Below are positions 1 to 36,434 of a stretch of DNA of 36,434 bases, in pieces; the stretch's first letter is position 1; every line of letters starts with the position of its first letter. A model generated the notes under the pieces. The model saw only the letters and a list, made by a program, of their open reading frames with translations. It did not search any database and was not told where the DNA came from. Source of the DNA: Verrucomicrobiota bacterium JB024 (GTDB lineage Bacteria; Verrucomicrobiota; Verrucomicrobiia; Opitutales; Cerasicoccaceae). The stretch spans positions 1 through 36,434 of the forward strand of contig JAUTCS010000157.1 of the NCBI GenBank assembly GCA_030673825.1, in the 5' to 3' direction. Both the position numbers and the translations under genes were made by a program.

Positions 1-627
1 GTTACCGAAGAGGTCGTAGATGAGCATCTTCACGCCCACGTAGCGGAACACATACCAGAGCCAGGCGACGAACGAAATGATCGAGAGGGCCAGCGTAGTG
101 TTCAGATCGGAGTTGACCGGGCGGAAGTAATACTTGAAGTGGCCCTCATAGTAGTGGCCGTCGACCTGTTTGACCTGCTCGCCCGCGGCCTGGGCCTCGG
201 CGATCTGCTCAGCGCTGATCTCGTGGGTGGGCACGAAGTGACCGAAGGTGCCGACGCCCGGCAGCAGCCCGCTCCAGTTCATCAGCAGGATATAGGTGAA
301 CAGGCACAGCAGCAGCGGAAAGACTTTCTTGATCAGGCGCTTGCCTACGATCGGGGCCATCGTGTCGTACACCCACCCGATGAGCCCTTCTACCATGGCC
401 TGACCGGCTCCGGGGATCAGCGTCGCGCGTCCCACCATCAGCCGGATGACGATGATGACCAGCAGCGAGAGCACCCAGCCGGTGACCATCGCGTTGGTGA
501 TGGGCAGGCCGAAGATCTCGGTGATTTCGTAGGCGTAGGGGCTGACCGCGCCGCCGCTGGCGAAGGCGCTGGTGGTCAAAAGAGAAAAGGTGCCGGCGAG
601 AGCCGCCGTTTTCATGGGCACAGACAT
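1..627 (-). CDS. atpB: ATP synthase F0 subunit a, partial (C-terminus outside window)
   Basis: Subunit a of the membrane F0 sector forms the proton half-channels next to the c-ring. The first 209 codons lie here and the frame runs off the left edge, so the C-terminal part with the essential arginine is not visible. What is seen: a short N-terminal hydrophobic stretch resembling a signal sequence (KTAALAGTFSLLTT), a first membrane helix (about residues 47-62), the typical segment MVEGLIGWVYDTMAPIVG, then a second helix ending LLMNWSGLLPG. This is followed by an extended loop and another helix near the edge (TLALSIISFVAWLWYVF). ATG at 627 is the first in-frame start; a second lies at 615, and neither has a clear Shine-Dalgarno sequence. 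It is probably the first gene of an atp operon continuing to the left. Identification rests on the family pattern and is secure. Confidence 0.93.
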   Translation of the reverse strand, partial: MSVPMKTAALAGTFSLLTTSAFASGGAVSPYAYEITEIFGLPITNAMVTGWVLSLLVIIVIRLMVGRATLIPGAGQAMVEGLIGWVYDTMAPIVGKRLIKKVFPLLLCLFTYILLMNWSGLLPGVGTFGHFVPTHEISAEQIAEAQAAGEQVKQVDGHYYEGHFKYYFRPVNSDLNTTLALSIISFVAWLWYVFRYVGVKMLIYDLFGN

Positions 628-720
628 GATACTTGTGCTAATAGGGCTAGAGAGATTTCTGAATAAAGGGATACGCATTTACCTATCCTTCCAGAGGCGT
701 CAACACTCGAATCCCGAGGA

Positions 721-748
721 ATTATCGTCAACCCTCTATTGGCGTCAA
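721..748 (-). promoter_or_regulatory. Candidate sigma70-type promoter for the atp operon
   Basis: On the minus strand TTGACG (748-743) is followed after 16 bases by GATAAT (726-721), a close match to -35 and -10 boxes. It would give a leader of roughly 85 bases before atpB. This is inference from consensus only; two more TTGACG copies nearby make the exact choice uncertain. Confidence 0.4.
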
Positions 749-851
749 GTGGCTCTGGGGCAACCACACGCGGCATTAATTAGGAATCGTTATGCTTCGA
801 GTGCACGGCTCCCGGCTTGACGGGCGGCTGCCCATTTGCCTGACTGAGCCC

Positions 852-1073
852 ATGCCCAGCCCCAAGGACATTACCGGCGCCCTCGGCGACTGGGAGAAGC
901 GGAAACCCGTCCGGGAAGTCCCGCAATCCCCTGTGCCCCAACCGGTTGGGCGTGCTGCTCCCCCCAGGGAACGCCGCCTCAATCCCGACCTGTTCAGCGT
1001 CTGGGTCTATGTGTTGCTTTTTCTGGCCCTTGCCGCGCAGCTCGGGATGCTCGTCGCCCTTGACGTTTTCTAA
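852..1073 (+). CDS. Small single-pass membrane protein, unknown function
   Basis: I do not recognise this gene. A frame with the high third-position GC of real genes here encodes 73 residues from ATG 852. The N-terminal 45 residues are charged and proline-rich, and the C-terminus is one membrane helix (VWVYVLLFLALAAQLGMLVA) ending almost at the stop codon. An upstream ATG at 792 has a better ribosome binding site (AGGA seven bases before it), giving 93 residues, but the extra 20 residues look less like coding sequence. It diverges from atpB and converges on trmB. A role beside the ATP synthase is possible from position, but nothing in the sequence shows it. It is tail-anchor-like in layout. 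Confidence 0.55.
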   Translation: MPSPKDITGALGDWEKRKPVREVPQSPVPQPVGRAAPPRERRLNPDLFSVWVYVLLFLALAAQLGMLVALDVF

Positions 1074-1191
1074 TCCTTGGCAATCGTCCCCGGTTACCCT
1101 TGGGCATGCTACGGCCCGTTACGGGCTGCGCGCTGTCCGATCAGGTTTTTTTCTGAAAATGGCCCGGCTGTCCCTTGGGACGCGCCTCGTC

Positions 1192-1824
1192 CTAAGGCTT
1201 CAGGTTCCGGGGCAACGCCCGAGCCACCAGGGAACGGTAGGCCTCCATATAGCCTTGGAAGTGCGTCTCCTGCTCAAAGGGCCCGGGCTCGGCCGGATCG
1301 AGTTCCCAGCGCGGGTGGCGGTAGAGGTGGTCGGCCGTCCAGAAGTGGTACCCGTTGTGGTCGGTACGGTAGCAGAAGCGTCCGCCGGGCACGGTGATGG
1401 CGGCCAGCTCGTGGAGGAACCCGTCCTGGACCATGCGGTGCTTGAAGTGGCGCTTTTTCGGCCAGGGGTCGGGAAAGAGCATGAAAACCAGGTCGGCCCG
1501 GGCATGCCCCTGAAGGGCGTCCAGAAACTCATCCGCCTCGGCCTTGAGGAAGTGCAGCCGGTCCAGCCCGCGCTTGGCGGCCTTGGCGGTGGCCTTCTCA
1601 ATGCGCTTGGTCATGATGTCCACGCCCACGCAGCGCCGCTCGGGGTGCGCCTGGGCGAAGGCCGTCAGGAAGTGCCCGTGCCCGCAGCCGAACTCCAGCA
1701 CGATGGGCTCGGAAGGGTCGAGATGCTCGCGGCACCAGTTGGCCAGCTCCCGGCGGCGTTGGCGCGAGCGGGCCTGGGCGGCGGCGTAGCTGTCGAGCTC
1801 GGTAAAGGTCGCTTGCTCAGGCAT
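1192..1824 (-). CDS. trmB: tRNA (guanine-N7-)-methyltransferase
   Basis: TrmB makes m7G46 in the tRNA variable loop using S-adenosylmethionine. The 210-residue protein has the methyltransferase motif I VLEFGCGHGHF (about residues 42-52), the acidic SAM-ribose contact VGVDIM, and the TrmB signature FPDPWPKKRH (about 117-126), with the family's C-terminal T.FQGYMEAYRSL segment. Length is normal. ATG 1824 lies inside the end of phoR (8-base overlap, ATG within the last codons), and an upstream TTG at 1833 is also in frame. The overlap implies co-transcription and translational coupling with phoB-phoR, an odd partner for a tRNA modification enzyme. The assignment is firm. Confidence 0.95.
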   Translation of the reverse strand: MPEQATFTELDSYAAAQARSRQRRRELANWCREHLDPSEPIVLEFGCGHGHFLTAFAQAHPERRCVGVDIMTKRIEKATAKAAKRGLDRLHFLKAEADEFLDALQGHARADLVFMLFPDPWPKKRHFKHRMVQDGFLHELAAITVPGGRFCYRTDHNGYHFWTADHLYRHPRWELDPAEPGPFEQETHFQGYMEAYRSLVARALPRNLKP

Positions 1825-3154
1825 CGGAGTCAACGGGCTGGGTGCCCCGGCGCGTGCGGCGGGAGTTCAGGCCGCGTGCGGCGGCTTCGGCACTGGTGTC
1901 GGGCAGGGTAAACTCGATCCGGGTGCCCTCCCCCTCCACGCTGTGCGCGGAGACCTGACCCCCGTGGAGCTGGATGATGTGCTTCACGATACTCAAGCCC
2001 AGCCCCGTCCCTCCCAGTTCCCGCGAGCGGCCTTTGTCCACGCGGTAGAAGCGCTCGAAGATGTGCGGTACGTCGGCGGTGGGGATCCCGCAGCCGTCGT
2101 CCTCGATCGAGATCCGGACGCGCCCGTCCTCGAAGTGCGCGCGGATCTGAATACGGGTAAAACCTTTGGCATAGCGGGTGATGTTGTCGCAAACATTCTG
2201 AAAGACACGCGAAATCTTGATCGGATCGATCATCAGCCGGTCAATCATCGGATCGATGTCCACCAAGACCCGCTGGCCGCCCTGCTCCAGCCGCGGCTGG
2301 ATATTCTCCTGAAGCTCACGCAGGATCTGCGGCAGCGAGTACGGCTCCTTCGAGACGGACTCGGTCCCCCACTCCAGCCGCGAGAGCACGAGCAGGTCCT
2401 CCAGCAGCAGGTGGAGGCGGTCCACGTTTTTCTGAATCTTCGCCAGGAAGCGCGCCCGGTCCTCGGGCGGGAGGCTCTCGGCATCCTCGACGAGCGTGTC
2501 GGCGTAGCCCTTGATGATGGTCACGGGCGTGCGCAGCTCGTGCGAGACGTTGGCCACGAACTCCTTGCGCACGCCTTCGAGGACCTTCAGGCGGGTAATG
2601 TCGTGCAGCACGAACAGCGTCAGGTCCGGGGCCTGCGGGTCGGCGTTGGGGATGGGTGCGCCCGTCACCTCGAAGGTGTGCGACGTCTTCCCGCGCACCA
2701 TCTCGATCTCCTGAAAGCCGCTGTACTCCCCGGCGCGGATGCGCTTCATCAGCTCCAGAAACTGCGGGCTCTGCAAGTACTGCTCGACGCGCTTGCCCTC
2801 GGTGCGGCCCTCCATGCGCAGCAGGCGGCGGGCTGCCGGGTTGGCCATGACGAGTTGGTTCTCGTCGTTGACGATGACGACGGCCTCGATCAGGTTTTCC
2901 AGCGCGGTCTCGATCTGCTGGAGGTAGCCCTCCTCCCGGCGTAGTGTATGGCGCTGGATGTCCGTCAGGGTGTTGATCTCGCGGGCCAGCCGGTCCAGGT
3001 GATAAAATTTCGGCCAAGCCCCTTTCTCGTTGAGCAGCATTGACTTACGTCCTTCGAGTGCCTCGGAGGACTTACGCAGGATGGCGCGCAGGCGGTGCAG
3101 CCGCAGCAGCAGGTACAGCACCCATACCGCCAAAAGGAATACGATCACGCCCAT
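1817..3154 (-). CDS. phoR: Phosphate-regulon sensor histidine kinase PhoR
   Basis: Membrane sensor kinase expected to phosphorylate the PhoB protein encoded just upstream. From ATG 3154 it is 445 residues. Order of parts: one N-terminal membrane helix (VIVFLLAVWVLYLLL), a linker, a PAS-like domain (about residues 85-185), a HisKA dimerisation domain with FVANVSHELRTP (phospho-accepting His at about 205) and an HATPase domain. The HATPase has N-box NVCDNITRYA, G1 box EDDGCGIP, F box IFERFYRV and G2 box GGTGLGLSIVKH. A TTG at 3193 overlapping the phoB stop by 11 bases is an alternative start adding 13 residues. The single helix without a periplasmic loop is the usual PhoR layout, where signalling goes through the Pst transporter and PhoU, neither of which is in this window. 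Confidence 0.92.
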   Translation of the reverse strand: MGVIVFLLAVWVLYLLLRLHRLRAILRKSSEALEGRKSMLLNEKGAWPKFYHLDRLAREINTLTDIQRHTLRREEGYLQQIETALENLIEAVVIVNDENQLVMANPAARRLLRMEGRTEGKRVEQYLQSPQFLELMKRIRAGEYSGFQEIEMVRGKTSHTFEVTGAPIPNADPQAPDLTLFVLHDITRLKVLEGVRKEFVANVSHELRTPVTIIKGYADTLVEDAESLPPEDRARFLAKIQKNVDRLHLLLEDLLVLSRLEWGTESVSKEPYSLPQILRELQENIQPRLEQGGQRVLVDIDPMIDRLMIDPIKISRVFQNVCDNITRYAKGFTRIQIRAHFEDGRVRISIEDDGCGIPTADVPHIFERFYRVDKGRSRELGGTGLGLSIVKHIIQLHGGQVSAHSVEGEGTRIEFTLPDTSAEAAARGLNSRRTRRGTQPVDSDA

Positions 3155-3182
3155 GCTGGAGGAATGCTGGCGGGCAAAGGGC

Positions 3183-3878
3183 CTACTTGTCAACCGCCCG
3201 GTAGCCCACCCCGCGCACCGTCTCGATGATCCCGGCGTGGTCTTCGAGCTTCTCGCGCAGGCGCCGGATGTGCGTATCGACGGTGCGCGTCTCGATGTCC
3301 GCCTCGTAGTTCCACACGTTCACGAGGAGGTTCTCGCGGCTTTGTACGCGGCCCTTGCGCTCCATTAGCAGGCGCAGGAGCTTGAACTCGGTCGCGGTCA
3401 GGTCCACGTCGCGGCCCTCCACGCTCAGGCGGTGCTTTTCGATGTCGATGACGACCTTGCCGATGGCGATCTCGCGTTCGGCGTTGGCCTCGGCGCTCTG
3501 GCCCAGGCGTTTGAACAGCGCCTTCACGCGCAGCAGCAGCTCGCGGGTGTCAAAGGGTTTGCTGATGTAGTCGTCCGCCCCCGTCTCGAAGCCCTTGATC
3601 CGGTCGTCGGCCTCGCCGCGTGCGGTCAGGAAAATGACGGGAACGGCCTTCATCACCGGGTCGGCCCGCAGCATGCGGCAGATCTGGATGCCGTTGAGGT
3701 CGGGCATCATGATGTCCAGGATGACGAGGTCGGGATGGAACGAACGCGCGGTCCCCATGATCATGAGCGGGTCATTGATCACCGAAACGCGATAGCCCTC
3801 CTGCCGCAGCTTGTAGTCCAGCAGCTCGGTCACGTCGGGCTCGTCGTCAACAACGAGGATTTTTTTATCTTTGTTCAC
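3183..3878 (-). CDS. phoB: Phosphate-regulon response regulator PhoB (OmpR family)
   Basis: Two-domain response regulator of 231 residues. The receiver domain (1-120) has the acidic pair DDE at 11-13, the phospho-accepting Asp55 in LVILDIMMPD, the Thr in FLTARG and the Lys in YISKPFD. The C-terminal winged helix (about 135-231) has the OmpR-type pattern DLTATEFKLLRLL, recognition helix VDTHIRRLREKL and C-terminal hairpin VRGVGYRA. It lies directly upstream of phoR with overlap or near-abutment, so the pair is co-transcribed. A direct repeat resembling a Pho box lies 66-84 bases upstream of its ATG and would fit autoregulation. Naming as PhoB rather than another OmpR regulator relies on the PhoR partner and the overall pattern. 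Confidence 0.9.
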   Translation of the reverse strand: MNKDKKILVVDDEPDVTELLDYKLRQEGYRVSVINDPLMIMGTARSFHPDLVILDIMMPDLNGIQICRMLRADPVMKAVPVIFLTARGEADDRIKGFETGADDYISKPFDTRELLLRVKALFKRLGQSAEANAEREIAIGKVVIDIEKHRLSVEGRDVDLTATEFKLLRLLMERKGRVQSRENLLVNVWNYEADIETRTVDTHIRRLREKLEDHAGIIETVRGVGYRAVDK

Positions 3879-3943
3879 CGCAGGGAAGTGTAAGCCTCCC
3901 GTTGTGCCCGAAAATCAAAGCGTTGCCAACATTGAAAACATTT

Positions 3944-3962
3944 TGTAAATAAAGTGTAAATA
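3944..3962 (-). promoter_or_regulatory. Pho-box-like direct repeat upstream of phoB
   Basis: The plus strand holds TGTAAATA at 3944-3951 and again at 3955-3962, an 11-base period. On the phoB coding strand this reads TTTACA, five bases, TTTACA. That matches the direct-repeat layout of PhoP/PhoB sites (Bacillus PhoP: TT[ACT]ACA repeats spaced about five bases). Binding is inferred, not shown. Confidence 0.45.
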
Positions 3963-4245
3963 GACGTCTGATTGTTAAGCTGTTGTATATCCTTTTGCTT
4001 GTCAATTGGTTAAGTGATGATTGGTCGCGCCCGTCACATAGTCGTGACCATTCCGTTACGACAATATCACACGTCTATCTCACTCATGCACTTGCGTTGC
4101 TCACCTGCTACCCGGTGAAGACTGGTACGCTGGGCTGGGGTATTGATCATATGGGTCAGGACCTTCGACATTCGGATAATGTTTATTTACCCAATAGAAT
4201 ACGTTCGAGGAGAGGCGAGGCAAGATACCCCCTCCTCCCCCGCTG

Positions 4246-4273
4246 CATCCTGAGCGAATGGAGCGAGTCGAAG
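4246..4273 (+). repeat. Degenerate CATCCTGAGCGA-type intergenic repeat
   Basis: CATCCTGAGCGAATGGAGCG followed by AGTCGAAG matches one arm of the larger inverted element at 18378-18504. It is a solitary, diverged copy. Confidence 0.6.
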
Positions 4274-4372
4274 AGTCGCCCGCGCGTATTGTACGGAATC
4301 GCTCGGAATCGGTCGGGCTGATAGAGCCTCTGGTCTCGGTGGCACTTGCGGACATCCGGGCTATTCATCGCT

Positions 4373-4415
4373 GGGGCCACGCCGCTAGTGCCGGGTGTTC
4401 CCTTTGCGCGGCCCC
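4373..4415 (-). terminator. Possible hairpin downstream of mnmG
   Basis: Ten-base arms GGGGCCACGC (4373-4382) and GCGCGGCCCC (4406-4415) pair with one mismatch. There is no U-tract, so it would be a weak or Rho-aided terminator at best. Confidence 0.25.
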
Positions 4416-4458
4416 ACGTACAATGGCTCCACTCCGCGACGCCATCTGTCCAAGCCCC

Positions 4459-6393
4459 TCAGCTTTGCTGACGACGGGCCTTGAGGGCGACCAGCAGCAG
4501 GCTGATATCGGCGGGGTTGACCCCGCTGATGCGGCTGGCCTGGGCGAGATCCAGTGGGCGAATTTCGTCCAGCTTGAGTGCGCTCTCCTTGCGCAACCCC
4601 TTCACTTCCAGGAAATTGAAATCCTTGGGGAGCTTGACGTTGGCAATGCCCTTGAGCTTTTCGATGTGACGCAGCTCGCGCTCGCGGTAGCCCTTGTAGC
4701 AAAGGCAGTAGAGCACTTCCTCGCGCACGGCGCGGCTAAGTGCCCGGAATTCCTCTGGCAAAAGCGGCTCTGTTTCCTCTCGGTTGCGGCGGAGCAGATC
4801 TCCGTAGCTGCCGCCACGGGTCGTCATGGTCTCCAGCTTCTCCGTCCAAGTGGCGATCTGGGTCAGCTTGTCGGTGATGCGGGCTGCCCTGCCCTCCCCT
4901 ACTAGCCCAAGGCGGACGGCGTGCCCGCCGAGCCGGACCTCCGCACTGCCATGGTTAAACAGCAGGCGGTATTCCGCCCGGCTGGTGAACATTCGGTACG
5001 GCTCCTTGGTGCCCTTGGTCACGAGGTCGTCGATCAGGACGCCGAGGTAACCCTCGTGGCGGCCGAGGACAAGCGGTTCCCCACCCCGGACCTTCTGGGT
5101 GGCGTTGACTCCGGCCAGGAGCCCCTGCCCTGCCGCCTCCTCGTACCCGGAAGTGCCGTTGATCTGCCCGGCGAAGAACAGCCCCTCCACCTTTTTGGAC
5201 TCGAGGGACGGGTAAAGCTGCGTTGGTGGGGCGAAATCGTACTCCACGGCGTAGGCCGGGCGCAGCATGACCGCCCGCTCCAGCCCCCGGACGCTGCGCA
5301 GAATCTGGAGTTGCACATCAAAGGGCAGGCTGCTGGAGAGGCCATTAATGTACCACTCGTCGGTGTTGCGCCCTTCGGGCTCCAGGTAGAGCTTGTGAGT
5401 GGGCTTGTCGGCGAAGCGGACGATCTTGTCCTCGATGCTTGGGCAGTAGCGCGGCCCCACTCCCTCGATCATGCCCCCGTAGAGCGGCGAAAGGTGCAGG
5501 TTGTCCCGGATGACCTGGGCGGTCTCTTCGGTTGTGGTCGTTTCCCAGCAGGAAACCTGGTCTGAGCCCGGCAGCCAGCCGGGAAGGCGCTGGCCGGATT
5601 GTTCCACGTGGAACAATCGGCGGTCCCACTCCGGATTCTCCCGAAAATGTTCCACGTGGAACACCTCCTCCCCGTAGTGGGTGTCGTAGAATCCAAACAA
5701 CGTGGGCTCGGCATCCCCCTTCTGCTCCTCGCAGACGGAAAAATCGATACTCGACCCCAAAATTCGCGGCGGTGTGCCGGTTTTCAGGCGTTCCAGCTTG
5801 ATCCCGGCCTCCAGAAAGCTGCCGGACAGTCCTTTGGCGGTGAAGTCGCCCAGCCGCCCACCCTCGTTGCGGTTGCTGCCGATGTGCATCAGCCCCCGCA
5901 GGAAGGTTCCGGTCGTCACCACCACCGTTTTGCCGTAAAATTCAATGCCGAGGTTAGTTCTCACCCCCTCGACCGCATCTCCTTTCAGGATCAGCCCCTC
6001 AACCAGGGCCTGAAACAGGGTCAGGTCCGGTTGGAGCTCGATCAGGTGCTTCATGCGGAACTGGTAGGCCTTTTTGTCGCACTGGGCGCGCGGAGCCTGC
6101 ACCGCCGGGCCCTTGGAAGAGTTGAGAAGCCGGAACTGGATGGCTGTGGTATCGGTGTTTAGTGCCATGACACCGCCGAGGGCGTCGATTTCCCGCACAA
6201 TATGGCCCTTGGCCTGTCCGCCGATGGCCGGATTGCAGCTCATCTGGGCGATCGTGTCAATATTGCCGGTCAGCAGCAGGGTGTCAGCGCCCATGCGGGC
6301 TGCGGCCATGGCGGCTTCGCAGCCCGCGTGTCCGGCGCCGCAGACGATGACATCGTAGGGCTGATTGGGTCCGTATTTGAGCGGTGGCTTCAT
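4459..6393 (-). CDS. mnmG: tRNA uridine-34 5-carboxymethylaminomethyl modification enzyme MnmG (GidA)
   Basis: MnmG binds FAD and, with MnmE, adds the carboxymethylaminomethyl group to wobble U34 of tRNAs. From ATG 6393 it has 644 residues. Seen: the N-terminal FAD motif [14 protein letters not shown], the signature [55 protein letters not shown], and the C-terminal helical MnmE-binding domain with YKGY. Between FGFYDTHY and the usual CW.T.T segment (about residues 243-280) is a stretch I judge to be an insertion relative to typical MnmG. Its reading of two parS palindromes gives FHVEH and FHVEQ. The start overlaps the mnmE stop as ATGA, indicating translational coupling; an upstream TTG at 6405 is a poorer start. 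Confidence 0.96.
5600..5615. other. parS site 1 (ParB-binding palindrome) inside mnmG
   Basis: TGTTCCACGTGGAACA is a perfect palindrome identical to parS variants known in other bacteria (consensus TGTTNCACGTGNAACA). The symmetry extends to 22 bases (5597-5618). It lies in the mnmG frame, where it encodes LFHVEQ. Confidence 0.85.
5648..5663. other. parS site 2 (ParB-binding palindrome) inside mnmG
   Basis: A second exact copy of TGTTCCACGTGGAACA, 48 bases from the first start to start. It encodes VFHVEH in mnmG. Two copies this close in one gene are very unlikely by chance and suggest a ParB nucleation locus. Confidence 0.85.
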
Positions 6394-7748
6394 TTTCCTA
6401 TGCAAAAGGCGGCGAAAAGCTGGTCGAGCATGGCCTCATTGTCAATTTTCCCGACGACATCCCCGAACGCTTCGACCGCGAGGCGCAGGTCGGAGGCGGC
6501 CAGTTCGGGCGGCGCACCCTCGGAGAGGCGGGCCAGAGTGGCCTGCAGGGCGTCTATGGCACGGGTGAGAGCGGCGGCATGGCGGGCACTGACGACCAAC
6601 TCGTCCTCATGAGGGATGTGGTGCCCGGCGGAAAGCGCATTCGTGATGCCCTGGCGTAGCGCCTCGCAGCCCTGCCCGGTCCTCAGCGAGAGCCGCAGGT
6701 GGGGGCAGTCGGGCAGAAAGTCGCTTTTATCCGTGCTGCCGGGCAGGTCGCACTTGTTTTCGATGACGAGGGCGTTTCCGGCGCGGATTTTCTCCAGTGC
6801 GGCCTCGGGCAGGGTGGGGGAGGGACTCGCGCTGTCCAGCACCACGAGGTAAAAGTCCGCCCGGTCGAGCCAGGCGAGGGTTTTTTCCATCCCCAGGCGT
6901 TCGAGGGCATCCTCAGAGGCATGCAACCCAGCGGTATCCATGAGTTGGAGGACGAAGTCCCCCACAACGACCCGCTCGGCCACCACATCGCGGGTGGTGC
7001 CGGGGGTTTCGCTTACGATGACGCGGTCCTGTCCGGCCAGCCAGTTGAGCAGGCTGCTTTTGCCCGCATTGGGAGCGCCGAGGATGACCGTCTGCACGCC
7101 GTCGTGCAGGAGCGAGGCATAGTGCTGGGTATCAATGAGATTGGAAATGTCCGCGGCGAGCGTTTGGATGGCGTTAATGGGACCGGCCTGGTCTTCCTCA
7201 GGCAAGTCCTCTTCCGGAAAGTCGATATACGCCTCCAACTCAGCCTGTACGCGCAGCAGGCGTTTGGTGTAGGCATCCATGCGCTGGCCGATGGCTCCGG
7301 CGAGCTGACGGTGAGCGACCTGAAGGGCACGGGTACTGCGGGCGTGGATGAGGTCGGCCACAGCTTCAGCCTGACTGAGGTCGAGCTTGCCATTGAGGAA
7401 AGCGGTCTTCGTAAACTCGCCCGGCTCAGCCATGCGGCAGCCACGAGCAAGCAAATCTTCCAGCACAAGCTGGACAATGAGCGGGCTGCCGTGTAGGCTT
7501 AGCTCCAGCATCGACTCGCCCGTATAGCTGGCGTTTTCAGCAAAATACAGGGCGAGGCATTTGTCCAAAGTGTTGTCATTTAGCGACTTATATGAACACA
7601 GGCTTGCCTGGCGCGGGACAGGCGACCAGCGCGGGCCGAAGCAGGCGCGGCCCAACGCTTCGCAATCCGGCCCGGACAGGCGGATGACGGCGAGGGCGGC
7701 TTCACCCGCCGGGGTGGACAGGGCGGTGATGGTTTCTCCGAATGGCAT
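6390..7748 (-). CDS. mnmE: tRNA modification GTPase MnmE (TrmE)
   Basis: Partner of MnmG in wobble-uridine modification. It has 452 residues. The N-terminal tetrahydrofolate-binding domain (1-115) contains the start [13 protein letters not shown] and the RLSGP motif. A helical region follows with [21 protein letters not shown] (residues 110-130). The G domain is inserted from about 217, with P-loop GAPNAGKSS (224-232), switch [13 protein letters not shown] (271-274) and NKCD. The protein ends in the invariant C-terminal CIGK, whose Cys is needed for activity. The gene overlaps mnmG by four bases (ATGA). It begins about 120 bases after recA and a terminator, so it should have its own promoter. 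All catalytic motifs are intact. Confidence 0.97.
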
Positions 7749-7797
7749 GCGTACCGGTAATTGTCAGGCCGGCAGGCGCGCGCGTCACGCAGAAAAT

Positions 7798-7823
7798 GCC
7801 CTCCATGCCAAGGCATGGAGGGC
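7798..7823 (-). terminator. Rho-independent terminator after recA
   Basis: A perfect 12-base inverted repeat, GCCCTCCATGCC (7798-7809) and GGCATGGAGGGC (7812-7823), is followed on the minus strand by ATTTTCT. It lies 46 bases past the recA stop and before mnmE. Confidence 0.75.
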
Positions 7824-7868
7824 GCTGAATAAAGGTGCTGCGGCCAAATTAGACCGGATGGGCGGTGA

Positions 7869-8945
7869 CTATTCGCTGTCGTCGGGCTCGACTTCGCTCA
7901 GGCCCTTGGACTCGGCCAGCGCGGTGCCTCCGACGACCTGGACCTTTTCGAGGATGTTTTCCTGCAGGTCTTTCATCACGTCGGGGTGCTCGGACAGATA
8001 GGTCTTGGCGGCTTCGCGGCCCTGGCCGATGAGATCGCCTTTGTAGCCGAACCAGGCCCCCTTCTTTTCCAAAAGCTTGTGCTCGACGCCCAGGTCCAGG
8101 AGCGAGCCGGTGCGGGAGATACCCTCGTTGTACATGATGTCGAACTCGCACTCGGTGAAGGGTGGGGCGACCTTGTTCTTGACCACTTTAACGCGGGTGC
8201 GGTTGCCTTTGACGGCGCCGGAGGTGTCCTTGATCGCGCCGATACGGCGGATATCCATGCGCACGGAGGCGAAAAACTTGAGCGCGCGGCCGCCGGGGGT
8301 GGTTTCCGGGTTGCCGAACATGACACCGATTTTTTCGCGTATCTGGTTGGTAAAGATGCAGATACACTTCGACTTGTTGATCGCGCCGGTGAGGCGACGC
8401 ATGGCCTGGCTCATCATGCGGGCCTGGAGGCCGACCGTGGTGTCGCCCATCTGGCCGTCGAGCTCAGTGCGCGAGACGAGGGCGGCGACGGAGTCCACCA
8501 CGACGACATCGACCGCGCCGGAGCGGATCAGGGTCTCGGTGATGTTGAGCGCGTCTTCGCCCGATTCGGGCTGGGAAACCATGAGGTTGTCCAGGTCCAC
8601 GCCGACGACCTTGGCGTAGCGGGGGTCGAGGGCGTGCTCGACGTCGATAAAGACGGCGTTACCGCCCTGGCGCTGGACCTCGGCGATGATGGACAGACAC
8701 AGGGTGGTCTTACCGGAGGACTCGGGGCCGTAGATTTCGCAGATGCGGCCGCGGGGCAGGCCGCCGACGCCGAGCGCGAGGTCGATGGCGACCGAGCCGG
8801 TCGAGACGGTCTCGACCTGGAGCTTGGTGCTCTCACCCAGGCGCATGATCGAACCTTCGCCGAACTGCTTGTTGATGGCCGAAATGGCGAATTCGAGGGC
8901 CTTGGGGTCTTTGGTATCGGAAGTATTTTTTTTAGGTGCTGCCAT
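7869..8945 (-). CDS. recA: Recombinase RecA
   Basis: RecA forms the ATP-dependent strand-exchange filament in homologous repair and acts as co-protease for LexA. It has 358 residues. Walker A GPESSGKT is at 73-80, Walker B is [12 protein letters not shown], the L1 loop region is [20 protein letters not shown], the L2 region is [22 protein letters not shown], and the tail is acidic (ending EVEPDDSE). Length and order are normal and no intein is present. It is transcribed alone: a strong terminator follows and the divergent HAD gene precedes. I searched the 166-base upstream region for a LexA-type palindrome and did not find a convincing one. ATG 8945 has no strong ribosome binding site. Confidence 0.98.
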
Positions 8946-9111
8946 GGTCAGAAGGGTTTTCGTTTAACCTGCGCAGACCGCCCGGGAGTGCAAGCCTAAT
9001 GTGTTAATTTGTTCACTATTTTTGAAAATTCCTGTGTGCGTGTCCCGAGGATAAAAAATCCATCGCTCAGCTCTCGCTAAAGGCGCAGAGCGGGTTCTAT
9101 ATAGAAGCGTT

Positions 9112-9750
9112 GTGGCCTATCGACACGTGATCTGGGACTGGAACGGCACGCTGCTGGACGATGCCTGGCTGTGCCTGGAGGTGATGAACGGCCTCATGGA
9201 CCGGCGCGCCATGCAGCCGGTGACGGCGGAGTTTTACCAGCGCGAGTTCGGCTTTCCGGTGATCGACTACTACCGTAAGCTCGGCTTCGACCTGGAGCGC
9301 GACCCCTTTGACCGGATCAGCCACGAATTTATCGGCGCGTACAACCGCCGCCGCCTGGAGTGCCAGCTGTTTCCGCAGGTGCGCGCGACGGTTGAGGCGG
9401 TCCACACTCGCGGCCTCGGACAGGTCATTCTCTCGGCCCACGAGCAGCGCACACTGGCCGAACTGGTCGGCCTGCTCGGGTTGAGCGCGTACTTTTCCCA
9501 GCTTATCGGCCTCGACAACATCTACGCCGCCAGCAAGGCCGCCAATGGCCGTGCCCACATGGCGAGCCTGCCCCATGCCCCGCATGAGGTGCTGCTGGTC
9601 GGCGACACCACGCACGACTACGAGGTCGCCTGCGAGATCGGCGCGGACTGCGTGCTGCTGGAGGGCGGGCACCAGAGCCGGGCGCGGCTGGAGGCCTGCG
9701 GGGTGCCCGTGCTGGGTTCGCATGCCGAGGTGCTGGAACTGCTGGGGTAG
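9112..9750 (+). CDS. HAD-superfamily hydrolase with DWNGT motif (phosphoglycolate phosphatase-like)
   Basis: Cytosolic HAD phosphatase of 212 residues. Motif I is DWNGTLLDD (residues 9-17): the nucleophile Asp9 is present, but the usual second Asp (DxD) is Asn. Motif II is VILSAHEQ, a Lys suits motif III (YAASKAANG), and motif IV is GDTTHDYEVA. The cap is the helical C1 type between motifs I and II. The start is GTG 9112, because the next Met lies after motif I. It diverges from recA and converges with another HAD gene 42 bases away. The substrate cannot be told; the DWNGT subfamily is known but poorly characterised. Confidence 0.85.
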   Translation: MAYRHVIWDWNGTLLDDAWLCLEVMNGLMDRRAMQPVTAEFYQREFGFPVIDYYRKLGFDLERDPFDRISHEFIGAYNRRRLECQLFPQVRATVEAVHTRGLGQVILSAHEQRTLAELVGLLGLSAYFSQLIGLDNIYAASKAANGRAHMASLPHAPHEVLLVGDTTHDYEVACEIGADCVLLEGGHQSRARLEACGVPVLGSHAEVLELLG

Positions 9751-9792
9751 GGCGGACTTCCTCTCGCAGGTGTGCGTCGGGTCGGGGACGGC

Positions 9793-10455
9793 TCAGTCGG
9801 TGGCGTGTGCAGCTCTTCCGTCAAAGAGCTCGTGCATAAATGAATAAAAATCCTCTAGTCGCGTGAACAGGTAATCCGGCTCCAGGGCGCGAAGGGCCTC
9901 GACATCGGCGGTGGGGGCCCAGGCGGCGGACACGGCGCGGATGCTGCAGGCGCGAGAGGCGGTGATGTCGCTGGGAATGTCGCCGACGTAGAGCGTCTCG
10001 TCGCGGTCGAGCCCGAACTCCTCGATGATCTCGGCGATCTTCTCGTCCTTGACCGGGCCCGCGGGCGAGCCGGTCTTCACCGTGCGGAAATACTGCTCGA
10101 TCCCGTAGCGCTCGAGGCTGAGCACGGCGCTGCGGGCGCCCTTGCCGGTGACGAGCCCGAGAAACGCGCCTTGCCGGGTCAAATAGTCCAGTAGCTCGAC
10201 GATGCCGGGGAAGGGCTCGGGCCACTGCGCGTGGAGCGCGGCGTAGTGTTCGAGGTAACGTTCCACGCCCTGGGCCTCGTTACCGGGGAGGAGGGCCGCG
10301 ATCGTGCCCTCCTCGGAGGGGCCGAAGGTCTCGATGATGTCCGTGTCGCTCAGGGCGCGGCCACAGAGCGGCTCGATTGCGCGGCGAAAGGCGCTGATGC
10401 ACAGTGGCAGGGTGTCGGCGAGCGTCCCGTCGAAGTCGAAAAGGATGTTTTTCAT
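9793..10455 (-). CDS. HAD-superfamily phosphatase, phosphoglycolate phosphatase-like
   Basis: HAD hydrolase of 220 residues with all four motifs: DFDGTLADT (7-15, both Asp present), GLVTGKGARS (motif II), the Lys in PAGPVKDEK (motif III) and YVGDIPSDITAS (motif IV). The C1 helical cap lies at about residues 16-85. Phosphoglycolate phosphatases and pyrophosphatase PpaX share this build, so the exact substrate is open. The gene faces the 9112-9750 HAD gene tail to tail and is preceded by a TATACT-like -10 element. It lies downstream of the addBA operon, 123 bases away, with no overlap, so it is probably a separate unit. Confidence 0.88.
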   Translation of the reverse strand: MKNILFDFDGTLADTLPLCISAFRRAIEPLCGRALSDTDIIETFGPSEEGTIAALLPGNEAQGVERYLEHYAALHAQWPEPFPGIVELLDYLTRQGAFLGLVTGKGARSAVLSLERYGIEQYFRTVKTGSPAGPVKDEKIAEIIEEFGLDRDETLYVGDIPSDITASRACSIRAVSAAWAPTADVEALRALEPDYLFTRLEDFYSFMHELFDGRAAHATD

Positions 10456-10546
10456 GCGATAGATTTTTAGAACGCAGTGGGCGGTATGGGTTCCCGTAAA
10501 GGCACGGACGGGTTTTCTGAGAATTAAGTATACTCCCGATTCGTGT

Positions 10547-10564
10547 GTAGTGAAAAACCACTAC
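10547..10564. other. Small inverted repeat between addA and HAD gene
   Basis: GTAGTG (10547-10552) and CACTAC (10559-10564) flank an A-rich loop. It lies just past the addA stop and upstream of the HAD promoter. It could be a transcription end or an operator, and it is too short to decide. Confidence 0.3.
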
Positions 10565-10578
10565 GCGTGTTTGCGCCA

Positions 10579-13500
10579 TCACTTTTCAGGTGGCTCTTCC
10601 GCGTCCGCCAACTCCAGCCACTCGCCCTTGCGGGTGCTGTACAGATAAACCTCGACGGGGGCGTCGTAGATCGCGCTGAGGGCGTGGCGGTAGCAGGCCA
10701 GCTGCGGGCCGTAGGTGGCGGCGAGGGTGATCAAGCCCCCCTCGGGCGGGACGCGGTCGGTCTTCCAGTCGATGACGAGCCAGCCGGTGTCCGTGCGGGC
10801 GGCCAGGTCGATGGTGCCGTCGTACACGCGGCGCGCGTCGGCGGGCCAGAAGATCGGTACCTCCGTGCGGATGCGCAGGGCCGGATCGGCCAGGCGGCGG
10901 GCGGCGGCGGAGGCGGCGAAGAGGCCCAGCTCGTGTTCCCCGCGGGGCGGGTCCGGGCAATGGGCGAGGCGGGCGGCGGCGTGTTCGCGCCAGGCGTCCG
11001 GCCCCTCGGCCCAGGGCATGGTTTCCATGGTCAGGTGCCACCAGTTGCCGTAGTCGGCTCCTTTCTTGGCGGCTGCGGCGGCGGCCAGCTCGGGGAAGAG
11101 CGGCTCGGCCTCCAGGTCGCGCTCGTCGCGGTGGTGCCCTTCGAAGCCCTCGTGGTGGGCGAGTGAGCTGGGCAGGAGGCGTTCGGGAAAATTCTCCGCC
11201 CGCGTGCGGGCGCGGGCGAGACGGGCCGTTTGTTCTTCGTGGGAAATATCCGTCGTGTCCGTCGCGGGGCCGGTTTCTTCCTCCCCGGCGGGCGCATGGC
11301 GGGCGGGGAAGGGCTCCGTTTTCGGCGCGAAGGCCGGGAGCGTGTCCCACCAGGAGCGGTTCGCCCCCTCGGGCAGGGCTCGCAACCCGGCGGCGAAGGA
11401 GCCGGCGGGCTTGTCAAAAAGGTCCTCGTCGCCGACCACGATCAGGCTGTGGCGGGCGCGGGTGGCGCTGACGTAGAGCAGCCGCTCGTAGGTCTGGGCG
11501 GCGCGGCGGGCTTGGGCGGCCTTGGCGGCGTCGCGGTCGTGGCTTTTGGAAACGGCCAGCACGGGCGGCTCGCCGGGGCCGCCGAAGAGCTGCGGGTAGT
11601 TCGGGTTGGGGTCCTTGATGGGGGAGAAAAACAGGGGCAGGAGCACGACCGGCCATTCCAGGCCCTTGGACTTGTGGCAGGTGAGCAGTTGAATACGGTC
11701 CGGGGCGGCGGGGGCCTCGCCGGGAGCCTCGGCGTAGCGGCGGCGCAGGGCGCGGGCGAACTCGCCCAAGGCCTCGCCGCGGGATTCGGCGGCAGCGGCC
11801 TCCAGGCGCAGGGCGTCGAGGCTGAGCGCGAGCCGTTGAGGGGAAACACCGGGCAGCGCGGCCAGCCGGGCGGGCAGCGCAGTGGCGGCGAGCAGGTGCT
11901 CCAGCGCCTCGCGCAGGGGCAGGCGCAGGCAGCGTTGGCGCACGGTGTAAAGGAGGCTGAGGCATTCGCCGCTCAGCCCGGGAACGCCCTCCGGGCGGCT
12001 CTCCAAGTGCAGCGGCGAGGGGCGATCCGCTTCCTTGGCGGCCTGGACGAGCGCGGCCATCTCTCCGTCGGCCACGGCGAAGACCTCCCGCAGCACGCCA
12101 AAGAGCTCGAAGCTGTCCCCCGGATGCGCGAGGACTTGAAAAAGTCCCGCCACCCAGGCGAAGGCCGGGTCGTCCCCGCACTGGTCGTTGCGGGAGTGGT
12201 TCTGGACGGGCAGGCCGCGCTTATCGAGGTGAAAGGCGAGGGCTTCGAGCCCGTCCTTGCGCGGGCACAGCAGGGCGACTTCGCCCCAGTCGCGCGCGCC
12301 CAGCCCGGCGGGACCACGGGCGGCGAGCCAGTCGGCGAGGGCGCCGGCTTCGGCGTCGAGCTTGTCGCGTTTGCGGGTGCCGGTGGGCTCAGTAGCGAGA
12401 ATGAGGCGCTCTACACAGCCGGGCAACACGCCGGGCCGGGCCTCCAGCGGCACGAGTTCGACTTGCCCGTCCTCGCCGTCGAGCACGGCGGGAAAGGCGG
12501 TATTGACCGCGGTGACGACCGCCTCGTCGCAGCGCATGGTCACGGTAAAGGTCAGGGCCGCGCCGCCGGGGGCCTCGGAAAGGGCACGGTGGAGGGCGAG
12601 GTAGCCGCGCAGGTCGGCCCGTTCGCTGTAAATGGACTGCTGCGGGTCGCCGACCATGCAGAAGCGCCCCCCCTCGGGGGCTTGGCCGGAGCCGGGCCAG
12701 TCGCCGGGCCTGCCCCGGTCGCGGGCGGCGGCGGTGAGGATGCGGAACTGCGCCGGGTCGGTGTCCTGGGCCTCGTCGAGGATGATGCGCCAGCGGTGGG
12801 AGCGGACTTCGGCCAGCGCTGCCGGGACGGCCAGAAGCTGGTCGGCCAGGGTGATCATGTCGTCATAGGTGAGCTGCCCGGCCTCCAGCCGGAACTGCCG
12901 GAAGCGCCGCGCCACGGCGGAGGCGAAGGCCAGCCCTGCCTGCGCCAGCCAGTCCTGCACGGGCTGGAAGGCGTTCCCCCAGGCTTCAACGAATGCTTTG
13001 GCCGAGGTGGAGGGGGCGGGGATGCCCAAGCCGCGCGTGGCCGGGTCGGTCAGGGCGTTCGTCCAGGCGCGAAGCAACTGCTGGGACTGCTCGATCTTGG
13101 CGGCGGAGCGGCCCTTGCCCTCGATGGCGAAGAGCTCGGTAAAGTCCGCCTCCGGGCGCGGGCCGGGCGGCGGGAGCGGGTCGCCCGGCAGTTCGCGGGC
13201 CAGTTCCAGCATTTTGCCCAGCGGGGCGATGGTTAAAAAGTCCGCCCGGATGGGCTCGGGGACGAGTTCGCTCAGGCGGTCCTGCGAGCGGATGAAGCGC
13301 AGCCAGAGGGCGTCGCGCTCGGCGGCGTTCTCGGCCAGCTCCAGGGCGGGCGGAAGGCCGAGGTGGTGGCCGTGGCGGCGCAGCAGCTCCAGGCAAAAGC
13401 TGTGGATCGTCCCGAAAAAGGCCCGCCCGAACAGTTTTAAGAGGCGCTCGTCCCCGGCGGCTTGCTGGAGGAGCTGGCGGCGGGCGCGTTCCTGAAGCTC

Positions 13501-13713
13501 CTCGGCGGCCTTGTTCGTGTAGGTGACGACGGCCAGGTGCGGCAGCAGCGGCTCGGCGCGGTCGGTGTCCTGCGCCCCGATCCGGGCGATGCGCCCGACG
13601 ATGGCCGTGGTCTTGCCCACGCCCGCCGGGGCGATGACGGAGAAGTTCGCGTCCGTCTCATTGAGGAAGCGGTCGCGGTCGGCCTGGTCGGGCAGGGGAG
13701 GGAAGCCGCTCAT
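10579..13713 (-). CDS. addA: AddA-like UvrD-family helicase/nuclease
   Basis: Helicase-nuclease subunit of a RecBCD/AddAB-type complex that resects double-strand breaks for RecA. From ATG 13713 it has 1044 residues. Helicase motifs: Walker A APAGVGKTT (28-36), motif Ia YTNKAAEEL, motif II ILDEAQDTD (DEAQ 313-316), motif III FCMVGDPQQSIY, motif V TCHKSKGLEWPVV and motif VI LYVSATRARHSL. The C-terminal PD-(D/E)XK nuclease has VIDWKTD (Asp982, Lys984). ATG 13713 overlaps the addB stop as ATGA; the longer frame to 13764 would overlap addB by 55 bases and is less likely. The name addA is by domain layout and partner. Confidence 0.88.
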   Translation of the reverse strand: MSGFPPLPDQADRDRFLNETDANFSVIAPAGVGKTTAIVGRIARIGAQDTDRAEPLLPHLAVVTYTNKAAEELQERARRQLLQQAAGDERLLKLFGRAFFGTIHSFCLELLRRHGHHLGLPPALELAENAAERDALWLRFIRSQDRLSELVPEPIRADFLTIAPLGKMLELARELPGDPLPPPGPRPEADFTELFAIEGKGRSAAKIEQSQQLLRAWTNALTDPATRGLGIPAPSTSAKAFVEAWGNAFQPVQDWLAQAGLAFASAVARRFRQFRLEAGQLTYDDMITLADQLLAVPAALAEVRSHRWRIILDEAQDTDPAQFRILTAAARDRGRPGDWPGSGQAPEGGRFCMVGDPQQSIYSERADLRGYLALHRALSEAPGGAALTFTVTMRCDEAVVTAVNTAFPAVLDGEDGQVELVPLEARPGVLPGCVERLILATEPTGTRKRDKLDAEAGALADWLAARGPAGLGARDWGEVALLCPRKDGLEALAFHLDKRGLPVQNHSRNDQCGDDPAFAWVAGLFQVLAHPGDSFELFGVLREVFAVADGEMAALVQAAKEADRPSPLHLESRPEGVPGLSGECLSLLYTVRQRCLRLPLREALEHLLAATALPARLAALPGVSPQRLALSLDALRLEAAAAESRGEALGEFARALRRRYAEAPGEAPAAPDRIQLLTCHKSKGLEWPVVLLPLFFSPIKDPNPNYPQLFGGPGEPPVLAVSKSHDRDAAKAAQARRAAQTYERLLYVSATRARHSLIVVGDEDLFDKPAGSFAAGLRALPEGANRSWWDTLPAFAPKTEPFPARHAPAGEEETGPATDTTDISHEEQTARLARARTRAENFPERLLPSSLAHHEGFEGHHRDERDLEAEPLFPELAAAAAAKKGADYGNWWHLTMETMPWAEGPDAWREHAAARLAHCPDPPRGEHELGLFAASAAARRLADPALRIRTEVPIFWPADARRVYDGTIDLAARTDTGWLVIDWKTDRVPPEGGLITLAATYGPQLACYRHALSAIYDAPVEVYLYSTRKGEWLELADAEEPPEK

Positions 13714-16580
13714 GCCTCGTCCTCCTCGCCGTCGGGGTCGAGCCCGGGGTGGGTGAGCAGCCACTTGCCTTTAAGGATGGCCGGGCCGATCACGAGGGTG
13801 GCCAGCGGATAGTGCCCGCTGAAGCTGAAGCGGTCCCGGAACGCCCCCCGGTGGCCGAGCGTGCCGCTCTGGTGAACGGCGGACACGGCCATCAGCAGGG
13901 CGTTGGCGGCCTGCACATCGGCGTCGGTGAGCTGGGGTTTCAAGGGCTCGCCGGGCACGAGCAGGCTCGCTGTGACGGGCGAGAACCCGAGCTGGCGCAG
14001 GGCCAGGGAGTAGAGTCCGAGCTGGAGCCCGTCGCCCTCGGAGAAGCGCTTGGCTGTCAGGGGCTTGCGGCTTCCGGTTTTGTAATCGATGAGCCAGGCC
14101 GCGCCGGGGGCGTTCTCGGGGTCGGGCCCCTCGTGCAGGATGAGGTCGAGCCGCCCGCGCACGCGCAGGCGAGCCCCGCCGGGAAAGAGTTCCAGCTCGC
14201 CCTCGGGCAGGACGTATTCCCCCGCCAGCAAGCCCCGGGGGGCGGCCCCGGCGGCGGCGTCCAGCACGGCCCCGATCAACTGCCCGGCACGGGCGAGCGC
14301 CCCGGCGTGCGATTCGCTCCACCAGTCCGGCAGGCGGCGTCCGGCCTGTTCGTAGGCGGCTGCGAAGCGCTGCTCGACGGCGCGGGCCTTGCCTTGGGCG
14401 AGTTGTTGCCAGAGCGATTGTTCGGGGATGGGCACCCAGGTGCCTCCGGCCAGGAGGGGGTTCATCCAGTCGTGGACCCACAGCCCGACCGCCTGGGCGA
14501 GCGAACGCTCGGCGTCGGGATTCCAGGCCAGATCGGCGCGGATGGCCTGCTTGATCCAGGTAGTGCCGGGATTTTTAAAGGCCTCCTCCCACTGGGAGAA
14601 GGAGAAGTCCAGCCCGCCCTCCGGGGGCAGGTCGAAGCCGAAAAAGTGCCCGTCGAAGGGCAGGGCGGGGTTGCGGCGGTTCTGGTGGACCCCGATGAAA
14701 CCCGCCATACCGGGAAAATCTCCCGCCGGGGCGCTCGCGGGCAGGCGGGCGGCGCAGGCGGCTTCGAGCCGGGCGCAAGCCGCCTCGTCGGGCAGGGAAT
14801 CGTGGGTGAGGTGGTAGGCTTTGAGAAAGAGGTCGTTAAGCGGGCTGGCGCGGGTGGCCGCGGGGTTGTCGCGGCGGGCGGCGGTGCAGGCGACGGTCGC
14901 CGCGGTTTGGGTGGTGAGGTGCCAGAAGGCCGCCTCGGCCAGCGTGGCGCGGTCGGCGGGGGCGAGCAGGCGTCCCCGCGTGCCGTCGATCTCCGCCGCG
15001 CCCTCGGCGGTGTACCCGGCGCGGGCGTTGAGCTCGCGCACGAGCGTCTCGTCCAGCAGGCCGGAGGCCGCGCCCGGCGGCTCCCACTGGCGTCCGTTCA
15101 TGCCGGTAAAGATCAGGTGCGTCCAGCCGCCGCAGAGGGCCTCTTCCACCGTGACCAGCGCCACGCGCGAGAGCGGGTGGCGGCCGGATTCGCTGCGGGC
15201 ACGGCCGGGGCGGTCCACCATCTTGGCCAGCCAGCCCAGGAAGGCCGCCCGCTCCAGCGTTCCCTCCAAGCGCGGGGCCAGCAGGGCGACGCGCTCGGTC
15301 AGGAAGTCCAGCCGCTCCGGCCAGGCGAAGCGCTCCAGCACGGGCCGGGCCGCCTCGGCGAAGGCCCCCAGCGTGGCCTGCGCGGGCAGGGTGGGCCATT
15401 GGGAGAAAAATTCCGCCGCCTCAGGCTGGGCGGACCCGGCGGCGCGGAGTACGGCGAGGTCGTCCGTCATGGCCTCGCGGAAAACCTCCCGCAGCACGTT
15501 TAAAAGCTTCTCGGCGGGCTCGGGGGCCAGTTCTCGGTGAGCCCGCAGGCAGCGCACGAAGTCCACCGTCTCCTGCAAACGCTGGCTCTCCTGCATGGCC
15601 CGCCACGCCTCCAGCAGTTGGAACCCGGCGGGCCGGGCGGCGGTGTACCCCCCGGCGTCGTAGTGGGGGAGCTTGGCCGCTTCCAGGCCGAGGGCGATCT
15701 CGCGCGGCAGGCTCAGCCCCCGGTGCGGGAAGACCACCCCGATGACGGCCTCGTCCGCCCCGGCCAGCCAGCGCGTGACCTGATCGACGACCAGCTTCGC
15801 CTCCACGCAGGGGTCGGGGGCGAGCAAGAACGCGGGCTCGGCCTCGGGCTCGGCCAAAAGCTCCGCCTCGCCGGGCGCGGCGGCGGCGGGGCCCAGGAGG
15901 CTTTCCCAGGTCTCGGTGAAGGCAAAGTCCAGCGGCGAGTCCGAGATCGGCTGGCTAAAAATCACGGTGGCCTCCTCGGCAGCGGCCAGCGCCGAGCGCA
16001 GAAGGAAAAAGTGTTCGCTCTGGGCCGGGCCAAAGCCCGTCACCAGCAGGTGCGAGAAGACCGGCTCCTCCCGCACAGGGAGCCGCGCGGCATCGGCGGC
16101 GGTCTGCATCCCGGCGCGGTCGAGCTGCTCGCGCAGGGCACGGGCCAGCTCGTTGGCCGGGGCGAAGCGGAACTCGTCCCCCTCCCACCCGGCGGCGTCG
16201 AGCGCGTCGAAGTCCCGCAGGAACGCCGTCGGCTCGGCCAGCACGGCGCGCGCGAAGGCGTTGTCCGGCAGCGCTTGCACAGCCAGGCGCAGAAACAGGG
16301 TCAGCTCCTCGCGCACGGCCACGGGTTTGTCCTCCCCGGCAGCCGCGGCCAGCCGGTGACGCAGGCGTCCGGGGGTAAAAATGTCGATCCCGACAAGCGG
16401 CAGGCCTTCTTCGGCCAGGCGGCGCTTGAGCACGGAGGCGGCCACCCCGTCGGGCACGAGCGCGGCCACGGGCTTGTTCGCCGCCCAGGCTTCCCGCCCC
16501 AGCAGTGCGAACCACGGGCGCACTGCCTCCTCCCAGGCCGTGCCCGGGCGCGTGCAGACGAGGTGGCGAACGGTGGTCAT
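13710..16580 (-). CDS. addB: AddB-like PD-(D/E)XK nuclease subunit
   Basis: Probable second subunit of an AddAB-type complex, 956 residues. The N-terminal region has the shape of an inactivated helicase: the place of the Walker A loop reads VCTRPGTAWEEA, with no GxxxxGK[ST], so it should not bind ATP. The C-terminal nuclease is clear: RGRLDLIL (Asp about 812), then WLIDYKTG (Asp832, Lys834) and QLGLYSLAL (motif QhXXY). No cysteine follows the nuclease motif, so the iron-sulfur cluster of Firmicute AddB is absent; this resembles the cluster-free AddB of alphaproteobacteria. It is first in the operon and coupled to addA by a four-base overlap. Sequence is very GC-rich and alanine-rich. Confidence 0.82.
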   Translation of the reverse strand: MTTVRHLVCTRPGTAWEEAVRPWFALLGREAWAANKPVAALVPDGVAASVLKRRLAEEGLPLVGIDIFTPGRLRHRLAAAAGEDKPVAVREELTLFLRLAVQALPDNAFARAVLAEPTAFLRDFDALDAAGWEGDEFRFAPANELARALREQLDRAGMQTAADAARLPVREEPVFSHLLVTGFGPAQSEHFFLLRSALAAAEEATVIFSQPISDSPLDFAFTETWESLLGPAAAAPGEAELLAEPEAEPAFLLAPDPCVEAKLVVDQVTRWLAGADEAVIGVVFPHRGLSLPREIALGLEAAKLPHYDAGGYTAARPAGFQLLEAWRAMQESQRLQETVDFVRCLRAHRELAPEPAEKLLNVLREVFREAMTDDLAVLRAAGSAQPEAAEFFSQWPTLPAQATLGAFAEAARPVLERFAWPERLDFLTERVALLAPRLEGTLERAAFLGWLAKMVDRPGRARSESGRHPLSRVALVTVEEALCGGWTHLIFTGMNGRQWEPPGAASGLLDETLVRELNARAGYTAEGAAEIDGTRGRLLAPADRATLAEAAFWHLTTQTAATVACTAARRDNPAATRASPLNDLFLKAYHLTHDSLPDEAACARLEAACAARLPASAPAGDFPGMAGFIGVHQNRRNPALPFDGHFFGFDLPPEGGLDFSFSQWEEAFKNPGTTWIKQAIRADLAWNPDAERSLAQAVGLWVHDWMNPLLAGGTWVPIPEQSLWQQLAQGKARAVEQRFAAAYEQAGRRLPDWWSESHAGALARAGQLIGAVLDAAAGAAPRGLLAGEYVLPEGELELFPGGARLRVRGRLDLILHEGPDPENAPGAAWLIDYKTGSRKPLTAKRFSEGDGLQLGLYSLALRQLGFSPVTASLLVPGEPLKPQLTDADVQAANALLMAVSAVHQSGTLGHRGAFRDRFSFSGHYPLATLVIGPAILKGKWLLTHPGLDPDGEEDEA

Positions 16581-16727
16581 GCGGAGAACGCTGGTAGTAA
16601 AGGTTCCAAAGGATTAGCCACAATGACCATATCTCATCTGTCTGGATGGAGATGATTATTTAGCCGCGTGCATCCGTGGCTAATCTTCTTTAGGAATTAT
16701 TCGAAAAGGCCACCAGCTCTCCGTCTT

Positions 16728-16756
16728 CCTTGGTGTCTTTGTACCTTTGTGGTTAA
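16728..16756 (-). repeat. TTAACCACAAAG-type dispersed repeat
   Basis: The minus strand reads TTAACCACAAAGGTACAAAG followed by ACACCAAGG. Similar stretches occur at 18557-18585 and 23649-23677, all between genes. Confidence 0.55.
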
Positions 16757-16759
16757 ATT

Positions 16760-16780
16760 AAAAAAATGCCCGCCGCGGGC
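16760..16780 (-). terminator. Rho-independent terminator after the OsmC gene
   Basis: On the minus strand GCCCG-CGG-CGGGC (16780-16768) is followed by ATTTTTTT. It starts 15 bases past the OsmC stop codon. Confidence 0.75.
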
Positions 16781-16794
16781 CCACCAGTGCCGGC

Positions 16795-17205
16795 TCAGTC
16801 CTGCCAGTTAAAGGTAATGGGCTTCTCGATGTCGGGGTGGAGGCTGTTGTGGACCGGGCAGCCGTAGGCGGCGCGTTCGAGGGCGGCGCGCTGCTCGGGC
16901 GTGGTGGCCGTGGGGACATTGACCGTCATGGGCAGGGCGGCGATGCGGCGCGGGCTGTTCGAAGACATGTGCTTCTCGACGGTCAGGGTCATGCCCTTGA
17001 GGTCGAGGCCGAGTGAGCGGGCCTTGATGCCCATGATGGTTGCCACGCACGTGGCAAAGGCCGAGGCGCACAGGTCGGTGGGCGAAAAGGTCTCACCGCG
17101 TCCCTGGTTATCCACCGGGGCGTCGGTGGCGATCGTCTGGCCTGAGGGGCCGTGCGTGACCGTGCAGTGCAGGTCACCTTCGTAGGAAGCGGTCAGCTGT
17201 ACCAT
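16795..17205 (-). CDS. OsmC-family thiol peroxidase-like protein
   Basis: OsmC/Ohr proteins reduce organic hydroperoxides with a reactive cysteine pair. The 136-residue protein has RGETFSPTDLCASAFATC (Glu38 and the peroxidatic-type Cys46, with Cys53 one helical turn on) and YGCPVHNSL (Cys116, the second active-site Cys). The extended N-terminal strand region is normal for the fold. The start chosen is ATG 17205; the frame can be extended to a TTG at 17241, but the added residues are not family-like. It diverges from the EEP-domain gene with about 90 bases between. A strong terminator follows, so it is monocistronic. It belongs to the general OsmC branch, and the substrate cannot be assigned. 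Confidence 0.9.
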   Translation of the reverse strand: MVQLTASYEGDLHCTVTHGPSGQTIATDAPVDNQGRGETFSPTDLCASAFATCVATIMGIKARSLGLDLKGMTLTVEKHMSSNSPRRIAALPMTVNVPTATTPEQRAALERAAYGCPVHNSLHPDIEKPITFNWQD

Positions 17206-17296
17206 GGCGCCGATGAAAACCCGCTCCCCGGCACAACACAACCCTTTCCTGCCTTGAAACTCTCCGGCGCTCCGCCACAGTGGTCCCTCGGAAAAG

Positions 17297-18280
17297 ATGG
17301 ACAGAGCCCACGCACATTCTCACGGACTGCTCTCGTGGCGCACGCTCAACACCCTGCTGTGCGGGGTGGCCGTGCTGGTGTTGGCCGCCGCCACCCTGGC
17401 CCCACATTGGGGCGAGCGTGACTGGCGGCTCGACGGGTTGAGCCATTTCCGGATGGAGTACATTGTCCTGTTGGGCTTGCTGGCGCTTTTTACGGTATTC
17501 ACGCGTCGGGTGGTGCTGTTCGTCCTTACGCTGGTCTTTCTGTGCTGGAACGGGGCGGAGATCTTCCACGCTCCCGACCCTGCGCCGCCGCCCGTCGGGG
17601 AAAAGCTCTACAAGGCCGCCTCTTTCAACATCCATACCCGCAACCGCGAGTTCGACAAGATCCTGGCTTGGGTAAAAGAGGAGAAGCCGGACTTTTTCGT
17701 CATTGTCGAGGCGACGGACGCGATGGAGCCCCTGTACGACGCGCTGGACGAGATCTACCCGCAGAAAAAGCGCCGCAGCATGGGCCGGGGCGGTTTCGGC
17801 GCGGTGATCTTCAGTCACTACCCGATCAGTGACGATAAGTTCGCATGGGCGGGTACGGGCACGGTGCAGGTGCGGATTGAGTTGCCGGAGGGCCCGATCA
17901 TCCTGGTTGCCATGCACCCGCAGGCTCCCGTCAGCAAGGAGGCCTGGGGTTGGCGCAACGGCACCTTTGAGGATATCGCCCGCTTTTGCGCGGCGCAGCA
18001 CGACCCACTCGTACTTATGGGCGACATGAACTGCTCGCCCTGGTCGCCGTTCTACAAAGAGTTCGAGCAGGAAAGCGGTCTTCATCCTCCCAATGTGCGC
18101 TGGCTGCCGCGCCGCACCTGGCCCGCGGGACTGCCGTTTTTGTGGACGCCGATTGACCAGTTTTTCGTCTCCAACGGCATCCACCCGGTAGCCGAGTGGA
18201 CTGGCCCCGAGCTGGGCTCGGACCATTACCCGATCATCATGACCTTCCGCGTCGCGCCGGAGGCCTCCGCGGGTCTGTAA
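17297..18280 (+). CDS. Membrane-anchored endonuclease/exonuclease/phosphatase-fold protein
   Basis: Protein of 327 residues with three N-terminal membrane helices (about 17-37, 53-70 and 72-88) and a metal-dependent EEP hydrolase domain from about 103. Active-site residues: Asn111 in SFNIHTRN, Glu138 in FVIVEAT, His207 in VAMHPQA, GDMN at 242-245, Asp287 in TPIDQFF and the closing GSDHYPI (SDH 308-310). All are present, so it should be active. This topology (three helices then EEP) is common in bacterial proteins of unknown substrate and puts the catalytic domain probably outside the cytoplasmic membrane. It is divergent from the OsmC gene. The product is neither a clear nuclease nor a sphingomyelinase. 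Confidence 0.88.
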   Translation: MDRAHAHSHGLLSWRTLNTLLCGVAVLVLAAATLAPHWGERDWRLDGLSHFRMEYIVLLGLLALFTVFTRRVVLFVLTLVFLCWNGAEIFHAPDPAPPPVGEKLYKAASFNIHTRNREFDKILAWVKEEKPDFFVIVEATDAMEPLYDALDEIYPQKKRRSMGRGGFGAVIFSHYPISDDKFAWAGTGTVQVRIELPEGPIILVAMHPQAPVSKEAWGWRNGTFEDIARFCAAQHDPLVLMGDMNCSPWSPFYKEFEQESGLHPPNVRWLPRRTWPAGLPFLWTPIDQFFVSNGIHPVAEWTGPELGSDHYPIIMTFRVAPEASAGL

Positions 18281-18377
18281 CTTCTTTTAACAGGGAGATC
18301 CGGAAGCGCATAATACCTATGATCGCGCAAGGGTTCAACGGGGGGACACCGACTGAAGGGCAGCCGGGCTTAATGGC

Positions 18378-18504
18378 GTTGTCATCCTGAGCGAGCGCAG
18401 CGCGTCGAAGGATCTCCAGGTATGGGTTTTTACGAGTCCGTTCAAAACGCCGTGCGTGGAGATCCTTCGACGCGTCCGCCAGCGGACTTGCTCAGGATGA
18501 CAAC
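18378..18504. repeat. Large inverted repeat of the GTCATCCTGAG family
   Basis: Left arm 18378-18418 begins GTTGTCATCCTGAGCGAGCG. The right arm, 18457-18504, read on the minus strand, begins GTTGTCATCCTGAGCAAGTC and ends identically in CGCGTCGAAGGATCTCCA. The arms of 41 and 48 bases differ by a short insertion in the middle, and the loop is 38 bases. As RNA it would form a long hairpin between the convergent genes. Confidence 0.85.
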
Positions 18505-18556
18505 GGGGAGGGTGGCCTCCGGTTGCCAGATGACTGGCACTGGTCGGCTCTCTTTT

Positions 18557-18630
18557 TTCACCGCAGAGACGCAAAGGCGCAGAGAGTCGAAAAACAGCTT
18601 CGCGCTCCCTTCGCGTGTCTTCGCGGGCAA
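18557..18630. repeat. Facing CACAAAG/CTTCGCG-type repeat remnants
   Basis: TTCACCGCAGAGACGCAAAG with GCGCAGAGA (18557-18585) faces TTCGCGCTCCCTTCGCGTGT with CTTCGCGGGC (about 18600-18628). Both belong to the loose C-A-A-A-G-G-C-type intergenic repeat also seen at 16728 and 23649. Confidence 0.5.
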
Positions 18631-18660
18631 AATCTTCTTTTCTTTCTCTCCCGTCCCGCC

Positions 18661-20121
18661 TTACTGCGGGGCATTCGGACCGAAGTCGCCGGGCAGGCGG
18701 CCGTCGGGGTCGGCGTTGTTCATACCGGCGAGCTTGCGGGCGACCTCGCCCTCCAGATAGAGCGAGCGGGTGGGGAAGGCGATGGAGAGGCCGCGGGCCT
18801 TGATGGCGCGCATGATCTTGCAGTTAATGCGCTGGCGCACGTCCATGTGCTCGATCCAGGCGGTGGAGACGGTGAAGTAATACACGAGGATGTCCAGCGA
18901 GCTGTCCCCGAAGTCGGTGAAGTTGACCAGGATGAAGTCCTGCTGCACGCCCTCGTCCTCGTGCAGGAGCTGGCGAATGTCCTCGACCACGCCCTCCATG
19001 TCGTCGGCGCTGGTTTCGTAGGTGACGCCCACGTACTGTTTGACGCGACGCTTGGGCATGCGCGACCAGTTGTTGATGTACTCGTTGGCCAGGATCGAGT
19101 TGGGGATGGACATGACGGTCTTGGGCCAGGTGCGCACCTTGGTCGAGCGCAGGCCGATGGACTCGACGTCACCGTCCACCTTGTCCCCCACGATGATCCA
19201 GTCCCCGACCTTGAAGGGCCGGTCCAGCACGATCATGAGCGAACCGAAAAAGTTGGCGATGGTGTCCTTGGAGGCCAGGGCGAGGGCCGCGCCCCCGAGC
19301 CCGAGGGTGGCGAAGATCCCGGCCACGTTGTAGCCCATGTTGTCGATCACCATGAGTGCCCCCACGCACAGGATAAAGGCCTTGGCCGTCTTGCGCAGCA
19401 GGGGGATAAAGCCGAAGATGGCGGACTGCTTGTCTCGGATGCGGCCGCCCATAATGATCGCGGCCACGTCGGTCAGTCGCAGCATGGCCCAGACGATGAG
19501 TAGCATCGTCGCCCCGTGGAAAAGATTCTGGATGAGCAGCGCGAGCGTGTCCTCAAAGGGCAGAATGGCCAGCGAGACATAGATGCCCAGAAAGAGGATG
19601 AACCACGAGGCGGGCTTTTCCAGCGCGTTGATCAGGTGGTCGTCAAAGTCGAAACGTGTCTTCGCGGCGAAGCCTTTGAGTCGCCGGAAAATAAACGCCG
19701 CGATGATGTTGCGGAAAATCATCGCGAACAGCAGCACCACGAAGCTGACCGTGAGCTGCCCGGCGGTGAAGCCGAGGACCGCCATGTTCCAGAAGCCACC
19801 CGTGAGCGTGAAGGGCGCCTCGATGTGTTCGAGCTCCTCCTTCCGGTTTTGCTTTTTGGTGTTGGCTTTGCCTGCCGGGCTTTCGCTCTTGGAGGCCCCG
19901 GGTTTGCTGCCGGCCTGGGCCGCGTCTGCGGCGACCATTGCAGCCGCCGCCACGGTGGCCACATTGGAGCCGGTCTCTTCGTCTTCCCCGGTCTGGGGCT
20001 GCCCGGCGTCGGTCTGGGTCTGGGGAGCCGGACTTTGAGGCTGCTCGGCGGCATCCTGCGCCCGCAAAGGCAGGCCGACAGTGAGCAGGAGAGTCGCACA
20101 GAGAAGGGGAAGCGCTCGCAT
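18661..20121 (-). CDS. MscS-family mechanosensitive channel with secreted N-terminal extension
   Basis: Small-conductance mechanosensitive channel family, protecting cells against osmotic downshock. From ATG 20121 it has 486 residues: a signal peptide (RALPLLCATLLLTVGLPLRAQ), an Ala/Gln/Pro-rich low-complexity stretch to about 100, then membrane helices (about 120-140, 165-185, 195-220 and 245-265). The pore helix follows (GIFATLGLGGAALALASKDT), then NFFGSLMIVLDRPFKVGDWI and the soluble MscS beta and vestibule domains. The pore helix has the Gly/Ala packing pattern of TM3. A TTG/ATG-extended frame to 20193 would mask the signal peptide and is unlikely. It converges with the EEP gene across the repeat region. 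The specific gating role is unknown. Confidence 0.9.
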   Translation of the reverse strand: MRALPLLCATLLLTVGLPLRAQDAAEQPQSPAPQTQTDAGQPQTGEDEETGSNVATVAAAAMVAADAAQAGSKPGASKSESPAGKANTKKQNRKEELEHIEAPFTLTGGFWNMAVLGFTAGQLTVSFVVLLFAMIFRNIIAAFIFRRLKGFAAKTRFDFDDHLINALEKPASWFILFLGIYVSLAILPFEDTLALLIQNLFHGATMLLIVWAMLRLTDVAAIIMGGRIRDKQSAIFGFIPLLRKTAKAFILCVGALMVIDNMGYNVAGIFATLGLGGAALALASKDTIANFFGSLMIVLDRPFKVGDWIIVGDKVDGDVESIGLRSTKVRTWPKTVMSIPNSILANEYINNWSRMPKRRVKQYVGVTYETSADDMEGVVEDIRQLLHEDEGVQQDFILVNFTDFGDSSLDILVYYFTVSTAWIEHMDVRQRINCKIMRAIKARGLSIAFPTRSLYLEGEVARKLAGMNNADPDGRLPGDFGPNAPQ

Positions 20122-20158
20122 GACCGGGAAGCTATAGCACGCCCCCGCCGGGCCGAAA

Positions 20159-20190
20159 GCAAAAAAGGGCCCCCGTCGCAACGGGAGCCC
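20159..20190 (-). terminator. Rho-independent terminator after the Q/G/P-rich gene
   Basis: On the minus strand GGGCTCCCGT-TGCG-ACGGGGGCCC (10-base stem, one mismatch, 20190-20167) is followed by TTTTTT (20166-20161). It lies downstream of the gene ending at 20240. Confidence 0.8.
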
Positions 20191-20239
20191 CACGATCAGA
20201 TCGTTTTGAGGGATGACTTATCGGATCATCGGAGAAAAA

Positions 20240-20995
20240 TCAGCCCTGCGGCTGCGGAGAGGAACCCCAGTCCGGTTCCTGCGTGTTGGCAGGAGCGGTG
20301 GGAGCGTTCGGTTGCTGTCCCTGCCACGGGGCCTGAGGACCTCCGGGGCCACGGTTTTGCCCCTGAGCGCTAGGACCGCGCTGCTGGCCGGTCGGGCACT
20401 GGCCGTTGGCGCAAGCCTGTCCCTGCGGCCCTTGGCGTGAGGAATCCATCGGGGGGCCATAAGCCTGGCGTTGGTGCATACCGGGCCCCTGTGGCCCCTG
20501 GCCATTCCCGGCAAAGGCCTGTCCCTGCGGGCCATTCGGCTGCCCCTGAGCGAAGGGGGCCTGTCCTTGCCGGTGCGGACGCTGCTGCGGTTCGCCATAG
20601 GCATAGGCCGCTTCGGGTCCCTGAGCGTTGTTCATGGGTTGCATGTTCATGCCCTGACCGGGGGCGCCGAATCCCGGCTGCCCACCTCGGGGACCATTGA
20701 ATTGGGGGCCTGACTGCTGCGGGCCATAGGCTTGGCGTTCATGGGGAGGCCGGGGCCCGGCCATCGGAGCCTGCTGTCCCTGAAAACCGCCGCTTCCCTG
20801 AAACTCACCACCGCGGGGTCCGCGGTTGTCAGCCATACGGGCCTGATGGGGCGGGCAGGGGGCTCCGGGAGGGCAGACAGCCGGCGGCGGGGGTTCGGAC
20901 TCGGGGCCGGTGGGGGCTGTTTGCGCGCTGAGCATGACGGGGGCGCACAGGCTCCCTGCCAGGCCCAGCAGGACGATAGGATTGAGAATCTTCAT
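20240..20995 (-). CDS. Secreted Gln/Gly/Pro-rich low-complexity protein, unknown function
   Basis: I do not recognise this protein. It has 251 residues with a signal peptide (LNPIVLLGLAGSLCAPVMLSAQ), a short proline run with two cysteines (PPPPAVCPPGAPCPP), then about 190 residues dominated by Gln, Gly, Pro, Asn and Ala. Repeated QGP, QGQ and GPQ units and imperfect RQAYGP repeats (three copies, one as RQAYGPP) occur. There is no hydrophobic core, so it is likely intrinsically disordered and exported to the periplasm or surface. Two further cysteines lie in ACANGQCPTG. A clear terminator follows. Possible roles are matrix or envelope, but nothing proves them. Internal repeats at DNA level suggest growth by slippage. 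Confidence 0.7.
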   Translation of the reverse strand: MKILNPIVLLGLAGSLCAPVMLSAQTAPTGPESEPPPPAVCPPGAPCPPHQARMADNRGPRGGEFQGSGGFQGQQAPMAGPRPPHERQAYGPQQSGPQFNGPRGGQPGFGAPGQGMNMQPMNNAQGPEAAYAYGEPQQRPHRQGQAPFAQGQPNGPQGQAFAGNGQGPQGPGMHQRQAYGPPMDSSRQGPQGQACANGQCPTGQQRGPSAQGQNRGPGGPQAPWQGQQPNAPTAPANTQEPDWGSSPQPQG

Positions 20996-21110
20996 GGTCG
21001 ATATGGGTTAGCGGTGTGGTTGCCGGGGAGCTTTGAAGGAGTAAACCGTTCCCGGGATTAAAAGTTGCACTCCGCGCCCAAGGGGGGGACAATCTCCGCC
21101 ATCCACGGCC

Positions 21111-21461
21111 ATGTATCAGGTCAACTTCAGCGAACAAGCCATGCGCGAGCTCAACCGCCTCGGGATCGAGGTGCAGATGCCGCTCATCGAGAAATTCACC
21201 AGCCTCACCAGTGAGGAGCTGGCCCACCCCAAGGACGAGCTCGGACACTTCATCCGGGACGGGCGCACCTACTACCGGCTGCGCGCGGGTGAGTTTCGTA
21301 TCTACTTCGAGCAGCGCGGCGACACGCTCTACAGCCACTATATCCTGCACCAACACTCGCTGGCGGACTTTATCTTCCGCTTCAAGCTTCCGTACAAGGA
21401 GGAGACGCTCGTCGAGCAGCACCAGTCCTTCTGGAAGTACATCGAAAGCCTGTATAAATAA
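21111..21461 (+). CDS. RelE/ParE-superfamily-like protein without an adjacent antitoxin
   Basis: A 116-residue protein beginning MYQVNFSEQAMRELNRL, the typical first strand and helix of the RelE/ParE fold. It then has FIRDGRTYYRLRAGEFRIYFEQRGDTLYSHYIL, which matches the core strand pair with the basic YRLR.G.FRIYF pattern of RelE-type toxins. The C-terminal extension (about residues 85-116) is longer than in most RelE toxins. No small antitoxin gene lies beside it: the upstream 115 bases hold none, and pssA follows about 100 bases downstream. It may therefore be a housekeeping relative rather than an active toxin. The start ATG 21111 has no good ribosome binding site. Fold assignment is by pattern only. 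Confidence 0.72.
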   Translation: MYQVNFSEQAMRELNRLGIEVQMPLIEKFTSLTSEELAHPKDELGHFIRDGRTYYRLRAGEFRIYFEQRGDTLYSHYILHQHSLADFIFRFKLPYKEETLVEQHQSFWKYIESLYK

Positions 21462-21562
21462 CCGCCGTGCCGCCCGCGGGCCGGATTTTGCCCGTGCGCG
21501 AAGCCTGTCATACTTTTCCACGACACAACCACCAACTGCCCGCAGTCCCTTTTTCTCTCACC

Positions 21563-22444
21563 ATGTCCGAACCCTCGCCCGAAAAACCGGATAATCTCTG
21601 GAAAGACACCGCCGAAGCGGGCCGTATCTACATCCTGCCCAACCTTTTCACCGCTGGGAACCTCTTCTTCGGGTTCCTCTCTGTCATCTGGTGCATCCGG
21701 GGCAAGTACGCCTCGATCGACGAGGTGCAGTCGGCCCGGTTTTTCACCGAGGCGGTCTTCTTTATCCTGGGGGCGGGCTTCTGTGACGCGCTGGACGGGC
21801 GCGTGGCCCGGCTGGGCGGGCGCGAGTCGCTCTTCGGCAAGGAGTTTGACTCCATTGCCGACGTCGTCTCCTTCGGCATGGCCCCGGCGCTGATGATGTT
21901 TTTCCTCATTCTCAGCCCGACGGATGGCTACCCCTTTTTCCGCCAAATCGGCTGGCTGATCGGATTTATCTACCTGCTGTGCGCCGGGGTGCGGCTGGCC
22001 CGCTTCAACGTGCTGACCAACCCCTATATCCCGCCGGGCAACATCGGCTCCGCGCACGCCCGGGCGGACGACTTTCTCGGACTGCCCGCGCCGATGGCGG
22101 CGGGCACGGTGGCCTCGATCGTGCTGGTCATGCTCAACTTCGACCTGCGGCAGTTCACCCTGCTGCTGCCGCCGCTCATGCTTCTGATCGCGTGGCTGAT
22201 GATCAGCCTCATCCCGTACCCGTCCTTTAAGCATGTGGGCTGGCAGACGCACATGCAGACCCGCCACTTTATCGGGCTGATCATTCTGGCCGCTCTCATG
22301 TTCCAGTTCTGGCGCTTCTCTTTCGCGGTCCTGTTCCTCGTGTACATCTTCTGGGGGCTGTTCAAGAGCGTCCGCCATCGCTACCGGGACAAGAAAAACG
22401 GCGATTCCGGCGGCCCGGACGAACCCGAAGCGCCCGCTGTGTAA
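21563..22444 (+). CDS. pssA: CDP-diacylglycerol-serine O-phosphatidyltransferase
   Basis: Membrane enzyme making phosphatidylserine, the precursor of phosphatidylethanolamine, from CDP-diacylglycerol and serine. It has 293 residues. The CDP-alcohol phosphotransferase motif is complete: D-x2-DG-x2-AR-x8-G-x3-D-x3-D in DALDGRVARLGGRESLFG plus KEFDSIAD. About seven or eight membrane helices follow the usual pattern (PNLFTAGNLFFGFLSVIW first). The segment ARFNVLTN and PAPMAAG typifies the PssA branch over phosphatidylglycerophosphate synthase. The start is ATG 21563; the frame extends to 21467 without family-like sequence. The C-terminal tail is charged. It follows the RelE-like gene on the same strand and may be co-transcribed. 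No psd decarboxylase is in the window. Confidence 0.92.
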   Translation: MSEPSPEKPDNLWKDTAEAGRIYILPNLFTAGNLFFGFLSVIWCIRGKYASIDEVQSARFFTEAVFFILGAGFCDALDGRVARLGGRESLFGKEFDSIADVVSFGMAPALMMFFLILSPTDGYPFFRQIGWLIGFIYLLCAGVRLARFNVLTNPYIPPGNIGSAHARADDFLGLPAPMAAGTVASIVLVMLNFDLRQFTLLLPPLMLLIAWLMISLIPYPSFKHVGWQTHMQTRHFIGLIILAALMFQFWRFSFAVLFLVYIFWGLFKSVRHRYRDKKNGDSGGPDEPEAPAV

Positions 22445-22447
22445 TGG

Positions 22448-22462
22448 AACCCCAACGGGGTT
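22448..22462. repeat. AACCCC-AAC-GGGGTT palindrome, copy 1
   Basis: Exact AACCCCAACGGGGTT three bases after the pssA stop, between convergent genes. It can fold as a six-base-pair hairpin with a three-base loop. Confidence 0.8.
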
Positions 22463-22537
22463 GAGTGGTTGCTCATCCGCCCTGCCAGAGCGCAACCTTT
22501 CAAAGGCATCCGGATGCGAAGCATCCAGGGTGAAGGG

Positions 22538-22927
22538 CTATGCCCTTCCGTACCAGTTGTGAAAGACGATGATCTTACCCGCCTCGTCGAAGGTGAGGTG
22601 AAGGGCGTTGGCCATGTCAAAGGCGGTGCCGTCGCTGTTCTTCCCGGCCACGCGCACGATGCAGGCGATGGCCCGGCCCGGCAGATCCGCGATACGGTCG
22701 GTGTAGCGGGCCTCAAAGGTGTCCACGAGGGCGAAGAACCGCCGGTACTCCTCCTCGATGGCGGCGGTGGTGGAGGCGCTTTTTTCGTTCCAGGCACTGG
22801 TGGTATCGCCCAGCCCGTGTACGCGGTAATCGTGCGCGGGGGCGAAACACGCTGCCACGGCGGCGGCATCACGGGCATTGACGGCCCGGCCATAGGCGTC
22901 GAGCAGGGAATGGGGATCGATACTCAC
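22538..22927 (-). CDS. NTF2/SnoaL-like small protein
   Basis: A 129-residue protein with the cone-shaped NTF2-like pattern: N-terminal helix LLDAYGRAVNARDAAAVAACFAP, then alternating strands and helices ending in FDEAGKIIVFHNWYG. SnoaL-like proteins bind or modify small molecules, and none can be named here. The start is GTG 22927, which overlaps the stop of the upstream gene as GTGA, so translation is coupled to the membrane protein before it. The function of both is unknown, but their coupling suggests they are used together. Confidence 0.75.
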   Translation of the reverse strand: MSIDPHSLLDAYGRAVNARDAAAVAACFAPAHDYRVHGLGDTTSAWNEKSASTTAAIEEEYRRFFALVDTFEARYTDRIADLPGRAIACIVRVAGKNSDGTAFDMANALHLTFDEAGKIIVFHNWYGRA

Positions 22928-23556
22928 GGGCGGAAGATATCCAGCTCCTCGGCCAGGTCGCAGACGCGCTCGGCCATGTGCTCGATCACGACGCGCTTCT
23001 TTTCGTCGTAGGGCAGGCCGAACTCCAGATAGGTCAGCGCGCTGCCCTTGAGTTCGAGAAAGCCGTTGCCCTCGCTCCAGTCCTTTTCAAAGACGCGCTG
23101 GCGCTCACGCCCGAAAAACGCGGCCACGGCCTCGGGATCGCTGCTACGGATGGAAAAGAGCCGGTCGAATTCGGCATCGCCCGTCGGGGTGTACTTGAGG
23201 CGCCCGACCTGGCCGAGTTTGGCCAGGGCCTTCTGCTTGGCCATGGTGAAGCGCAGGCCGGAAGGAGCGCGGGTGGCGACCTTGATCGCCATGTCGGTCT
23301 GGCGGGTGTTGTCCAGCCCGTAGCCCTTGGGGGCGATGGCCATCTCGCGCCCGCGGTAGCGGCCGTAGAGGGTGGGGTTGCGCCGGTACAGTCCGAGCAT
23401 GGTGGCCTCCGGTACAGTCAGCTCCAGGCCGAACTTTTCCCCGAGCACGCGCATCTGCGCCTCCAGTTTGCGGAAGTTGCGCAGGTGGGTCATGACGGCG
23501 GCGACGCACACGATGACGAACGCACCCCCGACCACGGCGAGAAGAATCCATTGCAT
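22924..23556 (-). CDS. Membrane-anchored protein of unknown function (DUF3137-like)
   Basis: A 210-residue protein with one N-terminal membrane helix (WILLAVVGGAFVIVCVAAVM) and a soluble domain of mixed strands and helices. The stretches LYGRYRGREMAIAPKGYG and DAEFDRLFSIRSSDPEAVAAFF resemble DUF3137-type domains; I am not certain of this match. No catalytic motif is evident. It is the first gene of a two-gene unit with the NTF2-like gene, overlapping it by four bases. ATG 23556 directly precedes the membrane helix, supporting the start. A repeat-containing gap of about 170 bases separates it from the fcl gene, which runs the same way. Confidence 0.65.
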   Translation of the reverse strand: MQWILLAVVGGAFVIVCVAAVMTHLRNFRKLEAQMRVLGEKFGLELTVPEATMLGLYRRNPTLYGRYRGREMAIAPKGYGLDNTRQTDMAIKVATRAPSGLRFTMAKQKALAKLGQVGRLKYTPTGDAEFDRLFSIRSSDPEAVAAFFGRERQRVFEKDWSEGNGFLELKGSALTYLEFGLPYDEKKRVVIEHMAERVCDLAEELDIFRP

Positions 23557-23648
23557 AGAGAAACACTCTTAGCGCCCGCGCCGGGCTTGCCAAGCGTGTT
23601 TGGCCCCGACGGCGGATTATTCCGGAGAGGCTGCGGGATGAGGTTTGA

Positions 23649-23677
23649 TTAACCCAAAGGCACGAAGGCACAAAGGG
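23649..23677 (+). repeat. CACAAAG-type dispersed repeat
   Basis: TTAACCCAAAGGCACGAAGG followed by CACAAAGGG resembles the repeat at 16728-16756 in the opposite orientation. It lies between fcl and the DUF3137-like gene. Confidence 0.5.
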
Positions 23678-23728
23678 CAGCGAAAAGGTGTAAGACGAGC
23701 TATCAGTGAACTCTCAAACTTCTCCGCG

Positions 23729-24676
23729 CTAGCCCCGCAGCTTGCCGGTGGCCAGTTCCTGGACAAAGGCGGCGTAGGTCTTCTCGATGCCCTCGCGCAG
23801 GGAGATTTTCGGCTCCCAGCCGGTGGCGCGGATGGTGGAGCTGTCCATGAGCTTGCGCGGGGTGCCGTCGGGCTTGGAGGTGTCCCATTTGAGCTCGCCT
23901 TTGAAGCCGGTCACGTCGCGGACCGTCTCGGCAAGTTCCTTGATGGTGACATCTGAGCCGAAGCCCACGTTGACCCAGTCCGGCGGGTTGTCCAGTGCGA
24001 GCAGGTGCAGGCTGGCGGCAGCGAGGTCGTCCACGTGGAGGAACTCGCGCAGCGGGCTGCCCGTGCCCCAGAGGGTGACGTCGGGCGCGCCCGCCTCGAC
24101 CGCTTCGTGGAAGCGCCGCAGCAGCGCGGGCAGCACGTGGGAGTTTTCCGGGTGGTAATTGTCGCCGGGGCCGTAGAGGTTGGTCGGCATGCCGGAGTGG
24201 TAAAGGACGCCGTACTGCTTGCGGTAGTATTGGCAGAGCTTGAGGCCCGCGATCTTGGCGATGGCGTAGGGCTCGTTCGTCGGCTCCAGCGGGCCGGAGA
24301 GCAGGCAGTCCTCGGTCATGGGCTGAGGCGCCTCGCGCGGGTAGATGCACGAGCTGCCCAGGAAGAGCAGGCGTTTGACCCCGTGTTTCCACGAGAAATG
24401 GATCAGGTTGTGGGCGCTGGCCAGGTTTTCGTGGATGAACTCCGCCGGGTAGGTGTTGTTGGCATGGATGCCGCCCACGCGGGCCGCCGCCACGATGACG
24501 ACTTCCGGCTTCTCGTCGGCCAGGGTCTCCTCGACCGCGGCAGCGTCGCACAGGTCGAGCTCGGCGTGCGTGCGCAGCACGAAGTTCTCGTGCCCCTGCG
24601 CCAGCAGGGCGCGGTGGATGGCGCTGCCGACCATCCCGCGATGGCCGGAGAGAAAAACTTTAGTCGTGGAGTCCAT
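23729..24676 (-). CDS. fcl: GDP-L-fucose synthase
   Basis: Bifunctional epimerase-reductase that converts GDP-4-keto-6-deoxy-D-mannose to GDP-L-fucose with NADPH, acting after Gmd. It has 315 residues. Rossmann motif [11 protein letters not shown] (10-20), the family signature [19 protein letters not shown], the catalytic trio GSSCIYP (Ser about 108-109) with YAIAK (Tyr137, Lys141), and [23 protein letters not shown]. All the expected residues are in place. ATG 24676 overlaps the end of a 95-residue gene upstream by 17 bases. Its partner gmd is about 7 kb away at 31316-32359, separated by unrelated genes, so the two are probably regulated separately. Activity is assumed from intact motifs. 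Confidence 0.94.
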
Positions 24677-24947
24677 GGGTGTGGTATGTCTTTAAGGCTG
24701 AATAAATCTCGTTGCCCAGTCTAATTCCTTCCGTGCCAACAAAATCATCCCACGCGCAGGTTGGAGCGAACCACTGTTTGAGGTCTGAAATCGTGTCATC
24801 CTGACCATCGGCTAGATGCTGAACAGCAGCTCGAAGGGCTGTGGCAAATGCTTGAGCATCAAGAAATTCCCCTGAATATCCCCCTTGATAGTGCGAGGCC
24901 ATGTCGCAGGCGTCGCGCAGTTTGGCGATCAATTCAGCTCGTTTCAT
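24660..24947 (-). CDS. Small hypothetical protein overlapping the fcl start
   Basis: I do not recognise this gene. It encodes 95 residues, mostly helical by composition in the N-terminal half ([17 protein letters not shown], then [19 protein letters not shown]), with two tryptophans in [13 protein letters not shown], and no signal or membrane segment. Its base composition is clearly lower in GC than its neighbours, which could mean recent acquisition or simply a less constrained gene. It overlaps the first 17 bases of fcl in another frame. It could be an immunity- or antitoxin-like protein by size, but there is no partner beside it. ATG 24947 is chosen because it gives the only sensible N-terminus. 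The frame could still be spurious. Confidence 0.5.
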
Positions 24948-25012
24948 GATATTGAGAGGCGAAAGCGTATGCTACTCCAGGGCCGGTGCTTGCGTAAAGT
25001 CGATTAACCCCC

Positions 25013-26782
25013 ATGTTGATGCTCATGGACAAAGCCGCCATTGTCGAAGTGCTCGAAGAAATCGCCGAACTGCTGGAGCTCAAGGGCGAGAACGCCTTCA
25101 AGGTCCGCGCCTACCAGAACGGCGCGCGGGCGTTGGAGACGCTCGACGAGGACCTCGGCACGGTCATCGCCGAGGAGCGCCTGGGCGAGGTCAAGGGCAT
25201 CGGCAAGGCTTTGGTGGAAAAGATCACCACCCTGCACGAGACCGGCGAGCTGGAATACTACGACAAGCTTCGCGCCTCCGTGCCCGACTCGATGATCCAG
25301 CTGCTGGAAATTCCCAGCCTCGGCCCGAAAAAGATCAAAAAGCTCCACGACGCGCTCGGGGTCGAGAGCATCGAACAGCTGGCCGAAGCCTGTCGGGCGG
25401 GGAAGGTAGCCGAGTTGGAGGGCTTTGGCGAAAAAACGCAGGAAAAGCTCCTGGCCGGGATCGCCAACCGCGAGGCCTACGCCGCCCGCCATCGCTGGGC
25501 CGATGCCGAGGCCGTGGCCGCGCCCATCCTCGACGGGCTGCGCAAGCTGAAACAGGTCAAGCAGGTCGAGGCCGCCGGGAGCCTCCGGCGCAAGCGCGAG
25601 ACCGTCGGCGACCTGGACTTTCTCGTGGCCTCTGACGAGCCGGAGCCGGTCATGGCGTGGTTCACCGGGCAGGACGGTGTGGCCGAGGTCACCGCCCACG
25701 GCGAGACTAAGTCCTCCGTGCGGCTGGAGAGCGGCTTGCAGGCGGACCTGCGGGTTGTCCCGCCCGCGCAGTTCTTTTACGCGCTGCACCACTTCACCGG
25801 GAGTAAGGAGCACAACGTGCGCATGCGCCAGCGCGCCCTGGAGCAGGGGCTCAGCCTGTCTGAATGGGGCTTGTTCCCCGAGGACACCCGCGGCGGCAAG
25901 GAAAACCCGCAAAAACCCAGCGAACGCTCCCCCGAGCCCATCGACGGGGAAAAGGAACTCTTTAAAAAGCTCGGCCTGGCCTATATTCCGCCCGAGCTGC
26001 GCGAGGACCGGGGCGAGATCGAGGCCGCCGAAAAGGACAAGCTGCCCGCCCTCGTCGAACCCGACGACATCCGCGGGGTTTTTCACAACCACACCACCGC
26101 CTCTGACGGACGGGCCTCGCTGGAGGAGATGGTCCAGGCCGCGCAGGACCTGGGGTTCGAGTACCTCGGCATCGCCGACCACTCCAAGTCGAGCTTCCAG
26201 GCCAACGGGCTGGACGAAGACCGCCTCGCCGCCCAGGTGGAGGCGATTGCCACGCTCAACGCCTCGAAGAAGTTCAAGACCTGGGTCTTTACCGGAAGCG
26301 AGGTCGATATCCTCAGTGACGGGCGGTTGGACTTTTCCGACGAGATTTTAAAAACGCTCGACTGCGTGGTGGCCTCGATCCACGCGGGCATGACCAACGA
26401 TGAAAAGACCATGACCAAGCGCCTCGTGAAAGCCCTCGAAAACGAGCACGTCACCATGCTCGGGCACATGACCGGTCGTCTGCTGCTGCGCCGCGAGGGC
26501 TACCCCGTGGACACGGCCAAGGTCATCGACGCCGCTCTGGCCAACGGCAAGATCATCGAGCTCAACGCCAACCCTTGGCGACTAGACATGGACTGGCGCC
26601 TCTGGCACAAGGCCGCCGAGCGCGGCCTGCTTTGCTCCATCAACCCCGACGCCCACGCCATGGACCAGCTAGAATTTTTCCGCAACGGCGTTGACGCCGC
26701 CCGCAAGGGCTGGCTGGAGCCCAGGCACATCCTCAACACCCGCCCGCTTAAGGACGTGAAGAAGTATCTCGGGGTGAAGTAA
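25013..26782 (+). CDS. polX: Family X DNA polymerase with PHP domain
   Basis: Repair polymerase with gap-filling and 3'-5' exonuclease activity in base-excision repair. It has 589 residues. Helix-hairpin-helix modules are in the 8-kDa and fingers part ([14 protein letters not shown] about 58-71, [14 protein letters not shown] 98-111). The nucleotidyltransferase palm has [19 protein letters not shown] with Asp200 and Asp202, and Asp245 in LQADLRVV. The C-terminal PHP domain has [10 protein letters not shown] (His358, His360, Asp365), [13 protein letters not shown] and NPDAHA as metal ligands. All are present. Starts at 25013, 25019 and 25025 are equally possible. It is monocistronic and followed by convergent SMR gene and repeat copies. 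Confidence 0.95.
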
Positions 26783-26816
26783 GCTCTGTCTTCGAGCCTC
26801 GGAACACATCCGACTT

Positions 26817-26904
26817 AACCCCAACGGGGTTATGCAGTCTAGCCCCGGGTTGCGCAGCTACCCGGGGGAATTGGTTTGGCAACTTTATCAACCCCAACGG
26901 GGTT
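26817..26904. repeat. Composite repeat: two AACCCC-AAC-GGGGTT copies around a larger hairpin
   Basis: Exact AACCCCAACGGGGTT at 26817-26831 and 26890-26904. Between them CCCCGGGT (26843-26850) and ACCCGGGG (26860-26867) form a perfect eight-base hairpin. The element lies between the convergent polX and SMR genes. Confidence 0.85.
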
Positions 26905-26933
26905 GCGCTCGACGGTTGCTCCACCTTAATCTC

Positions 26934-27266
26934 TCAGTGCACGGTCGTCTTGGAAAACACATTGATCACGACGACCCCGGCGACAATCAGGACCATGCCG
27001 ATGATTGCAGCCAGGTCGGGGATCTGCTTGAAAAGCACCGTGCCCACTACCGTCACCAACACGATGCCCAGCCCGGACCAGATGGCGTAGGCCAGGCCGA
27101 CGGGGATCGTCTTGAGCACTTGGCTCAGGCAGTAGAAGGCCACCGCGTAGCCCAGGACGACCACCACGCTCGGCACCAGCCGCGTGAACTGGTGCGTCAT
27201 CTTCAGGGCGGAGGTAGCGATGACTTCGGCCGCGACGGCCACGATCAGATAAAGGTAACCGGACAT
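26934..27266 (-). CDS. Small multidrug resistance (SMR) family transporter
   Basis: Four-helix proton-coupled exporter, 110 residues, acting as an inverted dimer in the cytoplasmic membrane. Glu14, the shared proton/substrate site, is in YLIVAVAAEVIATSALK. The family motif GLAYAIWSGLGIVLVTVVG (helix 3) and the end of helix 4 (GMVLIVAGVVVINVFS) match EmrE/QacC. Length is exactly typical. The start is ATG 27266; the frame extends to 27353 with sequence that is not family-like. EmrE-type (drug) and Gdx-type (guanidinium) SMR proteins cannot be separated with certainty here; the overall sequence leans to EmrE/QacC. A single gene, suggesting a homodimer. It diverges from the trypsin-like gene. Confidence 0.92.
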   Translation of the reverse strand: MSGYLYLIVAVAAEVIATSALKMTHQFTRLVPSVVVVLGYAVAFYCLSQVLKTIPVGLAYAIWSGLGIVLVTVVGTVLFKQIPDLAAIIGMVLIVAGVVVINVFSKTTVH

Positions 27267-27418
27267 GCCGCCATGCTGGCGGGTCCCCGCCCGTTGGCAA
27301 GCGCGCTCAACGGATCGCTTCGTTGGAGAGATGGCGTGCCCTGGCTCGCTCACGTGGCTTCCGGGAAAGCGAAACCGAGGGTTTACGAGCGGCCTTTTGT
27401 CAGGTATAAGTCAGTCCC

Positions 27419-28300
27419 ATGTCCATACGCGTCCTCGTCTCTTCTCTCTGCCTGGTGCTGGCCCCGGGCCTTTCCCACGCACTAGTAAACGCCGGCAACC
27501 CCGGCGGTAATCTGACCGCCCCCACCGGGCAGGACGGCCAGCCGGAGGACCCGGGCTTTGCCAATGTGCTCATGATCCGTGGCGGGACCGGCGTGTATCT
27601 GGGTAATGGCTGGGTGCTGACCGCCCGCCACGTTAACCCGAAGTGGCTGATGCTCGATGGCCAGCAGGTGCTGGCGGCGGACGCCATTGACAAGAGTTAC
27701 AGCTTCAAGACCGCGGAGCTGAAGCTCTTTCGGCTGAAGGAGGAGCGCGATCTGCCTGTCGTGCGGATCGCCTCTGCCCCGCCTGCGCCCGGGCAGGAGA
27801 TCGTCATGATCGGTGGCGGACGCGCCAGCCAGGATCATTTCAGCTTCTGGCAGGTCAATCAGACGACCACGCCCTGGACCTGGACGCAGATGCCGGATCA
27901 GCAGGGGGCCAACGCGGCGGGCATCCTGGTCGTGGAGAAACAGAACGCTATCAGCTGGGGCACCAACCGGATCTCTGCTCAGATGCACAACGGTCACCTG
28001 GGCGAGCTGTTGATCACCGATTTCTCCGATAAGCCGGGCGAGCGCACGGCTTTTGAGGCACAGGCCGTTTCTTATGACTCGGGCGGCCCCATCTTTACCC
28101 GGACGGCTTCGGGCTGGGAGCTCGTGGGCATCATGGTGACGGTGGCGCAGCTCTACCCGGGGCAGCCCGGCATCGTTCAGCCGGAGGGCGGCGGACCGCA
28201 GTTCATTGGTTCGGGTCTGTTTGGCAACCTGACCTTGGCCGTTAATCTTGTCCCCTACCGCGAGGAAATCCTCAAGGTCACCGGGCTGGACGACGAGTAA
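27419..28300 (+). CDS. Secreted trypsin-like serine protease family protein
   Basis: Exported protein of 293 residues: signal peptide (IRVLVSSLCLVLAPGLSHA) and an S1-like domain. Recognisable: GTGVYLGNGWVLTARHV with the catalytic-type His71, and SYDSGGPIF with Ser221 of the usual D-S-G-G-P. Where the S1 fold normally has the DIALL strand with the catalytic Asp, this protein reads FKTAELKLFRL, so Glu100 (or the later Asp111) would have to take its place. Activity is thus uncertain. No PEP-CTERM or other anchor is seen at the C-terminus. It diverges from the SMR gene; a TATAAG element lies just upstream. A hairpin at 28333-28363 follows. Substrates are unknown. Confidence 0.78.
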   Translation: MSIRVLVSSLCLVLAPGLSHALVNAGNPGGNLTAPTGQDGQPEDPGFANVLMIRGGTGVYLGNGWVLTARHVNPKWLMLDGQQVLAADAIDKSYSFKTAELKLFRLKEERDLPVVRIASAPPAPGQEIVMIGGGRASQDHFSFWQVNQTTTPWTWTQMPDQQGANAAGILVVEKQNAISWGTNRISAQMHNGHLGELLITDFSDKPGERTAFEAQAVSYDSGGPIFTRTASGWELVGIMVTVAQLYPGQPGIVQPEGGGPQFIGSGLFGNLTLAVNLVPYREEILKVTGLDDE

Positions 28301-28332
28301 CGCGGCTGCGGATTTATCCTTGATGAACGCGA

Positions 28333-28363
28333 ATGGCGCGCCGGGATAATTCCGACGCGCCAT
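28333..28363. terminator. Bidirectional hairpin between convergent genes
   Basis: ATGGCGCGCCGG (28333-28344) and CCGACGCGCCAT (28352-28363) form a 12-base stem with one mismatch and a seven-base loop. It is placed between the convergent protease and isomerase genes. T-rich sequence is weak on both sides. Confidence 0.5.
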
Positions 28364-28461
28364 CTGTTTAAGCCTGAGTCAGGCTGCCTTTCCAAGGCGC
28401 AGGCTCCCGACGTACTCGCCACGTTAAAGGAGACCGGCGCCTGGGAAAAATATGGTGGGCG

Positions 28462-29208
28462 CTACAGCACTTTCTTCATCTGCTCGACGCAGTTTTTCAG
28501 CGCCGGGACGGGGTTTTCCGGGTCGGCCTCGTACTCGACCACGGCCATGCCGGTGTAGCTGTCGGCCTTGAGGGCCGCGACGTAGGCGGGCAGATCGAGG
28601 TTGCCCTGGCCGACGACGGTGTCCTTCCACTGGCCGTTCTTCTCGAACACGAAGTCCTTGAAGTGGATGCCTGTGAGGTGCCCGGCGTAGCGTTTGAGCC
28701 ACTCCAGCGGCTTGCCGAGGTTCGGTCCGATCTGCATGCACCAGGCGGTGTCCATGCACAGGCCGATCTCGGGCGCACCGAGGCCGATCAGGTGGTCCAT
28801 TACGTCCGGCTGCCCGCCGAACATGTACCCGCCGTGGCAGTGGATGCCGACCTTTACGCCGTATTCGCGCGCCAGGGCACGTGCCTGGGCGATGGCCTTG
28901 GCGTAGGTGCCCACTTGGAAGTGGACGGAGATGTGCTTGGCCCCGGCCAGCTTCACGCACTCGAACAGGTCGCGCTCGGACGGATCGCCGACCAGCGTCT
29001 CCACGCCGATGGAAACGATCTGCACGCCCGCGTCAGCGTAGGTCTTGACGATGTTTTTCCAGCCTTCGAGATCGTGGAAATCCGCGTGTATACGGCAGAT
29101 TTCCACGCGGTCCAGGCCGATTTCCTTCACCTTGGCGGCGACGGTGGCGTTGTCTTTGAAGTTGCGGAAGCAGTAGCTCTGCACTCCGAGAGGGAGGGTT
29201 GTGCTCAT
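28462..29208 (-). CDS. Sugar phosphate isomerase/epimerase (AP-endonuclease-2-like TIM barrel)
   Basis: TIM-barrel protein of 248 residues in the xylose-isomerase-like family. Typical barrel strands: LPLGVQSYCFRNF, IGLDRVEICRIHA (Glu metal ligand), VKVGIHCHGGYMFGG (His ligands), IGLCMDTAWC (Asp), GIHFKDF (His) and MAVVEYEAD (Glu at the last strand). Such enzymes commonly work on keto sugars, inositol derivatives or deoxy sugars. It lies 57 bases after the Gfo/Idh/MocA oxidoreductase on the same strand, and both diverge from an AraC regulator. The pair therefore probably handles one sugar or polyol by oxidation then isomerisation. The exact substrate cannot be told. No transporter gene lies beside it. 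Confidence 0.85.
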   Translation of the reverse strand: MSTTLPLGVQSYCFRNFKDNATVAAKVKEIGLDRVEICRIHADFHDLEGWKNIVKTYADAGVQIVSIGVETLVGDPSERDLFECVKLAGAKHISVHFQVGTYAKAIAQARALAREYGVKVGIHCHGGYMFGGQPDVMDHLIGLGAPEIGLCMDTAWCMQIGPNLGKPLEWLKRYAGHLTGIHFKDFVFEKNGQWKDTVVGQGNLDLPAYVAALKADSYTGMAVVEYEADPENPVPALKNCVEQMKKVL

Positions 29209-29265
29209 GGGAATTTTGTTGGGTTATTTAAGTTATGGAATAATCGGGCGGGAGGCTTGCGGTGC

Positions 29266-30333
29266 TTAAGCGAGGACGACCTCGCGACCGGTGCGGCTGG
29301 ACTCGGCGATGCCGTCGAGTACCTTCTGGACGGCGAGAGCCTGGTCGAGCGTGCAGCACAGCGGGGAGCCGTCGTGCAGGTGCTCGATGAAATTGACAAA
29401 GCGGTCGGACATGCCGGGCTTTTTCGGGTCCTTGAGCTGTTCGAGGATTTCGTAGGCGGCGTTGTCGTGCTGGCTCGTGCGGAATATCTGCGCCGGGACG
29501 ACCGTCGCGCCCGCCTCCGTGCCGAAGAGCTCCACATCGTTGCTGTTGGCCTTGAGCGTATGGCAGGCCCAGACGGCTTCGAGAGTGACGGTCGCGCCAT
29601 TGGCCAGACGAATGAACGCGCTGGCGAAGTCGTCCACGTCAAAGGTGATCTCGCTCTTGTCGGACATGCCCCAGCCGCCTTCGCCCAGTCCGCGCGGGCC
29701 GAACTTGCTGTAGGTCACGCCGGAGACGGTCACGGGCTCGAAGTTGCCCATGGTGTACATCGCCAGGTCGAGCATGTGCACGCCGATGTCGTAGAGCGCG
29801 CCGCCTCCGGCCAGCTCGCGGTTGCCGAACCACGTGCCCATCTTCGGGATGCCGGTGCGGCGGCGCCAGTGGGCCTTGGCGTGGTAAATCTCGCCCAGTT
29901 CGCCCGCCTCGACGGCGGCCTTGATCTTCTGCGAGTCGGGGTTGAAGCGCTGGTTCATGCCCACGCTCAGGGTCAAGCCCTTGGCCTTGGCCAGGTCGGC
30001 GGCGGCTTGCGCCTCGGCCAGGTTCATGGCGAAAGGCTTTTCCAGGATGACGTGCTTGCCCGCCTTCAGCGCCAGCTCGGCGGTCGGCGCGTGGAACTTG
30101 TTCGGGGTCGCGATGTAGAGGGCGTCCACCTGGTCATCGGCCAGAAGCGCCTCCAGCGAGGTGCAGGGGTGGGCGATGCCGTGTTTGCCGCAGAAGTCTT
30201 TCACACGCACTTCGCTCAGGTCGAACGCGGCGACGACTTTCCCGTGGGGGTGGGCGTTGATACTGGCGGCGGCGGAGGCCGTGATCTGGCCGGTGCCGAC
30301 GAAACCGAAACGAACTTTATCTGACTTGCTCAT
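29266..30333 (-). CDS. Gfo/Idh/MocA-family NAD(P)-dependent oxidoreductase
   Basis: Cytosolic dehydrogenase of 355 residues. N-terminal Rossmann motif GFVGTGQITA (10-19), the family EKP motif in HVILEKPFAMN (Lys about 98), and the C-terminal barrel-side motif GGGALYDIGVHMLDLAMY. The Asp/His of DIGVHMLD are the expected catalytic residues. Family members oxidise sugars, inositols or amino sugars, so the substrate is open. It is the first gene of the oxidoreductase-isomerase operon. An AraC-family regulator is divergent, with the promoter region between them containing the long direct repeat at 30343-30422. ATG 30333 is the clear start. Confidence 0.9.
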   Translation of the reverse strand: MSKSDKVRFGFVGTGQITASAAASINAHPHGKVVAAFDLSEVRVKDFCGKHGIAHPCTSLEALLADDQVDALYIATPNKFHAPTAELALKAGKHVILEKPFAMNLAEAQAAADLAKAKGLTLSVGMNQRFNPDSQKIKAAVEAGELGEIYHAKAHWRRRTGIPKMGTWFGNRELAGGGALYDIGVHMLDLAMYTMGNFEPVTVSGVTYSKFGPRGLGEGGWGMSDKSEITFDVDDFASAFIRLANGATVTLEAVWACHTLKANSNDVELFGTEAGATVVPAQIFRTSQHDNAAYEILEQLKDPKKPGMSDRFVNFIEHLHDGSPLCCTLDQALAVQKVLDGIAESSRTGREVVLA

Positions 30334-30342
30334 GGGTATGGG

Positions 30343-30422
30343 TATTTAAAAATTAGTCTATGATCCTATTTTCTCCTTTTAAAATCTGACTTCAATCGCA
30401 TTTAATATTTAAAAACTATGAT
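30343..30422. promoter_or_regulatory. Paired direct repeat in the AraC/oxidoreductase divergent promoter region
   Basis: TATTTAAAAA-TTAGT-CTATGAT (30343-30364) and TATTTAAAAACTATGAT (30406-30422) share both blocks, start to start 63 bases apart, near six helical turns. One copy abuts the oxidoreductase start, the other lies 30 bases before the AraC start. This fits two operator sites of the divergent AraC protein. Confidence 0.5.
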
Positions 30423-30441
30423 TTGTTTTCCAAAACTCGGT

Positions 30442-30446
30442 GGAGG
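30442..30446 (+). promoter_or_regulatory. Shine-Dalgarno site deciding the AraC-family start
   Basis: GGAGG lies five bases before ATG 30452, which selects that start over the in-frame GTG at 30440. Confidence 0.75.
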
Positions 30447-30451
30447 ACTCC

Positions 30452-31222
30452 ATGCGGCTGGGTGAGCTGATCCGCGTGGGCCATTATCATAACCCGTATG
30501 GCCGCCACCCCACGCCACAACCCATCGCGCGGCGGACCTACTGCATCGAGCTGGTCACCGGCGGACGCGGCTGGGTGGAGATGGAGGGGCAGTGGGTCGA
30601 GGTTGTGCCGGGGGCGTTGCTGTGGCACCAGCAGGGGGACTACACCATCGGGCGCAGCGATTTCGAGGACCCGTACCGGTGCCTGTCCCTGCGCGTCGCC
30701 GTCACCGACAGCGCGCCTCGCCCGGTGCCGCGTCTGACCTGGTGGACCAAGCTCGACGCGGTCCGGCGCTTCGCCGACGAGGCCGTGCTGCTCTTCGCCA
30801 GCGACCGGATGGAGCCTACTGTCCTGCGTGATTACATTATCTCCCGGCTGCGCCTGCAGGCCGAGCTTTACTTGAACGAGGCTCCCCGCAAGGCACTCCC
30901 ATCCGAGCTGCAGCGTGTGCTTGTGTATTTGGAAAAGCACTACGCCGATCCGCTGCGGATGGAGACGCTGGCCGAGGTCGCCCAGTGGTCCGTGCCGCAC
31001 CTGCACGCGCGCTTCCGCGAGGAGCTCGGGCAGAGCCCGCACCAGTGCGTGATCGAGCGCCGCATCGAGGCCGCCCGCATCCAGCTCGCCGCGACGAACG
31101 ACCCGATCAAGCAGGTGGCCGCCGATTGCGGGTTTTCCAACGCCTCCGCGCTGTGCGTGCTCTTCCGCCGCCATGCCGGGGTTACGCCCGCCGCCTACCG
31201 GCAGCGGATGGTCGTCTCCTGA
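30452..31222 (+). CDS. AraC-family transcriptional regulator
   Basis: DNA-binding regulator of 256 residues. The N-terminal cupin-like sensing domain (about 1-110) includes RRTYCIELVTGGRGWVEMEG and VPGALLWHQQGDYTI, the pattern for sugar-binding AraC proteins. The C-terminal double helix-turn-helix (about 155-250) includes METLAEVAQWSVPHLHARFREEL, SPHQCVIERRIEAARIQLAAT and the hallmark IKQVAADCGFSNASALCVLFRRHAGVTPAAYRQ. Diverges from the oxidoreductase-isomerase operon, so it probably senses that operon's sugar and controls the operon. The direct repeat in the shared promoter region is a good candidate binding site. The start is chosen by GGAGG. A small hairpin follows the stop. Confidence 0.9.
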   Translation: MRLGELIRVGHYHNPYGRHPTPQPIARRTYCIELVTGGRGWVEMEGQWVEVVPGALLWHQQGDYTIGRSDFEDPYRCLSLRVAVTDSAPRPVPRLTWWTKLDAVRRFADEAVLLFASDRMEPTVLRDYIISRLRLQAELYLNEAPRKALPSELQRVLVYLEKHYADPLRMETLAEVAQWSVPHLHARFREELGQSPHQCVIERRIEAARIQLAATNDPIKQVAADCGFSNASALCVLFRRHAGVTPAAYRQRMVVS

Positions 31223-31223
31223 G

Positions 31224-31242
31224 CCGCCCTGGCGGATTTCTT
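31224..31242 (+). terminator. Weak terminator-like hairpin after the AraC gene
   Basis: CCGCC-CT-GGCGG directly after the stop is followed by ATTTCTTT. The stem is only five base pairs with a tight loop, so the call is tentative. Confidence 0.35.
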
Positions 31243-31315
31243 TAGGTTTGCGATTTGAGACGGACCGGGGATAATCCTCGGCTTTCCCTCCCTGTTATTC
31301 CCCAATCGACTCTGT

Positions 31316-32359
31316 ATGAAAAAAGCACTCATCACGGGTATCACCGGTCAGGACGGTTCTTATCTCGCGGAGCTTCTGCTGGCCAAAGGCTACGAGGTCC
31401 ACGGCGTTATCCGACGCGGCTCGACTTTTAACACGAGCCGGATCGACCACCTGTACAAGGACCCGCACGTCAATGGCGTGCGCCTGATCCTGCACTACGG
31501 TGACTTGGCTGACTCGGTTCAGATGGTGAAGCTGCTTTACGAGTTGAAGCCGGACGAGATCTATAACCTCGGGGCACAGAGTCACGTGCGCGTGTCCTTC
31601 GACATCCCCGAGTACACGGGCGATGTCGTCGGGCTGGCTGCCGTGCGCATGCTGGAGGCGATCCGCGAGGCCAACCTCGTGGGCAAGGTCCGCTACTACC
31701 AGGCCTCTTCCTCGGAGATGTTCGGTAAGGTGCACGAGGTCCCGCAAAAGGAGACCACGCCCTTTCACCCGCGCTCGCCTTACGGCTGCGCGAAGGTCTT
31801 TGCCTACTGGCTAACGGTCAACTACCGCGAGAGCTACGGCCTGCACGCCAGCAACGGCATCCTCTTCAACCACGAGAGCCCGCGCCGCGGCGAAACTTTT
31901 GTCACGCGCAAGATCACCCGCGCTGCCACCCGCATCAAGCTCGGCCTGCAGGACGCGCTCTATCTGGGCAACCTCGACGCGCAGCGCGACTGGGGCTACG
32001 CCAAGGAGTACGTCGAGGTTATGTGGCGGATGCTCCAGCAGGACAACCCGGACGACTACGTCTGCGCCACCGGCGAGACGCACACCATCCGCGAGTTTTG
32101 CCAGGAAGCCTTCGGTCTGCTCGACCTGGACTGGGAAAAGTACGTCAAATACGACGCCCGCTACGAGCGTCCTGCCGAGGTGGAGCTCCTCATCGGCGAC
32201 CCGGCCAAGCTCAAGAAGAACATCGGTTGGGAACCGCAGGTGAAGTTCAAGGAGCTGGTCAAGATCATGGTGGATGCAGACCTCCGGCTCGCCCAGCGCG
32301 AGATGGCCTGCGACGACGCCCTGACCCAGCAGAACCTGCACAACGACGTCGTGGCCTGA
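31316..32359 (+). CDS. gmd: GDP-mannose 4,6-dehydratase
   Basis: First step of GDP-L-fucose (and GDP-rhamnose, GDP-perosamine) synthesis. It has 347 residues. Rossmann motif [17 protein letters not shown] (6-22), family blocks [28 protein letters not shown], the catalytic Ser/Thr and Glu in [16 protein letters not shown] (Tyr and Lys of YxxxK), [20 protein letters not shown], and [18 protein letters not shown]. Fully typical. It stands alone between the AraC gene and a convergent glycosyltransferase. Its pathway partner fcl is about 7 kb to the left, so GDP-L-fucose is the likely product of the two. The gene is followed by the repeat cluster at 32412-32555. Confidence 0.96.
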
Positions 32360-32411
32360 GGCCGTGGGCGTGACGTCTGTCGATCATCACGTCCCTTCCC
32401 CCGATGACATC

Positions 32412-32555
32412 AACCCCAACAGGGTTGCGGGGCGATCCTTTGCCTGATAGCGAGAACCCCAACGGGGTTCCGGAGCACAGCCCAGGGTTGGCCGAGCGTA
32501 GCGAGTGCCTACCCTGCGATTCGTTGCCTGCAATCGATCCAACCTTAACGGGGTT
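32412..32555. repeat. Composite repeat cluster: three AACCCC-AAC-GGGGTT copies
   Basis: AACCCCAACAGGGTT (32412-32426, one change), AACCCCAACGGGGTT (32455-32469, exact) and AACCTTAACGGGGTT (32541-32555, two changes). Between the second and third, CAGGGT (32483-32488) and ACCCTG (32511-32516) form a hairpin comparable to the one at 26843. Lies between the convergent gmd and glycosyltransferase genes. Confidence 0.85.
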
Positions 32556-32608
32556 GCGCATCGGCGTGCGCAGGTGTATCCGTTTTTCGCTACACGCAGC
32601 CGGGTGAC

Positions 32609-33742
32609 TTATTGCAGCTCGCGGATCTTTTCGTAAATCTCATCGAGCGCGCGCTCGCGCAGGACGAAGAGCTCCTGTGCCACGGCTTGCGCGGCGCATT
32701 TTTTCTGCGCGAGCGTCTCGGGCGTCAGCCCGGCGAAAAACTCCCGCAACCCGGTCGCCATGTCTTCGTCCGGTGAAATACGCCAGGCGGCCTCGTGCAG
32801 GAGCCGCCAGTTGTCGTTGGCTTTGGTGCCGTGAAAGAGAAGGCTGCCGCCCTCGCACACTGCGCTAACGGCCTTCGAGGGGACGCAGATGTGGTCCCAG
32901 CGCGGCAGCAGCGTGACCAGGTGCACATCGATGAAGCGCAGGTGCTCGCGCGGAACGCTCTCGAGCAGGACGATGCCCGGACGGCCTTTGGCCAGTGACC
33001 GAATACGCGTAGCCTTCGCGCCATAGGGGGCGAGGATCAGGCGGTGGCGCGTTGGGTCGATCTGTTCGAGGGTGGCCGCGACAAATTCCTCGCTATGGGC
33101 TTCGCCGAGATTTCCGGCGTAGCCGAGGATGATCTTACCGTCCTGCCGGGCCCACTCGGGCCGCTCCGGCTCGGCTCCCGAGCTGACGATCCCGCAGGGA
33201 AACACGGTGACGGACGGCGGCTGCTTAAAATACCGGCAGACGTGTTCCGCCTGCGCCTCCCCCAGCGCGATCACGTGGCTGGGCGGGTTGGCCGTGACGC
33301 TCTTTGCCAGCCAGCGGTAAAGGGGATTGCGCTCGCTCGTAAGCCCCGCCGCCAGGAATGCCTCGGGGTACAGATCCATCGTCCAATACAGCCAGCGCAG
33401 CTTACGCCGGCGTGCGAGCCGCGCCAGCCAGACGTTGAGCAGCGGTGGGTTCGTCATGCAGATGATGGGGCCGTGGTGCAGGTCGGCGGCGAGGCGGGCC
33501 ATTGTCCGCCCCTCCCGCACGCTGTCGAGCAGGCGCAGGAGCTTATTCTTTCCCTCATAGCGGCGCGGGAGCAGGCGTATGGGTTTCCCTGCGGGGCGTC
33601 CCTCGGGCGAGGCGGGGTCACGCACGGCCACGATCTCGACATCCACCCCGCGCCCGGCGAGGTAGTGCGCCAGCTCGGTGGCGGAGTGGCTGTTGATGTT
33701 TTCGCGGCAGGGGATGTCGCGGTTGACGAGGGTGCAGCGCAT
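32609..33742 (-). CDS. Glycosyltransferase, GT-B fold (GT4-like)
   Basis: Sugar transferase of 377 residues from ATG 33742. The N-terminal domain starts CTLVNRDIPCRENINSHSATELAHYLAGRG and reaches the acceptor-side YWTMDLYPEAFLAAGL. The C-terminal nucleotide-sugar domain has KIILGYAGNLGEAHSEEFVAATLEQ, LAPYGAKATRI and VLLESVPREHLRFIDVHLVTLLPRWDHICVPSK, which is the pattern of GT-B enzymes with the Lys/Glu donor-binding region. No signal peptide or membrane helix is seen. It follows the epimerase gene at 16 bases and is co-transcribed with it. Donor and acceptor sugars are unknown. A role in surface polysaccharide is inferred from neighbours. The frame could extend to 33907, but the added residues are not family-like. 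Confidence 0.82.
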   Translation of the reverse strand: MRCTLVNRDIPCRENINSHSATELAHYLAGRGVDVEIVAVRDPASPEGRPAGKPIRLLPRRYEGKNKLLRLLDSVREGRTMARLAADLHHGPIICMTNPPLLNVWLARLARRRKLRWLYWTMDLYPEAFLAAGLTSERNPLYRWLAKSVTANPPSHVIALGEAQAEHVCRYFKQPPSVTVFPCGIVSSGAEPERPEWARQDGKIILGYAGNLGEAHSEEFVAATLEQIDPTRHRLILAPYGAKATRIRSLAKGRPGIVLLESVPREHLRFIDVHLVTLLPRWDHICVPSKAVSAVCEGGSLLFHGTKANDNWRLLHEAAWRISPDEDMATGLREFFAGLTPETLAQKKCAAQAVAQELFVLRERALDEIYEKIRELQ

Positions 33743-33758
33743 CGGGAATGGTTTCGTG

Positions 33759-34811
33759 TCAGGCCCGGCGTTCGCGCCAGCTGGCGAGGATTTCGCCAAA
33801 AATGTCGTCGAGGCTTTTAGTGATGTCCCAGTCCGGGTAGTGCTGGCGCATCTTCGAGAGATCGCTGTAGTAGCAGATGTGGTCGCCCTCGCGGTTCTGG
33901 TCCACATAGCGGTGCTTCATCGGCTGGCCGCTGAGCGCCTCGATGCGGGCGAAGGCTTCGAGGATGGAGCAGCTGTTGGCCTTGCCGCCGCCGAGGTTAT
34001 AGACCTCGCCCGCGCGGGGCGCCTGGCTGAAGGCCCACATGAACCGCGCCACGTCGAGTGCGTGGATGTTGTCGCGGACCTGTTTGCCCTTGTACCCGAA
34101 GACCGTGTACTCGCGCCCTTCGAGGTTGCACTTGACCAGGTAGCTGAGAAACCCGTGCAGCTCGACGCCGGAGTGGTTGGGGCCGGTCAGGCAACCGCCG
34201 CGCAGGCAGCAGGTGGGCAGGCCGAAGTAGCGCCCGTACTCCTGCACCATGACGTCCGCGGCGACCTTGGACGCGCCGAAGAGCGAGTGCTTCGACTGGT
34301 CGATGGTGAAAGTCTCCGCGATGCCTTTCGCGAAGGCCGGGTCGGCGTAGTCCCAGCGCGTGTTCAGCTCCTGGAGCGGGATGCGGTTCGGGGCGTCGCC
34401 GTACACCTTGTTGGTGGACATGTGGATAAAGGGGCTCTCCGGGCAGCACTGACGGGCGGCCTCCAGCAGGTTGAGCGTGCCCCCGGCGTTGATGTCGAAA
34501 TCGTCGAAGGGGATCTGCGCCGCCTTGTCGTGCGAGGGCTGGGCCGCGGTGTGCACGATCACATCCGGGTGCAGGGTCTTGAGCAGGTCGCGGACTCCGC
34601 TCCGGTCACGGATGTCCAGCTCGTGGTGGGTGAACTGCGGGAGACTCTTTTGCAGGCGTTGCTGGTTCCACCGTGTGTCCCCCGCTTCTCCGAAAAAGAC
34701 CGCCCGCTGGTTGTTGTCGATGCCATGGACGGCGAAGCCCTGCCCGGCGAAAAACGCGCACACCTCCGAGCCGATGAGGCCGGAGGAGCCAGTGACGAGG
34801 AGTTTTTTCAT
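33759..34811 (-). CDS. NAD-dependent epimerase/dehydratase (CDP-tyvelose 2-epimerase-like)
   Basis: Extended SDR enzyme of 350 residues. Rossmann motif [12 protein letters not shown] (6-17), [22 protein letters not shown] (128-139), then the long family stretch [20 protein letters not shown] and [16 protein letters not shown], shared with CDP-paratose/tyvelose 2-epimerase-like proteins. At the catalytic YxxxK the protein reads SLFGASK: Phe178 stands in for Tyr, while Lys182 stays. I believe this Phe is found in other members of this branch. It is upstream of and co-transcribed with the glycosyltransferase and diverges from cysC. Products cannot be named with certainty; no CDP-hexose pathway genes (rfbF, rfbG, rfbS) are in the window. 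ATG 34811 gives the proper N-terminus [11 protein letters not shown]. Confidence 0.82.
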
Positions 34812-34983
34812 GATTGGTGAAGAGAGGCGCGGGGCCGGGGGAAGGCTGGATGGTTGCGGCGGGATACGGGCTTCTTTTTTCACAATTACCGCCCCCTTGG
34901 CAAGGCCGGAGCGCCCGAAAGGACAGTAGGAAAAACGCAAAGAGGGCTTTGCCTTCCGGGCGCATTGTGTTCTAGTTGCCCCG

Positions 34984-35592
34984 ATGAATCCCTCCCAGCC
35001 CGAACACCTCTACCCGCAGTTCGAACGCATGCTCTCCCGCCAGGAGCGCGAGACGCGCCTCGGGCAGCGTTCGCATGTGTTCTGGCTGTACGGGCTCTCG
35101 GGCTCGGGCAAGAGCACGCTCGCCGTTGCGCTGGAGAAGTCCCTTTTCGCGCAGGGGCGGATCGTCCAGGTGCTCGACGGCGACAACATCCGTACCGGCC
35201 TGAACAGCAACCTCGGCTTCAGCGACGAGGACCGCACGGAAAACATCCGGCGTATCGCCCACGTGGCGAAGCTCTACGCGCAGTCCGGGCTGATCGTGAT
35301 CACGTCCTTTATCACGCCCCGGGAGGACCTGCGCCAGTTGGCCCGCGAGATCATCGGGCCGGAGGATTTTTCGGGGGTGTACGTGAAAGCGTCGTTCGAG
35401 GCTTGCGCCGCGCGGGACCCCAAGGGTCTCTACGCCAAGGTCAAGGCCGGACAGGTCAAGCAGTTCACGGGCAAGGACTCGGGCTTTGAGGAGCCCGCCG
35501 CTCCCGAGCTGCTCATCGACACCGAGCGTGAAAGCATCGAGCAGAGTCTGGAGCACCTGCTCGCCTACGCGACCCCCAAGATCGTACGGTAA
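34984..35592 (+). CDS. cysC: Adenylylsulfate (APS) kinase
   Basis: Phosphorylates APS to PAPS, the donor for sulfation and for reductive sulfate assimilation. It has 202 residues. P-loop [17 protein letters not shown] (residues 35-51), the sulfonucleotide-binding [46 protein letters not shown] and the short C-terminal lid with [21 protein letters not shown] are complete. Stand-alone CysC, not fused to an ATP sulfurylase. cysD lies about 240 bases downstream on the same strand, so sulfate activation genes cluster here. CysC with neighbours for surface sugars may feed sulfation of polysaccharide rather than only cysteine synthesis; this is inference. ATG 34984 is the first sensible start. Confidence 0.95.
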
Positions 35593-35833
35593 ATCGCGTC
35601 GGGTTGTTCTTTGGGGGTGCTTATATTCCCGAAGCGTGACTCGTTTGAAAATATTCGGTTAAGAGCGGAACCTCATGCCTCTCGAAGCTTGCCCCGGCGG
35701 TACTCACTGTGATTAAATGAGCAAAATCTGTCGCCGCCCGTTTGCGCGGTGGCCGTTTCCCTCTCCGTCCAGTAACACTCACGTTTCTGGTTGTTATATC
35801 CCATATAAATTTTCTTCTCCGACATACATTCCG
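35593..35833. other. 241-base gap between cysC and cysD
   Basis: No gene is seen. AT-rich near the cysD start. It holds the perfect inverted repeat TTATAT-CCC-ATATAA at 35794-35808. An in-frame ATG at 35717 upstream of cysD would add 39 residues not typical of the family. Confidence 0.5.
35794..35808. promoter_or_regulatory. Inverted repeat upstream of cysD, possible operator
   Basis: TTATAT (35794-35799), CCC, ATATAA (35803-35808): perfect six-base arms, 26 bases before ATG 35834. It could be a sulfur-responsive repressor site, but no regulator is identified. Confidence 0.35.
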
Positions 35834-36415
35834 ATGCACACCTATCGAGTCAGTCATTTGAATCAGCTCGAAGCCGAGTCGATTTACGTTTTGCGCGAAT
35901 TTGCGGCGCAGTTTGAAAAGCCGGTGCTCCTTTTTTCCGGGGGCAAGGATTCGATCGTGATGGCGTGGCTGGCGCGCAAGGCGTTTTGGCCGGCGCGGTT
36001 GCCGTTCCCGTTGATGCACGTGGACACGGGGCACAACTTCAACGAGACGATGGCGTACCGGGACGAGTTCATCGCGGACATCCGGGCGGACTTGATCGTG
36101 GCGAGCGTGCAGGAATCGATCGACAAGGGCCGGGTGGTGGAGGAGAAGGGCCCGAAGGCCAGCCGCAACGGCCTGCAGACGGTGACGCTGCTGGACGGGA
36201 TCGAGGAGCACGGTTTCGACGCCGCCCTCGGCGGCGGACGCCGCGACGAGGAAAAGGCCCGGGCCAAGGAGCGTTTTTTCTCGCACCGCGATGAGTTCGG
36301 CCAGTGGGACCCGAAGAACCAGCGCCCCGAGCTGCGCCCCGCTCCGCATTTCAACAAGGTCGTCTCCTTCATCATACGTAATCCCTTGCCACGGCGGCCC
36401 CGCGCCGGCCCTTGA
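35834..36415 (+). pseudogene. cysD: Sulfate adenylyltransferase subunit 2, C-terminus replaced
   Basis: CysD is the catalytic ATP-sulfurylase subunit that makes APS with the GTPase CysN. Residues 1-167 are clearly CysD: VLLFSGGKDSIVMAWLARKAF (PP-loop SGGKDS at 35-40), LMHVDTGHNFNETMAYRDEF, and the signature GGGRRDEEKARAKERFFSHRDEFGQWDPKNQRPEL. A normal CysD goes on for about 130 residues (RPELWNLYN...). Here the sequence abruptly changes to RPAPHFNKVV... and stops after 26 unrelated residues at 36415. I see no continuation in the other two frames, so a simple frameshift does not explain it. It could be an insertion, a rearrangement, or a faulty assembly end, because the window ends soon after. 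No cysN is visible. ATG 35834 is the usual start. Confidence 0.7.
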
Positions 36416-36434
36416 GAAGCTCGAAATCGCACCC
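36335..36434. other. Junction sequence replacing the end of cysD
   Basis: From about 36335 to the window edge, the sequence no longer matches CysD in any frame. I recognise nothing in it. It might be the edge of a mobile element or an assembly join. Confidence 0.45.

Follow-up and report, generated by a model that had tools for sequence, protein, structure and literature searches.

The DNA analysed here (hereafter the window) is 36,434 nt in length and represents the entire contig C157, base 36434 being the contig end, from an assembly of 4.6 Mb in 163 contigs that is 95.14% complete. Its final part contains three polysaccharide-type genes, the sulfate-activation gene cysC and the beginning of cysD, and the contig ends before any cysN gene. 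The features are as follows:

31316-32359, + strand: GDP-mannose 4,6-dehydratase gene (polysaccharide-type neighbour)
32609-33907, - strand: glycosyltransferase gene (polysaccharide-type neighbour)
33759-34940, - strand: NAD-dependent epimerase gene (polysaccharide-type neighbour)
34984-35592, + strand: cysC (adenylylsulfate kinase; PF01583)
35829-36334, + strand: repeat common to C157 and contig C139 (12590-13095 of the latter), 96% identical by sequence comparison; likely cause of the contig break
35834-36334, + strand: genuine 5' part of cysD (sulfate adenylyltransferase subunit 2), codons 1-167 (PF01507; protein identity with the C139 copy)
36334-36434, no strand assigned: foreign tip, identical (101/101) to Nitratireductor indicus C115 (NZ_AMSI01000007.1), where it has a native gene context

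The cysD reading frame starts with the ATG at 35834 and encodes 167 CysD residues, ending in ...WDPKNQRPEL at 36332-36334, after which it continues through 26 unrelated residues to a stop codon at 36413-36415. Base 36334 is the last CysD-compatible base of the contig, the approximately 100 terminal bases being unrelated to cysD, and as this base (a G) is compatible with both sides of the junction, the junction overlap amounts to one base. Codons 1-167 carry the PAPS_reduct-type domain expected of a CysD protein, scoring 88.8 bits with PF01507 (cut-off 22.5) and covering profile positions 2-129 of 175, and the encoded residues are identical to those of the intact CysD protein specified by contig C139 of the same genome. 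Frame reading and the comparison with C139 thus confirm the initial annotation, which had described a CysD protein up to WDPKNQRPEL followed by unrelated sequence and a stop. The mechanically called open reading frame (35717-36415) starts 39 codons ahead of 35834, the likely CysD start; it is this latter position that corresponds to where the C139 copy and its relatives begin.

The C157 product is thus a CysD of the PF01507 family over codons 1-167, the absence of its C-terminal half being due to the end of the contig. A six-frame search identified no CysD C-terminal half on C157, although it is the contig that stops at this point and the organism's gene may not. The rest of the genome was also searched for the missing half (136 aa), as the initial annotation had proposed, and this returned one significant match, on C139 (E 7.7e-91), the two remaining matches listed up to E 10 being at chance level (E 0.248 and 1) and likewise located outside C157. 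An indel or frameshift in cysD is consequently ruled out within the assembled sequence, the C-terminal half being significant solely on C139, and the corresponding claim of the initial annotation, i.e., that no frame continues CysD, holds to the same extent.

The origin of the terminal stretch was revealed by a single scan of the genome_contigs collection, from which the genome of the window and those closest to it may be omitted, with a 20-base pattern taken from the tail: its only match was to the alphaproteobacterium N. indicus C115 (NZ_AMSI01000007.1). Alignment showed that all 101 bases of 36334-36434 are identical to positions 689-789 of the 8 kb N. indicus stretch compared, the identity stopping where cysD stops and ending with the contig. 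The N. indicus counterpart spans the junction of two ordinary metabolic genes, the first, an IlvD/Edd dehydratase gene encoding 575 aa (PF00920 and PF24877, both complete), contributing its 3' end and the second, of the Ceramidase_alk type (PF04734), its start; the first 245 codons of the latter gene lie in the stretch compared. No other significant match to the tail was obtained in the window's own genome (best E 0.121 over 29 bases), while the 35 relatives examined gave short, weak matches only (best E 0.0115 over 24 bases). It is from such weak matches only that the organism of the window is taken to be distant from Nitratireductor. The remainder of the 8 kb stretch yielded only diverged matches to the assembly, at 70-83% identity, among the 40 of 97 first-look candidates that were scored. 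Based on the complete identity with N. indicus, the native gene context there and the lack of another significant match in its own genome, the tail is considered native to N. indicus and alien to the genome of the window. Base composition lends no support to a foreign origin, as the GC contents of the tail (63%) and the window (64%) show no difference.

The cysD gene is also duplicated in this genome. The intact cysD of C139 encodes 303 aa and is 96% identical to C157 over 35829-36334, exactly up to base 36334. A PF01507 search of the genome identified three genes, i.e., the cysD genes of C157 and C139 and one on C102. Between codons 1-167 of the two cysD copies 18 codons differ, all of which are synonymous and none nonsynonymous, whereas the expected synonymous share of unconstrained single changes is about 23-28%, so that the chance of obtaining 18 out of 18 is about 1e-10 to 2e-12. 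This is explained by selection on both copies or by gene conversion, the data fitting either. Furthermore, two C-terminal ends of cysN are present in the genome, close to one end of C42, where 126 codons of cysN remain before the contig terminates, and of C145, which holds 383 cysN codons. Of 378 bases compared these two ends share 369, seven synonymous and two nonsynonymous codon differences separating them, and their similarity is lost directly after the stop codon. The two cysDN loci are accordingly near-identical in the coding sequence compared and unrelated in their flanks, similarity extending from 5 bases before the cysD ATG to just after the cysN stop. The assembly contains a single cysD 3' half. 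It is because the genome holds these two near-identical loci that C157 was probably broken at cysD codon 167.

The ends of the contigs provide information on how the assembly was generated. A total of 86 of the 326 contig ends were compared (80 starts, four of which consist of N only, and six more), among which six pairs show an end-to-end overlap or a common prefix, five of 141 bases and one of 140; a few other pairs share 31-mers without an end-anchored overlap. One of the six pairs is that of C139, which ends inside cysN, and C145, with an overlap of exactly 141 bases. As these overlaps are constant at 141 bases, they point to a k-mer assembly. The MEGAHIT assembler has a default maximum k of 141 and merges similar paths, and it is presumably the program with which the present assembly was made. 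Co-mention of 'MEGAHIT' and 'k-max 141' in the literature fits 141 as a usual setting. Such path merging would account for the missing 3' half of the second cysD copy. The idea that the tail represents one 101-base read was dropped, given that the 141-base overlaps imply longer reads.

The end of C157 is very likely a misassembled contig tip, that is, a repeat-broken end inside a duplicated gene to which a chimeric foreign tip is attached, rather than a biological feature. Chimeric contig tips at repeat breaks are a known class of artefact in short-read assemblies, with which C157 shares foreign sequence located at the extreme tip of the contig and inside a repeat, as well as overlaps of a constant 141 bases among several contig ends of the assembly; no difference from this class was seen. 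According to this explanation, the short-read graph would have broken inside the two near-identical cysDN gene pairs, such that C157 would stop within cysD, at codon 167, and roughly 100 bases of Nitratireductor DNA would have become joined to the dangling end, probably via a chimeric read or fragment. The presence of a single cysD 3' half in the assembly counts against this reading, for which the half of the second copy is assumed to have been merged or lost. The real C157 cysD gene very likely continues to its full length and is followed by cysN. Of the three possible causes offered by the initial annotation (an inserted element, a rearrangement, misassembly at the contig end), it is the last that fits, on account of the 101/101 foreign tail and the position of the contig tip within a duplicated gene, the other two being improbable.

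One alternative, albeit a very improbable one, is a real and recent horizontal insertion of a Nitratireductor chromosome fragment into one of the two cysD genes that a distant bacterium carries, with the other copy performing the work. The sharp junction and the complete identity of the tail to a natural gene region are compatible with such an event, and disruption of one cysD could be tolerated with an intact copy existing on C139; however, the identity to N. indicus reaches no further than the contig does, what remains of the donor stretch being present in the assembly only as the diverged matches described above, the donor stretch is the junction of two ordinary metabolic genes with no recognisable mobile element, and the 167 codons that were kept display no nonsynonymous change relative to the C139 copy. 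Apart from the junction, nothing speaks for such an event. A transposon end, as a particular form of insertion, was also considered and received no support from the genome, the relatives or the phage and plasmid records. The tail has no other significant copy in its own assembly, whereas an inserted element would be expected to recur, and searches of the 35 relatives and of phage and plasmid records likewise produced non-significant or weak, short matches only. At E up to 1, one phage record and five plasmid records matched over 24-35 bases (E 0.2 to 0.9); one chance-level plasmid piece (34 bases, E 0.8) falls under a gene annotated as a transposase and was given no weight. The inserted element suggested by the initial annotation thus left no transposon-end signature in the window's own genome or in the phage and plasmid records searched.

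A genuine short CysD, or a pseudogene, with a C-terminus of its own would be in keeping with the open frame, which closes at the stop at 36413-36415. This is considered extremely improbable, as the C-terminus in question is encoded by bases identical to unrelated genes of another bacterium. When the cysD region of C157 was compared with 35 relatives, with up to 14 candidates being scored for each genome, 22 gave a match at E up to 0.001 and 13 did not. For 18 of these 22 relatives the best match extends to query position 734 or 735, corresponding to 36333 or 36334 of the window, and for the other four to query positions 731, 732, 722 and 432. Similarly, all 20 plasmid matches to 36200-36434 among those listed (of 299 records) end at 36333 or 36334. 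The normal CysD C-terminal half is present in all 21 loci of relatives that were tested (L015-L035, leaving aside L036 and L037 with their short partial matches), none of which has the short form of C157. The initial annotation had noted that homologues sharing the same C-terminus would indicate a genuine short form, and this case is unsupported by the relatives. There is also no sign of cysD decay, since all 18 codon differences between the copies are synonymous.

A rearrangement that fused cysD with a different region of the same chromosome, for which the different surroundings of the two cysDN loci might be cited, is just as improbable, the tail being identical to foreign DNA and having no other significant match in its own assembly (best other hit the 29-base piece at E 0.121). 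As the assembly is 95.14% complete, this absence would not suffice as proof by itself.

With the end of C157 regarded as a misassembled tip, the predicted 193-aa 'CysD variant' should stay out of databases as a protein, the last 100 bases of C157 should be treated as foreign, and the case serves as a caution. It also emerges that the genome carries two cysDN loci, one of which has the only detected cysC beside polysaccharide genes, and that this arrangement was hidden by the broken assembly. For three of three congeners examined, cysC, cysD, cysN and an oxoprolinase-type gene are found in a row, with an upstream HAD-type gene in two of the three; the names oxoprolinase and HAD for the locus neighbours are assigned from the look of the sequence. 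In the present assembly the gene order is HAD, cysD, a 23S_rRNA_IVP-type open reading frame and the start of cysN on C139; the end of cysN followed by the oxoprolinase gene on C42; epimerase, cysC and the start of cysD at the end of C157; and cysN followed by glycosyltransferases, again named from the look of the sequence, on C145. A natural pairing would place C139 with C42 at the ancestral location and C157 with C145 at the polysaccharide location. The 141-base overlap joins C139 to C145 and not to C42, which is to be expected if the shared part collapsed during assembly.

Based on its polysaccharide-type neighbours on C157, the second cysD copy may serve a sulfated polysaccharide. The cysC gene of C157, which lies directly upstream of cysD, is the only APS kinase gene found in the assembly by a PF01583 search. 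The C139 locus lacks cysC at the place where the three congeners have it, and the sole cysC sits with the polysaccharide-linked copy. The 23S_rRNA_IVP-family open reading frame between cysD and cysN on C139, at 2486-2857 of the C139 piece L002, also occurs in one of the 21 relatives' loci searched, at 2438-2791 of L019, where it is 65% identical.
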